A stretch of DNA of 64,000 nt from Streptomyces thinghirensis. GTDB taxonomy: Bacteria; Actinomycetota; Actinomycetia; Streptomycetales; Streptomycetaceae. The DNA lies in contig JAKFGP010000008.1 in assembly GCA_021502835.1 (NCBI GenBank), positions 124,001 to 188,000 on the forward strand, written 5' to 3'. The notes beneath the pieces are model-generated. The model did not search any database and had not been told where the DNA came from. It saw only the letters and a list, made by a program, of their open reading frames with translations. Below, one piece after another: positions 1-64,000 of this stretch; position 1 is the stretch's first letter, and every line of letters begins with the position of its first letter. The position numbers and the translations under genes are program-made.

Positions 1-264
1 CGCCGATGTTCGCCTGGCGCCACGAACTGCGGAAGGCGAAGAAGCCACCGCCGGCCGCGCGGCGGCGGGCCCGATACGCGGGTCCCGTCGCAGCAGCAGG
101 CACCCGCGGACGCGGCGCCCGCGCAGGCGTACGCGCCGCACGCGCAGTACGCGCCGCACGCGCCGCACGCGCCGCAGCAGAAGCCCAGCTGGGCGGCCTC
201 CGACGGAGGCAACGACCAGACCATGCAGATCGCCCTTGGTGGACTTGGGGGACGTAAGGAATGA
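1..264 (+). CDS. cslA: CslA cellulose synthase-like glycosyltransferase, C-terminal end (partial)
   Basis: Only the 3' end lies in the window. The visible part is a basic segment (HELRKAKK) followed by a Gln/Ala/Pro/His-rich tail with AQYAPHAPHAPQQ, ending in LGGLGGRKE. Such a low-complexity cytoplasmic tail fits the membrane glycosyltransferase family 2 enzyme CslA, which makes a beta-glucan at growing hyphal tips. The identity rests mainly on context: its TGA at 262-264 overlaps the glxA ATG at 261-263 as ATGA, and cslZ follows, which is the known csl locus arrangement. The reading frame changes around base 60, most likely an indel in the GC-rich stretch. Confidence 0.7.
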   Translation, partial: RRCSPGATNCGRRRSHRRPRGGGPDTRVPSQQQAPADAAPAQAYAPHAQYAPHAPHAPQQKPSWAASDGGNDQTMQIALGGLGGRKE

Positions 265-2204
265 AGGACCGTGCCGGCCGCCGCCGCGCCCGTCGCTTCG
301 CGATAGGTACGGCGGTGGTAGTCGCGCTGGCCGGGATGAACGGGCCGTGGCTCTACCGCTTCGGAACCGAGAAATACCACCAGTACAAGATCAACAAGCC
401 GGAGTACAAGGCCGCCAACGGCAAATGGGAGATCATCGAGTTTCCCGAGAAGTACCGGCAGAACACCATCCACGCGGCGCTGCTGCGCACCGGCAAGGTG
501 CTGCTCGTCGCGGGGTCGGGCAACAACCAGGACAACTTCGACGCGAAGCAGTTCGACACCCGTATCTGGGACCCGGTCAAGGGGACCATCAAGAAGGTGC
601 CGACGCCCACCGACCTGTTCTGCACCGGCCACACCCAGCTCGCCAACGGCAACCCGCTGATCGCCGGCGGCACCAAGCGGTACGAGAAGCTCAGGGGTGA
701 CGTCACCAAGGCCGGCGGCCTGATGATCGTCCACAACGAGAACCCGGACAAGCCGATCACCCCTGCCGGCGGGCACCAAGTTCACCGGCAAGGGAGAACA
801 AGAAGACCTTCGTCTCCAAGGACCCGGTGCTGGTGCCCCCGCGCCGAGAAGGTCTTCGACAAGGCGACCGGCAGGTTCCTGCGCAACGACCCGGGCATCG
901 GCCGGATCTACGTCGAGGCCCAGAAGAGCGGCCGGCAGTACGGAGACGGGCACCCAGGGACAACTACCGCGTCCATGGCGCCGTCGGGCGCGGACGCGCA
1001 GAACACGTACGGCATCGCGCAGAAGCTCGCCCTCGACAAGAAGGACTTCCAGGGCATCCGGGACGCCTTCGAGTTCGACCCGGTCGCCGGAAGTACATCA
1101 AGGTCGACCCGATGCACGAGGCCCGCTGGTACCCGACGCTCACCACCCTGAGCGACGGCAAGATCCTCAGCGTCTCCGGCCTCGACGACATCGGCCAGCT
1201 GGTCCCGGGCAAGAAACGAGATCTACGACCCGAAGACCAAGGAGTGGACCTACACCGAGGAGACCCGCCAGTTCCCGACGTACCCCTGCGCTGTTCCTGA
1301 TGCAGAACGGCAAGATCTTCTACTCGGGTGCGAACGCCGGCTACGGCCCCGACGACGTGGGCCGCGACCCGGGCATCTGGGACGTGGAGACCAACAAGTT
1401 CACCAAGGTCCCCGGCCTGAGCGACGCCAACATGCTGGAGACCGCCAACTCGGTGCTGCTGCCGCCCGCGCAGGACGAGAAGTACATGGTGATCGGCGGC
1501 GGCGGGGTCGGCGAGTCCAAGCTGTCCAGCGAGAAGACCCGGATCGTCGACCTCAAGGCGGACGACCCGAAGTTCGTGGACGGGCCGTCACTGGACAAGG
1601 GCACGCGCTATCCGCAGGCCTCGATCCTGCCGGACGACAGCGTGCTGGTCTCCGGCGGTTCGGAGGACTACCGGGGCCGCAGCGACTCCAACATCCTGGA
1701 GGCCCGGCTGTACCACCCGGACACCAACGAGTTCGAGCGGGTCGCCGATCCGCTGGTCGGCAGGAACTACCACTCCGGTTCGATCCTGCTGCCCGACGGA
1801 CGCATGATGTTCTTCGGGTCGGACTCGCTCTACGCCGACAAGGCCAACACCAAGCCGGGCAAGTTCGAGCAGCGCATCGAGATCTACACGCCGCCGTATC
1901 TCTACCGGGATTCCCGGCCGGATCTCTCCGGGGGCCGCAGACCATCGAGCGTGGTGAGTCGGGGACGTTCACGTCCCGGGCGGCGGAGTCGGTCAAGAAG
2001 GTGCGGCTGATCCGGCCGAGCGCGTCTACGCATGTCACCGACGTGGATCAGCGGTCGATCGCGTTGGACTTCGAGGCGGACGGGGACAAGTTGACGGTGA
2101 CGGTGCCTGAGAACAAGAACCTCGTTCAGTCCGGCTGGTACATGATGTTCGTGACTGACGGGGAGGGGACGCCTTCCAAGGCGGAGTGGGTGCACGTGCC
2201 GTAG
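261..2204 (+). CDS. glxA: GlxA galactose-oxidase-like mononuclear copper radical oxidase
   Basis: About 647 codons, matching the GlxA family length. The N-terminus has twin arginines and one hydrophobic segment (residues about 13-33), consistent with membrane anchoring. Cys121, in DLFCTGH, sits where GlxA enzymes form the Tyr-Cys radical cofactor. Kelch-like repeats follow (for example VLLVAGSGNNQ, YHSGSILLPDGRMMFFGS), then a C-terminal DUF1929-type domain containing the STHVTDVDQR segment with a likely copper-ligand His. The family oxidises the tip glucan made by CslA and is needed for morphogenesis. Several single-base indels break the frame (about 795, 945-960, 1090, 1216, 1287 and 1935). 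The residues on both sides of each break are family-like, so I read it as one intact gene in the organism. Confidence 0.9.
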
Positions 2205-2243
2205 CGCTGCGGCTTGGCAGTTGTTCGTCTGCGGGTTCGTCGT

Positions 2244-2281
2244 GGCTGGTCGCGCAGTTCCTCGCGCCCTTTGGGGCGCAG
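2244..2281. repeat. Streptomyces intergenic repeat (copy 1) between convergent glxA and cslZ
   Basis: The 88-bp gap between the convergent glxA and cslZ genes holds a GCGCCCTTTGGGGCGC hairpin next to CGCGCAGTTCC. The same motif recurs in opposite orientation at 19631-19670. The hairpin probably serves as a bidirectional terminator. This short element is familiar from many Streptomyces intergenic regions. Confidence 0.55.
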
Positions 2282-2292
2282 GGAACCCGGCG

Positions 2293-3332
2293 TCATCCAG
2301 TTCCCTCGGCCAGTTTCAAGGCGTACTCGGACCACCACTCGCCAGCCTTCGGGCCGCCCTTGCATTCGCCGTCCGACTCCCCGGGGCGCTTGACCCACAG
2401 GTAGGCGTCCACGAGGGGGTCGGCGGTCTTCGTCGTCGGGGTTTCGCCGAGGGCTCGGCCGGGGTTGCACCAGCGTTCGCCCGGGTCGCCCCTCGGTGTA
2501 GGGGCCGTTGCCGTTGCGGCTGGTGTCGATGACGAAGTGCTTGCCGCCCACCTTGGCGGAGAGCTGCTTGCCGTAGGCGATGGAGTCCTCGGTGGTGTAG
2601 AAGTTCGAGACGTTGACCGCGAAGCCGTCGGCCTGGTCGATGCCCGCCCACTTCAGCGGCTCGAAGATCTGGTCGGGGTGGCCCCAGCCGGCGTTGCCCG
2701 CGTCCAGGTAGACCTTGGTGTTCTCCAGCGCGGTGAGCTTGGCGATGGCGCCCTTGAGGAGGTCGTAGCGCTCCTCGTGGAACTGCTCCGGGGTGCAGCC
2801 GTCCACCAGGTGGAGCACCGCGTCCGGTTCCAGGGATGACCGCGGCGGAGCGGTCGCCGATGCCCTTGGCCACGCCGTCGATGAAGTCACGGTAGGCGTT
2901 GCCGTCGGCGGCGCCGCCGCCCGAGTACTGCCGCAGTCGCGGTGCGGGATGTTGTAGAGGACGAGCAGCGCGGTGCGGCCGGCCTCGTCGGCGGCCTCGG
3001 TGAAACGCCGCGGGCCTGCTCCTCCGGGTTCTCCGGGCTGATCCACTCGCCGGTCGGCTGCTGGGCGATCTTGCGGATCTGCTCGGCCTGGTCCTTCTTG
3101 TCGGACTTCTGCAGGGCCGCCAGCTGCTGGGCCGCGTTGCCGTCCGGATTGACCCAGAACCAGGTCGGCCTCCTTAGGCTGCTGGGTTATCCCGGCGCCC
3201 GCCTCTCTTGTCCTTGCCCTTGTCCTCGCCGCCGTCGGACGAGGAGCAGCCCGCGAGCAGCAGTGCCGCCCCCAGTGCCACCGCGGACGCTCGCCTCGTG
3301 GACAAGTTTCCGGCCCCCTGCTGCCGGTACAT
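2293..3332 (-). CDS. cslZ: CslZ glycoside hydrolase family 6 lipoprotein endoglucanase
   Basis: The ATG at 3330-3332 opens MYRQQGAGNLSTRR, followed by a hydrophobic segment and the lipobox LLAGC, so a lipoprotein is predicted. Downstream are GH6 landmarks: YNIPHRDC, the LEPDAV strand with an acidic residue, VYLDAGNAGWG, and FVIDTSRNGNGP followed by the WCNP region. The protein ends GEWWSEYALKLAEGTG. GH6 enzymes cleave beta-1,4-glucans; next to cslA and glxA it probably trims or releases the tip glucan. Indels (about 2390, 2480, 2835, 2925, 3010, 3170) split it over frames. It converges on glxA. Confidence 0.85.
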
Positions 3333-3418
3333 CCAACCCCCTGGTGCACTGTTCCAAGTCTCAATCCTGACATACGCCTCCGGCACCTGGAGGTTCCCGG
3401 ATACCGGTCCGAAGGTTC

Positions 3419-4094
3419 CTAGGAGCCGGTACCCGTGAGGTACGCCGATACGACCACGTTGGCCGTGTAGCTGCTGGTGGCGCGGTCGAAGGTGCCGCCG
3501 CAGGTGATCAGGCGGAGTTCGGCGCGGCCCGTGCTGTGCGGCCCGTAGGCCTGCTGGGCGTCGAAGCCGTCGCGGGTGAGGACCTGGACGTCGTCGACGG
3601 TGAACTCGGCTACCTCCGGCAGTCGTCGCGGAGCACCCGGATCGTCTCGCCGGGCTCCAGGGTGCTGATCTTGTAGAAGACGGCGGGCTCGGTCCCGGTG
3701 TCGACGTGGCCCACCATCAGCGCGGTCCCGGCCTCTCCCGGGCTCACGCCGTCCGCGTACCAGCCGACGGAGCCGGGCCGGTCGAAGGGCGGTGGTTCGA
3801 TGGCGCCCTCGGTGTCGAGGCCGCGCGGACAGGACGGGCGCCTGGATGCCGAGTCCGGGGACGTCGAGCCGCTGGGGGCAGGGCGTCGCCGAGGGGCGCG
3901 TGGAGCGGGGGCAACGGTACGTCGGGGGGCCGGCCGGCCGCCGCCATGTCGCCGGTGGCCGGCCGGGATATGCCCTCGCGCACGTCGGTGGCCTCGCGGC
4001 CCCACAGCCACAGCCCGAGGAGCAGCACCACCCAGGCGATGCCGGTCACCAGGCGGCCGGAGCCGACGGTGCGTCGCTGGTCCTGTTCGGACAT
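3419..4094 (-). CDS. class F sortase
   Basis: The start MSEQDQRR is followed by a single membrane helix (LVTGIAWVVLLLGLWLWG, residues about 14-31) and a Pro-rich linker. The catalytic domain shows FDRPGSVGWYADG, the catalytic His in MVGHVDT, and the catalytic Cys and Arg in LITCGGTFDR near the C-terminus, ending VVSAYLTGTGS. This is the compact class F sortase pattern of actinobacteria: an extracytoplasmic cysteine transpeptidase that acts on C-terminal sorting signals. Frame breaks near 3620 and 3830-3900 look like sequencing indels. It lies 6 bp downstream of a secreted protein gene on the same strand, a common arrangement. Its substrate is not identified. Confidence 0.88.
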
Positions 4095-4100
4095 GGTCGG

Positions 4101-4665
4101 TCAGTCCGTCCCGCGGCTCCGGCTGCGGACGCTGCGCAGCGCGACGGCGACGGCGGCGATGCCCGCGAGGACCAGGCCGGTCACGGTGTGCGCCGTGCCG
4201 GGAGGTTCGGGGCGGGCCTCGTCCCGGGCGTCGGCGGCGGCCAGCCGCGCGGTGCCGCCGCCGCCCGCGTCGACGGGGGCGACGGGAGAGGCGGGGGCGG
4301 CCGGGCAGCGCTGCTCGGCGACGGTGAGGGTGCCCTTGCGGGCGTGGTCGCCGCACTTGACCTGCACGGCGTACGCGCCGGCCTCCATGGTGGAGCGGAC
4401 CGTGCCGGCCCCGACGAGGACGCCGTCCTTCGCGGCCAGGGTGAGCCGTACGTCCGAGGCGAAGGCCGCCGACACGGCGAGGGCCGTCTTCTCGGTGCAG
4501 TCCGCCACGCGGAGCTCGACGTCGCTGCCGGGCGCGGGTGTGGACGGTGACACCGAGACGCCTGAGCCGTCCACCGCGTACGCGGCCGGTGCGAGTGCCG
4601 CGATCGGTGCTGAGCGCCGCGGCCACCGCGGCGCCGGCACAGAGAGTGACTTTCAGTGAGCCCAT
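4101..4665 (-). CDS. secreted protein with C-terminal membrane anchor, companion of class F sortase
   Basis: The ATG at 4663-4665 starts a signal peptide (MGSLKVTLCAGAAVAAALS, then APAAYA cleavage region). The mature part is a beta-rich domain with two Cys (VADCTE, VQVKCGDH) and a third in EQRCPA, followed by a Pro/Ala linker and a C-terminal hydrophobic helix (VTGLVLAGIAAVAVAL) with a basic tail. The architecture is that of a wall- or membrane-attached surface protein, but I see no clear LPxTG or LAxTG box. One frame break at about 4605 lies within the signal peptide. No specific function is recognisable. Pairing with the downstream sortase gene is the main clue. Confidence 0.7.
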
Positions 4666-4702
4666 CGTGCACCTCCAGTTACCTGGAGACTCCCCGCGGG
4701 AC

Positions 4703-4729
4703 GGGCCCCCGCATCCTGCGCGGGGGCCC
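4703..4729. terminator. hairpin terminator
   Basis: A perfect 10-bp stem (GGGCCCCCGC with GCGGGGGCCC) and short loop lie between the sortase-companion gene and the HAD gene, downstream of the latter on the minus strand. It probably ends transcription of the HAD gene. Confidence 0.6.
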
Positions 4730-4786
4730 GGCTGCTCCGAACGGGTTACAGTGGCGGCGGGCGGGTTTACCGCCGCTCCACGGGTC

Positions 4787-5564
4787 TCAGACCCGTTCGA
4801 CCAGGTCGGCGATCGAGTCGACCACCTTGGACGGCCGGTACGGGAAGTTCTCGACCTGCTCGGGCCGGGTCAGGCCGGTGAGGACGAGGAAGGTCTGCAT
4901 CCCGGCCTCCATGCCGGCCAGCACGTCGGTGTCCATGCGGTCACCGATCATCGCGCTGGTCTCGGAGTGGGCGCCGATCGCGTTGAGCCCGGTGCGCATC
5001 ATCAGCGGGTTGGGCTTGCCCGCGAAGTACGGCTGCTTGCCGGTCGCCTTGGTGATCAGCGCGGCCACCGCGCCGGTCGCCGGGAGCGGGCCCTCGGTGG
5101 AGGGGCCCGTCTCGTCGGGGTTGGTGCAGATGAACCGGGCGCCGGCGTTGATCAGCCGTACCGCCTTCGTCATGGCCTCGAAGGAGTACGTGCGGGTCTC
5201 GCCGAGGACGACGTAGTCGGGGTCGTGGTCGGTGAGGATGTAGCCGATGTCGTGCAGGGCGGTGGTCAGGCCGGCCTCGCCGATGACGTACGCCGAGCCG
5301 CCGGGCCGCTGGTCCTGGAGGAACTGGGCGGTGGCCAGCGCCGAGGTCCAGATGGACTCGATCGGCACCTCCAGGCCCATGCGGCGCAGCCAGGCGCAGG
5401 TCGCGCGGGGTGTAGATCGAGTTGTTGGTGAGGACCAGGAAGGGCTTGCCGGACTCGCGGAGCCTCTTGATGAAGGCGTCGGCGCCGGGGATCGGCACGC
5501 CCTCGTGGATGAGAACGCCGTCCATGTCGGTGAGCCACGACTCGATGGGCTTGCGGTCTGCCAT
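4787..5564 (-). CDS. HAD-IIA family phosphatase (NagD-like)
   Basis: About 259 residues. Motif I is DMDGVLIHEG near residue 15, motif II is VLTNNSIYTPRDL, the cap domain follows, and motif IV is AMIGDRMDTDVLAGMEAGM with LVLTGLT after it, all typical of NagD/PNPase-type HAD-IIA enzymes that dephosphorylate small sugar or nucleotide phosphates. The ATG at 5562-5564 has an AGGAG about 10 bases upstream. One indel near 5395 breaks the frame between RDLRL and the cap. The substrate cannot be assigned from sequence. Confidence 0.9.
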
Positions 5565-5644
5565 GTGCAACGAACTCCTGGCGTGCGGTGGGGCGGGGGG
5601 CGGGGGGCGCCGGAACCACGGCGTACCGACGCCCCACAGCCTAA

Positions 5645-5785
5645 TCAGGAGTGCGCCGGACGGACCCCGTCGATCACCCGGTACCAGTTGTTGCCGGCGG
5701 TGCAGCGGAAGCGGAGGCGTTGTCCCCGACGTTGCTCGTCGGGCCGGACGCCGGTGATGCGGGTGGACCGGTCCGGGCCGGACAT
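5645..5785 (-). CDS. small uncharacterised ORF (46 aa)
   Basis: The frame MSGPDRSTRITGVRPDEQRR to GNNWYRVIDGVRPAHS shows strong G/C third-position bias for nearly every codon, unlike the other frames, so it is probably coding. The same bias continues some codons upstream (YAHALAPT), so the real start may lie further 5' or the ORF may be the tail of a damaged gene. No domain is recognised. It stands alone between the HAD gene and the phosphonate operon. Confidence 0.4.
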   Translation of the reverse strand: MSGPDRSTRITGVRPDEQRRGQRLRFRCTAGNNWYRVIDGVRPAHS

Positions 5786-5844
5786 GGTCGGCGCGAGGGC
5801 ATGGGCGTAGGTGCCGGGAGGTGAGGGCGGCGTGCGGGCGTCGC

Positions 5845-6897
5845 TCAGTTGCCGGTGGCCGACTTCCAGGCGTCGATGTAGGACGTGAGGTTCTTCTCGA
5901 TGTCGTCCCAGTCGGGTTCGAAGACCTCCACGCCGTCCATCAGCTTGGTGAGCGCGATGGCGTTGGCGTCGGTGGCCTTGACGTCCTGGCGGGCCGCGAA
6001 GCCGCCGCCGATCTCGCTGACCTGCTGCTGGGCCTTCTGGCTCAGCATGTAGTCGAGGAGCTTCTTGCCGTTCTCGCTGTGCGGGCGTCGGTCACGAGTC
6101 CGGCGGCGTAGGGCAGGGCGAAGGTGGTGGGCTTGCCGCCCTCGCGGGCCGGGAACCAGATGCCGAGGTTCGGCATGGACTTGGACTGGGCGTAGTTCAT
6201 CTGGACGTCGCCGTTGGCGACCAGGAGTTCGCCCTTGTCGACCTTGGGGGCGAGCTTGCCGGTGGAGGCGGACGGGCCGACGTTGTTGGCCTGGAGCTTC
6301 TCCAGGTACTCCATGGCGGGCTTCTCGCCGCCGAAGTCGTGCATGGCCTTGATGAGGACGGCGGTGCCGTCGCCGGCGACGCCGGGGGTGGAGTACTGGA
6401 GCTTGTTCTCGTACTTGCCGTCGAGCAGGTCCTCCCCAGGTGGTGGGGGCCTGCTTCAGCTCCTTCTTGTTGTGGATGAAGCCGAAGTAGTTGTTGACGA
6501 CGGCGGTCCAGGTGCCGTTCGCGGCCTTGTCGGCGCCAAGCTGACCCGGTCGACGCCCTGGGGGCGTACTTCTGGAGCAGACCCTTGGTGTCGGCCTGCT
6601 GGATGAACGGCGGGAGGGGTGACGAGCACGTCGGCCTGCGGGTTGCGCTTCTCGCGGGTGGTGCGCTGCACCATCTCGCCGGAGCCGCCCTCCACGTACT
6701 CGACCTTGACGCCGGTCTCCTCTCGAAGTCCTCGAAGACCTGGTCGTACCAGCCGTCGCCGTTCTCGCCCTTGAGGCCGTCGGCGCTGTAGACGGTGACG
6801 ACGTTCTCGTCGGAGGCGGCGGAGGTGCCGCCGCAGGCGGTCAGGGGAGGGCGAGGAGGCAGAGGGCGGCGAGCGGCTTGGCGGGGTTCCTGGGCAT
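5845..6897 (-). CDS. ABC transporter substrate-binding protein, 2-aminoethylphosphonate/iron type
   Basis: MPRNPAKPL begins a lipoprotein signal with lipobox LTACGG. The mature protein starts [14 protein letters not shown] and has [20 protein letters not shown], a fold related to ferric and 2-aminoethylphosphonate (PhnS-like) binding proteins. It ends [19 protein letters not shown]. The neighbouring phosphonatase-like HAD and HpnW-type oxidoreductase favour an aminophosphonate ligand (inference). AAGGAG precedes the ATG. It is the last gene of the minus-strand operon and is separated from the permease genes by a 190-bp palindromic element. Indels occur near 6090, 6435, 6540-6620, 6720 and 6845. 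Confidence 0.85.
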
Positions 6898-6934
6898 GGC
6901 GAGGTGAACTCCTTGCGAAGCGGTGGGGTGTTGG

Positions 6935-7124
6935 CTAGGGGGTGTTGTTTGGATCAGGTCGCCTCAGTGACGGCGCCTTGCAGCGGGGCCGAGCGGGGTC
7001 TGGTGCGTGCAGCTGCAAGGCGGAGGAGGGCGACAGGGCGGAGCCCTGGCAGCCGACGACAACGCCGCAGATGGGCGTGCCAGACCCCGCTCGGCCCCGG
7101 CAAGATCCAAACGACACCCCCTAG
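6935..7124. repeat. 190-bp palindromic intergenic element (MITE/REP-like)
   Basis: Long inverted repeat bounded on both sides by CTAG. The left arm reads CTAGGGGGTGTTGTTTGGAT and the right arm mirrors it (ATCCAAACGACACCCCCTAG). A second inner pair, CCGAGCGGGGTCTGG and CCAGACCCCGCTCGG, is also mirrored. The left arm has about 22 extra bases between the two pairs. It sits inside the phosphonate operon, between the permease and binding-protein genes, and its terminal CTAG supplies the stop codon of the permease. I recall very similar elements scattered in Streptomyces genomes. It encodes no transposase, and short frames within it are not genes. Confidence 0.85.
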
Positions 7125-7917
7125 CGGTATGAGGCTTTGGTGCGGATCCGGGAGACCGCGAGCAGCACCAGCAGGGTCGCCGTCATCAGGACCACGGCGA
7201 TGGCGGAGCTGGTGAACAGGGCACCGGTCGGTGGAGGCGTAGATCAGGACCGGCAGCGGGGTCCAGTCCGGCGGGTAGAGCATCATCGTGGCGCTCAGCT
7301 CGCCCATGGACAGGGCGAAGCAGAGGCCGGCGGCGGCGGTCAGTGACGGCAGCAGCAGCGGCAGCCTGACCCGCCACAGGACGCGGGCCGGGGAGGCGCC
7401 GAGGGAGGCGGCGGCCTGCTCAGTCCGCCGGGTCGAGGCGGGTGATCGCCGCCGACACCGACTGGTACGCGAAGGCGGTGACCAGGACGGGTGGGCGATG
7501 ATCACGATCCAGCGGGTGCCGTTGAGCAGCATCGGCGGCTGGAGAAGGCGACGAGTGTCGCGAGGCCGACGACGACGGAGGGCACGGCGACCGGCAGCAC
7601 GAACAGGGCGTCGACCACCTTGCAGGTGCCGCTTCTTCAGCGCCGCCGCCGCGAGCGCGGCCCAGGTGCCGGTCGCGAGCGCGGAGCAGGCTGGCGGTGA
7701 CCGCGGTGACCAGGCTGGTGGTGAGCGCCTGGAGGGCCTCGCCGCGGGTGGCCGCCTCGTAGTTGGCGGTGGTGAAGCCGGAGGGCAGGACGCTGGACCA
7801 GTTGGTGGCGAAGGGAGGCGCCGAGGACCACGAGCAGCGGGAGGGCGAACAGGGGGCAGGAAGAGGAGGAGGAAGACCGTCCCACGGCCCACTCGCCCCG
7901 CGGTTATGCACCAGCAC
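7121..7917 (-). CDS. ABC transporter permease (phosphonate operon, second permease)
   Basis: A GTG start at 7915-7917 opens VLVHNRGASG; the start overlaps the previous permease by 14 nt, implying coupling. Several membrane helices follow, with the binding-protein-dependent permease EAA motif region EQAAASLGASPARVLWRVRLPLLLPS. The C-terminus, VSRIRTKASYR, ends on a TAG that belongs to the terminal CTAG of the palindromic element, so the element may have replaced the native 3' end. Indels at about 7225, 7430, 7495, 7545, 7620-7690, 7815 and 7860. It forms the membrane pore with the neighbouring permease. Confidence 0.85.
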
Positions 7918-8805
7918 GGCGGCTCACCACCCGGTAGAGGCCGTAGAGGCCCACGGAGATCAGGACGTTGACGACGGCGACCACGCAGGCGCCCGGGTAG
8001 TCGGACTCCAGCATCGCCTTGCTGTACCACGAGCGTCGGCAGGGTGGTGACGCCCTTGGCGCCGGTGAAGAGCACGATGCCGAACTCGTTCAGGCACAGC
8101 ACGAGGACCAGGCTGCCGCCGGCCGCGAGGGCGGGCAGCGCCTCCGGCAGGATGATCTGCCGGACGATGCGCGACGTACGGGCGCCCAGCGAGCTGGCGG
8201 CCTCCAGCTGGCCGGTGTCCAGCTGCGAGAAGGCGGCGAGCAGTGGGCGCATCACGAACGGCGTGAAGTACGTGATCTCCAGTGAGCAGCACGCCCCAGG
8301 GCGTGGTCAGGAACTGGAACGGCCCCTCGGCGGCCCCCGTGACGTCGGTCCACGCGCCGTTGGCCATGCCGACCGTGCCGTAGATGAAGAGCAGCGCGAG
8401 CGTGATCAGGAAGGACGGGAAGGACAGGAAGACGGTCGATGAACCGGGCCACCGCCCTCGCCCCCGGGAACGGCACGAAGGCGATGACCAGCGCCAGCAC
8501 GAACCCGAGCACCAGGCAGCCGACGGTGGCGGCTACCGCCAGCCACACGGTGGTCCACAGCGCCTCGCGGAACGCCCCCGAGGCGAAGACGTCGGCGTGC
8601 CGGCTGCGGCGAGGTGCCGCCGGTGTCGGGCTGGAAGGACTGCTGGACGACCAGGGCGAGGGGGTAGAGGAAGACGAGGGCGAGGAGGGCGACGGGAGGA
8701 AGCGCCCACAGAAGCGCCCCATAGGAGCGCGGGGCTGTGCTCGATCTCCGGCTGCCGCCGGGCGGGCGCGCCGAGCCCGCGACAGGCCGCGGCCCGGCAA
8801 CGGCC

Positions 8806-8813
<8 letters not shown>
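7904..8813 (-). CDS. ABC transporter permease (phosphonate operon, first permease)
   Basis: MAEAVAGPRP precedes the first helix (ALLWALPPVALLALVFLYPLAL). The periplasmic loop and helices follow, then the conserved EAA loop LEAASSLGARTSRIVRQIILPEALPAL, contacting the ATPase. It ends YGLYRVVSRRAGA with TAA at 7904-7906. The ATG overlaps the end of the upstream ATPase gene. Frame breaks near 7935, 8030, 8285, 8435 and 8610 are indels. About 303 residues, normal for this family. Confidence 0.85.
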
Positions 8814-9900
<1,087 letters not shown>

Positions 9901-9901
<1 letters not shown>

Positions 9902-10604
9902 CAGCCGGCTCCTCGCAGGAGGGCGGGCAGGTCGGCGACGGAGTCCAGCACGTGGGTCGCGCCCCGCCTCGCGGAAGGCGTCGTCGCCGTGGGCCCCGGT
10001 GCGCACGCCTGCGACCAGGCCCGCGCCGGCCCGTACGCCGCTCAGCACGTCGTGCGAGGTGTCGCCGACGACGGCGACCTGGCGGACGGTGTCGGCGGCC
10101 TTGGTGCGCAGGAACGCCTCCAGCACCATGTCCGGGGTAAGGGCCGTCCGCGCCCGCCCGCGTCGGCGGGGCACAGGGTGAGCGGCGACCAGGCCGCGCC
10201 AGCCGAGGGCGCCGAGGATGGCGTCCTGGGTGACGCGGGCGAAGCCGGTGCTCAGGACGACGGTGCGTCCGTCGGCGGCCAGTTCCTCGACGGCCTCGCG
10301 GGCGCCGGGGACCGGGGCGATCAGGCCGCCGTCGACGAGTTCGCCGTACGCCTTCTCGAAGGCGGCGTTGGCGTGCTGGGCGCGGTCCTCGTCGCCGAAC
10401 AGGTGCCGGAAGACGGAGATCTTGGACTCGCCCATGGTGGCGCGGACGTGGTCGAGCTTCTCGGCGTGGTCGTCCGTGCCGGGCTCGACGCCCAGTTCGC
10501 GGGCGGCGGCGTCGAAGGCGCTCGACGAGGCCGCCGTCGGCGACGGTGGTGCCGGCCATGTCGAGGACGACGAGGCGGATGTCTGTCGTGGTCATGGTGG
10601 TCAT
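9901..10604 (-). CDS. phosphonatase-like HAD hydrolase
   Basis: Motif I VVLDMAGTTVADGG, the helical cap with MGESKISVFRHLFGDED, motif II VVLSTGFARVTQDAILGALGW, and motif III/IV PYPDMVLEAFLRT then VAVVGDTSHDVLSGVRAGAG are those of the PhnX-like phosphonatase-like hydrolase family (TIGR03351 type), which accompanies phosphonate transporters. It probably cleaves the C-P bond or dephosphorylates a phosphonate-derived aldehyde; the true substrate is unknown. The start could be the ATG at 10604, the ATG at 10595, or a GTG overlapping the upstream stop; none has a clear ribosome site. Indels near 9965, 10165 and 10525. Confidence 0.8.
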
Positions 10605-10630
10605 GGTGGTCGTGGCGGTCACAGGTGGTT

Positions 10631-11759
10631 TCACCAGCCCAGTTCGTTCGCGGTGGTCTCGGCTATCGCGGGTGAGCAGGTCATGCCGCGGCCCGCCGGG
10701 CCCGGTGACCAGCCCCACCCGTCGCGGACCTGCTGCCGGTGCACGACCCGGCTCTTGTCGGTGCACTGCGCGTACACCCCGGCCCAGCGGCGGCGGATCC
10801 TCGGCAGCGGGCGGCCGAGGACGGACTCGACGACGCCGGTGAGGTGCTCGTAGGGGTCCTCGACGGTGTCGAAGGCGAAGGGGTGCTCGTACTCGTGGGT
10901 GTCGCCGATGGTCAGGCCGCCGTCGGCGCGCTGCACCATCAGCAGCTGCATCTTGTGCTCCGCGGCCGTGGCCGGCTGCGGCTGCCGCGCGTTCAGCTCG
11001 TCCAGGGCGGGCGAGCCGTACGCGGGGTAGTAGCGGAAGCTGTCGGCGTCGGCGACCGAGGTGGTCAGCGTTTCGCCGAGGGGGTCGGTCTGCATCATCT
11101 GGAGGCGGACCCTGCGCATGGGCAGGTCCGGCCCGGCCAGCTCGCGGACGAGTCCGCCGAGCCAGGCTCCGGTGCACAGGGACGACGACGTCGCCGGTGT
11201 GTACGTCGCCGTGGTCGTCGCGGACGGCGTTCTCGCCGATGACGTCGCGGACCTCGCGGCCGGGCAGGGAAGGTGTAGTCCGGGGACTTGAGCAGTTCGG
11301 CGCGCAGGGCGAGCTGGGCGGTGCGCGGTTCGACGGCGGCGTCGCGCTCAGCAGTACAGCGCGGCGTCGAACTCGCCGCGCAGGGCCGGGTTCAGGGCGC
11401 GGGCCTCACCGGGGGTGAGGAGCTTAGTGGGCCGCGGGCGGCGGCGTCCGGGCGGGCCACGGCCGCCTCGGCGACCGCGCGTTCCAGATCGCCGTGGAGC
11501 GGGGTCAGGAGCCGTTCGGGCGGAAGCCCAGCGCCGGGATCCGGCCGCCGATCTCCTCCCACAGCTCCCGCGCCCGCAGCGCGGTCTCCAACTCCTCTCC
11601 ACCCGCATGGCCACTGACCCAGATCTGGCCGAAATTGCGCAGCGAGGCGCCGCGGGCCTCGGTCTCGCGCTCGATCTGTACGACCTCGTGGCCGCGGTTC
11701 ACTGCGTGCCAGGCGTGCATGGTGCCCACCACGCCGGCTCCGACGACTATCACTCTCAC
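10631..11759 (-). CDS. FAD-dependent oxidoreductase of phosphonate clusters (HpnW/TIGR03364 type)
   Basis: The Rossmann start VIVVGAGVVGTMHAWHAVNRG gives the GxGxxG FAD site, followed by LRNFGQIWVSG, a conserved stretch in this DAO-fold family. The C-terminal half has VLCTGAWLGGL and MTCSPAIAETTA. Glycine-oxidase-like enzymes of this group occur in aminoethylphosphonate clusters and are thought to oxidise the amine to an aldehyde for the adjacent HAD enzyme (inference). The GTG at 11757-11759 is chosen because AAGGAG lies about 10 bases upstream. It is the first gene of the catabolic operon. Indels near 10715, 11180, 11265, 11350, 11430 and 11515. Confidence 0.82.
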
Positions 11760-11822
11760 GACCGCCACGCTCCTTGGCATTGGGGAACCGGAGGAATCCG
11801 GCTGACAACGAGAGCGTGAACT

Positions 11823-11845
11823 GGTCTCCAAGTTTGGGCTAGACC
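11823..11845. promoter_or_regulatory. putative GntR operator upstream of the phosphonate operon
   Basis: An inverted repeat GGTCT (11823-11827) and AGACC (11841-11845) lies 64 bases upstream of the oxidoreductase start, in the gap between it and the gntR gene. Spaced GGTCT/AGACC half-sites are common for HutC-type GntR regulators. An A/T-rich stretch, TTATCTTTTCGTTATC, lies beside it. Assignment is inferential. Confidence 0.4.
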
Positions 11846-11900
11846 CGTTATCTTTTCGTTATCAGAAGGCGGGGTTCGACGGGATGTGGGACGGCGTTTT

Positions 11901-12653
11901 TCAGCCGCGCAGATGGGTCGTGAAGGAGAAGCGGTCGCCCCGGTACAGCGTCCGGACGCGTTCCAGCGGGCGGCCCCCGTGTCCCGGGAGACGCGGTGGA
12001 TGAGCAGCATCGGAAGGGCCGGCGGGGTGCCGATCAGGAGGGCCTCGCGCGGGGTGGCGAGCACGGTCTCGATGCGTTCGTCGGCGTCACCGAAGGCGAT
12101 GCCCTGCTCGGCCAGGTGGGCGTAGAAGGACGAGTCCGGGTCGAAGGCCGTCGCCAGGTCGGGGATGCGGGACACGGCGACGTAGGTGCTCTCCAGGCCG
12201 ACCCGCTCGTCGTCCGCGAGCAGCACGCGCTCCAGGTGCCAGACGGGCTCCCCGCGGGTGAGGCCGGTCTCGGCGGCGAGCGCGTCGGGGCAGGGGAAGC
12301 GGTCGAGGGTGACGAGCGCACGGCCGGGGGTGCGGCCCTGGCGCCGGACGCCCTCGGTGTAGCTGGCCAGGGACAGCGGCTGCTCCAGCTGGGGCCCGCG
12401 ACCACCGTGCCGCGTCCCTGCCGGCGCAGCTTGCCCTCCAGCACGAGTTCGCGCAGGGCCTGCCGGACGGTCTCGCGGGCGACCTCGTACCGCTCGGCGA
12501 GGTCCCGCTCGGTGGGGATGGCGCTACCCTCCCCAGTTCGCCGACCAGACGGTCGATCCGCGCCTTGACGGCGTAGTACTTCGGCACGCGGCCGTGCTCC
12601 GGGATCCCGGAGCGGACGGGGGCGCCCGGGGCCTGGTCGTTCGGGTAGTCCAC
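11901..12653 (-). CDS. GntR family (HutC/UTRA) transcriptional regulator of the phosphonate operon
   Basis: The winged-helix DNA-binding domain reads PKYYAVKARIDRLVGELG, PTERDLAERYEVARETVRQALRELVLEGKLRRQGRGTVV, then a UTRA effector domain with ESTYVAVSRIPDLA, IETVLATPREALLIG and PALPMLLIHRVSRDT, ending FSFTTHLRG. The start is uncertain: the GTG at 12651-12653 gives VDYPNDQAPG, but no good ribosome site precedes it. Position upstream of the transporter/catabolic operon on the same strand suggests it controls that operon, probably sensing a phosphonate. Indels near 11930, 12390 and 12525. Confidence 0.85.
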
Positions 12654-12670
12654 GGAGGATGGTCGCAGAT

Positions 12671-12800
12671 GGGGTGGCGGGGGTGCGGGGGTGGTGGGGG
12701 ATGCGGGGGTGGTGGGGATGCGGGGGTGGTGGGGATGCGGGGATGCGGGGGTGGTGGGGATGCGGGGATGCGGGGGTGGCGGGGGCGCGGGGGTGGTGGG
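12671..12800. repeat. G-rich tandem repeat (minisatellite)
   Basis: Imperfect tandem copies of a 17-bp unit GCGGGGGTGGTGGGGAT, interspersed with the shorter GCGGGGAT, fill the gap between the gntR start and the stop of the LAxTG protein. The plus strand contains many runs of four to five G, so G-quadruplex formation is possible. It lies directly upstream of gntR, where it could affect its expression, and it is a likely site of copy-number change or of assembly error. Confidence 0.85.
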
Positions 12801-12834
12801 CGCCCGCGGCACCGGCGACCTGGCCCGGTGCGTC

Positions 12835-13661
12835 TCAGCGGCGTCTGCGGGCCAGCAGTACGGCCGCGGCGCCGGCGGCGACGAGCAGGGCGGTGGCGCC
12901 CAGTGCCGCGTCCACCCGGCCCAGTCCGGTGCCGGCGAGTTCGTCGGCGAACGGGATGCCGGTGCCCTGGTCGTCCGGGGGTGGCGGCGACGGAGGGGGC
13001 GGCGGGGTCGGACGGGGCCGCGGGTCGGTGCTCTGCTCGGCGGCCGGCTCACGGGCGCCGACGCGGAAGCGGTAGTCGTTCGACTGGCCGATCCACTCCC
13101 CGTCCCCGCCGCGGCGCTGGACGACGGCCGCGTTGGCGGTGACCTCGCCCGGCGCGGTGTCCGAGGTGAACGCGAGCCGCACCTTGACGGTGAGGGATCC
13201 TGCCGGGGCCGACGGTGAAGCCGGGGAACCCGGAACCCGCGTCGGCGGCGTCCTCGCCGAACGCGCCGATCAGCTCGTCCCGGTCGGTCGCCTCGAAGGC
13301 GACGGACTGCGGCCGGGAGCCGTCGTAGAACTCCAGGCGGGGCTGCGACGGCTCCAGGGCCCTCCTCGTCGACGAGGACGACGACAGGGTGGATGCCGTC
13401 GCAGCTGCGGGAGGTGGTGTTGGTGAGGTCCAGGTACCAGGTGCCGTAGCCGCCGCCCGCCTCGTAGCCGGCGGGGCCGCCGTGGATGCGGGTGGTGAGG
13501 GGGAAGGTGTGGTCGTCCGGGGCCGTACAGGCGGGCAGCGGGGCCTCGGGGTCCGCGTGCGCGGGGGTGGCGGGCGCGAGGACGGCGGACGCGGAGGCGG
13601 AGGCGGCGAGGAGGGCGGCTGCCGCCACCAGGCAGGGAGACGCGGGCGTGAACAGTCGCAT
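12835..13661 (-). CDS. LAxTG-type sortase-anchored surface protein
   Basis: A signal peptide (MRLFTPASPCLVAAAALLAA, cleavage near TPAHA) leads to a domain with two Cys (PACTAPDD; SRSCDGIHPV) and beta-rich segments, then a Pro-rich spacer. The C-terminus is a sorting signal: LAGTGLG, a hydrophobic helix ATALLVAAGAAAVLLA, and RRRR. LAxTG is the motif used by streptomycete class E sortases. The role of the exposed domain is unknown. Indels at about 13200 and 13360. A GTG two codons upstream of the chosen ATG is a possible alternative start. Confidence 0.8.
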
Positions 13662-13858
13662 AAACACATGAGCGTGCCGATGGATCACGGATGCGGGCAC
13701 CGCCATTCGGGCCATGACGCCCGGACGGAGGGCGGGGACCACTCGATCGGCGGCCGGCCGCTGCCGACATCGCACCGTTCGCGCCACACGGCGTGAAAGT
13801 GGCGCAATCACGCGTTAGCCGCCCGCTTCGGGAGCCGCAGCCTGGGTGCGGGACGCCA

Positions 13859-13872
13859 CGGGAGCGCTCCCA
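13859..13872. promoter_or_regulatory. CebR-like operator box
   Basis: CGGGAGCGCTCCCA differs in one base from the 14-bp palindrome TGGGAGCGCTCCCA recognised by the cellulose-utilisation repressor CebR in Streptomyces. It lies 77 bases upstream of the predicted start of a secreted sugar dehydrogenase with a cellulose-binding module, so cello-oligosaccharide control of that gene is likely. Confidence 0.7.
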
Positions 13873-13948
13873 CGCCATCGATGCCCCGACGCCCGACGCC
13901 CGACGCCTACGGAAGAAGGACGAGAAGGTTCCATGGATTGTCATATAC

Positions 13949-15545
13949 ATGCCCGTCGCGTGCGGCGCCGCCTCGACGCTCGTCCTGAGCACCCTCGCCA
14001 CGGCGCTCCTGCCGGCCCTCCTGCTGACCACGCTGACCCCCGCGCCCGCCGCAGCCACGACCGCAGCCACGACCGCGGCCGCATCCGCAGCCACAGCCAC
14101 AGCCACAGCCGCGTCGGCACCGGCACCGGCGCCTTCCGTCCCCCTCCCTCGCTCAGCGCCACCACCACCCAGGTCGCCTCCGGTCTGAGACGGCCCACCG
14201 CCCTCGCCGCCCCCGACGACGGCACGGACCGCATGTTCATCACCGAGAAGCGCGGCACCGTCCGCGTCTACCACCCGGACACCGGCCTGGCCGGGCCCCC
14301 GCTGCTCGACATCACCTCGGCCGTGGACGAGTCGGGCAACGAGCGCGGCCTGCTCGGCATCGCCCTCCCGCCCGACTTCGCCGACAGCCAGGACCTGTAC
14401 CTGGCGTACACGGCACTCCCCGACGGCGCGGTCACCCTTGCCCGCTACCGGCTCGACGAGTCCCGCCTCGAGCCCCTGCTCTCCCAGGAGCACGCCGAGT
14501 ACAGCAACCACAACGGCGGCCAGCTCGCGTTCGGCCCCGACGGCAACCTGTACTGGAGCATCGGCGACGGCGGCGGCTCCGGCGACCCCTTCGACGCCGG
14601 GCAGCGGCTGGACACCCTGCTGGGCAAGATCATGCGCGTCGACGTGAGCCGCGCCTGCGCCCCGCTCGCCTACTGCGTCCCCGCCGACAACCCCTTCGTC
14701 GGCACCGAGGGCGCCCGCGCGGAGATCTGGCAGTACGGGCTGCGCAACCCCTGGCGGTTCTCCTTCGACCGCGCCGACGGCTCGCTGTGGATCGGCGACG
14801 TCGGCCAGGGCCGCTGGGAGGAGATCAACCACCTCGCTCCCGGACAGGGCGGGCTGAACCTGGGCTGGTCCTGCTACGAGGGGCTGGAGAAGTTCGCCGG
14901 CGGAGACTGCGCGCCGGGCGAGGAGTACACCGAGCCGGTCTTCACCTACTCCCCCTACACCGGCGGCTGCTCGGTGATCGGCGGGCACGTCTACCGGGGC
15001 GAGCAGTACGCCGACCTGGTCGGCGGCACCTACATCGCCACCGACTACTGCTCGTCCACCGTGTGGGCGCTGCGCCCCGACGGCCGAGGTGGCTACGAGC
15101 AGGCCGAGATCGGGGGAGATGCCGACCCAGGTGACGTCGATCGGCACGACCGTCGACGGGGGAGTTCTACGTCGTGAACGACCTGCCCGGCGGCCTGCAC
15201 CGCGTGTCGTTCACGCGCGAGGAGCCCACCTGCCGGGTGGACCGTACGGTCACTGCCTGGGGCACCGGTACGACGGTCGACCTCACCGTCACCAACACCG
15301 GCGACGCCCCGGTGAACGGCTGGACGCTCGAGTTCCCGCTGGCCCTCGGGCAGACGGTCGTCTCCGACTGGAACACGGAGCTGACGCAGGGCAGCAACAC
15401 GATCTCGGCGGGCAGCGCCCCGCACAACGCCGCCATCGCGCCGGGCGCGAGCGTGACGCTGGGCTATCTCGCCGACCACACCGGTGACGCGTCGCCGCCG
15501 CCGCGGTTCATGCTCAACGGGGACGCGTGCGCGGTGGGCCGCTGA
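13949..15545 (+). CDS. secreted PQQ-dependent sugar (sorbosone-type) dehydrogenase with C-terminal CBM2
   Basis: A signal peptide (MPVACGAASTLVLSTLATAL...) is followed by an Ala/Thr-rich linker, then the beta-propeller of soluble glucose/sorbosone dehydrogenases: VASGLRRPTALAAPDDG, GLLGIALPPDFADS, LYWSIGDGGGSGDPF, YGLRNPWRFSFDR and IWIGDVGQGRWEEIN-like segment. The last 100 residues (CRVDRTVTAWGTGTTVDLTVTNTG, VNGWTLEFPL, VSDWNTELTQG) are a family 2 carbohydrate-binding module for cellulose or chitin. It probably oxidises released oligosaccharides on the polymer surface. One indel lies between the signal peptide and the propeller (13990-14160) and another near 15110. A CebR-like box lies upstream. 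Confidence 0.85.
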
Positions 15546-15620
15546 GCGGCGGCGCAGGCCCGCACGGGGGCTCGCCCGGCACGGGGACCCGCCCGGCACC
15601 GGGACGCCGGCCGGGCCCCG

Positions 15621-17026
15621 TCAGGCGTCGCCGCGCCCGAACAGCGGCGCGAGCAGCAGCTGGGCGGCGCCCTCCGCGACCCCGCGCGTCCCGCCGGGCG
15701 CGATCCGCACCGGTCACGGCGCCGTCGCGTCCGCCCTCGCGCCGGGCGCGGGCGTCGAGGACGGCGCCGACGCCGTGGACGAAGGCCTCGGGCGCGGCGG
15801 CGACGGTACGGCCACCCAGCAGGACCAGGTCGATGTCGAGCAGCCCGACGAGGTTCGCGGCGCCCGCGCCCAGCACCCTGGCCGCCTCCGCGAGGTCGCC
15901 GCGGGCGACGGCACCGAGGCACAGGGCCTCTATGCGGCCGCGGGCGCCACACGTGCAGGGTGGCCCGTCCAGTTGGACGACCTGGTGCTCCGAACTCCCC
16001 GGCGCCGGTCCGGGCGCCCCGGTGCACGCCGCCACCGAAGACGAGGCCGGCGCCGAGCCCCGTACCGAGGTGCAGATAGGCGAAGGAGCCGCCCGCGCCG
16101 GCGCCCTGCCCACCGCCCGCGCTGCCGCCCGAGCCACCGCCCTGTTCGCCGCCCGCGCCGCCACGCTCTGCGCCGTCCACGCCGCCACCCTCGCGACCGC
16201 CCCTCACCCTCACGACCACCTTCACCGCCACCGTCGCGGCCACCCGCACCGCCCCGCTCACCGTCCTCACCGCCGGCCGCGAGACCGACCGCGAGGCCCA
16301 GCGCCGCCGCGTTGGTGTCCTTGTCGACGACGACCGGCACGCCGAGCCGCCGCGTCAGCGCGTCCCGCAACGGGAACCCGTCCCACTCCGGGAACCCCGT
16401 GACCCGGTGCAGCACGCCCCGGACGTGGTCGAGCGGGCCCGGGAGGGCGACGCCCAGGCCGAGGAGGGTGGGCGCGGCGGCGAGGGCCCCTCCCGGCGGG
16501 TTCAGCGTGTCGGCGACCAGCTCCCGGGCCACCCCCGCCACCGCCTCCACCACGTCCGCCGCGCCCGCGCCCAGGTACAGCGGGGAGCGCCGCTCCCCAC
16601 CACGGCACCGTCGAGGTCGACCAGCACCGCCCGCAGCTCGTCCCGGTCCAGGTGGACGCCGAGCGCGTGGCCCGCCTCCGGCACCAGGCGCAGTACCGTG
16701 CGGGGCTTGCCGCCCGTGGACGCCCGGCGTCCGGCCTCGGCGGCGAGACCGTCCTCCCGGAGCCGGGCAGTGATCTTGCTGACCGCCTGCGGGGTGAGCC
16801 CGGTCCGCTCGGCGAGCTCGAGCCGACTGATGCCCTCGGCACCGGCGGAGCGCAGCAGGTCGAGCACCAGAGCGGTGTTGTGGCTGCGCAGGGCGAGCAG
16901 GTTGGCACCGCCCGCCGCGAGGCCCACACCCGTACCCGTACCCGTACCGGTGCCGGTGCCGTTACCCGCACCCGCACTGCCGCCGTACGCGCCGTTCCCG
17001 CCGACCCCAACGTTCGCCCTGTTCAC
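15621..17026 (-). CDS. ROK family transcriptional regulator / sugar kinase homologue
   Basis: An N-terminal Gly/Thr repeat (GTGTGTGTGTG) precedes a winged helix (NLLALRSHNTALVLDLLR, LTPQAVSKITARLREDGL) and a ROK domain with VHLDRDELRAVLVDLDG, VVDKDTNAAALG, YLHLGTGLGAGLVFGG and the zinc motif CTCGARGRIE. Between AAALGLAVGLAAGG and SFAYLHLG there is a Gly-rich, low-complexity insertion of roughly 55 residues that ROK proteins normally lack. The GTG at 17026 has GGAGG almost abutting it; a later GTG after the Gly/Thr repeat is also plausible. It is divergent from a Gfo/Idh gene with a palindromic operator between them. Indels near 15715, 15995, 16220 and 16595. Confidence 0.8.
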
Positions 17027-17049
17027 GCCTCCATTGTCCCCGGCGCTTG

Positions 17050-17076
17050 CACTTTGGCAACAGCGTTGCGAAAGTG
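17050..17076. promoter_or_regulatory. palindromic operator between ROK regulator and Gfo/Idh gene
   Basis: CACTTTGGCAAC (17050-17061), a 3-nt spacer and GTTGCGAAAGTG (17065-17076) form a 12-bp inverted repeat with a single mismatch, located in the 55-bp divergent intergenic region. It is a strong candidate binding site for the adjacent ROK regulator. The right arm runs into the GGAGG of the Gfo/Idh gene, so binding would also block its translation start region. Confidence 0.7.
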
Positions 17077-17081
17077 GAGGC

Positions 17082-18164
17082 ATGACTGGTACTCCTCCCG
17101 GCAACCCTCTGCGCGTCGGTCTCGTCGGCTACGGCCTCGCGGGCTCCGTGTTCCACGCCCCGCTGATCAGCCGCCACCGAGGGCCTCGCCCTGGACACGG
17201 TGGTCACCTCGAACCCCGACCGGCAGCGGCAGGCCCGCGCCGAGTTCCCGGACGTGCGGACCGTCGCCACTCCGGACGAGCTGTTCGAGCGGGCCGCCGA
17301 GCTGGACCTGATCGTCGTCGCCTCCCCCGAACAAGACACACCGTACCGCTCGCGACGACGGCCCTGAAGGCCGGCCTGCCGGTCGTGGTGGACAAGCCGG
17401 TCGCGGGCACGCCGGCCGAGGCGCGCGAGCTGGCGACGCTGGCGGAGGAGCGCGGTCTGCTGCTCTCCGTCTTCCAGAACCGCCGCTGGGACAACGACTT
17501 CCTCACCCTCCGCAAGCTGCTGGCCGAGGACGCGCTGGGCGACGTGTGGCGGTTCGAGTCGCGCTTCGAGCGCTGGCGGCCGAAGCCGAAGGGCGGCTGG
17601 CGCGAGTCCGGCGACCCGGCAGAGATCGGAGGTCTCCTGTACGACCTCGGCAGCCACGTCGTCGACCAGGCACTCGTCCTCTTCGGCCCGGCCACGCAGG
17701 TGTACGCCGAGTCGGTCGTCCGGCGCGCCGGTGCGGAGGCGGACGACGACACGTTCATCGCCATCACGCACGCGAACGGTGTCCGCTCCACCTCTACGCC
17801 TCCTCCACCGCCGCCCAACTCGGCCCCCGTTTCCGCGTCCTGGGCTCGAAGGCCGGTTACGTCAAGCACGGCCTGGACCCGCAGGAGGCGGCGCTGCGCG
17901 AAGGCAAGCGGCCGGGCCCCGGCTGGGGCGAGGAGGACGAGTCGCTGTGGGGCCGCGTCGGCTCCGGGGGAGTCCCCGATCACCGGCGGCGGACGCGTGG
18001 AGGCGACCGTGGCGGGCGACTACCCCGCCTACTACGCGGCGGTGGCGAAGGCCCTGCTGGACGACGGCCCGAACCCGGTCGGCGCCCGGGAGGCGGCCGC
18101 CGCCCTGGACGTACTGGAGGCGGCCCGCCGGTCCGCCCGCGACGGAATGGTGGTCACCCTGTGA
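17082..18164 (+). CDS. Gfo/Idh/MocA family oxidoreductase
   Basis: The N-terminal NAD(P)-binding motif is VGLVGYGLAGSVFHAPLIS; the conserved EKP-type lysine motif appears as VVVDKPVAGTPAEA, and the substrate domain has FQNRRWDNDFLT, GGLLYDLGSHVVDQAL and GDYPAYYAAVAKAL. The family oxidises or reduces sugars and inositols with NAD(P). GGAGG sits 3-4 bases before the ATG at 17082. Indels near 17180, 17330, 17790 and 17970. Regulation by the divergent ROK protein is likely. The downstream gene overlaps it as GTGA. Confidence 0.87.
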   Translation: MTGTPPGNPLRVGLVGYGLAGSVFHAPLISRHRGPRPGHGGHLEPRPAAAGPRRVPGRADRRHSGRAVRAGRRAGPDRRRLPRTRHTVPLATTALKAGLPVVVDKPVAGTPAEARELATLAEERGLLLSVFQNRRWDNDFLTLRKLLAEDALGDVWRFESRFERWRPKPKGGWRESGDPAEIGGLLYDLGSHVVDQALVLFGPATQVYAESVVRRAGAEADDDTFIAITHANGVRSTSTPPPPPPNSAPVSASWARRPVTSSTAWTRRRRRCAKASGRAPAGARRTSRCGAASAPGESPITGGGRVEATVAGDYPAYYAAVAKALLDDGPNPVGAREAAAALDVLEAARRSARDGMVVTL

Positions 18165-18644
18165 GCCCGACCCCCGACACAGCCGTCCCGACCGTGGAGG
18201 AACTGGAGGCACAGGAACGCCGCCTGGTCTTCCGCCGGTTCACGAACGACGACGCGTGGGCGCTGGGCTCCCTCCTGGTCGAGCTGGCCCGGGAGCGCCA
18301 GGCGCCGGTGGCCGTCGACATCCACCGCGCCGGCCAGCAGCTCTTCCACGCGGCCCTGCCCGGCTCGACCCCCGACAACGACGCCTGGATCGCCCGCAAG
18401 CGCCGGGTGGTGGAGCGGTACGGCTCGGCTTCGTACCTGGTCGGCTCCCGCTTCCGCGCCAAGGGCACGACGTTCGAGGAGTCCTCGCGGCTCGACGCCG
18501 ACACGTACGCGGCGCACGGCGGCTCGTTCCCCGATCACGGTGGCCGACGTCGGTGTGATCGGCTCGGTGACCGTGTCCGGACTGCCGCAGGTCGAGGACC
18601 ACCGGCTCGTGGTGGAGGCGCTGGAGCGGTTCCTGGGCGAGTAG
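18161..18644 (+). CDS. UPF0303 (heme-degrading-like domain) protein
   Basis: About 160 residues with the conserved [60 protein letters not shown] and a C-terminal [21 protein letters not shown], typical of the UPF0303/GlcG-like fold. The biochemical role is unknown; in streptomycetes it is often found behind sugar oxidoreductases. The GTG start overlaps the upstream stop, so the two are co-translated. One indel near 18535. Confidence 0.85.
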
Positions 18645-18750
18645 CCCGAACGGCCCCGGACGGCGCGCTCGGGGAATCACCGGTGGGTACCTGTGGTTGG
18701 CAGGCAGGTACGCAGGATGATCACGGTGCCCACCGGAGGGATCGCAACCG

Positions 18751-19624
18751 ATGAACGACGCGACGGCTTCTCTGAAGGAATCGGTCGGACGGTACGGCGT
18801 CTCGAGCGCGCGACTGCGCTCGGATGATCCGTCGGGCGGCTCCGAACGCGCGCAGGCCGCCGCCGGGTTGGAGCAGCTCGGCTACGGCGCCCTGTGGCTG
18901 GGCGGCAACACGGCGGCCCGGGACGCCGCCCCGCTGATCGAGGCGACCTCGCGGATCGTCGTCGGCACCAGCATCCAGAGCATCTGGGAGCACGAGGGCG
19001 TCCGAGGCGGCGGCGAGCTTCGCCGAGCTGGAGGTGTCCCACCCCGGCCGCTTCGTGCTCGGCCTCGGCGTGAGCCACGGCCCGCGGGTCGAGGGGTACA
19101 GCCGCCCGTACTCGACGATGGTCGGCTACCTCGACGACCTGGACAAGGCGGGTATGCGGGCCGGCCACCGGCTGCTCGCGGCGCTCGGCCCCAGGATGCT
19201 GGAGCTGTCCCGGGACCGGGCGGCCGGCGCGATCCCGTACCTGGTCACCCCCGAGCACACGGCGCAGGCCCGCGAGCGCCTCGGCGAGGGCCCGCTGCTG
19301 GCGCCGGAGTTCAAGGTCGTACTCGACTCCGACCCGGCCCGCGCCCGCGCGACGGCCCGCGCCTACCTCGCCATGTACCTGCAGTTGCCGAACTACACCA
19401 AGAACTTCCTCAACCTCGGCTTCACCGAAGCCGACGTCACCGGCGGCGGCAGCGACCGCCTCATCGACGCCGTCTTCGCCTGGGGCGACGAGTCCACGAT
19501 CCGCGCCCGCATCGACGCCTTCCACGCCGCGGGCGCCGACCACGTGGCCCTCCAACTGGTGCAGGACGACATGACGTCCCTGCCCAGGGAGGGCTGGCGC
19601 AGGCTGGCTTCACTGCTGGCGTGA
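18751..19624 (+). CDS. LLM class F420-dependent oxidoreductase
   Basis: A TIM-barrel luciferase-like protein: LEQLGYGALWLGGN, IVVGTSIQSIWEHE, ELEVSHPGRFVLGLGVSHGP, MLELSRDRAAGAIPYLVTPEHTAQAR and ITEP-like C-terminal segment ADHVALQLVQDD. The TIGR03620-type members use F420. Substrate unknown. One indel near 19000 breaks the frame after the first beta-alpha unit. It is monocistronic and followed by a repeat hairpin. Confidence 0.87.
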
Positions 19625-19630
19625 GGTAGA

Positions 19631-19670
19631 CGCCCCTGAAAGGGGCGCGGGGGAACTGCGCGCCCGGCCA
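19631..19670. terminator. hairpin terminator with Streptomyces intergenic repeat (copy 2)
   Basis: CGCCCCTGAAAGGGGCG forms a hairpin immediately after the LLM oxidoreductase stop and continues into GGGGAACTGCGCGCCCGGCC. The same module in opposite orientation is at 2244-2281. It lies between convergent genes and probably terminates both. Confidence 0.6.
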
Positions 19671-19724
19671 CCTACGACCCGCGGCCGACAACGCACCCCA
19701 GTCCCAGCGCCCCCAGCGGAGCGC

Positions 19725-20582
19725 CTACGCGTTCTTCAGTTCCTGCCGCTGCCGCCCCAGCCCCTCGACCTCCAGCTCGACCACGTCACCGGCCCGCAGA
19801 TACGGCTTCGGCTCGGGCTGCCCCATCGCCACCCCGCCGGCGTCCCGGTGTTGATGACGTCACCGGGGCGCAGCACCATGAACTGGCTGACGTACCGCAC
19901 GACCTCCCCCACCGGGAAGATCTGGTCCGCCGTCGTCCCGTCCTGCTTCAGCTCCCCGTTGACCCACAGCCGCAGCGACAGCCGCTGCGGGTCGGGTACC
20001 TCGTCGGCGGTCACCAGCCACGGGCCCAGCGGGTTGAACGTCTCGCAGTTCTTGCCCTTGTCCCAGGTCCCGCCCCGCTCGATCTGGAACTCCCGCTCGG
20101 ACACGTCGTGCGAGACGGTGTACCCGGCGACGCAGGCGAGCCCCTTCCTCGGCCGACTCCAGGTAGCGGGCCGTACGCCCGATCACGACCGCCAGCTCCA
20201 CCTCCCAGTCGGTCTTGACGGAGCCGCGCGGTACGAGCACGGTGTCGTCCGGCCCGACCACCGTGTCCGGCGCCTTGAAGAAGACGACGGGCTCGGCGGG
20301 CGGCTCGGCCCCGGTCTCGCGGGCGTGGTCGTGGTAGTTCAGCCCGATGCACACGATTTTGCCGATGTGCCCCACGGGCGGTCCGACGCGCAGCCCCGTG
20401 CCGTCCAGGGCGGGCAGCTCACCGGCCTCGGCGGCGGCCCGTATCCGGCCGAGCGCGGCGTCGTCGCCGAGCAGCGCTCCGTCGATGTCCGACACCACGC
20501 CCGACAGGTCTCGCAGGGTCCCGTCGGCGTCGAGCAGCGCGGGTCGCTCCGACCCCGCCGTACCGACTCGCAACAGCTTCAT
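19725..20582 (-). CDS. fumarylacetoacetate hydrolase family protein
   Basis: A 50-residue N-terminal lid precedes the FAH core: IGKIVCIGLNYHDHARE, PVVFFKAPDTVVGPDD, DWEVELAVVIGRTARYL (acidic metal ligands), VAGYTVSHDVSER, and QFMVLRPGDVINTGTPAG. Members hydrolyse or decarboxylate beta-diketo acids from catechol or sugar breakdown. GAGGAG lies before the ATG at 20580-20582. Indels near 19840 and 20150. The gene stands alone; function within a pathway is not evident. Confidence 0.9.
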
Positions 20583-20756
20583 GATCCCCAACTCCTCGGT
20601 CTCGGGCAGCCCGCCCGATGAGGTGCGACCTGGGTGCGGCAGTAACGCGACAACCATCGGAGGACTGGTCGATCCTCCAAGGTCGGGGTCCACTCCGCAA
20701 TACCCCGTTCACGTACTGGACCGTAGCCACGCGCCGCTGCAGCCCGCTCACCGGTG

Positions 20757-21521
20757 TCAGCGGTAGAGGGACGGCCCGCTCCACGGCACTCCACGTCGTA
20801 CTGGTGACGACGTACAGCGCGGCGGCCAGCGGCACCACCGCCACCGTGACGAGCGTGAAGAAGGACATGAACGGCATGACCTTGGTGATCGCGCCGAGCC
20901 CCGGCACCTGCTCCCCGTCACCACCACCGCGGCCGCCGCCACCACCGCTGGCACCGCCCCGCGGCCGACACCGGCCGGCAGCATCGGCTGCTCGGCCATC
21001 GTCCGCTTGGTGAGCCGGTAGCTGAAGACGGCGACCCCGGCGACGAACGCGAACAGCGCGACGTACACGAGCCCCGCGCCCCCGACCGGCCCGCCGTCAC
21101 CGAGCGCGTCCGCCCACCGCCCGCCGAGCGGGGCGGCGAGGAGCTGGTGCGAGAGCAGTTCGTTGGCCCGCCCGCCGATCGTGGAGCTGGAGAACAGGTG
21201 GTAGAGGAGGAAGAACGCCGGGATCTGGCACAGGCTGGGCAGGCACCCCGACAGCGGCGACACCTTCTCCTGGGCGTGCAGTTCGAGCACGGCCCGCTGG
21301 AGCTTCTCGGGGTTCTTGGCGTGCTTGCGGCGCAGTTCGGCGATCCTCGGCTGCAACCGGGTGCGCGCCTTCTGCCCGCGCGCGGCGGCCCGGGACAGGG
21401 GGTGGACGAGGAGCCGTACGAGGGCGGTGAACAGGACGATGGCGGCGGCCGCGGCGGACGCGCCGAACAGCGGCTGGAGCAGGTCGGCGAGGTGCTCGAC
21501 CAGGCTGGCGAAAACGGACAT
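20757..21521 (-). CDS. YidC/Oxa1 family membrane insertase, second copy
   Basis: The sequence shows the Oxa1 core: LFTALVRLLVHPLSRAAARGQ, basic loop ARTRLQPRIAELRRKHAKNPEKLQ, the signature SPLSGCLPSLCQIPAFFLLYHLF, and C-terminal helices ending MPFMSFFTLVTVAVVPLAAALYVVTSTTW. Unlike the housekeeping copy, it is not next to rnpA. It probably inserts a subset of membrane proteins. Its product lacks a long N-terminal domain, as usual in Gram-positives. Indels near 20775, 20910 and 20965. A DUF6412 gene lies 105 bp upstream on the same strand. Confidence 0.87.
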   Translation of the reverse strand: MSVFASLVEHLADLLQPLFGASAAAAAIVLFTALVRLLVHPLSRAAARGQKARTRLQPRIAELRRKHAKNPEKLQRAVLELHAQEKVSPLSGCLPSLCQIPAFFLLYHLFSSSTIGGRANELLSHQLLAAPLGGRWADALGDGGPVGGAGLVYVALFAFVAGVAVFSYRLTKRTMAEQPMLPAGVGRGAVPAVVAAAAVVVTGSRCRGSARSPRSCRSCPSSRSSRWRWCRWPPRCTSSPVRRGVPWSGPSLYR

Positions 21522-21626
21522 GGGTGGGTGAGCCCTCCGGGGGGTCTCGTCGTGCGTGCCGGGTGAAGGTGATGGCGGCATGACGACACGACCGGCGCGG
21601 GGCCAGGTACGGAAGTGGTACGTGCC

Positions 21627-21939
21627 CTACGCGGTGGTCGCCGGGAGGGCGTGCCCCGGGTGCTCGGGGCCGGCGGCGGCCGCGGGCGTCGGGATCGCGT
21701 TGCGGCAGGAAGGCCGTACGCAGGTCCCGGTCCCTGATGGCCGTACGCACCCGAGTGGGCGGCACGGCGGGCGCGCAGCGGGCGGCGATGACGGCGCAGA
21801 CGGCGAGCGCGGAACCGACCGCGGCGGTCGCGGCGAGCGCTACGGTGGCGGAAAGGCTGCCGACGTCGACGAGCGCGACGGGGAGGAGCACGAGAAGCAG
21901 TACGAGCACGGACCGCAGGGTGCGCACGAAACGCAGCAT
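21627..21939 (-). CDS. DUF6412 family small membrane protein
   Basis: About 104 residues: an N-terminal hydrophobic region (VLVLLLVLLPVALVDVGS, then ATVALAATAAVGSALAVCAVIA), then the conserved soluble tail RCAPAVPPTRVRTAIRDRDLRTAFLPQRDPDA. It ends GHALPATTA if one indel near 21670 is accepted. This family regularly sits beside the second YidC gene in Streptomyces, as here, so the two may work together. Function unknown. Confidence 0.7.
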
Positions 21940-22155
21940 GTGCAGGGAAATGTCCAGGGACGTGGGACGGCCCGGTCGCGGGTCATCGGCCACTCCCCCT
22001 CTCGTACACGCGTTTGCCCCAGTTATACAGGAGCCGCCCGCAGCCCGGTACGGCACACCGCCGGGTGAAGGACCACGCAATGCCCGCTCAGCGGCCCGTA
22101 CCTCCGCCCGGCGGGGAACTCACCTTCGTCACCTCTCGGCAGTACGGTGTCCACC

Positions 22156-23202
22156 ATGCGCCCCGACACGCCCGCCGAAAACGTCGACCACACCGCCGAA
22201 GCGGCACGCCTGGAGCGGACCGCCGGCCTCTACCCCGAGGACGCCGAGGCCCTGCTCCTGCGCGCCGCGGCCCACCTGGAACTGTCCGGCGACCGCCCCG
22301 CCGCGACCAAGCTCTACGACCGCCTCCTGTCGCCCTCCGACACCGGCCCCTCCGGTCTGGAGAACCCGTCCCTGGTCCGCGCCCTCAAGGCGTCGAACCT
22401 CTGGGAGTACGACCACGAGGCGGAGGCCAGGGCGATCATCGACGGCGTCCGCGCGGCGTCACCGCGCGACCCGGCCCCCTGGGTGATCGTCGCCGAGGCG
22501 CTGGAGGCGCACGACGAGCTGGAGGCGGCGCACGAGACCTTCACGGAGGGCGCCCGCCTGCTCCTGACGGACGTGGCGGAACCCCCGTACTCGACCCACC
22601 CCCTCCTCTACGGCCGCCACCGCGTCCGCCGGATGCTGGGCCTGTCCCACGACGACTGGGACGCCCTGGCCGACACCCTTCACACCATGCCGGTCTCCCT
22701 GGACGAGCTGCACGACCCGAAGCGCGTCTGGTCCCTCGGCTCGGACAACCCGGCGGACCTGGAGGCGGAGATCTCCCGCCTCCGCGCCGAACTGGGCGCC
22801 TACCGCGAGGCCCTGTCCCGCCCCTTCCCGGTGGCCATGCTCCACTGGCCGGCCGACGAACTGACGGAACTGCTCGACGCGTACCCGCCCCTCGCCGCCG
22901 AGTACCCCTCCTACGACGACCACCTGGCGACCATAGAGTCCGCGCTGCGCGAGCTGGCGTCGTCCGGCACCCCGAACCTGGGCGTGGTCCGGGGCACGGT
23001 CCCCTCCTACGAGGCCTTCGCGGCCTCGGAGGGCGCCTCCCCGGCCGACCCGGCCCTGCTCCCCCAGTACGCGACGACGCTGGCGGCCCGGGGCCGCGCG
23101 GTGGCGTGGCCTCCGCAGCGCGGAGCGGCGTGCTGGTGCGGCTCGGAACAGCCGTACGCGCAGTGCCACGGCCTCGGGGGTCCCGCCGCAACGGACCGAT
23201 GA
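22156..23202 (+). CDS. SEC-C metal-binding domain protein with TPR-like helices
   Basis: An intact 348-residue frame. The N-terminal half has tetratricopeptide-like helices (RTAGLYPEDAEALLLRAAAHLEL, EALEAHDELEAAHETFTEGARLLL). The C-terminus is a SEC-C zinc motif, CWCGSEQPYAQCHG, as found in SecA tails. The central helices include a coiled-coil-like LEAEISRLRAELGAYRE. The role is unknown; SEC-C modules often mediate protein or ribosome contacts. ATG at 22156 chosen; a GTG nine bases upstream is in frame. Confidence 0.85.
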   Translation: MRPDTPAENVDHTAEAARLERTAGLYPEDAEALLLRAAAHLELSGDRPAATKLYDRLLSPSDTGPSGLENPSLVRALKASNLWEYDHEAEARAIIDGVRAASPRDPAPWVIVAEALEAHDELEAAHETFTEGARLLLTDVAEPPYSTHPLLYGRHRVRRMLGLSHDDWDALADTLHTMPVSLDELHDPKRVWSLGSDNPADLEAEISRLRAELGAYREALSRPFPVAMLHWPADELTELLDAYPPLAAEYPSYDDHLATIESALRELASSGTPNLGVVRGTVPSYEAFAASEGASPADPALLPQYATTLAARGRAVAWPPQRGAACWCGSEQPYAQCHGLGGPAATDR

Positions 23203-23300
23203 GTTTCCGCCCCGCCGGGCGTCTACAGGTGCAAAGAGCCTTACGAACTCACGAAGAGCGCAGGGCGTCGAGCCAAGTCACCCCAAGGAGACAGGACGAC

Positions 23301-23809
23301 ATGACCACCGAACGGACAACCCCGGCGAACGGCTTCTCCTACACCCTGACCCGCACCCTGGACGCCCCCGCGGCGCGGGTCCTGGCAGGCCTGGACCACC
23401 CCCGACCAGTACGCCCAGTGGGCCCACGCCGCCCCCGGCTCCGTCGAACTGGACGTCCGCCCGGGCGGCGCCTGGAAGGCCACGATGGTCACCCCCGACG
23501 GCGCCGAGTTCCCCCTGACCGGCACCTACGTGGAGGTGGACGAGCCCACCCACCTGGTCCTCGGCATGGACGTCCCCGGCCGCCCCCACCCCCGAGACCA
23601 TGACCATGGAACTCACCGACCAGGGCCCCCGCAACACCGTGATCACCCTCCGCCAGACCTGCGACACGGCAGAGGCCCGCGACATGGCGGAACAGGGCAG
23701 CGGCATGCTGCTGGACGGGCTGGAGGGGTTCCTGGCCGGCGAGGGAGGAAGGACTGAGCCGGCTGGCCCGACCCGCAGTGAAGGCTTGGCTACCAAGGCA
23801 AGCGGTTGA
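23301..23809 (+). CDS. SRPBCC (AHSA1-like) ligand-binding protein
   Basis: MTTERTTPANGFSYTLTRTLDAPAARV begins an activator-of-Hsp90-like START fold, with VELDVRPGGAWKATMVTPDGAEFPLTGTYVEVDEPTHLVL and a C-terminal helix MAEQGSGMLLDGLEGFL. These proteins bind hydrophobic ligands; no ligand is known here. Indels near 23385 and 23590 and probably 23745, so the true stop may be at 23757 rather than 23809. Confidence 0.8.
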
Positions 23810-23935
23810 CGGATTCGTGGCGCCAAGCAATCGGCGCCTGAGCCCGCGCTAGAACACTCGGTACAACAGCGTCTGCTCCTGGCGAACGCCATCGTCCAGG
23901 TGCCGTTCCGTCAACTGACATGAAAGAATGCCCTC

Positions 23936-24175
23936 ATGGCCTTGATTCAGCATTTTCAGTCGGTCGCATCTGACACACAGAGAGTACATGGGCCGGTGAC
24001 CTGCGGGTACCGCACGTTCACGGTCGACGGGCGACGCATCCTGCAGCTTGACACCTACGGATCCGCTGATCGGGTCATCCCAGACAAGATCAGCCAAAGC
24101 ATCCAACTTGACATTGACTCAGCCCGGGAGCTGTTGAAGCTTATTGCAGATTCTTTTCCAGGCCTCCCCCGCTAG
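23936..24175 (+). CDS. conserved small protein of unknown function (79 aa) at the start of a low-GC island
   Basis: An intact 79-residue frame, MALIQHFQSVASDTQRVHG to LLKLIADSFPGLPR, predicted beta-rich then one C-terminal helix. Codon use and base composition are less GC-biased than in the neighbours, as for the next two genes. I recall similar short proteins in many actinobacterial genomes but no established function. It is separated from the DUF262 gene by 53 bp in the same direction and could belong to the same unit. Confidence 0.65.
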   Translation: MALIQHFQSVASDTQRVHGPVTCGYRTFTVDGRRILQLDTYGSADRVIPDKISQSIQLDIDSARELLKLIADSFPGLPR

Positions 24176-24228
24176 TCAGGCTCGAATCGCCTATTGACTT
24201 CAAGCCTATCGACTAGGCGTGATCGGAT

Positions 24229-25406
24229 ATGACTGTTACCTATCAGGCAAGGGATGCATATTCCAACGCACGCCAAACATCGAGACCACGCCGCCACTCG
24301 ACACTCATCAGCCTCGAATATCTAACTAGCAGCGAGGAAGCAATGGATCAGTCCAGCCCGGAGCACTACCCGGTTGCAGACTTCATTAAGTGGAACAACG
24401 AAAAAGAGCTCGTACTGAATCCCAGTTTCCAGCGGGGGCCAGTTTGGACGACAACCGCACGAACTTACCTGATCGACACGATTCTGCACGGATATCCCAT
24501 CCCTAAAGTCCTAATGCGCACCCATATCGACCGAACCTCGCATCGCATTTTTCGTGAAGTAGTCGATGGACAGCAACGACTACGAACAATCATAGATTTC
24601 GCCGCCGGAAAATTCAAGCTAGGGATCCGATCAAAGAGTTACCGTGGAGCCAACTACAGCAGCCTCCCCGGTGAACTTCAAGACAAATTCCTGGCGTACA
24701 AGATCACTGCTGAACAGTTGATCAACGCATCCGATTCGGACGTTCTCGAGGTGTTCGCTCGGATCAACAGCTACGCGGTGCCCGTCAATGCCGCCGAACT
24801 ACGAAATGCAAAGTATGACACGGAATTCAGCTGGTCTGTGCAAGAGCAATCTCGAAAGTGGACTGAACTGTGGGATCTTGGAATTCTGGGCAAGCGGGAT
24901 CAGGTTAGGATGATCGGATACTCGCTCATGGCGGAAATGTACGGCATCCTCCTTCAGGGCGTGACCGATGGCGGGGAAGACAAGATCAATCGCCTATACG
25001 AGCGAAAAAGTCCACGTTCCCCGAGCAAGAAGCGATTGAGGAGCGCGTCGACCACATCCTTGAGGTGATGTTCGATCGCATCGTGCCAAGCCTCGCTAAT
25101 GAGCCGGTAGTTAAGCGGCCACAAGCACTGATGATATTCGCTGCTCTGGCGCATGCAGAGTTTGGCATTCCTGACGGTGACATCAGCGATATGCCAGAAT
25201 CATCCATTGGACTGAACGGTACCGTCGAACGCTTCACGACGAACCTGACCTATCTGAACGAAGTTCTGAAAGCCGAAGAACCGCCTCGTGAACTGGAACG
25301 TTTCTACACTGCTTCGAAGTCGTCAACGCAAAGGATCGCCAGTCGGCGTGAGCGCCCCAAGGTCTTCTATGAGGCGCTACTCAATGACAGCGTGACGAGG
25401 AATTAG
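24229..25406 (+). CDS. DUF262 domain protein (GmrSD/ParB-like nuclease superfamily)
   Basis: About 392 residues. The DUF262 core is clear: VADFIKWNNEKELVLNPSFQRGPVW, TYLIDTILHGYPIPKVLMR, and the hallmark EVVDGQQRLRTIIDF (DGQQR), then VLEVFARINSYAVPVNAAELRNA. No C-terminal DUF1524 (HNH) domain is present, so it is a stand-alone DUF262. One indel near 25010 splits the frame. The start may be the ATG at 24229 or the one at 24343 preceded by GAGGAAG. Its TAG overlaps the GTG of the next gene by one base. Base composition is low: 25 G/C in 60 bases at 24541-24600. DUF262 proteins are frequent in restriction and other defence systems (family knowledge). Confidence 0.85.
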
Positions 25407-26066
25407 TGCTGAGCCTTTCAGTCCCCTACGTCGAATTCAAGGTTGAGTGCGAAGAGATCTTGTCTTCCTTCTCCGCTCCTACACGCGGCGATCGACACCA
25501 CTTCGGCATTGATTCTCATCGAATCACACGCGAGGGCGCTGTAATCGCGCTACACGACGCATGGAACCGGTTCTGCAAGAATCTCGTGCTGCGCAGTTCT
25601 TATCATCGTTTCGAAACACGCTCCGGCCACATACTCCGCCCAACCATAGGGAGAAACCGGAGCGAGGCCCTACGTTTCCTAAGTGCGAATCTAACATCGA
25701 TAAGCTACAAGTCCTTCGGTGAACCCACCTGGTTCATACCAGCGGCAACAATAGACGCTGCCGCTGTGCTCGATTGCCAAATCGGTCGACGATCGCAGTT
25801 GCTATCGGCGTCTCCACTATCCACAGCACAGTATCTCCTACCGTCAGGTACAGGTCAACGTGTCACCGCCACAAGAAGTACAATCAGTGCGAAATTATAT
25901 TGCACACCGCGGGAAGAGTGCCGCAGCTAGAGTGGCACCGCTCATGGCGCAATATAATTCTCGCAATGTTCTCCAATTGTTGGATTCGCCAGTTTCGGGC
26001 GGAATCAGGCTTTTTGAGTCCTGGGTTTACGATATGCTAGAGATGGCAGATTTCGCCTCTCGGTAG
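25406..26066 (+). CDS. HEPN-like protein coupled to DUF262 gene (MAE_28990/MAE_18760-like)
   Basis: The frame starts VLSLSVPYVEFKVECEEILSSF, includes REGAVIALHDAWNRFCKNLVLRSS, and after two indels (about 25780 and 25850) continues SVRNYIAHRGKSAAARVA and ends WVYDMLEMADFASR. RNYIAH fits the R-polar-x3-H motif (Rx4H) of HEPN ribonucleases, and the C-terminal helix is typical of these four-helix proteins. The GTG start overlaps the DUF262 stop (TAGTG), so translation is coupled. I infer a two-gene system in which the HEPN protein may act as RNase effector or as partner of DUF262. The middle of the protein is the least certain part. Confidence 0.65.
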
Positions 26067-26447
26067 GGGTAGCGACAAACGCATCATGTGGCCCCTGGCA
26101 GTACCGTGCACCCTTCTGCTCCGATTGCACCGACAGGACCCAGGGACCACTAAAGGCGCAGGGTGCTTTCGAGCGTCTTGAGTCGACGCCCGCTCAGCAT
26201 TCTTTGCACCTGCGGAATCGAAGGGATCCTCCGGCCTTCGCTTCTGTTTGGGGACGAGCACCGAGTAGCGAGTCCGCCATGCGATCGCACGTCTAGGATG
26301 TCGATCACGTGCGCCGTGAAATACCATGTTAGCCTGAAGGACGTAAGGTAAAGCTCTGACTCACGGCTTCATATTGCGCCTTTTCTCGCGGGCTCGCTAC
26401 AGCTCTCCAGGTCTTGAATCGACCTCTCAGCGCGATATCCTGCCTCC
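26067..26447. other. 381-bp intergenic stretch without a supported gene
   Basis: This stretch follows the HEPN-like gene and precedes a HAD gene. Its composition is still lower in GC than the flanking chromosome. I see no frame with clear codon bias, no tRNA and no inverted repeat strong enough to call. It may be the downstream edge of the inserted island and may hold the promoter of the HAD gene. Confidence 0.5.
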
Positions 26448-27112
26448 ATGATTCGCGCAGTGATTTTCGATGTCGGTGAGTGTCTGGTGGACGAGACCCG
26501 GGAGTACGGGACGTGGGCGGACTGGATCGGAGTACCGCGCCACACCTTCCATGCCATGTTCGGCGCCGTGATCGCCCAGGCCGCGACTACCGCGAGACCT
26601 TCCAGGAGTTTCGGCCCCGGCTTCGATCTCTACGCAGAACGCGAGAAGAGAGCAGCCGCCGGTCAGCCCGGAGTCTTTCGGTGAAGATGAGCTGTATGGG
26701 GACGTCCGAGCGTCCCTTCGACGACTTCGGGCTGACGGACTGTGGCTCGGCATCGCAGGCAACCAGGACAGTGCGCGCAGGACGCATCCTCCGCGAGCTC
26801 TTCTCCGCGGACGTCGACCTGATCGGTACCTCCGACGACTGGGGCGCGAGTAAGCCCGACCCCGAGTTCTTCAAGCGCGTGGCCGAAGCGGTGCCCTTCG
26901 ATGTCGACGAGATTCTGTACGCCGGTGACCGCTGTGACAACGACATACGGCCGGCGCGCGAGGCGGGCATGCACGCCGCGCTCGTGCGTCGTGGGCCTTG
27001 GGCCACTATTCAGTGGGACAGCGACGAGGCCAGGAAACTGCCGACCTTCCGCATCGACAGCCTCTCCGAACTGACCGACGCGATCGCACGGTTCAACGAC
27101 TCAGCGCGCTGA
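26448..27112 (+). CDS. HAD family hydrolase
   Basis: Motif I is VIFDVGECLVDE, the cap begins RDYRETFQEF, motif II region LWLGIAGNQ, and the C-terminal motifs are SDDWGASKPDPEFFKRVAE and ILYAGDRCDNDIRPAREAGMHAALVRRGPW. This is the FMN phosphatase/haloacid dehalogenase-like branch; substrate unknown. Indels near 26580, 26670 and 26770. Its 3' end overlaps by 20 nt the end of the convergent XRE regulator gene. Confidence 0.85.
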
Positions 27113-28365
27113 CCGTCGTCGACCAGTCGTACAGACGGTCGTCCAGGTCGCGGACGCAGCGCTCGTGCTGGTGAGGGGTGAGGGCGCGACGGACCTCGCG
27201 CACCCGGTCCATGCCGGTCGCGTACCAAGTGAGCGCCAGCTGATCGAGGGCCTGTCTCGCGTACGCGCAAGCTCCCTCGGCGTTGCCGGAAGCGGCCTCG
27301 ACAGCGGCCAGATCGCCGTACACGACGGTGCGTTGTTTCTCCTCGCCGGTCGTCATGGCTTCGAGGGCCTCCAACAGTGTTTCGCGAGCCTGCGGAAGAT
27401 GACCCGCGAGCAGTTGGGTATTGCCCTTGAAGGCCGAGAGCCTGGCCGAGGAGAACCAGTCCATCCACTCAGGTGACCGGTGCTCGCTGCCGCCCCCCAG
27501 GACGTCTTCTGCGTGGCCGATCAGGTGCAGAGCGGTGCGAGTGTCACCACATCTCGTTTCGCACTCGGCCTCGACCGCGTCCAGCCAGGCCAGGAACTCG
27601 GCCGACGCGGGAGCGCGGCGTGCGTATGTGCGTGCGGCGATCATGCGCTCGAGAGCCGCGTCACGGTCTCCGGCCCAACCGGGAATGAAGGCCATGTGCG
27701 CGGTGATCGCCGAACCAAGCAGCGGAGCGTCGGCTTCGCCCGCCGATTGCAGGGCCAATAGAAGTGCCTCGTGTGCGAAGCCGGCTCGCGCAGATCGAAG
27801 AACTCGATCCGCCCTGCCAGGAGGTACGTCTCCGCCAGCGCTGCCGCGATCACTCGGCGTGTGGGTTCCGCGGCCTCCGGGAGCAAGGCGCAGCCCAGCG
27901 TTGCATGGGCCATGACGGCAGGATGAAGTTTGGCCGGAGCGACCGACCAATAGGAGCCGCCGGTGGGACTTGGTGACTGCCTCGAAGTCAGTCCCGACGG
28001 TGACCGGTTGAGGAGCCGCGACGGCTCGACCAGGCGTCACTGCGAGCCCCATGGCGGCCGCTCCCCCGTGACGAGTGTGCGACGCACCGGGGCGGTTTTC
28101 GGTCCGTCGGAACCCCACGGCGGAGCGAACCCGAGCGCCTCCATGCTCTGACCCAGCAGGTGCGTGAGTACACGCTGGCAATCCGGCTGCGGCCACGGAG
28201 GGTTGTCCGACTCCCAACGACGAACCTGTCGCGCCCCGATGGACAGGCCGCGAGGCCCATGCCTTCGGCGTGTTCCGTGAGGGCGTCGGCCAGGTCTTGC
28301 TGCGAGTTGAACCCGGCTGCTACGCGCGCGGCTTTGAGTCGGACGTTGCCTGTCGGCCTGGACAC
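27093..28365 (-). CDS. XRE family regulator with TPR-like C-terminal domain, divergent from the tgm cluster
   Basis: A helix-turn-helix domain (RLKAARVAAGFNSQQDLADALTEHAE, IGARQVRRWESDNP, LTHLLGQSMEALGF) is followed by a large alpha-helical region of repeats (GDRDAALERMIAARTYARRAPASAEF, RTALHLIGHAEDVL, VYGDLAAVEAASGNAEGACAYARQAL). Such Xre-TPR regulators often neighbour the ATP-grasp RiPP clusters of actinomycetes, as here. The GTG at 28365 has GGGAGG eight to nine bases upstream. Indels near 27775, 27935, 28035 and 28250. Confidence 0.8.
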
Positions 28366-28554
28366 GGTCACCTCCCGATGACGGCTGCTGAGTCGAGCCT
28401 CCCACAGTAGGTCCGGTACGCGACCCGTCATCCCCCTAGGTGGCCATTGACGTCCTATCCGAGCCCTTTAGGGGCCCATGAAAGTCCTCGGGAGGACCTT
28501 TCTGGAGGAAGCTGATCGACACACCCCATCGCGATCGATCGCAGGAGGCAGACT

Positions 28555-29086
28555 GTGTTCACACAGGAGGCTCTCGACAGAGCCATCTCCGAGTGGCTCG
28601 CCCGCAGTGCCCCGAGTCCGGAGCGGGCTCGGCGGGAATGGACCGACCAGGGCGTCGCGCTGCTGCCGCTCGGTGAGCGGTTCGCGGCTGTGCGCATGAC
28701 CGCACGTGTCGTTCACGCCGCTGTTGAGTCCGAGGACAGGGACCGAGTCGCAGTCGCACTTGGCGAGTTGCTCGGAGGGTCGATCATCCACGACCGTCGA
28801 GTGGCGGGCGGTACGTACTACGCGCTGATCCAAGGGCATACCGCTTCAGTGTGGGCGTACGACGACATCGTGACCTGCCTCGGCAGCGGCACCTACCTGG
28901 GAGTTCCCCGAATCGACCGGCAACAGCCCCCCCTGGCACGTACTGGGTCGTCCCGCCACGGTACGAAGGTGATCTGTGCGCCCCGCGAGCGATCACCACG
29001 CTGGTGCGAGACGGGCGAGCACGACTGGCACAGCAAGTCGGACAGACCCGGGTTCTCGCGTCCCTTTGGCCGACGAAACGGAGTGA
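28555..29086 (+). CDS. uncharacterised protein upstream of the tgm precursor gene
   Basis: A GTG start with AGGAGG seven bases upstream opens MFTQEALDRAISEWLARSAPSPERARREW. The protein of about 176 residues has a helical N-terminus and a C-terminal part with TYWVVPPRYEGDL and ITTLVRDGRARLAQQVGQ. The stop TGA at 29084-29086 requires indels near 28925 and 29055. I recognise no family. It ends 4 bp before the RiPP precursor and so is probably in the same operon. Confidence 0.65.
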
Positions 29087-29090
29087 GCGG

Positions 29091-29363
29091 ATGGTCACCG
29101 CGACGACACAGGCCCCTTGGGCACTCAGGTTGGTCACCAACCGCTCGCCACAACCCCCCACTCCTTACGCGAACGTCGCCCTCGACGCCACCACCCAGGC
29201 CGCCCTCTACACCGACGCCTCCGGGCGCGTGGTCGAGATGGGCAGACACGGGACGTCGAGGACGAGTAGTACGGCGTCCGTGTCCGGTGGCGGGGACGGG
29301 GACGGGCAGCAGCCTCAGCCCCAGTCGCAGGACGACACGACGACCGACTACGAGTCGGACTGA
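29091..29363 (+). CDS. tgmA: TgmA-type ATP-grasp-modified RiPP precursor peptide
   Basis: An intact 90-residue frame. The leader contains APWALRLVTNR, then PYANVALDATTQAALYTDASGRVVEMGRHGTS, the conserved stretch of putative ATP-grasp-modified RiPP precursors (TIGR04186 type). The C-terminal 30 residues are rich in Gly, Gln, Pro and Ser and end in DDTTTDYESD, with Thr next to Asp/Glu, as expected for side-chain ester or amide linkages made by an ATP-grasp ligase. GGAG precedes the ATG. The ligase gene starts three bases after its stop. Confidence 0.88.
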   Translation: MVTATTQAPWALRLVTNRSPQPPTPYANVALDATTQAALYTDASGRVVEMGRHGTSRTSSTASVSGGGDGDGQQPQPQSQDDTTTDYESD

Positions 29364-29366
29364 CTG

Positions 29367-30375
29367 ATGGCGCACACCGTTCTGGTCGTCACCGCTTTGG
29401 AAGACGTGACCGCGGACTGGGTCATCGGCGCGCTCAACGAGCGTGAGGTGCCCGTCGTGAGGTTCGACCCCGCAGACATCGGGCCGGAGCTGACCTTCGG
29501 GTTCCGTCTCGGGGGCGACAGGCCGGTCTGGGGCGGCCGGCTGCGTACGACGAGCCGGGAGTGGATCTCGGGGAGGTGGGGGCGGTCTACCATCGTCGCC
29601 CCACGCCCTACGCCACCCGGTTCGGGCAGCTGCCCGCGCAGCAGCGAGAGTTCGCCGTGGCCGAGGCGAGGCACGGGCTGGGTGGCGTCCTGCGCAGTCT
29701 GTATCCCGCCCTGTTCGTCAACCACCCGTCGGCCGTGACGCGGGCGGAGTTCAAGCCGTGGCAGTTGCGGCGATTCGCCGAACTCGGGCTGCGGGTTCCC
29801 GCCACGCTCGTCACCAATGACGTAGAAGAGGCCCGGAGGTTCGCCAGCGGAGTACGAGTCCGTCGTCTGCAAGACGTTCCGGGGGCTGCCACGCGAGGAG
29901 GACGGGTGCGTCGGCGCGATCTGGACCCATCGCGTTGACCGCTGAGACTTCGACACGTCGCTCGCGGTGACGGCTCACCTGTTCCAGGCGGAGGTTCCGA
30001 AGACCGGTGACGTCCGGGTCACCGTGGTCGGGCGTCGCGGCCTTCGCGCAGCGCATCGGCACCCGCGGCAGGCGTCATCGACTGGCGTCGTGGCGACCGG
30101 AACGAACTGACCCACACCCGATCACCGTTCCGCCGGCGATCGTGGCGGCCCTGCACAGCTACCTGGCCTCGTTCGGCCTGGCCTTCGGCTGCTTCGACTT
30201 CGCGCTCACCGGTAACGGGACCACTCCGGACGACTGGTGGGCGATCGAGTGCAACCCGAACGGACAGTGGGGCTGGCTTCCGGACGCACCGGCCATCGCT
30301 GAGGCGTTCGCCGACATTCTGAGCACGGAAAGTACGGAATGTATGGAAAGTACGGAAGGACGTGTCAGGTCATGA
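29367..30375 (+). CDS. tgmB: TgmB-type ATP-grasp ribosomal peptide maturase
   Basis: The N-terminal pre-ATP-grasp domain is TVLVVTALEDVTADWVIGALNEREVPVVRFD. Then come AVYHRRPTPYATRF, VNHPSAVTRAEFKPWQLRRFAELGL and VCKTFRGLPREE (ATP-binding Lys). The C-terminus has FDFALTG and the metal-binding IECNPNGQWGWLPDA. This is the TIGR04187/MvdD-like graspetide synthetase class that couples Ser/Thr/Lys side chains to Asp/Glu in the precursor. Indels near 29560, 29855, 29940 and 30040. Its TGA overlaps the methyltransferase ATG as ATGA. Confidence 0.87.
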
Positions 30376-31613
30376 CGATGCCCGCCGATCTCGACAACGA
30401 CGCGGCCGCACTGCGCGAAGCGCTGACGAAGTCCTTCGCCGAGACCCGGGGCCCGGTCGACCCGGCCTGGCCGGCGACCGTGGCGAGGGTGCCCCGCCAT
30501 GTCTTCGTCCCCGGCTTCTACCCGACCGCGGACGAGCGCGACGGGGCCTGACGGTGTGGGAGCCGGTCACGGCCGACATCGACTACGGGCGGTGGCTTGC
30601 CGCCGCCTACTCGGACGCAACGCTGATCACGCAGCTCGACGGCGAGGAGGTCGACTGGAGGAACCCGGCCGTCCGCCATGGCGGCGCGCCCACGTCCCCT
30701 CCTCCACGCTGCCCTCCCTGGTCCTGCGCATGTGGTCGGACGCCGACGTCACCGAGGGGCACACCGTCCTGGAGATCGGAACGGGGACGGGTTACTCGAC
30801 GGCGCTCGCGCGAGCGGCCGGGGTCGTCCCACGTGACCAGCGTCGAGGTCGATTCCGACAGGCTCGAGGCGGCGGCCGGTGCCCGTTACGGCTGCGGGTA
30901 CACGCCGACACTGCGCGGGCGGACGGACTGTACGGGTACTGGCCCGAGGCCTGGTTCGACCGGATCGTGGCCGCCTGTTCCTTCCGGTCGGTGCCGCCCG
31001 CTCTGCTCAGTCAGACCCGCCCCGGTGGGAAGGTTCTACTCCCTCTGTCGGGCTGGCTCTACGGCAGCGCCCGCGTCCTGCTCACCGTCGCCGGGGACGG
31101 CACCGCCGAGGGCCCTTGCTGCCCGGCACCATCTCCTTCATGCCCGCCCGGACCCATGCGGCACCGGCGTACGGGAATCCCGCGGACTGGCCGCAGGACT
31201 GCACGAGAGACCCCGGTCCGCGCGGCACGACCCCGGGCGCCTCATGGACGCGACCGAGGAGGCTTTCCACCTGCGGTTCCTGGCCCCAGAGTGCCGTACC
31301 GAACGCTCAAATGGTCACCATCGACGGGGTACTGCACCTGATCGACGTGGTCTCCGGTTCCCGCCGCCGCCCCTCACTCCCGACGGCGGTCACCGGAGTG
31401 TCCGGGAAGGCGGTCCGCTAGTTGTGGAGCCGGATCGAGCACTTCGTCGAGGCCTTCGACGCCGCGGGGCGGCCCGGACCCGGAGACGTACACACCGCGG
31501 GTGGACGGCGACGGACAACGATTGCTGCACTCGCGGGTACCTCCCCGCGACTGCCCCAGGGGTACTGGATCAGCCGGAAGCCTGAGCTCAGCGGGCCGCC
31601 CATGTCCCCCTAA
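30372..31613 (+). CDS. tgmC: TgmC-type methyltransferase of the ATP-grasp peptide maturase system
   Basis: The N-terminus MTMPADLDNDAAALREAL precedes VPRHVFVPGFYP and a PIMT-like core with motif I VLEIGTGTGYSTALA, VTSVEVDSDRL and PGGKVLLPLSGWLYG. The TIGR04188 family of L-isoaspartyl methyltransferase homologues acts with TgmA/TgmB, probably on Asp residues of the modified peptide. It continues with LIDVVSGS and WSRIEHFVEAFDAAGRP. The gene has many indels (about 30545, 30685, 30820, 30910, 31110, 31215, 31290, 31365, 31420), so the true stop may lie anywhere from 31585 to 31654. Confidence 0.82.
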
Positions 31614-31682
31614 CACCGGTGACGTCCGGAAGGACTGGGCATACACAGTGACGTGAGGTGCTGTGGGCGGCGGGGGGATTGA

Positions 31683-32383
31683 GATGTTCGGTCGGCGGAT
31701 CGGTCCGTTGGCCCTGTGGCCGTGGATCAGACCGGGCGCGGGGGCTGGTCTCCGCGGACCTGCGTGGCGCCTGGCTGTACTGGGCGCGGTTGCGTAGGGG
31801 CCGACCTGCGGCTGGCCCGCATGCAAAGGGTCCACCTGTCCTGGGCCGACTTGTCAGGTGCGAGGCTGGACGGCGCCCACATGTACGAGGCAGGGCTCCG
31901 GCGCGCGAAGTTGCGGGGTGCGTCCCTCACCGGCGCGTTCCTGAAGGGCGCGGATCTCATGAACGCGCGGTTGTCGGACGCCGACCTGACGGGTGCCGGA
32001 TCTCTCGGAGCGAGGCTGGTGGGTGCGGATCTGCGGGGTGCGAACCTCTCGCGGGCGAACCTGTTCCGGGCGGACCTGACCGGAGCCGACCTCTCTCGTG
32101 CCGGCCTGCGCGGCGCGACCCTGTTCAGCACGCACATCCAGGTCGCGGACATGAGGGGGTGCGGATCTGAGCGGCGCCTCTGGACTACCTGGGGTCGCGC
32201 ATCGTGGCTCTCTTCGAGACACACTCCCGCACGGGCATCCTCATGTCGCTGCGCTGGTCGTCCAGCACACGCTGGCCGGGACTGTGGAGCGCCGAGAGGA
32301 TTCGCGAGTACTCGGAAGAGACCGCGCCGGGCGAGTGGCAGGTGACGCGTAGGAGGGGCGAGCCGCCCGGTCCTCGCGGCTGA
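31683..32383 (+). CDS. pentapeptide-repeat protein
   Basis: About 20 tandem A(D/N)LxG-type repeats can be read: LRGAWLYWARL, LSWADLSGARLDGAHMYEAGL, GADLRGANLSRANLFRADLTGADLS. These form a right-handed quadrilateral beta-helix. The C-terminal tail, RIVALFETHSRTG to EETAPGEWQVTRRR, is non-repetitive. The product has no obvious catalytic site and may be a partner or DNA mimic, but that is speculative. The start ATG at 31683 is weakly supported. Indels near 31735, 31795, 32005 and 32160-32200. It follows the tgm cluster in the same direction. Confidence 0.78.
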
Positions 32384-32451
32384 CGGGGCCGGTGCGTGGG
32401 TCGGCCGCACATCGAGTACGGCGACTCGGTCATCGGGCCATCGGAAGCATT

Positions 32452-32507
32452 GGCCCATCGGCCCATCGGCCCATCGGCCCATCGGCCCATCGGCCCATCG
32501 GCCCATC
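32452..32507. repeat. octanucleotide tandem repeat (7 x GGCCCATC)
   Basis: Seven perfect head-to-tail copies of GGCCCATC, with degenerate copies just upstream (CATCGGGCCATCGG at 32431-32444). It lies 69 bp downstream of the pentapeptide-repeat gene and outside any supported gene. The number of copies may be variable or misassembled. There are no unique spacers, so it is not a CRISPR array. Confidence 0.9.
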
Positions 32508-32969
32508 GGGCCAGGGCACGGCGACTGACCGGCCTATCAGCGTGGCATCCGTCCCGCCAACACTCTTTTCCAGCCAAAGGGCTTCGGCTGCCATCCGGGC
32601 ATTTTTCGCGTCAAACCTCCGGTGGTTCCGGCTCGTAGTCACGAGGCTGACACGACGTGTGAGCGCAAGCGGTATGGTCCCTTCCCGTACGTCGAACGCC
32701 GGTCGCGGGTTCAGGAGTTCGAGGCGGTACGGGTGCGCGGTCCTGTGCCGTTCCGAGTCCGCGTCGTCGTCGGCCCCCAGCTCGTACCGGCCCTTGCATG
32801 TCCTTGGAGGTCCATGTCGTGCGCCTGCCGCCGCCGGGCCGTTCCGGCCCTGTCGCGGTCCGCACGCGTCGCCGCACACATCGCCGCCCGCGGCCCCACC
32901 GCCTCCCCGGCCCCTCCGCGCCCTCGGCCCACTTCCCCACACCGACGGCTTCCGATCCGTGAGGACCTG
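32508..32969. other. 462-bp intergenic region upstream of the conservon
   Basis: No frame with consistent codon bias to the start of cvnA at 32970. It should contain the conservon promoter. I could not identify a convincing -10/-35 pair or operator. Confidence 0.5.
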
Positions 32970-34595
32970 ATGACTGAACTGATAGTGACCGCCACCGCCG
33001 TGCTGGCGGTGGCCGGAGTCGGGGCCGGCGTGGCACTTCCGGCGCAAAAGCGTCCAGGCCCGGCGCCGGGCCGAGCTGCTGCGCGAGCACGCCGACCGGC
33101 TGACCCTGCAACTCGTCGCGGCCGAGCAGTGCGTGGGGCACCTCGCGGCCACCGTGATTCCGGCGGCGGCGGGGGAGGGGCGCGGCGGTGAGGGCCCCGA
33201 GGGCGGGCTGCTCGTACCGGCGCCGCTCGACGGGACGCCGCTCGCCGAGCGGCTGCGTGCGCCGTACCGGGCGCGGTGGCCTCGGTGGTGGGGGACGTGC
33301 GGGACGCGGGAGCGGGCGGCCGCCGAACGGGCCGCGGCGCACGCCGCCGACCAGGTACGGCAGGACGCCGAGCGGCAGATCGCACAGGTGCGGCGCGAGT
33401 CCGTCGCGGTGGCCCGGGCCGCGCGCGCGCTTCGCCAACAACGTCGTGGCCCGGTCGGCGAGGTGCTGGGCCGGGCCGTCAGCCAGGGCATCGGCGGCAC
33501 ATCTCGGACGAGGCGTACGCGACGCTGGTGGAGATCGACCACCTCGCGCAGCAGATGCTGCTCACGGCCTCGGGGTACGCCGTACTCGCCGGGACAAGCT
33601 GTCCCGGCGCTGGCCCGCCACCCCGCTGACCGACATCGTGCGCGCGGCCATGGGCCGGATCGAGGGGTACGAGCGGATCAAGCACCCCGAGATGGGGTCC
33701 GTGGTGGTTGAGGGCCGCGCGGTGAGGCGGTCGTGCGCGCTCGCCGTACTGCTGGACAACGCGCTGCGTTACTCGCCGCCCGCCGCCAGTGTCCACGTCT
33801 CGCTGGAACAGGGGCACCACGCCTGCTTCCTGATCGTGGACGACGCCGGACTGCGCATGGACGACGAGCGGCTGCTGTGGGCCAGCGACGTGATGTCCGG
33901 GGAGCAGCGCGACGACATCACGCGCCTGGGCGCCCACCCCCAGACCGGGCTGCGCGTGGCGTCCCTGCTGGCGGAGAACTACGGCTTCCGCGTCGAGCTG
34001 ACCGCGCCGAACATCTACCAGGGAACCCGGGCCATGGTCGTCCTGCCGAAGAACCTGCTCGTCGACCCGGCGGCGGCCCAGCCGGCGCCCCGGCCGGCCA
34101 CCACGTCCTCCGCCGCGCCCCTCGCTCCGCCGGTGGCCACACCGTCCGCCGCGCCCCTCGCTCCTCCGGTGGCCGCGCCATCCGCCTACGCCCCGACCTC
34201 GCGGCCGGCGCCGACCGCGTGTCGCCGACCCCCGGCGCCCGCTCCCGCCGCGGCTCTCGCCGCGGAGCCCCCCGTACCCGAGCCCGAGCCGGCCGCTCCG
34301 CCCTCGGCCGCGACCGCAGGCGCGGCCGCAGCCGACGCGGCCACACCCTCGACCACCACCGCCAGCGGTCTGACCGTCCGCCGACGCACCACCGCGCCCG
34401 CCGCCGCGCGACGCCCCGCCGCCCCCGACGACACCGGGCCCGGCCGCCCCGCCGTCGCCGCGGCCTGGGCGGGCCGGCACCCGCCGCGGCCGGGAGGGCG
34501 AGCCCGCACCAGCCTCCACCGGCCCCGGCCCGGGACGGACGACCGGGCCCACCGCCGACGCCACCCACGACGCCGCCGACGACGAAGGACACTGA
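32970..34595 (+). CDS. cvnA: conservon sensor-kinase-like protein CvnA
   Basis: GAGG lies about 6 bases before ATG. MTELIVTATAVLAVAGVGAGVA is a single N-terminal membrane helix, followed by a basic stretch (RRKSVQARRRAELLREHADRL), coiled-coil-like helices (AEHAADQVRQDAERQIAQVRRESVAVARAA) and EIDHLAQQMLL. The HATPase_c domain shows the N box LAVLLDNALRYSPP, G1 LIVDDAGLRMDD and GLRVASLLAENYGFRVEL. A long Ala/Pro tail ends THDAADDEGH. CvnA proteins form a membrane complex with CvnB, C and D. Indels are frequent (33040, 33270, 33430, 33500, 33590, 33720, 34215, 34490). Confidence 0.87.
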
Positions 34596-34597
34596 TC

Positions 34598-35019
34598 GTG
34601 CAAGACACACACCAACAGCCTGGGCTGGCTGCTGGACCAGGAACTCGGCAGCGTCGGAGGCGTCCGGTACGCCGTGCTGATGAGCAGTGACGGGCTGCTG
34701 AAGGCCCGTACGGCGACCATCGGCCAGGACGACGGGGGAGAAGTTCGCCGCGCTGACGGCTGCACTGCGCGCGGCGGGCAAGGCGTGGGACGAGTTCACC
34801 GGCGGTGCGGGGATGCGCCAGCTGCTGATCGAGTCGGTCGGCTGCATCGGCCTGACGACCACCGCCGCGAAGAACACCATGCTGTCGGTGTGCACGACCG
34901 GTCCTGACGCGGACGTCGGGCTGATCTCCCACCACATGGTGCGGCTCGCCACCCGGGTGGGGCACGAACTGGTCACCGAGGAGCGCGTGCCGGTCGCGGA
35001 AGGCGGCTCGTCGGCATGA
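34598..35019 (+). CDS. cvnB: conservon roadblock/LC7 protein CvnB
   Basis: About 140 residues: LGWLLDQELGSVGGVRYAVLMSSDGLLKART, FAALTAALRAAGKAWDEFTGG, RQLLIESVGCIGLTTTA, then LISHHMVRLATRVGHEL. This is the roadblock fold that regulates the small GTPase CvnD. The GTG at 34598 follows the cvnA stop by two bases but needs a one-base indel by 34605; another indel lies near 34735. The stop overlaps the cvnC start as ATGA. Confidence 0.88.
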
Positions 35020-35369
35020 CGGGGCCGCGGCGTGACCCCGACATGGTCAGGCCCTACGTCCGCACCGGGGGCCAGGTCCACGCGCGCGAGGACGTGCGCC
35101 TGGAGAGCGTGGTCATCGCCGCGACCGGTCCCACGGACACCCTCCCTCCGGACGCCCGCCGGGTGATGCGGCTCTTCGCCGGCGCCCAGGGCGGCCTGGC
35201 CGTCGCCGACATCGCCGCCGCGCTGGAGCTGCCGCCCTCCACGGTGCGCATCCTCGTCTCCTCGCTGATGGACTCCGGCCACCTGTCCAGCCCGGTCGCC
35301 GCCGCCGACGACCAGCCCGACTTCGATCTGCTGCAGGAGGTGCTCCGTGGACTTCGCTCCATGGTCTGA
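35016..35369 (+). CDS. cvnC: conservon DUF742 protein CvnC
   Basis: An intact 117-residue frame: PYVRTGGQVHAREDVRLESVV, then a winged-helix-like segment VMRLFAGAQGGLAVADIAAALELPPSTVRILVSSLMDSGHL, ending LLQEVLRGLRSMV. This is the DUF742 partner of the conservon. Its end overlaps the cvnD start by 23 nt, so the set is translationally coupled. Confidence 0.93.
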   Translation: MTGPRRDPDMVRPYVRTGGQVHAREDVRLESVVIAATGPTDTLPPDARRVMRLFAGAQGGLAVADIAAALELPPSTVRILVSSLMDSGHLSSPVAAADDQPDFDLLQEVLRGLRSMV

Positions 35370-35975
35370 CCGGTCCGACCCGTCCGTCACCTACGTCCCG
35401 GCCACGGTGACGAGGTCGGCCAAGATCGTGGTCGCGGGGGCTTCGGCGTCGGCAAGACGACGTACATCGGCAGCGTCTCGGAAGTACGGCCGCTGCGGAT
35501 GGAGGAACCGATCACGCAGGCCAGCGACGGTGTGGACGACTTGCGCGGCACCCCGCACAAGACGACGACCACGGTGGCGATGGACTTCGGCCGCATCCAC
35601 ATGGCCGACGGCCGGATCGCGCTGTATCTGTTCGGGCTGCCGGGGCAGTCCCGTTTCCAGCCGCTGTGGGAGGACCTGGCCCAGGGCGCCCTCGGCTGTC
35701 TCGTCCTGGCCGACACCCGCGACCTCGACGCCTCCCACGACGCCCTCGGTCTGCTGGACGGCGCGGGCATTCCGTACGCCGTCGCCATCAACACCTTTCC
35801 CGGCGCCCCCGGTTACCCCGAGGCCGAGCTGCGCGAGGCGCTGGCCCTCGAACCCGCCACGCCTTTGACGTACTGCGACGCCCGCGACCGCACGTCCTCC
35901 CTGCACGCCCTGATCACGCTCACGGAGTACCTCTCCGCGCACCGCTCAGCCGCCCTCCTGGAGTCCCGCCGATGA
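35347..35975 (+). CDS. cvnD: conservon small GTP-binding protein CvnD
   Basis: The GTG at 35347 starts VDFAPWSDRSDPSVTYVPATVTRSAKIVVAG; the P-loop GFGVGKTTYIGSVSE follows after one indel near 35450. G3 is LYLFGLPGQSRFQPLWEDL, and the G4-like region is YAVAINTF. This is the Ras-like/MglA-type ATP/GTP-binding family of conservons. Its stop overlaps the first P450 start as ATGA. Confidence 0.92.
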
Positions 35976-37228
35976 CGTTGCCTTCCGCCGAGCCCGCGCC
36001 GGCCGGCCCGCCGGGCCGTGTCGCCCTGTACGCACCGGAGTTCGCCGCCGACCCGCACGCCGCCTACCGGCGCATGCGGCGCGTCCACGGTCCGCTCGTC
36101 CCGGTCGAGCTGGCGCCCGGGGTGCCCGCGACCCTGGTGATCGGCTACTACCAGGCCCGCCGCATCCTCAACGACCCGCTGCACTTCCCGGCCGACCCCC
36201 GGGCGGGGAGAAGCTGATCCCGGCGACCTGCCCGGTGCGGCCGATGATGGAGTGGCGGCCCAACGCGCTGCGCTCGGGCGGTGCCGAGCACGCCCGCTAC
36301 CGTTCCGCTAACACGCACGCCATCGACAAGGTCGACCAGCACGGGCTGCGGGCCCTGGTCGAGAAGGTCGCCTCCGGCGCCATCGACGAGTTCCGCACCG
36401 CGGGCTCGGCGGACCTGCTCACCCAGTACTCGTTCCCCATCGCCTTCCGCGTGCTGAGCGCGCTGCTCGGCTGCCCCGACGAGATCGGGCAGCGCATCGC
36501 CGACGGCATGGCGAAGATCTTCGACACCACCCACGCCGAGCAGGGCAACCGGGTCCTCGCCCAGGCCGTGTCCGACCTCGTGACCCTGCGCCGGCTCCAC
36601 CCCGGCGACGACATCACGTCCCGCCTGACCCTCCACCCCGCCGAACTGAGCGACGAGGAGATGGGCCACCAGCTCGTCACGCTCTACGGCGCCGGGATCG
36701 AGCCGCTGACCAACCTGATCAGCAACACGATCCTGAAGATCCTCACCGACGAGGAGTTCTCCGGCGGACCTGCACGCCGGGCTGTCCACGGTGCGCGACG
36801 CGCTCGACGCCGTCCTCTACACCGACCCGCCGATGGCGAACTACTGCATCTCGTATCCCCCTTACCCCATCGACGTGGAAGGGTGCTGCTCCCGGCCGAC
36901 CAGCCGGTCGTGATCTCGATGTCGGCGGCGAACAACGACCCGGCCCTCACGGACGGTGTGCCCGAGGGCCGCCACACCGGCAACCGCGCCCACCTGGCCT
37001 GGAGCATCGGCCCGCATGCCTGCCCCGCCCGCTCGCACGCCTACCTCATCGCCGAGACCGCGGTCACCCACCTCCTGGACGCGCTGCCGGAGACCGACCT
37101 CGCCCGCCCCCCTCGCCGAGCTGACGTGGCGTCCCGGCCCGTTCCACCGCGCCCTGGAATCCCTGCCCGTCACCTTCCCCGCCGCACAGCAAGCCGCCCA
37201 GCAAGCCGCTCACCACGCCGCACACTAA
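35972..37228 (+). CDS. cvnE: conservon cytochrome P450 (CYP157-like), lacking ExxR
   Basis: About 418 residues with P450 landmarks: PEFAADPHAAYRRMRRVHGPLVPVEL, the I-helix region LVTLYGAGIEPLTNLISN, and the heme loop LAWSIGPHACPARSHAYLIAE with the Cys ligand. The K-helix normally carries ExxR; here it reads ALDAVLYTDPPMANY, where Glu and Arg align with Ala and Tyr. Loss of ExxR is a known trait of the CYP157 family. The Ser/Pro-rich C-terminus has an AAQQAAQQAAHHAAH tail. Indels near 36205, 36765, 36885 and 37110. Confidence 0.85.
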
Positions 37229-37240
37229 GGGAGCCAGGCC

Positions 37241-38469
37241 ATGGCGACCCAGCAGCCCGCCCTCGTCCTCGACCCCACCGGCGCCGATCACCACGCCGAG
37301 CACCGCGCCCTACGGGAGGGCGGCCCGGCCACGCGGGGTGGACGTCCTCGGCGTCCAGGCCTGGTCGGTCAGCGACCCGGCCCTCCTCAAACAGCTGCTC
37401 ACCAGCCCCGACGTCTCCAAGGACGCCCCGGGCGCACTGGCCGGCCTTCGGCGAGGTGGTCGGCACCTGGCCGCTCGCCCTGTGGGTGGCGGTGGAGAAC
37501 ATGTTCACCGCGTACGGGCCCGACCACCGCAAGCTGCGCCGGCTGGTGGCGCCCGCCTTCAGCGCCCGGCGCATCGCCGAGATGCGGCCGGCCGTCGAGG
37601 AGATGGTGACCCGGCTCGTCGACCGGCTCGCGGGCCTCCCCGCCGGCGAACCGGTCGATCTGCGGCAGGAGCTGGCCTACCCGCTGCCCATCGCGGTGAT
37701 CGGTCACCTCATGGGCGTGCCCGAGGACCGGCGGGAGGGCTTCCGCGCCCTCGTGGACGGCGTCTTCGACACCACCCTCGACCAGGCCGAGGCACAGGCC
37801 AACACCGTGCGCCTGTACGAGGTCCTGGACCAGCTCATCGCCACCAAGCGCGCCACCCCGGGCGACGACATGACGTCCCTGCTCGTCACCGCGCGGGACG
37901 ACGAGGGGGACGGCGCCCGCCTCTCCCCGGAGGAACTGCGCGACACCCTGCTGCTGATGATCAGCGCCGGATACGAGACCACCGTCAACGTCATCGACCA
38001 GGCCGCGCACACCCTGCTGACCCGTCCCGACCAGCTCGCGCTGGTCCGCAAAGGCGAGGTCACCTGGGGGGACGTCGTCGAGGAGACACTGCGCCACGAA
38101 CCGGCGGTCAAGCATCTGCCGCTCCGATTCGCGGTCACGGACATCCCCTGCCGGACGGGCGGACCATCGCCCCGCGGGGGGCCATCCTCGCCTCGTACGC
38201 CGCCGCCAACCGCCACCCGGACTGGCACGTGGACGCCGACACCTTCGACGCGACACGCACGGTCAAGGAGCACCTCGCCTTCGGCCACGGCGTCCACTTC
38301 TGCCTGGGCGCGCCGCTGGCCCGCATGGAGGTGACCCTCGCGCTGGAGAGCCTGTTCGACCGCTTCCCCGACATCCGTCTCGCCGACCCGGCGGAGGAAC
38401 TGCCGCCCGTGCCCTCCCTGATCAGCAACGGTCACCAGCGGCTCCCCGGTCCTGCTGCACGCCGACTGA
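37241..38469 (+). CDS. conservon cytochrome P450 (CYP154-like)
   Basis: A complete P450 pattern: I-helix LLLMISAGYETTVNVIDQ, K-helix VVEETLRHEPAVKHLPLR (ExxR present), and heme loop HLAFGHGVHFCLGAPLARMEV. It ends LPSLISNGHQRLPV-like, LLHAD. CYP154-type enzymes oxidise small or macrolide-like substrates; in conservons this second P450 follows the ExxR-less one, and the two may cooperate. ATG 12 bases after the first P450 stop. Indels near 37335, 37440, 38150 and 38450. Confidence 0.88.
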
Positions 38470-38478
38470 ACGGCGGAC

Positions 38479-38505
38479 CGGCTCGCCCGCCGACCGGGCG
38501 AGCCG
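38479..38505. terminator. bidirectional hairpin terminator
   Basis: CGGCTCGCCCG and CGGGCGAGCCG form a perfect 11-bp stem with a 5-nt loop, placed between the convergent P450 and methyltransferase genes. Confidence 0.8.
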
Positions 38506-38520
38506 TCAGGGCGGCGTGGG

Positions 38521-39341
38521 TTACGGCTTGCGTGCCACCCCGCAGTAGGCGTCGACCGAGGCGGCGGACGGGTCGGCCGGAGTGTCCGGGCGCCAGGACG
38601 GGACCTGGGTGATGCCAGGGGCCACCAGGTCGAGTCCTTCGAAGAACGCGGCGATCTCCTCCGACGCTGCGCACGTAGTACGGCCTCGCGCCACTGGCGT
38701 TGTACGCGTTTGAGGCGGCGATCATGCCCTCGCTCGTGGCGGTGCTGTCGCTGATCACCAGGAAGCTGCCCCGCCGGGAGCTGCCATCAGGCGGCGCACC
38801 AGGTCGCGTGCCTGGTCGTGGTCGGCGACGTGGCCGAGGGTGTTGAGGATGATCAGGGCGATCGGCCGGGAGAAGTCGAGGGTGCCGGCGGCGGCTTCAG
38901 GACCGTGTCGGGGTCGTAGAGGTCGGCGTCCAGGTAGGCGGTGCTGCCCTCGGGGGTGCTGGTGAGCAGCGCGTTGGCGTGCGCGAGCACGATCGGGTCG
39001 TTGTCGACGTACACGATGCGGGCGTCCGGAGCCACGCGCTGGGCCACTTCGTGGGTGTTGTCGGCGGTGGGGAGGCCGGTGCCGATGTCCAGGAACTGCT
39101 GGATCCCCTCCTCCCGGATCAGGTGGCGGACGGCGCGGCCCAGGAAGAGCCGGCTGGTGAGGGCCACGTCGACGAGGCCGGGGAAGATCTCCTTGATCTG
39201 GTCCCCGATCTCCCGGTCGACCTCGTAGTTGTCCTTGCCGCCGACGAAGTAGTTCCAGAAGCGGGCCGAGTGCGGTGTGGCGGTGTCGATCCGGGCCCGT
39301 ATCTCCGCGCTGGCAGCGAGCTGGGAGTTGGTGTCCGACAC
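38521..39341 (-). CDS. SAM-dependent methyltransferase, Methyltransf_19 (DUF574) family
   Basis: About 270 residues starting MSDTNSQLAASAEIRARIDTATPHSARFWNYFVGGKDNYEVDRE, the hallmark N-terminus of this streptomycete family. Motif I is QFLDIGTGLPTADNTHEVAQ, motif II VYVDNDPIVLAHANALL, then IALIILNTLGHVADHDQA and LVISDST. Such methyltransferases are numerous in Streptomyces; substrates are unknown. Indels near 38660, 38780 and 38895. GTG start with GGAGACTCC upstream. Confidence 0.88.
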
Positions 39342-39492
39342 GGCGGAGTCTCCTAGGGGTTGGCGTGGGTGATCAGGAGACCAACCTAGCGCCGACTCCG
39401 CCGGTGGGGCGTGAAAAGGGCTTCGCGGATGAGGAGTTGGGGGAGGGCGGCGATCTGCGGGACGAGCCGCCCACCCCGTGTTCCGTGCGGGG

Positions 39493-39963
39493 TCAGCCGA
39501 ACATGCCCGGCACGTAGTCGCCCGCCGGCTGACGGGTGATGACGTTCATGCGGTTGTACATGTTGATCACGGCGATCAGGCCGACCAGCGCGGTGAGCTG
39601 GTCCTCGTCGTAGTGCTGCGCCGCGTTCGCCCAGGCCTCGTCGGATACGCCGCCGCCGTCGGCGATGCGGGTGCCCTGTTCGGTCAGTTCCAGGGCGGCG
39701 CGCTCGGCGTCGGTGAAGACGTTGGCCTCCCGCCAGGCCGCGACCAGGTTCAGGCGCAGCGCGGTCTCACCGGCCTTCTCGGCGTCCTTGGTGTGCATGT
39801 CGAGGCAGAAGCCGCAGCCGTTGATCTGGCTGGCGCGGATCTTCACGAGCTCCCTGGGTCGCGTGCGGCAGCCCCGCGTCCGCCAGGGCTTGCCCGCCGA
39901 GTTGATGTGCCGCAGGAACTTACCGGCGAGCGGGCTGCCGAACATGTCGAGTCGGGCTTCCAT
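39493..39963 (-). CDS. carboxymuconolactone decarboxylase/AhpD-like protein
   Basis: MEARLDMFGSPLAGKFLRHINSAGK leads to the redox motif ASQINGCGFCLDMHTKDAEKAGET with CxxC and His, then ANVFTDAERAALELTEQGTRIADG and VGLIAVINMYNRMNV. AhpD-type proteins reduce peroxides via the CxxC pair. The ATG at 39963 is favoured over one 15 bases upstream because GGAGG lies just before it. One indel near 39860. Confidence 0.88.
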   Translation of the reverse strand: MEARLDMFGSPLAGKFLRHINSAGKPWRTRGCRTRPRELVKIRASQINGCGFCLDMHTKDAEKAGETALRLNLVAAWREANVFTDAERAALELTEQGTRIADGGGVSDEAWANAAQHYDEDQLTALVGLIAVINMYNRMNVITRQPAGDYVPGMFG

Positions 39964-40165
39964 GATGAGTTCCTCCATCGTCGTTCATCGGGCTGGGCCG
40001 TCTGTCGTGCGCCCTTGGGCGTACACAGCTACGACGGAGCGCGGGAACCGGATGTGACAGACCCGAGGCGGTGGCAGATGTGACCTGCGTCTCAGCCGAC
40101 AAGGAACTCGCGGGCAGACCTGGAGTGCCGAGAAGCACCGGAAGGTGCCCCCGGGTGATGCGCGG

Positions 40166-41098
40166 CTACGACGTGGCGTCCGGGGCGGGGCGTGCCAGCA
40201 GTCGGCTCGAGTGCCGCCGTCACCTCGGCCGGGCTCTCGTCCATCACCCAGTGGCCGGTGCCGTCCAGCACCGTCAGTTCGGCGTCGGGGATGGACCCGG
40301 CCGGAGGTGGGTCGCGATCGACGGGCTCAGGTACGGGTCCGTGCGGCCCCAGATGACCGCCGTGGGGCAGGCGATGTCGCGGAGGTGCCGGCGCAGTTCG
40401 GGGCGGGGCGGGGTGCGGTAGTCGCCGAAGTAGTGGAGGAGCCAGCGGCGGCCTCCGGCGTGTCCATCCAGTCGACGTAGTCGCGTCCAGTACGCCCGTG
40501 TCCAGGTGGCCCGCGCGGACCAGCGGTGCGAAGGACCGGCGGTGGATGGCGGCGTAGGGCAGGCGCATCGCCGCCGGTCGGAGGGCGGAGGTGCGGCCGA
40601 CGAGGCTGATCAGGCTGAAGACGGCGTACCAGGGGCGGGTGAAGGTGGCGTGGGGCGCGGCTGTTGAGGACGGCCAGGCGGCGGACGCGGCCGGGGTGGG
40701 TCTCGGTGAGGCCGAGGGCGAGGAAGCCGCCGTAGTCGTGGCCGACCAGGTTCACCGAGTCCAGGTCCAGCGCGTCCAGCAGCCGGGCGAGGCGGGTGAC
40801 CTCGGTGTCGTAGTCGAAGGACAGGTGCAGGGGGCGGTCGGACTCGCCCCCAGCCGAGGAGGTCCGGGGTGATGACCCGGTACCGGTCCGCCAGGGGTGG
40901 GATCTGGTGGCGCCAGCAGTGGTGGTTGGCGGGGTAGCCGTGCAGGAGGAGGACCGGTTCGGCGTCGGGGGGTCCGGCCTCCCAGCAGGCCACGCGGGCG
41001 TCGCCGTCCACCATGACCGACCGGGTGCGGGGCCGGTCGGCGCCTGTGCCGGTGCCTGTTCCGGTGCCGGCGCCCGTGCTGCTGCTCTGCGTACTCAT
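40166..41098 (-). CDS. alpha/beta hydrolase, epoxide hydrolase/dehalogenase-like
   Basis: The N-terminus has a Gly/Thr hexamer repeat (AGTGTGTGTGAD). The hydrolase fold follows: oxyanion motif LLLHGYPANHHCWRHQI, nucleophile elbow LVGHDYGGFLALG with Asp as nucleophile, the acid region PTAVIWGRTDPYL and catalytic His in LDGTGHWVMDE. An Asp nucleophile with HGYP points to an epoxide hydrolase or haloalkane dehalogenase rather than an esterase. It ends RLLARPAPDATS after an indel near 40205. Indels also near 40310, 40440, 40490, 40660 and 40850. Confidence 0.83.
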
Positions 41099-41332
41099 CG
41101 GCTTCCTGTTCCTCGTCTCGACCGCTCTTCGGCCCCCGCACCCCGCTCCCCTCGCTCTAACTCAGCGGGTACCCGGAAGTGTCGCGGGCCGCGCCCGCGG
41201 TTCCGGCCGATGGAGGGGCACGCCGTCCTTCGCGGGGAGCGGGCCGCGCTCACCCCGGCGCGTGCGCCGTGCACGCCAGCGGATTAGCCTCGGCTGCGGT
41301 AGCCGGCACGGCAGGAGACAGAGGAGACGGAC

Positions 41333-41634
41333 ATGGCGAAGGTTCCCAGCGCGGTGGTCGCCGCGGGTGGTCTCGTCGGCGGGTACGGCGTGCCTGCTGG
41401 ACGAAGAAGCGGCAGCTCGGCGGTGCCGTGCTCGCCGTCGCCGGGGCCACTGCCGCGCAGCAGTGGCGGGAGCGGGCCGGCGGGAAGGCGGCGGGGGCGC
41501 TGACGGCCGCGTACGTCGCGGGCTTCGCCGGGTCCCACCCGCTGGCCAGGAAGGTGGGCGCCTGGCCCGCCGTCCTCGGTGTCGCCGGCGCCGTGGCGCT
41601 GGCCTCATGGGCGGTCGCCGACCGGCGGGGATGA
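41333..41634 (+). CDS. small Gly/Ala-rich membrane-associated protein of unknown function
   Basis: MAKVPSAVVAAGGLVGGYGVA, then (after an indel near 41390) RWTKKRQLGGAVLAVAGATAAQQWRERAGGKAAGALTAAYVAGFAGSHPL and WPAVLGVAGAVALASWAVADRRG. Two or three short hydrophobic helices suggest a small membrane protein of about 100 residues. GAGGAGACGGAC precedes the ATG. No family is recognised with confidence. Confidence 0.7.
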
Positions 41635-41643
41635 GCCGGCGGC

Positions 41644-42004
41644 CTACGTCAGGTGGGTGAGTACGTTCACCACCCGCCCGTTCGGGTCCCCGTACGAAGA
41701 AGCGCCGTACGCCCCACTCCTCGTCCCGCAACTCCCGTACGATCTCCGCGCCCGACGCGGACAGCTGTGCGTACACCGCGTCCACGTCCTCGACCTCCAC
41801 GCTCAGGTCGGGGACGAGGGGCGCGGTGCGTTCCTCGGTGAAGAGGCTGATCTGGGCGGTGGGGTTGGACGGGGAGGCCAGGGTCGTCACCCAGCCCATG
41901 TCCATGACCTCCTCGAAGCCGAGCAGGCCGTAGAAGTCACGGCTCGTGCGCATCCGCTCCTCGCGCTCGACCTGGATGTTGGGGACGATCCGGCGGACGG
42001 TCAT
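41644..42004 (-). CDS. VOC (glyoxalase/bleomycin resistance) family protein
   Basis: About 120 residues: RRIVPNIQVEREERMRTSRDFYGLLGFEEVMDMGWVTTLASP, PDLSVEVEDVDAVYAQL and EEWGVRRFFVRDPNGRVVNVLTHL, the paired beta-alpha-beta-beta-beta modules with conserved DPNG. Metal-binding positions look partly degenerate. Substrate unknown. One indel near 41690. Confidence 0.88.
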
Positions 42005-42078
42005 CGGGCGGCTCCTCGCGGTCGGCCGGTCGAATGGTCGGGTGGCGGGACGGGACGGGACGGGAGTACTGAACCACG

Positions 42079-43568
42079 CTAGGCGCTCGCCGAGTCCGCC
42101 CGCACCGTCGACAGCGGCTCCGCGATGTCCTCCAGCGAGCGGCGCTCCGCCTTCACCGCCAGGAACACCGCCACCAGGCCGGCCGCGCACATCAGCCCGG
42201 CGCCGATCTGGAAGGCCAGGACCGTGTCGCCGACCACGCCGGACTCGGTGAGGTTGGCGAAGAGCAGCGGGCCGCTGATACCGCCGGCGGCGGTGCCGAG
42301 GGCGTAGAAGAAGGCGATGGCCATGGCGCGGGTCTCCATCGGGAAGACCTCGGAGACGGTCAGGTACGCGCTGGAGGCGCCCGCCGACGCGAAGAACAGC
42401 ACCACGCACCAGCACGCCGTCATCGTCGAGGCCGTGAGCGATCCCCGGTCGAAGAGGTACGCCGTGCCGAACAGCAGGATGCCGGACAGCAGGTACGTGC
42501 TGGAGATCATGATGCGGCGGCCGACCGTGTCGAAGAGCGGGCCGAGGAGCAGCGGCCCCATGAAGTTGCCCGCGGCGATGACGGCGAAGTAGTAGCCGGT
42601 GGAGCCGGTCGGCACGTCGAAGAAGGTGATGAGGATGGTGCCGAAGCCGAAGGTGATGGCGTTGTAGAGGAAGGCCTGGCCGATGAAGAGGGAGAGACCG
42701 AGGACCGCGCGGCGCGGGTAGCGGCGGAAGACGGTCTTGGCGATCAGGCCGAAGCCGATGCTCTTGCGCTGGTGGATGGTGATCTCACGGGCCGGCGGCG
42801 GCAGCTTCACCCCTTCTCCTCCTCGATCTCCCGTTCGACGGACGACACGAGGGTGTCGGCCTTCTCGCCGTGGCCGTGGATGAACTGCCAGCGTGGGCTC
42901 TCCGGGACGTGCCGGCGTACGAGCAGGATGACCAGGCCGAGGACCACGCCGAGGGCGAAGCTGAGCCGCCAGCCGAGGTCCTTCGGGAAGATGTCGGTGT
43001 CCAGCATCACGATCGACAGCAGGGCGCCGCCGATCGCGCCGAGCCAGTAGCTGCCGTTGATGATGAGGTCGACCCGGCCCCGGTACCGGGACGGGATCAG
43101 CTCGTCGATCGCGGAGTTGATCGCCGCGTACTCGCCGCCGATGCCGAAGCCGGTGAGGAAGCGGAAGAGGAAGAACCACCAGGACTCGAAGGAGAGCGCG
43201 GTCAGCGCGGTCGCCGCCAGATAGACCATCAGGGTCACCATGAACAGCTTCTTGCGGCCGTAACGGTCGGTCAGCCAGCCGAAGAACAGGGCCCCTGAGC
43301 AGGCACCCGCGACGTACAGGGCGGCGGCGAGGCCGGTGATCTGGGCGGCGCTGATGTCCAGGCCGCTGCCTTCCTCGGCGATGCGGCCGGCCACGTTGCC
43401 GACGATCGTGACTTCCAGGCCGTCCAGGATCCAGACGGTGCCCAGGCCGATCACGATCATCCAGTGCCATCGTGACCAGGGCAGCCGGTCCAGGCGGGCG
43501 GGGACGGCCGTGGTGACGGCGCCGGTGGAGGCGGGCGTCGGGCCCGGCGACGACGATTCTGCTGTCAT
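42079..43568 (-). CDS. MFS transporter (sugar porter/AAHS-like)
   Basis: Twelve predicted helices. MFS signatures: [22 protein letters not shown] in TM1, [15 protein letters not shown] (loop 2-3), [31 protein letters not shown], and [13 protein letters not shown] in the second half. Substrate unknown; the D in TM1 and GIGGEY motif suggest a proton-coupled organic-acid or sugar transporter. The loop contains one indel near 42815. It lies directly downstream of the DUF445 gene on the same strand (118-bp gap). Confidence 0.87.
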
Positions 43569-43685
43569 GGCTCCCTCTCCGTCGAGCGAACGCCTCCCGT
43601 GTGCCCGGAGCCGGGAGGGACACGCCCACCGCTCCGGGAGGGGCACGCCCGCCGAACCCGCCGCGCCGGGAGGGCAGGGCCTGCC

Positions 43686-45076
43686 CTACGCCCCCCAGCA
43701 TGCGGGAGACCGTGTAGATCAGCAGCCCGGCCAGCGAGCCGACCACCGTGCCGTTGATGCGGATGAACTGCAGGTCGCGGCCGATGTTCGCCTCGATCTT
43801 CTTCGTGGTGTGCTCGGCGTCCCAGCTCGCCACCGTGTCGGTGATCAGGGAGGTGATCTCCTTGCGGTAGGTGGTGACGACGTACACCGCGGCGCCCTCG
43901 ACCCACCCGTCGACCTTGCCCTGCACCCTGGGGTCGGAGGCCATCCGCGCCCCCAGCGACAGCAGCGAGGCCCGTACCCGCATACGCAGTTCGCTGCGCT
44001 CGTCCTCCGCCGCCGAGACGATCATGGAGCGTACGGCCGTCCAGGCGGACGCGATGAGGTCCTGGACCTCGCCGCGGCCCAGCACCTCGGTCTTCAGCCG
44101 CTCCACGCGCGCGCGGGTGTCCGTGTCGGACTGGAGGTCGGAGGCGAAGTCGGTGAGGAAGCGGTCCAGGGCGCCGCGTGCGGGGTGTGCGGGCATGTCG
44201 CGCATCTCGGTGACGAAGCGCAGCAGCTCCTTGTAGACGCGCTCGCCGACCCGCTTGTCCACGAACCGGGGCGTCCATCCGGGCGCCCCACCCTGTACGG
44301 CGTCCATGACGGAGTCGCCGTGCAGGATCAGCCAGTCGTGGGCGCGGGAGACGATCAGGTCGACGGCGCGCTTGTGGCCGCCGTCGGCGACGATCCGGTC
44401 CAGCAGTTTGCCGATGCCGGGGGCGATCTCCTGCGCGTCGGCGCGGCGTGTGATCGCCTCCCCCACCACCGCCTGCACGTCGGAGTCCCGCAGCACGGTG
44501 AGGGCACCGCGCAGGGCGGCGGACAGCTCCGCCGTCACCCGGTCGGCGTGTTCGGGCACGGCGAGCCAGGCACCGAGCCGGCTGCCGATGCCGACGGCGC
44601 GCAGCCGCTGCCGTACGACGTCCTCGGAGAGGAAGTTCTCGCCGACGAACTCGCCCAGCGAGACGCCCAGCTGGTCCTTCTTCTTGGGGATGATCGCGGT
44701 GTGCGGGATGGGGATGCCGAGCGGGTGGCGGAAGAGGGCGGTGACCGCGAACCAGTCGGCGAGCGCGCCGACCATGCCCGCCTCGGCGGCGGCGCCGACA
44801 TAGCCCGCCCAGGCGCCCGCGCCCCGGTGGGCGGCCCATTCGGCCAGGACGTAGACCACGGCGACGAACAGCAGCAGGCCCGTGGCGGTGAGCTTCATGC
44901 GGCGCACGCCGCGGCGCTTCTCCCTCGTCGGCCGGGCTGAAGGACGTCATCGCGCGGTCGCGGACGGTGCGCCCGGTCCCAGCGGCGGGCCGCCCTTCGC
45001 CCGCCGCTCCGCCCGCCCCGGCGCCCTCCCCGATATCTCCCGGACCATCAGGAAGTTCCGACTTCGTGCGTTCCAT
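43686..45076 (-). CDS. DUF445 family membrane protein
   Basis: An N-terminal membrane helix (LTATGLLLFVAVVYVLAEWA), then the family core GAWAGYVGAAAEAGMVGALADWFAVTALFRHPLGIPIPHTAIIPKKKDQLGVSLGEFVGENFL, long helices, and a C-terminal helix GTVVGSLAGLLIYTVSRML. These proteins are YheB-like with unknown function. The start at 45076 has GGAG before it and gives MERTKSELPDGPGD; an internal ATG at 44950 (MTSFSPADEG) is an alternative. One indel near 44920 and one in the G run before the assumed stop at 43686. Confidence 0.83.
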
Positions 45077-45273
45077 CCACTCCACCGTTCGCTGATCCGT
45101 CCCGCACACATTGTCCCTTCCTGACCGACTCCTGGAACGGAACACAAGTTCCCGGCGTCTGTCCGGGAGGGGGAACGCCCGGGGGTCGTACGGCCTTTTC
45201 CTCCGCCCATGACGCATCATGGGTTCATCCCACCGGAGCCTCGGGCTCCCTCGCCCGAGGAGAACAGCACAGC

Positions 45274-46639
45274 ATGACCCGGGGTCGTGACGGGGGCGCG
45301 GGGCGCCTCCCACCAAGCACCGTGCCCTGCTCGCGGCGATCGTCACCCTGATAGTGGCGATTTCCGCGGCCATATACGCCGGAGTGTCCGCCGACGGCGG
45401 CGCGAAGGACCGCACACCGCTCGCCGGTGGCCGTTTCCCACGGGGAGACGCCGCTCCCGCCTCGACCGGCACGTGGGTCGGCGCCTGGTCCACTTCGCCG
45501 GCCGCCGCCGAACCGGGCACCGAGACGACGGGCATGGCGGGCCGTTCGGTGCGCAACGTCGTGCACACGAGCATCGGCGGCACCAGCGCGCGGATCACCC
45601 TGTCCAACCTCTACGGGCAGTCCCCGCTGACCATCACGCACGCCTCCATCGCCCTGGCCGCCGGCCCCGACACCGCCGCCGCGCTGGCCGACACCATGCG
45701 CCGGCTCACCTTCCGGGGCAGCCCCCGGGTCGTGATCCCGGCGGGCGGACAGGTGATGAGCGACATCGCGCGCATCGCCGTCCCCTACGGCGCGGACGTC
45801 CTGGTCACCACGTACTCCCCCCGTGCCGTCCGGCCCGGTCACCTACCACCCGCGCGCGCAGCAGATCAGTTACCTCGCCGACGGCGACCGTGCCGCGGAC
45901 GTCACCGGCGTCGCCTACACCACTCAGACGCGGTACTGGCGCTACCTGACCGCGCTGGACGTGCTGAGCCACGAGGCCGACGGCACCGTCGTCGCCATCG
46001 GCGACTCGATCACCGACGGCTTCGGCTCCGAGACCGGCGCCAACAACCGCTGGACCGACGTCCTCGCCGAGCGGCTGCACGAGGCGGCCGAGGCCGGGCG
46101 GGACGCGCCCCGCTACAGCGTCGTCAACCAGGGCATCAGCGGCAACCGGATCCTGACCAGCCGGGCGAGGCCGGCCCGCCGACAACCCCAGCGCGCTGAG
46201 CCGGTTCGAGCGGGACGTACTGGGCCGCACCAACGTCAAGGTCGTCGTCATCGTCCTCGGCGTCAACGACATCCTGCACAGCCCGGAACTCGCCGACCGG
46301 GACGCCGTCCTCGACGGCCTGCGCACACTGACCGACCAGGCGCACGCCCGGGGGCTGAAGGTCGTCGGCGCGACGATCACGCCGTTCGGCGGCTACGGCG
46401 GGTACACGCAGGCCCGCGAGACGATGCGGCAGCAGATCAACGAGGAGATCCGCTCGGGCCGGGTGTTCGACGAGGTCGTCGACTTCGACAAGGCCCTGCG
46501 CGACCCCTACGACCCGCGCCGGATGCGCTCCGACTACGACAGCGGCGACCACCTGCACCCCAGCGACAAGGGGTACGCCCGCATGGGCGGCGTCCTCGAC
46601 CTGGACGACCTGAAGGGCGCGGCACCGATCCAGCTCTGA
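45274..46639 (+). CDS. secreted or membrane-anchored SGNH/GDSL hydrolase
   Basis: A basic N-terminus and one hydrophobic segment (HRALLAAIVTLIVAISAAIYAG) suggest secretion. SGNH blocks are GDSITDGFGSETG (Ser), NQGISGNRI (Gly), VVIVLGVNDI (Asn) and the catalytic DSGDHLHPSDKGYARMG (Asp/His). A beta-domain precedes them (WVGAWSTSPAAAEPG, VVHTSIGGTSARITLSN), typical of streptomycete SGNH esterases. It could deacetylate cell-wall or plant polymers. Indels near 45300, 45825 and 46165. Confidence 0.87.
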
Positions 46640-46648
46640 GAGCCGGAC

Positions 46649-46800
46649 ACCGGCCCGGACGGGACACCGCTGTGCGGGGCAGCGCTGTGCGCGGCACGCC
46701 GGGCGGGACACCGCTGGACGGTGCACCGCCGGGCTGGTCACCTCCGGGCAGGACACCGCTGGACGGTGCACCGCGCCGGGCGGGACACCGCTGGGCCGGT
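46649..46800. repeat. degenerate tandem repeat, GGACACCGCTGG unit
   Basis: Two exact 24-bp copies (46706-46729 and 46751-46774) beginning GGACACCGCTGGACGGTG and a partial copy at 46783-46794, with more diverged copies upstream near 46661. It lies between the convergent GDSL and DUF1707 genes, where it does not appear to code. Confidence 0.75.
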
Positions 46801-47552
46801 CAGCGGTCCCGGCGGCGGTCCCGCTCCTCCTCGCGGTGCAGGTCGTGGAGGCCGTGGCGTGAGCCGTCCAGTTCCTTGCGGCCCTTGCGCTCCAGCTTCT
46901 CCTGCCGGCGCTCTTCCTTGATCCGCAGCTTCTCCGCCCGCGTCAGCTTGCGCTCGACACCGACCCCGCCCCAGAAGGCGAAGCCCGTCACGACGACGCG
47001 CGGGGCGCCCGGGTCACCGGGGACGCCCTCCTCGCGGTGGTCGAAGCCGCCCATGATCCCGATGCCGCGCACGATCACCTCGACACCGGGCGGCACGACC
47101 ACGTTCATCCCGCCCATGATCGCGACGCAGTTGATCACGACCTCGTCGTGCGCGAAGTCCGCCTCGCGCAGGTCGATGTCCCCGCCGCCCCAGAACGCGA
47201 AGGAGTTGAACCGCCTCGGCACCGTCCAGCGCCCCTTGCGCTGGAACCCGGACATCACGGCGACCGCCCACGTCGACGACGGCTCACCCCCGGTGATCCG
47301 GCCCGCCCAGCCCCCGGAACGCTCGGGCTCCTTGGTCATCGACACCCGGGGCGGCCCGTCCACGGGGCCGACCGGCAGGTCCCGGGTGATCGGCGTCAGG
47401 TCCCCGTACGTCCGCGCGCTGTACGTGGCGTCCAGCCGCTCCTCGAACTCGGTCATGTCCAGGCGCCCCTCCGCGAGGGCGTCCCGCAGGACCTCGGCGA
47501 CTCGTTCACGGTCGGCGTCGGATGCGCGGAGTTCCGGGGCGTCGTCGGTCAT
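46800..47552 (-). CDS. DUF1707 protein with LiaF-like C-terminal region
   Basis: An intact 250-residue frame. The DUF1707 (SHOCT-like) domain is MTDDAPELRASDADRERVAEVLRDALAEGRLDMTEFEERLDATYSARTYGDLTPITRDLP. The C-terminal beta-helix-like part has FAFWGGGDIDLREADF, INCVAIMGGMNVVVPPGVEVIVRGIGIMGGFD, as in the cell-wall stress protein LiaF. A charged basic coiled tail (KLRIKEERRQEKLERKGRKEL) ends it. No membrane helix is present, so it may be soluble; envelope stress role is inferred. Confidence 0.88.
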   Translation of the reverse strand: MTDDAPELRASDADRERVAEVLRDALAEGRLDMTEFEERLDATYSARTYGDLTPITRDLPVGPVDGPPRVSMTKEPERSGGWAGRITGGEPSSTWAVAVMSGFQRKGRWTVPRRFNSFAFWGGGDIDLREADFAHDEVVINCVAIMGGMNVVVPPGVEVIVRGIGIMGGFDHREEGVPGDPGAPRVVVTGFAFWGGVGVERKLTRAEKLRIKEERRQEKLERKGRKELDGSRHGLHDLHREEERDRRRDR

Positions 47553-47585
47553 GTACAGCAGCCTACGAGGTCGCCGCGCCGGACA

Positions 47586-48601
47586 CTACGCGCCCGCGCG
47601 TTCCGCGTACATCTTGGCGATCACCGACTCGATGTCCGGCTCCCCGCACCGACAGGTCCACCAGCGGATACTCCGCCGCGATCCGCGCCACCAGCCCCGC
47701 CGCCGACGCCGAGGACGGGAACGCCAGCCACTGCCGGGGGCCCCTCCACCCGCACCACCCGCGCGGGCGCCGGCGCCTCGATCGGCGGCAACTCCCGCTC
47801 CAGGTCCACCACCAGCGTCCGCTCGCTCTCCCCCGCCTCGTGCAGCCCGTCCAGCGGACCGTCGTACATCAGCCGCCCGTGGTCGATGACCATCACGCGC
47901 GAGCAGAGCTGCTCGATGTCCTGGAGGTCGTGCGTGGTCAGCAGCACCGTCGTGCCGCGCTCCGCGTTCAAGTCCCGCAGGAAACCCCGCACCTTGGCCT
48001 TGGACACCACGTCCAGGCCGATCGTCGGCTCGTCCAGGTACAGCACCTCCGGGTCGTGCAGCAGCGCCGCCGCGATGTCGCCCCGCATCCGCTGGCCCAG
48101 CGACAACTGCCGCACCGGCACGTCCAGCAGCTCCTGGAGCTGGAGGAGTTCCACGCAGCGGTCCAGGTTCTCCCGGTAACGGACGTCCGGGATGCGGTAC
48201 ATGCGGTGCATCAGCCGGTAGGAGTCGATCAGCGGCAGGTCCCACCACAGCGTCGTCCGCTGCCCGAACACCACCCCGATGCGGTGCGCCAGCCGGATCC
48301 GCTCCCGGGACGGATCGATGCCCGCAACCCGCAGCCGTCCGCCGCTCGGCGTCAGGATGCCGGTGAGCATCTTGATCGTCGTCGACTTGCCGGCGCCGTT
48401 CGGACCGATGTAGCCGACCATCTCGCCGCGTGCCACGGTGAACGACAGCCCGTCCACGGCCCGCACCTCCCGCCGCTCCCGTTTGAGGAAGCCCGTCTTC
48501 CTGCGCACGTCGAAGACCTTCTCGACGCCGTCGAGCTCGATGAAGACCTCCGCACCCGGCCCCACGGTGTCCGCCTCGGCCAACGCCCTCAACTCCCTCA
48601 A
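47586..48601 (-). CDS. ABC-2 transporter ATP-binding protein
   Basis: Walker A YIGPNGAGKSTT, Q-loop VVFGQRTTLWWDLPLIDSYRLMHRMYRI, signature LSLGQRMRGDIAAALLHDPEVLYLDEPTIGLDVVSK, H-loop LLTTHDLQDIEQL. The SLGQRMR signature and FGQRTTLWWD are typical of the COG4586 ATPase that works with two ABC-2 family permeases. A TTG start at 48601 overlaps the upstream stop; GTG at 48565 is an alternative. Two indels near 47740 and 47645 lie in the C-terminal domain. Confidence 0.85.
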
Positions 48602-49449
48602 CTCCCCGTACTCCGATACGTGCGCAGCCCCGCCCGCCAGGCCAGCCCGGCCAGCGCGCAGCAGGCCACCGCCACCAGCGGCGGCGCGAACGCCACCCAC
48701 TGGGGCAGGTCCAGTGGATAGGGCCGGTCCAGCACATAGCTCGCCGGCAGCCAGTTGACGAAGGCCAGCGGCATCACGAACGTCACCCCGCGCACCAGGT
48801 CCAGCGCGAACACCGTCGGCGGGTACTGCAGCAACGTCGTACCGCCGTAGGTGAAGGCGTTCGACACCTCCGAGGCGTCCTGCGCCACGAACTGGAACGC
48901 CGCCGCGGCCACGAACACCGCACAGAAGATCCCCGCCCCGCTGAGCAGCATCACCGGCATCAGCAGCAGCTTCGCCGCCGTCCAGTCGACGTCCACGACC
49001 GTCAGCGCATACCCCAGCACCAGCACCCCCTGCGCCACCCGGCCCAGCCGGCGCAGCGCGAACCGGTCCGCCGCCACCTGCGCCAGCACCGGCGCTGGAC
49101 GCACCAGCAGCGTGTCCAGCGTGCCGTCGCGCACCCGCCGGCCCAGCCGCTCCATCGAGCCGATCGCCAGGTCGGCCAGCCCGAAGCAGACACCGGACAC
49201 CCCGTACAGGAACGCCACCTCGGCCAGCGACCAGCCGCCCAGCGCGTCGACGCGGGAGAACATCAGCAGGATCGCCACGAAGTCCAGCGCGGTCGCCGCG
49301 AAGTTCCCGAACGTCGTCAGCGCGAAGGACGTCCGGTACGCCATCGTCGACCGGATCCACATCGCCGCGATCAGCCGGTACGTGCGCAGCCCCTCGGCGA
49401 CCCGACCGGGTGGCTCCGTCCTCCCGTCCGCGTGAGCCGTCTCAGCCAC
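48598..49449 (-). CDS. ABC-2 family transporter permease (second subunit)
   Basis: An intact frame of 283 residues with six helices, starting at a GTG (VAETAHADGRTEPPG) that overlaps the upstream gene stop by a few bases. It has RTYRLIAAMWIRSTMAYRTSFALTTFGNF at the N-terminus and LLVRPAPVLAQVAADRFALRRLGR, typical of the COG3694 permease. The transported substrate is unknown. Confidence 0.87.
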   Translation of the reverse strand: MAETAHADGRTEPPGRVAEGLRTYRLIAAMWIRSTMAYRTSFALTTFGNFAATALDFVAILLMFSRVDALGGWSLAEVAFLYGVSGVCFGLADLAIGSMERLGRRVRDGTLDTLLVRPAPVLAQVAADRFALRRLGRVAQGVLVLGYALTVVDVDWTAAKLLLMPVMLLSGAGIFCAVFVAAAAFQFVAQDASEVSNAFTYGGTTLLQYPPTVFALDLVRGVTFVMPLAFVNWLPASYVLDRPYPLDLPQWVAFAPPLVAVACCALAGLAWRAGLRTYRSTGS

Positions 49450-50249
49450 CCTGGACCACCACCCGTCGCGTAGCCGCCGACTGCACCAGCCGCCCCACCG
49501 CCAGCAGAGCCACCGCCCACCCCGCCTGGAAGACGAAGGTCCCCAGCGGATCGGCCTCGCCCAGCAGCACGTCCGCCGGTGCCTGGAGCAGCGACGACCA
49601 CGGCAGCATCCGTACGACTTCGCCGAGCGCACCGGGGAACACGTTCAGCGGCAGCAGCATCCCCGAGCAGAAGAACCCCGCGAGCCACGCCATCTGCGTC
49701 ACCCCCATGCCGTCCATCAGCCAGAACGCGGAGAGGGCCACCAGGTACCGCAGTGCGAAACTCACCACCGCCGCCAGCACCACCGCCACCAGGAACGCGC
49801 CCCACACGGACACCTCCCGCGGCAGCGCCACCGGAAAGAGCAGCGATCCGAAAGCGAACGGCACCACCCCCGCGCCCCAGCAACTGGAACAGCGCCCGCC
49901 CCACATCCGCCGCCAGCCACCACAGCTGAAGATCCACCGGCCGGTACAGATCGACGGCGATGTCACCCGTACGGATGCGCTCCATCAGCTCGTCCTCGAA
50001 CCCGCCGCCCCCGATCGCCAGCGCCGCCAGCAACGCCTGCCCCAGCCACACGAAAGTGACGGCCTGCGCCTGGTCGTAGCCCCCGAGCTGCGGTTTCTCG
50101 TCCCACAGGGCCAGATAGGTATATACCAGGATCAATCCGAAGACCGTGTTGGTGAACATCCCGGCGGCGGTGGCCGCCCGATACGTCGCGTACCGTCGGA
50201 ATCCCCCCGCCGCGACGGCCGCGTACAACCGCCCCGAGCCCACGCCCAC
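49442..50249 (-). CDS. ABC-2 family transporter permease (first subunit)
   Basis: Six hydrophobic segments: ATAAGMFTNTVFGLILVYTYLAL, AQAVTFVWLGQALLAAL, and FALRYLVALSAFWLMDGMGVTQMAWLAGFFCSGMLLPLNVFPGAL. This matches the COG4587 permease that pairs with the next permease and ATPase to form one exporter; 8-nt overlap with the next gene. GTG at 50249 has GGAGG upstream; other GTG codons nearby are possible starts. One indel near 49870. Confidence 0.83.
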
Positions 50250-50473
50250 GACTCCCACCCTCCGACCGGCACCGAAGCGCAGGAGCCTAGTGCGAACGCG
50301 ACCCCACGTGCCACGGAATTTCACGGGTGTGCCGCCGAGTGGGAACGGAACGCCCGGTGCGAGAGTCTTCTTCAGAGGGCGCCAGAAGGCATGAGAGGCG
50401 CCGGAGGACGCAGAGGCGTACAAGGCCGTACGAGACCAGACCGTACGACGCGAAACAGGAGTCCGTGCACGAG

Positions 50474-52899
50474 ATGAGCGACGAGCCGCAGCCGCAGCAG
50501 CCGAACCAGGGCTGGGCGCCGAGAGAGCCCCAGGCGGCCGGCGAGGGGGCGGCCGGCGACGGGAAGGCCAAGAAGCCCAAGCGGCCGGCGCGCACCGGAT
50601 GGCGCCGGTTCGTCCCGACCTGGCGCATCGTACTGAGCACCTGCCTCATCGGCGTCCTGCTGCTGATCGGCGGCTTCTTCCTCGGCTACCACCTGGTGCA
50701 GATCCCGGCCGCCAACGCGCTCGCCACCAAGCAGTCCAACGTCTACCTGTACGCCGACGGCAGCGTCCTCGCCCGCGACGGCGAGGTCAACCGGGAGAGC
50801 GTCGGCCTCGCCCGCATCTCCAAGGCCGCCCAGCACGCCGTCCTGGCCGCCGAGGACCGCGACTTCTACACCGAGTCCGCCATCGACCCGGGGGCCATGG
50901 TCCGCGCCGGCTGGAACACCGCCACCGGCAAGGGCAAGCAGTCCGGCTCCACCATCACCCAGCAGTACGTCAAGAACTACTACCTGGCCCAGGAACAGAC
51001 CATCACCCGCAAGGTGAAGGAGTTCTTCATCTCGATCAAGCTCGACCGCGAGAAGAGCAAGAGCGAGATCCTCGAGGGCTACCTCAACACCAGCTTCTTC
51101 GGCCGCGGCGCCTACGGCATCCAGGCCGCCGCCCAGGCCTACTACGGCATCGACGCCAAGGACCTCACCGCGGCCCAGGGCGCCTACCTCGCCTCGCTGC
51201 TCAACGCGCCCAGCCAGTACGACGTCGTCGCCCACCCGGAGAACAAGCCCGCCGCCGAGGCCCGCTGGAACTACGTCCTGGACGGCATGGTCGAGAAGGG
51301 CTGGCTGAGCCCGTCCGAACGCGCGAGCCAGAAGTTCCCCGCGCCCAAGGAGAGCACCATCTCCACCAACATGTCCGGGCAGCGCGGCTACGTCGTCAAC
51401 ATCGTCAGGGACTACCTGATCCAGAACGAGATCGTCGACGAGGAGGAGCTCGACCGCGGCGGCTACCGCATCACCACGACCCTGCAGAAGGACAAGCAGA
51501 ACGCCTTCGTCAAGGCCGTCGACGACAAGCTCATGTCCAAGCTGGACAAGAAGGAACGCAAGGTCGACACCTACGTCCGCGCGGGCGGCGCCTCCGTCGA
51601 CCCGGAGACCGGCAAGGTCGTCGCGATGTACAACGGCATCGACTACGTCAAGCAGTACACACCCAACGCCACCCGCCGCGACTTCCAGGTCGGCTCCACC
51701 TTCAAGCCCTTCGTGTTCACGTCCGCCGTCGAGAACCACTCCGAGACGCAGGACGGCCGCACGATCAACCCGAACACGATCTACGACGGCACCAGCGAAC
51801 GCCCCGTCCAGGGCTGGAGCGGCGGCCGCTACGCCCCGGAGAACGAGGACCACCACGACTACGGGGACGTCACCGTCCGCGAGGCCACCGACAAGTCCGT
51901 CAACGCCGTGTACGCCCAGATGGCCGTGGACGTCGGCTCCGACAAGGTCCAGCAGACCGCGATCGACCTCGGCCTCTCCAAGAACACCCCGAGCTGACGC
52001 CCTCCCCCTCCATCGCCCTCGGCGTGGCCACCGCCAGCCCTCTCGACATGGCCGAGGCGTACGCCACCCTCGCCAACCACGGCAGGCACGGCACGTACAC
52101 GCTGGTCGAGAAGGTCATGAAGGACGGCAAGCAGGAGGTCGAGCTGCCCGAGCGGCGCGAGCGCCAGGCCGTCAGCCGCGAGGCCGCCGACACCACCACC
52201 TCCGTCCTGCGCAGCGTCGTCCAGAACGGCACCGCCACCGCCGCCCAGGCCGCAGGCCGCCCCGCCGCCGGCAAGACCGGCACCGCCGAGGAGGACACCG
52301 CCGCCTGGTTCGCCGGCTACACCCCCGAGCTGGCCACCGTCATCGCCGTCATGGGCCAGGACCCGGAAACCGCCGCCCACAAGTCGCTCTACGGCGCGAT
52401 GGGCCTGCCGCGCATCAACGGCGGCGGCGCGCCCGCCGAGATCTGGGGCCAGTACACCCGCAACGCCCTCAAGGGCGAACCGGTCACCGACTTCGACCTC
52501 CAGCTCCAGGCCGGCGCCGACGTCACCGCGTCCCCGTCCGACGACTCCTCGGACGAACCGGGCACCGGCGACGAGAGCGGCAGCGGCGACCCCGACGACG
52601 AGTCGACCGGCGACGAGGACGAGTCCGGCACCGAGACCACCCCGGGGCAGACCGGCGGCGGCAGCACCCCGCCGGGCGGCGAGACCGGCACCGGCGACCC
52701 GACGACCGGCGGCCCCACCACGGGCGGCGCCACCACCGAACCGGGCCCCACGGGCGGCGGTGACGGAGGCGGCGACGACTCGACGAACGGCGGCGGCACC
52801 ACAGAAGGTGGCGGCGGCGACACGACCGGCGCGGGCGGCGGAGGCGACTCGGACACCGGAACGGTCGCCGGCATCCCCGTCACACCCCGCCGCCAGTGA
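50474..52899 (+). CDS. bifunctional penicillin-binding protein (class A PBP, transglycosylase-transpeptidase)
   Basis: About 808 residues. A short cytoplasmic head (MSDEPQPQQPNQGW), membrane helix IVLSTCLIGVLLLIGGFFLGYHLV, GT51 domain with AAEDRDFYTE, GSTITQQYVKNYYLAQEQTITRK and EGYLNTSFFGRGAYGIQAAAQAYYG, then the transpeptidase domain with STFKPF (SxxK), SVN (SxN) and GKTGTAE (KTG). A Gly/Thr/Asp-rich extracellular tail of about 120 residues ends VAGIPVTPRRQ. It polymerises and crosslinks peptidoglycan. A single indel near 51995 breaks the frame (after KNTPS). Confidence 0.95.
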
Positions 52900-52920
52900 C
52901 GGCGAACTGGGCCTGCCGGG

Positions 52921-53241
52921 TCAGTGCCCGGAGGTCGCCTTCAGACCCACCACGGCGACCAGCAGCAGACAGATGAAGAAGATCCGGGCGGCGGTCACCG
53001 GCTCACCCAGCACCACCATGCCGAGCACCGCCGCACCGGCCGCGCCGATCCCCACCCACACGCCGTAGGCGGTACCGATGGGCAGCGTCCGGGCCGCGTA
53101 CGACAGCAGCACCATGCTGGCGACGATCCCCGCACCGGTGAACAGACTCGGGACGAGGCGGGTGAACCCGTCCGTGTACTTCATCCCGATCGACCAGCCG
53201 ACCTCGAGCAGACCGGCGACGAGCAACAGAACCCAGGCCAT
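52921..53241 (-). CDS. SMR family (SugE/Gdx-like) guanidinium exporter
   Basis: An intact 106-residue frame with four helices: MAWVLLLVAGLLEVGWSIGMKYTDGFTRLVPSLFTGAGIVASMVLLSYAARTLPIGTAYGVWVGIGAAGAAVLG. The membrane Glu13 in LLEVGWS is the conserved coupling site of SMR transporters; GWSIGMK with Lys is the SugE/Gdx type that exports guanidinium. GGAGGTG precedes the ATG, and a guanidine-III riboswitch candidate lies 32 bases upstream of the start. Confidence 0.93.
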   Translation of the reverse strand: MAWVLLLVAGLLEVGWSIGMKYTDGFTRLVPSLFTGAGIVASMVLLSYAARTLPIGTAYGVWVGIGAAGAAVLGMVVLGEPVTAARIFFICLLLVAVVGLKATSGH

Positions 53242-53272
53242 GACAGGCACCTCCGTGAACGAACTGAACGGT

Positions 53273-53318
53273 GGTGCGTCGTCTTTTCCTTGGCCCGGTA
53301 CGGCGCGTCTCGTCGGGG
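53273..53318 (-). promoter_or_regulatory. guanidine-III (ykkC-III) riboswitch candidate
   Basis: Read on the minus strand, the leader contains CCCCGACGAGACGCGCCGTA, then CCGGG, CCAAGGAAAAGACG and ACGC. This matches the ykkC-III consensus in order: ACGAG, GCGCCGUACC, a CGGG pairing the first CCCG, an A-rich linker and a 3' ACGACGC that can pair with GCGCCGU to form the pseudoknot. It sits between the promoter and the ribosome site of an SMR guanidinium exporter gene, the expected target. Confidence 0.82.
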
Positions 53319-53416
53319 TGCTTCCCCAAGGTAGCAAAGACAGCCGAAAGGGGCCGGTGACCTCGATCACCAGCCCCTGAACCGCTCTGCGAACCCCTGT
53401 TTCCAGGTACGGGGTC

Positions 53417-53772
53417 TCAGAGATACAGCCCGGTCGAGTCCTCCGACCCCTCGAACCGGTCCGCGGCCACCGCGTGCAGATCACGCTCGCGCATGAGCAC
53501 GTACGCCGTGCCCCGCACCTCGACCTCCGCGCGGTCCTCCGGGTCGTACAGCACCCGGTCGCCCGGCTCCACGGTCCGTACATTCGGACCCACCGCGACG
53601 ACCTCGGCCCAGGCCAGCCGCCGCCCGACCGCCGCCGTGGCGGGAATCAGGATCCCGCCCCCGGAACGCCGCTCGCCCTCACCGGTGTCCTGCCGCACGA
53701 GTACGCGGTCGTGCAGCATCCGGATGGGCAGCTTGTCGTCCGGGAACTGTGCTCGTTTCTCTTGGCGCTCAC
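53417..53772 (-). CDS. GroES-like co-chaperonin domain protein
   Basis: About 118 residues. IRMLHDRVLVRQDTGEGERRSGGGILIPATAAVGRRLAWAEVVAVGPNVRTVEPGDRVLYDPEDRAEVEVRGTAYVLMRERDLHAV is the GroES beta-barrel, but its mobile loop (GERRSGGGILIP) and N-terminal extension (VSAKRNEHS) differ from the groES next to groEL. It may be a divergent second GroES. GTG at 53772; one indel near 53740. Confidence 0.83.
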
Positions 53773-53795
53773 GCCCTGAACCTACCTGCCCCGGC

Positions 53796-54127
53796 TCAGC
53801 GCCGACGCCGCCGGGTACCGCTCAGGGCGAGCAGCCCGACGACCCCGACGACGACGAGCGCGACGGGCACGACGCGCTCCATCCGGGGCGAGCCCTCCTC
53901 GTCCACGAACTGCGACTTCACATCGCTGACCACACGATTGACCTCGACATACGCACGTCCGAGGTGTGATCGACGCTGGAAGCGACCTTGGCCTTCGCAT
54001 CGCCGACGATCGTCTTCGGGTGCACCCGCATCCCGATCTCGTCGAGCGTCTCGGCCAGCACCTCGCGGCGGCGCTTGATGTCCGCCTCGATCTGCGCCGG
54101 GGTTCTGATGTCCGACGTGTCCGCCAC
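53796..54127 (-). CDS. DUF3618 domain protein with C-terminal membrane helix
   Basis: The DUF3618 core is TPAQIEADIKRRREVLAETLDEIGMRVHPKTIVGDAKAKVASSVDHTSD, then NRVVSDVKSQFVDEEG, a C-terminal helix VVPVALVVVGVVGLLALSG and RRRR. It is small, about 110 residues, with a predicted tail anchor. The family function is unknown. GTG start; one indel near 53950. Confidence 0.85.
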
Positions 54128-54220
54128 CGTACGGCCTCCGAAGTCTGCTGACGCTGTTCCGGACAGTCTGTCAGCTACTCGCCCCGCTGCACTGTCAGGA
54201 CCCCCGGTTACGCTGGTTCG

Positions 54221-54689
54221 ATGAGCGAGCGACTCCAGCCCGGGGACGTGGCCCCCGCCTTCACCCTCCCGGACGCCGACGGCAACGGGGGTGTCCCTGT
54301 CCGACCACAAGGGCCGCAAGGTCATCGTGTACTTCTACCCCGCTGCCCTTACCCCCGGCTGCACGAAGCAGGCGTGCGACTTCACGGACAACCTGGAGCT
54401 GCTGACCGGCGCCGGCTACGACGTGATCGGCATCTCCCCGGACAAGCCGGAGAAGCTGGCCAAGTTCCGCGACACCGAGTCCCTGAAGGTCACCCTCCTC
54501 GCCGACCCGGACAAGAGGGTCCTGGACGCGTACGCGGCCTTCGGCGGGAAGAAGAACTACGGCAAGACCTACATGGGCGTCATCCGCTCCACGATCGTCG
54601 TCGACGAGGACGGCAAGGTGGAACGCGCCCTGTACAACGTCCGCGCGACTGGCCACGTGGCCAAGATCATCAAGGATCTGGGGATCTGA
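54221..54689 (+). CDS. bcp: thioredoxin-dependent thiol peroxidase (Bcp/PrxQ family)
   Basis: About 155 residues: LQPGDVAPAFTLPDADGN, VYFYPAALTPGCTKQACDFTDN (peroxidatic Cys and resolving Cys five residues later), SPDKPEKLAKFRDTESLKVTLLADPDK, and the conserved GVIRSTIVVDEDGKV. It reduces hydroperoxides using thioredoxin. One indel near 54285. ATG 94 bp from the divergent DUF3618 start. Confidence 0.93.
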
Positions 54690-54691
54690 GC

Positions 54692-54730
54692 GGCGCTGCC
54701 CGACCAGTAGCATGGCCGGGCAGCAGCGCC
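54692..54730. terminator. hairpin after bcp
   Basis: GGCGCTGCCCG pairs with CGGGCAGCAGCGCC (three-base bulge) immediately after the bcp stop and before tRNA-Leu. It could terminate bcp. Confidence 0.5.
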
Positions 54731-54732
54731 GG

Positions 54733-54819
54733 GCGGCCGTGGTGGAATTGGCGGTCACGCTGGGTTTAGGTCCCAGTGGGGTAACTCCCGTGAGGGTTCG
54801 AGTCCCTCCGGCCGCACCA
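54733..54819 (+). tRNA. tRNA-Leu (anticodon TAG)
   Basis: Acceptor arms GCGGCCG and CGGCCGC enclose a typical class II tRNA: D-arm, anticodon stem CTGGG/CCCAG with loop TTTAGGT (anticodon TAG), long variable arm, T-loop GGTTCGAGTCC. The 3' CCA is encoded. Length 87 nt. Confidence 0.97.
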
Positions 54820-54836
54820 GTACGTTTTCCGGCTGC

Positions 54837-55442
54837 TCAGCCAGGCAGCTCGCACCACCGGCACCAGCGCCCTGAACGCCTTCCCCCGGTGGCTGATCGC
54901 GTTCTTCTCGTCCGCCGTCAGTTCCGCACACGTGCGGGTCTCGCCCTCCGGCTGGAGGATCGGGTCGTAGCCGGAAGCCGCCCGTGCCGGCGGGCTCATG
55001 GCGCAGGGTGCCCCCTGGGTTGGCCCTCGACGACCCGCTCCGTGCCGTCGGGCAGGGCCAGGGCCGCCGCGCAGGCGAAGTGCGCGCCCCGGTGTTCGTC
55101 GGCGATGTCGCCGATCTGGGCGGAGGAGGAGGTCGAGGTTGGCCTTATCGTCGCCGTGGGTGCCGGACCAGCGGGCGGAGAAGATGCCGGGCGCGCCGTT
55201 GAGGACGTCGACGCAGAGGCCGGGGTCGTCGGCGACGGCAGGGAGGCCGGTGGCCTGTGCGAGGGCGTGGGCCTTGAGGGAGGGCGTTCTCGGCGAAGGT
55301 GACGCCGGTTTCCCTGACGTCGGGGATCTCCGGGTAGGCGTCCGCGCCGACGAGGTCGTGGGGCAGGCCCGCGTCGGCGAGAGATGGCCCTCAGTTCGGT
55401 GATCTTTCCGGCGTTGCGGGTGGCGAGGATCAGGCGGGTCAT
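54837..55442 (-). CDS. rdgB: RdgB/HAM1 XTP/dITP pyrophosphatase
   Basis: The N-terminal LILATRNAGKITELRAI is the HAM1 substrate motif, followed by [29 protein letters not shown], the conserved GIFSARWSGTHGDDKANLDLLL and GGFGYDPIL, then ISHRGKAFRALVPVV. It hydrolyses non-canonical purine triphosphates. Many indels (54850, 55000, 55125, 55285, 55380) break the frame, including the assumed final stop. Confidence 0.88.
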
Positions 55443-55488
55443 GGGGTCCAGTATCCCGGACCCCTAGGTCCGTCCCGCCGGCCCGTCC

Positions 55489-55898
55489 TTACGCGCGTGC
55501 AGACCTTCGTCAGTTCGCCGGCCGCGTCGGTGACGGGGCTCAGGTCCGGGGTGTTGTCACCGTTCTCGACGGAGGTGCGGACGTTGTCCACGGCCTTGCC
55601 GAGGTCGTCGACCGCCTTGTCGACGTCGGCGTTGTCGGTCTTGTCGCCGATCTTGTCGAGGTCCTTGTCTATGGAGTTGAGGGATTCCTCGAGCTGCGTC
55701 CGGGTCGTTGGACGCGTTCTCCACGGCCTGCTGGAGGGCGGTGACGCTGTCGGCGATGGCGTCGGCGGTCTGGACGCAGTCGAGGGCCTTGTCGACGGCG
55801 TCGCATCCGGTGGTGAGTCCGGCCGTCAGGGCGATGGCCGCCACGGTGGCGGCGGTGACGGTGGTGCGGCGAAGGCGGCGGTGGCGGCTCGCGGCCAT
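55489..55898 (-). CDS. secreted, probably lipid-anchored, uncharacterised helical protein
   Basis: MAASRHRRLRRTTVTAATVAAIALTAGLTTGCDAVDKALDCVQTADAIADSVTALQQAV. The TTGC at the end of the hydrophobic segment resembles a lipobox but has Thr at -3. The remaining helices have Asp-rich turns (IDKDLDKIGDKTDNADVDKAVDDLGKAVDNV). About 135 residues, no known domain. It lies between rdgB and rph. One indel near 55705 and one at the C-terminus. Confidence 0.7.
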
Positions 55899-56060
55899 GG
55901 GTCTCGGTCCTCCCCTTGGGACAGGGCCGGGCGGCCCGTCTGCGGTGCGGCGTCGGACGTACGGCGGTGAACCGTACGTCCGTACTGCTAGTGACGCGGC
56001 GGTGGGCGGCGGAGTTGCGTGTCCGGGCCGCCTTTTCTTGATGTGCCCTTGGTCTTCTCT

Positions 56061-56804
56061 TTACCTTTCGAGGACCGTGTCAAGGGCCTTGCGCTGAAGT
56101 TCGGCCAGTTCGGCGCAGCCGCCGGCGGCGAGGTCGAGGAGGGGCGTTGAGTTCGTCGCGGTCGAAGGGCTCGGCCTCGGCGGTGCCCTGGACCTCGACG
56201 AAGCGGCCGTCGCCGGTGCAGACGACGTTCATGTCGGTGTCGGCGCGGACGTCTTCCTCGTAGCGGAGGTCGAGGAGGGGGTGCCGTCGACGATGCCGAC
56301 GGAGACGGCGGAGACGGTGCCGGTGAGGGGCTTGCGGCTGGGCCTGATGAGCTTCTTGGTGGTCTGGGCCCAGGTGATGGCGTCGGCGAGGGGCGACGTA
56401 GGCGCCGGTGACGGCGGCGGTGCGGAGTGCCTCCGTCGGCCTGGAGCACGTCGCAGTCGAGGACGATGGTGTTCTCGCCGAGTGCCTTGTAGTCGATGAC
56501 CGCGCGCAGGGAGCGGCCGATGGGGCGGCTGATCTCGTGGGTGCGGCCGCCGATGCGGCCCTTGACGGACTCGCGGTCGCCGCGGGTGTTGGTGGCGCGG
56601 GGAAGCATGGCGTATTCGGCGGTGACCCAGCCTTCGCCGCTGCCCCTTGCGCCAGCGAAGGACGCCTTCGGTGACGGAGGCGTTGCGGAGGACTTTGGTG
56701 TCGCCGAAGGAGACGGGACGGAGCCTTCGGCGTGCTTGCTCCAGCCGCGTTCGATGGTGACGGGGCGGAGCTGCTGGGGGAGTGCGGCCGTCGATTCGTG
56801 ACAT
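56061..56804 (-). CDS. rph: ribonuclease PH
   Basis: The RNase PH core reads [97 protein letters not shown], then [40 protein letters not shown], ending LDTVLER. It trims 3' ends of tRNA phosphorolytically. Indels near 56135, 56275, 56390, 56430, 56650, 56725 and 56780 break the frame, although the gene is normally conserved. Confidence 0.92.
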
Positions 56805-56879
56805 GCGGGTGAGCCTAGCGGGCGCACGGACAGGGCCCCGTCCCGTGGTGGGAGGGGCCCCTGGGTGCGCTCGGCGTCT

Positions 56880-57115
56880 TTACATCATGTCTTCGATCTC
56901 GGCGGCGATCGGGTCGGCGTCGGTGCCGATGACGACCTGGATGGCGGTGCCCATCTTGACGACGCCGTGGGCGCCGGCGGCCCTTGAGGGCGGCTTCGTT
57001 GACCAGCGCGGGGTCGTTGACCTCGGTGCGGAGGCGGGTGATGCAGCCTTCGATCTCGTCGATGTTGTCGATGCCGCCGAGGCCGGCGACGATCTTCTCA
57101 GCCTTGCTGGCCCAT
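56880..57115 (-). CDS. nagF: PTS GlcNAc-specific EIIB component NagF
   Basis: About 78 residues: [73 protein letters not shown]. Cys in EGCITRLR is the phosphorylation site of the glucose-type IIB domain. It passes phosphate to GlcNAc moved by NagE1/NagE2. The ATG is followed by one G too many (indel); a second indel near 56985. It is divergent from nagE1, sharing a dre site. Confidence 0.93.
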
Positions 57116-57232
57116 GTTCTGTCTCCCTGATCCGAACCGCTTTGTGGCAGTAACCCACAGTTGGCCCATCTTCGCGAGCCATCGTGGGGCCTGTATCGAA
57201 TGATGGCGTCACGGCGGCGGAGCCGTTTGTCA

Positions 57233-57248
57233 ACTGGTCTACACCAGT
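57233..57248. promoter_or_regulatory. DasR-responsive element (dre), nagF/nagE1 intergenic
   Basis: ACTGGTCTACACCAGT matches the palindromic dre consensus (ACTGGTCTAGACCAGT) at 15 of 16 positions. It lies between the divergent nagF and nagE1 starts. The GlcNAc regulator DasR binds such sites in Streptomyces. Confidence 0.9.
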
Positions 57249-57273
57249 GTACCGGCGACCGGATGGAGACCGG

Positions 57274-58570
57274 ATGAGTGCCGACAGCGGGGTCAGCCCT
57301 GCACGTGCCCGCTGGAACACGGCGTTCCAGGGGTTGCAGAAGATGGGTCGCAGCCTTCAGTTGCCCATCGCGGTCCTGCCCGCCGCCGGGCATTCTCAAC
57401 CGGCTGGGGCAGCCGGATGTCTTCGGGGACGACGGTCTTGGCTGGTCGAACGTCTCGAAGGTGATGACCGGCGCGGGCGGTGCGCTGCTGGACGGTTCGC
57501 TGGGGCTGCCGCTGCTGTTCTGTGTGGGCGTGGCCATCGGGATGGCGAAGAAGGCTGACGGTTCGACGGCGCTGGCGGCGGTGGCGGGGTTCCTCGTCTA
57601 CTTCAACGTGCTGCGGCAGTTTCCGGAGGACTGTCCGGAGGGTTCGGAGGCGGTGCCGCAGATCAGCTGCCAGTTGACGGACGGGTCGGGGACGGTGACG
57701 GCGTTCACCTTCCAGAATCCGGGGGTCTTCGGTGGCATCGTGATGGGGTTGCTGACGGCCTATCTCTGGCAGCGGTTCCATCGGACGAAGCTGGTCGACT
57801 GGCTCGGGTTCTTCAACGGGCGCCGGCTGGTGCCGATCATCATGGCGTTCGTGGCGATCGCCTTCGCGGCGCTGTGCCTGTGGGTGTGGCCGCCGATCGG
57901 CGATGCGCTGGAGAGTTTCAGCGACTGGCTGACGGGGCTGGGCGCCTGGGGTGCGGGTGTGTTCGGGCTGGCGAACCGGGCGTTGCTGGTGATCGGTCTG
58001 CATCAGTTCCTGAACGTGCCGATGTGGTTCCAGTTCGGTTCGTACACGAAGCCGGACGGCACGGTGGTGCACGGCGACATCAACATGTTCCTGGCGGGCG
58101 ACCCGAACGCGGGTCAGTTCACCTCGGGCTTCTTCCCGATCATGATGTTCGCGCTGCCCGCGGCGGCGCTGGCGATCACCCACTGCGCGAAGCCGCACCG
58201 GCGCAAGGAGGTCGGCGGCCTGATGCTGTCGGTGGCGCTGACGTCGTTCGTGACGGGGATCACGGAGCCGCTGGAGTACTCGTTCCTGTTCATCGCTCCG
58301 GTGCTGTACGCGGTGCACGCGGTGCTGACGGGTGTGTCGATGGCCGTGACGTGGGCGCTGGGCGTGAAGGACGGGTTCAGCTTCTCGGCGGGGCTGATCG
58401 ACTACGTCATCAACTGGAACCTGGCCACCAGGCCGTGGCTGATCATTCCGATCGGCCTGTGCTTCGCGGTGGTGTATTACGTGGTCTTCCGGTTCGCGAT
58501 CACGAAGTTCGACCTGAAGACGCCTGGGCGGGAGCCGGAGGACGAGGTGGAGGACGTCACGAAGGTGTAG
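57274..58570 (+). CDS. nagE1: PTS GlcNAc permease EIIC NagE1
   Basis: FQGLQKMGRSLQLPIAVLPAAGILNRLGQPD begins the glucose-superfamily IIC membrane domain of about 430 residues. Conserved elements include KKADGSTALAAVAGFLVYF, WLGFFNGRRLVPIIMAF, GLHQFLNVPMWFQFGSY and the substrate motif GITEPLEYSFLFIAPVLYAVHAVLTG. Like NagE2 it lacks its own IIA/IIB domains, hence relies on NagF. One indel near 57390. Confidence 0.93.
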
Positions 58571-58626
58571 ACCTCACGCAGTAGACCTCGCGCACCCTCA
58601 CGTACCCTTTGACCGTGGTCTCACAG

Positions 58627-58655
58627 AGGCCCTCGGACCGACCGTCCGGGGGCCT
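58627..58655. terminator. hairpin terminator after nagE1
   Basis: AGGCCCTCGGAC and GTCCGGGGGCCT form a 12-bp stem with one G-T pair and a short loop, 57 bases after the nagE1 stop. Confidence 0.6.
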
Positions 58656-58760
58656 TCGGCCCGCCCTCGGGGGCCCTGACCTGGCGGCTTGATCGGACAC
58701 TGCGCGTAGTTCCGCCGTCGCGGAATCACGGGTTCCTTACGCGGCCTTCATCGTGCTACA

Positions 58761-58793
58761 ACAGGTCTACACCACTGAGTGGTGTAGACCACC
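58761..58793. promoter_or_regulatory. two adjacent dre sites upstream of nagE2
   Basis: ACAGGTCTACACCACT (58761-58776) and AGTGGTGTAGACCACC (58778-58793) are two dre-like sequences in inverted orientation separated by one base; together they form a larger palindrome that ends 16 bases before the nagE2 start. Tandem dre sites suggest tight DasR repression. Confidence 0.88.
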
Positions 58794-58809
58794 ACCCGAT
58801 GGAGGAAGT

Positions 58810-60061
58810 ATGAGCACCGCCACCGACAAGGCGGCCCCCGCAAAGAAGCGGGGATCTGGTCTTTTCCAGGGTTTGCAGAAGGTCGGCCGCAGCCTGCAGC
58901 TCCCGATCGCCGTGCTTCCGGCGGCCGGCATCATGGTCCGGCTCGGCCAGGACGACATCTTCGGCAAGGACGGCCTGGGCTGGGACCGCGTCGCCGCCGT
59001 CTTCAACAACGCGGGCGGTGCTCTGACCGGCTCGCTGCCGATCCTGTTCTGCATAGGCGTGGCCATCGGCTTCGCCAAGAAGGCGGACGGCTCGACCGCT
59101 CTGGCCGCGGTGGTCGGCTTCCTCGTGTACAGCAAGGTCCTGGAGGCCTTCCCGGTCACCGAGGCGGTGGTCAAGAACGGCGAGGACGTCGCCGCGACGT
59201 ACAACGACCCGGGTGTCCTCGGCGGCATCATCATGGGTCTGCTCGCCGCGGTGCTGTGGCAGCGGTTCCACCGCACCAGGCTGGTGGACTGGCTCGGCTT
59301 CTTCAACGGCCGCCGACTGGTGCCGATCATCATGGCCTTCGTCGGCATCGTGGTCGGTGTCTTCTTCGGTCTGGTCTGGGAGCCCATCGGTACCGGCATC
59401 TCCAACTTCGGCGAGTGGATGACCGGCCTCGGCGCCGGTGGCGCGGCCCTGTTCGGCGGCGTGAACCGCGCGCTGATCCCGGTCGGCATGCACCAGTTCG
59501 TCAACACCGTGGCCTGGTTCCAGCTCGGCGACTTCACGAACGCCGCCGGTGAGGTCGTGCACGGCGACATCACCCGCTTCCTGGCCGGTGACCCGTCCGC
59601 CGGCATCTTCCAGTCCGGCTTCTTCCCGATCATGATGTTCGGCCTGCCGGCCGCCGCGATCGCCATCGCGCACTGTGCCCCGCCCGGAGCGCCGCAAGGC
59701 CGTGATGGGCATGATGGTCTCGCTCGCGCTGACCTCGTTCGTCACCGGTGTGACCGAGCCGATCGAGTTCTCGTTCATGTTCATCGCGCCGGTCCTGTAC
59801 GTGCTGCACGCGGTGCTCACCGCCGCCTCGATGGCGATCACCTGGGGCCTGGGTGTGCACGCCGGCTTCAACTTCTCGGCCGGTGCCATCGACTACGCCC
59901 TGAACTGGCATCTCGCCACCAAGCCATGGCTGATCATTCCGATCGGTCTGGTGTTCGCGGTGATCTATTACGTGACGTTCCGCTTCGCGATCATCAAGTT
60001 CAACCTGAAGACCCCGGGCCGCGAGCCCGAGGAGGAGGTCGAGGACCTCACGAAGGCGTGA
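58810..60061 (+). CDS. nagE2: PTS GlcNAc permease EIIC NagE2
   Basis: GGAGGAAGT precedes the ATG. SGLFQGLQKVGRSLQLPIAVLPAAGIMVRLGQDD, KKADGSTALAAVVGFLVYSK, WLGFFNGRRLVPIIMAFVGI, GMHQFVNTVAWFQLGDF and TGVTEPIEFSFMFIAPVLYVLHAVL identify the IIC domain. About 417 residues, similar along its length to NagE1. NagE2 is the main GlcNAc uptake system in S. coelicolor. One indel at about 59685. The stop is followed by a strong hairpin. Confidence 0.95.
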
Positions 60062-60075
60062 GTCCCCGCCGCGGA

Positions 60076-60131
60076 CAGGCATGACGAGGGGCCCCGGAAC
60101 CGGGAAGGTTCCGGGGCCCTCGTCATGCCTG
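60076..60131. terminator. strong bidirectional terminator between nagE2 and MBL gene
   Basis: A long inverted repeat, CAGGCATGACGAGGGGCCCC through GGGGCCCTCGTCATGCCTG, with a 5-nt loop (GGGAA) and one unpaired base. It is placed between convergent genes. Confidence 0.85.
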
Positions 60132-60139
60132 CGCGGGGG

Positions 60140-60891
60140 CTAGACCTCGTACACCGCGCCCGCCGCGGCGACCTCCACCGGTCCGTCGTAGACCTCGCGC
60201 GCGTCGGCGAGGTTGACCTGGGGTCGGTCCACGGGGGGATGTGGGTGAGTACCAGGCGGCGGGCGCCGGCGCGGGTGGCGCTCTCGCCCGCCTCGCGGCC
60301 GTTGAGGTGGAGGTCGGGGATGTTCTCCTTGCCGTGCGTGAAGGCGGCCTCGCACAGGAACAGGTCGGTGTCGCGGGCGAGTTCGTCCAGCGTGGCGGTG
60401 ACGCCCGTGTCGCCGGAGTAGGTCAGCGACCTGCCGCCGTGCTCGACGCGGATGGCGTAGGCCTCCACGGGGTGGGCGACGCGTTCGGTGTGCACGGTGA
60501 AGGGTCCGACCTCGAAGGTGGACGGCTTGACCGTGTGGAAGTCGAAGACCTCACTCATGGACGAGGCGGAGGGGGTGTCGGCGTAGGCGGTGGTGAGCCG
60601 GTGCTCGGTGCCCCTCGGGTCCGTAGACCGGGAGGGGTCGCAGCGGCCGCCCTCGTGCCGGTAGTAGCGCGCCACGAAGTAGGCGCACATGTCGATGCAG
60701 TGGTCGGCGTGCAGGTGGCTGAGGAAGATCGCGTCGAGGTCGTAGAGACCGCAGTGGCGCTGCAACTCGCCGAGGGCGCCGTTGCCCATGTCGAGGAGCA
60801 GCCGGAAGCCGTCGGCCTCGACGAGGTAGCTCGAGCAGGCCGATTCCGCGGACGGGAACGACCCCGAGCAGCCGACGACGGTGAGCTTCAT
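60140..60891 (-). CDS. MBL-fold metallo-hydrolase, RNase Z/PDE-like
   Basis: About 250 residues. MKLTVVGCSGSFPSAESACSSYLVEADGFRLLLDMGNGALGEL, metal motif IFLSHLHADHCIDM, then LTYSGDTGVTATL, LFLCEAAFTHGKENIPDLHLNGREAG and VLTHIPPWTD supply the remaining His/Asp ligands. The exact substrate is unknown: cyclic nucleotide or RNA phosphodiester. Indels near 60230 and 60620. Confidence 0.88.
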
Positions 60892-61095
60892 GAAGCAGAA
60901 ACCTCCGCTGGCGCGTGTGGAGAGACGGGGGTCGTGCGGTTTGTCGAGCGTAAGGCGCAAAACCTCGGGTCGCTCCTCCGCCAGGGGCCGTTGTGGGCGA
61001 ACTCACCTGCGGTGTCACCGGTTCGGCTGGAAGTAGGGCGCGCGGGGCCATGGAGGGGGCGCGCGGGGGCAGTGCGCGCCGGTACGGTCGTCGGC

Positions 61096-61561
61096 ATGAA
61101 CACGTCCTGGTGGCTCGCCCTCGCGGCGGTGGTACTGCTCGCGCTCGTCGCCACGGTCGTCGACGGCTGGGGCCGGGGGCGGCGGCCCCCGCGGCCGGGC
61201 GGCAGCCGGCGTCCGCCGGGCCGGCCGACGGGGCCGGAGAGGGCGGGCCGGAACGGCCGCGCCCGCGGAGATCTGGTGGGCGAACGTGCCGTACGAGGAC
61301 TCCGGCGGTGCGAAGGACCGGCCGTGTCTCGTGGTCCGGGTGCGCGGGCGGCGGGTGCTGGTGGCGAAGATCACCAGCCGGCACCGGGCCGGGCGGGCCG
61401 GGGTGATCACGTTGCCGCCGGGCTCGGTCGGGGACGCGCGGGGGCGGACGAGCTTCCTGGAGACCGACGAGTTGCGGGAGGTGCCCGTGCGGGACTTCCG
61501 GCGGCGGGTGGGTGTGGTGGACCCGGTCCTGTGGGACCAGGTCCGTCACCTCGCCGAGTGA
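61096..61561 (+). CDS. membrane-anchored PemK/MazF-like protein
   Basis: An N-terminal membrane helix (WWLALAAVVLLALVATVVDG) and a basic Arg/Pro/Gly linker precede the PemK-like domain PGEIWWANVPYEDSGGAKDRPCLVVRVRGRRVLVAKITSRH, then RTSFLETDELREVPVRDFRRRVGVVDPVLWDQV. No antitoxin gene is adjacent. The membrane attachment and lack of antitoxin suggest a non-toxic or differently regulated function. One indel near 61255. Confidence 0.83.
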
Positions 61562-61565
61562 GCGG

Positions 61566-62524
<959 letters not shown>

Positions 62525-62812
62525 TCAGGCCATACCGCCGGCGACGGCCGGCAGGATCGTGATGCTGTCGCCGTCCGCCAGCTTGGTGTTGATGCCGTCC
62601 AGGAAGCGGACGTCCTCGTCGTTCAGGTAGACGTTGACGAAGCGGCGCAGCTGGTCGCCGTTGGCCTCGTCGACGAGTCGGGCCCGGATGCCCGCGTGCC
62701 TGGTCTCGAGGTCGGTGAAGAGCTCGGCGAGGGTGTCCCCGGTGCCCTCCACCGCCTTCTGGCCGTCGGTGTACTGGCGGAGGATGGTCGGGATGCGGAC
62801 CTCGATGGCCAT
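62525..62812 (-). CDS. cysO: CysO MoaD/ThiS family sulfur carrier with C-terminal GGMA
   Basis: An intact 95-residue ubiquitin-fold protein: MAIEVRIPTILRQYTDGQKAVEGTGDTLAELF, NVYLNDEDVRFLDGINTKLADGDSITILPAVAGGMA. Sulfur carriers need a free C-terminal GG; here two residues (Met-Ala) follow. A JAMM protease gene lies 0.3 kb upstream on the same strand. CysO is expected to be adenylated and thiocarboxylated, then used by CysM for cysteine synthesis. Confidence 0.93.
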   Translation of the reverse strand: MAIEVRIPTILRQYTDGQKAVEGTGDTLAELFTDLETRHAGIRARLVDEANGDQLRRFVNVYLNDEDVRFLDGINTKLADGDSITILPAVAGGMA

Positions 62813-62913
62813 GGCTGAGGGCTCCTGTCGGAAGGTGTCGTGGGTTCGGTGAGGCGCGCGGCGGCACGCGGCAGCCCGCCGCGGCGCACGGGCCGTACGG
62901 CGGCAGCGGAAGA

Positions 62914-63009
62914 TCAACAGATGGCGCTGTTCAGCCTGCACAGGTCGACGTGCAGCCGCGCCACGAGCAGCGTGCCCGGCGCCTTTTCGCTCACGTCGAG
63001 AAGAACCAT
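62914..63009 (-). CDS. cysteine-rich-end leader peptide upstream of cysO-cysM
   Basis: A 31-codon ORF: MVLLDVSEKAPGTLLVARLH, then VDLCRLNSAIC, ending in Cys at its last codon before TGA. Similar 'putative leader peptides' lie ahead of cysteine/sulfur operons in actinomycetes. Stalling at Cys codons when cysteine is scarce could release expression of cysO-cysM. It begins 498 bases downstream of mec and ends 102 bases before cysO. Confidence 0.75.
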   Translation of the reverse strand: MVLLDVSEKAPGTLLVARLHVDLCRLNSAIC

Positions 63010-63088
63010 GGGCTCATCGTATCGATTCCCGGTCCGGCATCCGGAGTGTGATCTCATCTACTGGACGTTTCCCGTCCGCCCTGTGATA

Positions 63089-63511
63089 TCAGTACGCCTC
63101 CACGACCTTGACCTCCTCCTCGGTCACCTCTCCATCCACGATCCGGAACGACCGGAACTGGAAGTCGCCGACGCCGTCGGTGTCCGCCGTCGAGACCAGG
63201 ACGTAGTGGGCGCCCGGCTCGTTGGCGTAGGTGAGGTCGGTGCGGGAGGGGTACGCCTCGGTGGCCGTGTGGGAGTGGTAGATGACCGCCGGCTCCTCGT
63301 CGCGGTCGTCCATCTCCCGGTAGAGCCTGAGCAGGTCCTGCGAGTCGAACTCGTAGAAGGTCGGCGAGCGGGCGGCGTTCAGCATCGGGATGAACCGCTC
63401 GGGGCGGCCCTCGCCCACGGGACCGGCCACCACGCCGCACGCCTCGTCGGGGTGGTCCTCGCGCGCGTGGGCGACGATCTGGTCGTACAGGGCCTGGGTG
63501 ATGGTCAGCAT
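63089..63511 (-). CDS. mec: Mec/JAMM (Mov34/MPN) metallopeptidase
   Basis: An intact 140-residue frame. ITQALYDQIVAHAREDHPDEACGVVAG carries the first Glu; the JAMM motif is HSHTATEAYPSRTD (HxH-x7-S-x2-D). The enzyme cleaves CysO-cysteine adducts in mycobacteria and may also trim CysO here. It is cotranscribed in the same direction as cysO and cysM. Confidence 0.93.
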   Translation of the reverse strand: MLTITQALYDQIVAHAREDHPDEACGVVAGPVGEGRPERFIPMLNAARSPTFYEFDSQDLLRLYREMDDRDEEPAVIYHSHTATEAYPSRTDLTYANEPGAHYVLVSTADTDGVGDFQFRSFRIVDGEVTEEEVKVVEAY

Positions 63512-63530
63512 GCGGCCAGGATAAGCAGAG

Positions 63531-63567
63531 GGGCCGCCCCGTACCGGTGGGTGGTACGGGGCGGCCC
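63531..63567. terminator. hairpin terminator after amino-acid permease
   Basis: GGGCCGCCCCGTACC and GGTACGGGGCGGCCC form a perfect 15-bp stem with a 7-nt loop, 89 bp downstream of the permease stop on the minus strand. Confidence 0.85.
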
Positions 63568-63655
63568 GCATGCTGGACGCCCTGAGCGGTGGCCGGTGGG
63601 GATGCCACGAGCATCCCCGGTGACCGGGCGTCCCGGATGCGCGAGAACGCGCAGG

Positions 63656-64000
63656 TCAGACGATCTTCTCCAGCTCCGGTTCGCCGTGCCGCTCGGTGAT
63701 GTCCGGGTTGCGGCTCTTGAGCACGGCCCAGCCGATGCCGAGGGCGGCGGCCCAGCCGGTCATCACGTACAGGCAGACGCGGGCGTCGGCGTCGTAGGCG
63801 ATCAGGCAGGTGACGAAGAGCAGGAAGGCGATGGCGATGTAGGAGCACACCGAGCCGCCCGGCGCAGGGAAGGAGGAGGCGGGCAGGCGGCCCGCGACGA
63901 CCTTGCGGCGGTAGCGGACGTGACTGATCAGGATCATCAGCCAGGTCCAGATGCCGGCGGCGGTGGCGATGGAGGTGACGTAGCCGAAGGCCTTCTCCGG
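63656..64000 (-). CDS. amino-acid permease (APC family), C-terminal end (partial)
   Basis: The visible part, from the window edge, is GYVTSIATAAGIWTWLMILISHVRYRRK, VCSYIAIAFLLFVTCLIAYDADARVCLYVMTGWAAALGIGWAVL and ends PDITERHGEPELEKIV. Two or three membrane helices of an amino-acid/proton symporter are seen; the rest is outside the window. An indel near 63890 affects the frame. Specificity unknown. Confidence 0.85.
   Translation of the reverse strand, partial: PEKAFGYVTSIATAAGIWTWLMILISHVRYRRKVVAGRLPASSFPAPGGSVCSYIAIAFLLFVTCLIAYDADARVCLYVMTGWAAALGIGWAVLKSRNPDITERHGEPELEKIV

Follow-up and report, generated by a model that had tools for sequence, protein, structure and literature searches.

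The 64,000-nucleotide stretch of Streptomyces thinghirensis DNA analysed here (the window) contains a locus that, judged by its genes, is a group 13 graspetide ('graspimiditide') cluster. The class is real and its kind is already known. What sets it apart, and is in our estimate probable, is that the group 13 precursor here forms the C-terminal portion of a protein with two domains and a length of about 268 aa. In the sequence, a divergent NsdA-type regulator is followed by a Prim-Pol-like domain with a linker, leader and core, then by an ATP-grasp gene and a methyltransferase gene. The preliminary description had assigned the last three components to a precursor, an ATP-grasp ligase and a PIMT-like methyltransferase, and profile searches bear this out with matches to TIGR04186, TIGR04187 and TIGR04188. 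A precursor that failed to match TIGR04186 had been named beforehand as the refuting outcome; the search was run and the precursor does match. The tight spacing can also be read directly from the sequence, with a 3-bp gap between the precursor and the ATP-grasp start at 29367 and an ATGA overlap at 30372-30375. The pamtide or imiditide class, which has the methyltransferase without an ATP-grasp, was rejected since ATP-grasp pieces are present in the window.

The upstream (UP) domain and the precursor share a single open frame on the forward strand (28926..29363, within the ORF 28851-29363), which runs through the UP C-terminus, the linker, the precursor leader and the core, with the TIGR04186 match in the same frame. 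There is no stop at the junction: in the ORF list the conserved C-terminus of UP reads straight through the precursor to 29363. The separate 176-aa protein previously placed here has no closed ORF. Instead, the UP reading frame shifts near 28924-28934 and is then open into the precursor. Amongst database relatives the UP domain is fused to the precursor in 32 of 111, and in one clade of 25 rows every row is fused; S. collinus is an example of a strain with the fusion. This speaks against the main alternative, an ordinary graspimiditide whose precursor is made separately from the ATG at 29091, the missing stop being a neutral accident of packed genes. A possible internal ribosome-binding site, GGAG, does lie 7 nt ahead of that ATG (29080..29083, forward strand, read from the sequence), and relative L002, from Streptomyces sp. 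CB02414 and with open frames, has AAGGAG before its ATG. Also in keeping with a separate precursor, L015 and L016 are unfused, each with its own ATG, precursors around 80% identical are found with no UP gene within 5.4 kb upstream, and the linker is unconstrained. On the other hand, in 13 of 31 fused rows the start column of the precursor holds neither Met nor Val, the start having been substituted or lost, and a further three rows outside those 13 have Val. In six of the 13, none of the 20 residues ahead of the leader motif is Met. Because the precursor start codon has gone in several lineages, the fused chain would most likely be the source of the precursor there. We regard separate synthesis as possible but doubtful. 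A model of the whole fused protein (pLDDT 53, pTM 0.44) was set aside.

The 90-aa precursor ORF reported earlier (29091-29363, forward strand) is confirmed, scoring 68.5 bits on TIGR04186 and 65.8 bits on PF14408, each against a cut-off of 25. Its leader carries the motif PWALRLVTNR (29115..29144, forward strand), in which P187, W188, L192 and R196 are invariant in the 31 fused relatives. By analogy, this is likely to be the counterpart of RPFG, the recognition motif given in passages of PMC13003496 for ThfA, which is composed of a 67-aa leader and a 22-aa core. The predicted core, HGTSRTSSTASVSGGGDGDGQQPQPQSQDDTTTDYESD (29247..29360, forward strand), shows Thr/Asp conservation in the fused relatives, and its bonds are inferred. 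In all 31, three Thr that precede the loop are invariant, as are the Asp in the loop and four Asp residues at the C-terminus (D257, D258, D262 and D266 in the numbering of P0100). The loop Asp-Gly-Asp (29295..29303, forward strand) is a candidate site for an aspartimide or isoAsp; its first Asp, D247 of P0100, is invariant and the Gly following it is nearly so. The core has the Thr-Asp stem-loop pattern with Asp-Gly in the loop. In characterised graspimiditides, as described in passages of PMC13001092, Thr-Asp omega-esters lie within the stem-loop and the Asp-Gly of the loop is the methylation site. By analogy the three Thr of HGTSRTSST are more likely to be the ester donors than the Thr within DDTTTDYESD, to which ring formation had been ascribed. 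A stable +14 Da shift, earlier proposed as the signature of the product, is the wrong expectation because the methyl ester of SsfA does not persist but passes through an aspartimide (−18) to a mixture of isoAsp and Asp, with the mass unchanged (passages of PMC10787088).

The known graspimiditides (fuscimiditide, amycolimiditide, albusimiditide and SsfA(BM)) have the same TIGR04186-type precursor, ATP-grasp and then PIMT-like methyltransferase, and share with the window core the three Thr, the Gly-rich loop with Asp-Gly and the C-terminal Asp cluster. In the portions of the published accounts that we draw on, their precursors are short, whereas that of the window continues in frame from a Prim-Pol-like domain. 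A short leader–core peptide is what a RiPP precursor is generally taken to be, and a conserved clade whose precursors form the end of a folded domain could escape genome mining or be mis-annotated. The fused clade also provides a natural test of the tolerance of graspetide enzymes for a large N-terminal cargo. In the open-licence literature nothing was found to join graspetides with a primase or NsdA with a graspetide, and neither SCO3374 nor TIGR04186 was found by name. A fusion of the UP–precursor type is likewise absent from the passages of PMC8939145 that contain 'fused' or 'fusion'.

The N-terminal part of the UP domain (28555..28938, forward strand) has 80 homologues at E ≤ 1e-3, the best of them 84% identical, and its sequence conservation reaches to about 28923. 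This is a Streptomyces family with no curated name; the window piece finds no match in Pfam or NCBIfam at E up to 1, and six relatives find none in Pfam at E up to 10, PF09250 included. A structure model of the family, rather than of the window piece, predicts a Prim-Pol-like fold, and degenerate Streptomyces PF09250 proteins have a similar motif order when judged by eye; profile–profile comparison supports the kinship weakly. UP resembles the Prim-Pol domain (PF09250; pRN1 ORF904) in predicted fold and by-eye motif order, but differs from it in the lack of a Pfam match and of an invariant acidic triad. Prim-Pol catalysis depends on an acidic triad. As D80 is the only acidic residue invariant among 32 UP members, catalysis by the UP domain seems unlikely, and on the family model the front half of the fused protein looks like a worn-out DNA primase.

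A regulator of HTH or NsdA type lies just upstream of the UP gene in 65 of 74 relative loci, and several regulator families are represented. No precursor, ATP-grasp or TIGR04188-like gene was detected in 60 of the 74, a count made with queries from L002, which remote members may escape, and with some loci cut short. The UP family is broader than graspetides, and a role as a graspetide-specific enzyme was rejected on the same count. This also makes it improbable that UP serves the ATP-grasp as a dedicated partner in biosynthesis, in the manner of MirC of rosaritide. Partner-dependent graspetides do exist (passages of PMC13097080) and UP is directly linked and fused to the precursor; however, close precursors exist without a UP domain, and no match to a PPIase or other family was obtained for the window piece or the six relatives. 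The DUF397/DUF5753 pairs of actinomycetes, which according to passages of PMC13097080 may co-occur with group 11 and 13 graspetides, likewise pair an HTH regulator with a small neighbouring protein, but UP adjoins several regulator families and neither the window protein nor the six relatives match DUF397. UP is a widespread neighbour of regulators without a curated name, and the fusion offers a handle on its function.

The regulator of the window is divergent, as first described, and frame-broken (27093..28431, reverse strand; pieces 27093-28217 and 27988-28431). The Xre-TPR label has been replaced by the NsdA family of TPR-like regulators, as the C-terminal piece (27093-28217) scores 154.4 bits on NF053720 against a cut-off of 75; relative L004 scores 251.5. 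The N-terminal piece (27988-28431) and the piece at 27641-27913 gave no profile match. Both the window piece and L004 are far under the equivalog cut-offs for NsdA and NsdB proper (NF050130, NF050135).

For the fused precursor, we infer that the ATP-grasp would bind the PWALR leader just past the linker and close about three omega-esters linking the Thr of HGTSRTSST to the C-terminal Asp/Glu, after which the methyltransferase would act on the loop Asp-Gly to give an aspartimide or isoAsp. The internal GGAG–ATG may additionally yield a short form of the precursor, and release of the core would need a protease encoded outside the cluster. The Prim-Pol-like domain probably does not act as a polymerase; more likely the precursor carries it as a protein partner for the regulator encoded next to it. 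That it binds the NsdA-type regulator, and that the fusion lets the regulator sense the amount of unprocessed or modified precursor, is a speculative proposal to which we give a low probability. If true, maturation of the peptide would report directly on the expression of its own genes, and the domain, which also adjoins other HTH families, would represent a regulator–partner module of general occurrence in Streptomyces that later became joined to a RiPP precursor.

Frame changes split both enzyme genes. Three pieces of the ATP-grasp synthetase (29367..30375, forward strand) match TIGR04187 in different frames, covering positions 1-60, 62-157 and 218-311 of 312 with 64.0, 120.4 and 80.3 bits, each below the cut-off of 350, which relatives L072 (440.5) and L013 (380.7) exceed. 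The methyltransferase (30372..31613, forward strand, end approximate) matches PF01135 with 47.5 bits and TIGR04188 in different frames at positions 12-38, 82-232 and 226-309 of 363, with 21.2, 149.2 and 21.9 bits, none over the cut-off of 380; relative L019 scores 434. Compared with a collinear relative, the window has 211 length differences of 1-2 nt over 50,301 aligned bases (about 50.3 kb), two secondary alignments at 71% identity being left out of the count, and all 15 four-kb bins that hold two or more aligned bases contain some of them. As such differences are found throughout the alignable window, the breaks would seem to stem from poor base quality and not from decay of the cluster. 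A decaying pseudo-cluster whose frames were disrupted in place is very unlikely given this spread and the good scores that the gene pieces still reach on their families. In its favour, besides the broken enzyme genes, the core and ATP-grasp have gone from the nearest relative, E2N166, and the ATP-grasp is mostly or wholly missing from L003, L004 and L005. The dN/dS of the methyltransferase is 0.20-0.29 in pairs with L003 or L005, against 0.10-0.27 among seven loci retaining the ATP-grasp. A frame-broken HAD-type hydrolase gene (26448..27112, forward strand; the piece 26480-27112 matches TIGR01549 HAD-IA with 31.7 bits, cut-off 23.3) has homologues in 20 of the 74 relative loci and is probably a neighbour outside the pathway.

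The 90-residue frame at 29091–29363 matches the graspetide precursor profile TIGR04186 at 68.5 bits (cut-off 25) and PF14408 at 65.8 bits. The ATP-grasp gene (29367–30375) and the PIMT-like methyltransferase gene (30372 to about 31613) claimed in the preliminary description are both there, though each is split across frames, with pieces that together span most of TIGR04187 and much of TIGR04188, respectively; the gene spacing it gave agrees with the sequence. The C-terminal piece of the divergent regulator matches the NsdA family at 154.4 bits (cut-off 75). Contig C47 of genome G001 is collinear with the window across most of the 64 kb, with 211 differences of 1–2 nt over 50,301 aligned window bases (about 4.2 per kb). 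Because these occur in every one of the 15 four-kilobase bins that hold two or more aligned bases (the stretch from 8 to 12 kb does not align), the frame breaks most likely stem from the assembly rather than from the graspetide cluster. The core at 29295–29306 reads GGGDGDGQQ in the window, with two Asp-Gly pairs where each of the 31 fused relatives has a single one (in one relative, Asp-Ala); the extra Asp-Gly is a six-base in-frame repeat, either real or a base-calling artefact. Further along, an 8-bp tandem array (CATCGGCC, 10.2 copies) at 32431–32513 lies 3′ of a pentapeptide-repeat protein frame (31716–32345), all of whose family matches are under cut-off.

The graspetide pathway is already known; the new part is the fusion of the precursor to the upstream Prim-Pol-like domain, together with the family of that domain, and no paper on either was found in the open-licence literature searched. 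A database search with one fused protein gave 111 proteins, 32 of them fused including the query. A tree of 158 rows contains a wholly fused clade of 25 (SH-aLRT 99), in which some rows represent one genome as both protein and locus and locus L013 is open only as far as an assembly gap. Besides the window itself, the 21-row clade to which it belongs holds nine fused and seven separate rows, three loci from which the ATP-grasp has been lost and one in which no graspetide genes were detected. Of the separate rows, P0109 reads on into the precursor but out of frame with it, and proteins P0002 and P0004 have an ATP-grasp-like C-terminal tail. Where the domain lies directly upstream of the precursor, it is in frame in seven of nine distinct genomes (L002, L018, L019, L020, L122, L126 and, up to its gap, L013) and not in frame in L015 and L016. 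The L013 junction is unreliable because of a stretch around 6780–6830, beside the scaffold gap, that we take to resemble a transposase adapter from library preparation.

The precursor's own start column holds Met in 15 of the 31 fused rows, Val in three and, in the remaining 13, some other residue or a gap. From the alignment, these 13 may be read as several separate losses: one Lys group, Thr in P0068, P0095 and P0103, a deletion common to P0105 and P0108, and single rows P0099 and P0092. In six of them (P0068, P0084, P0088, P0095, P0099 and P0103) the 20 residues preceding the leader motif lack Met; the other seven do have a Met there, within the domain's own end for P0105 and P0108. At the DNA level, GTG or TTG starts are possible. 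By eye, the DNA of L018 and L122 has AAG at the position of the ATG in L126, and no ribosome-binding site is evident ahead of another ATG that lies a few codons upstream. In the window, a GGAG-ATG at 29080–29093 leaves room for a short precursor form as well.

TIGR04186 matches are present in 287 of 392 Streptomyces genomes and matches to the domain alignment, many of them weak, in 294. At least nine precursor matches, counted by eye among the matches listed, lie within about 2.1 kb of a same-strand domain match, and three further pairs (genomes G004, G085 and G100) bring the total to at least 12. The domain is within 1.5 kb upstream of only four of 29 close precursors from 27 genomes (G004, G010, G085 and G100). 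Genome G091 has an equal-scoring precursor match near both ends of a contig of about 9.2 Mb (C1:720-983 and C1:9238148-9238411), as expected for terminal inverted repeats.

Seen from the domain, a precursor, ATP-grasp or methyltransferase is detectable nearby in 14 of 74 loci taken from species genomes and none of the three was detected in the other 60. A regulator lies within 2.7 kb upstream in 65, the best match being NsdA type in 27, an HTH protein with TPR or similar repeats in 19, a DUF5753 protein in nine and one of three other groups in ten. An HTH domain passes the Pfam cut-off in the HTH/TPR and DUF5753 representatives and in those of two of the remaining three groups, with L058, from the third, just below it; the NsdA-type representatives pass the NCBIfam cut-off and have no Pfam match. 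All 19 top-ranked loci (L002–L020) have both an NsdA-type regulator and a HAD-type hydrolase gene. From these counts, it looks as if the graspetide genes adjoin an older regulator–domain module, and the gene neighbours point to a regulatory role for the domain.

Gene content, order and reading frame are the part of the mechanism established here, at the level of sequence. Four characterised graspimiditides (PMC13001092, PMC10787088) serve as models, by which about three Thr-Asp/Glu esters would form in the core and the loop Asp-Gly would then be converted to an aspartimide or isoAsp. Work on ThfA (PMC13003496) indicates that recognition depends mainly on a short RPFG motif and that the leader is for the most part an unstructured linker. 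The likely counterpart here is the PW motif, which is placed directly 3′ of the fusion linker, so by analogy maturation need not be blocked by the large N-terminal domain.

Three loci have lost the ATP-grasp together with some or all of the precursor (L003 6400–7800, L004 6400–8030, L005 6400–8120) and keep an open methyltransferase frame; this may be early decay or an intermediate stage on the way to systems without an ATP-grasp. L004, from Streptomyces sp. E2N166, lacks about 29164 to 30360 in window coordinates, that is the ATP-grasp and most of the precursor including the core, and a 190-base scaffold gap 3′ of this stretch interrupts its methyltransferase. At L062 (6709–7884) the domain adjoins a TIGR04188-like methyltransferase that scores 269 bits, short of the 380-bit cut-off, and at L064 (6646–8270) a radical SAM/SPASM protein, after which comes a weak methyltransferase match; a search of both loci detected no ATP-grasp. 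Six Streptomyces genomes picked for weak matches (L105–L110) each have one weak homologue of about 150 residues, possibly a conserved protein related to the domain; that of L105 weakly matches NF040464, the SCO3374 family (17.2 bits, cut-off 110).
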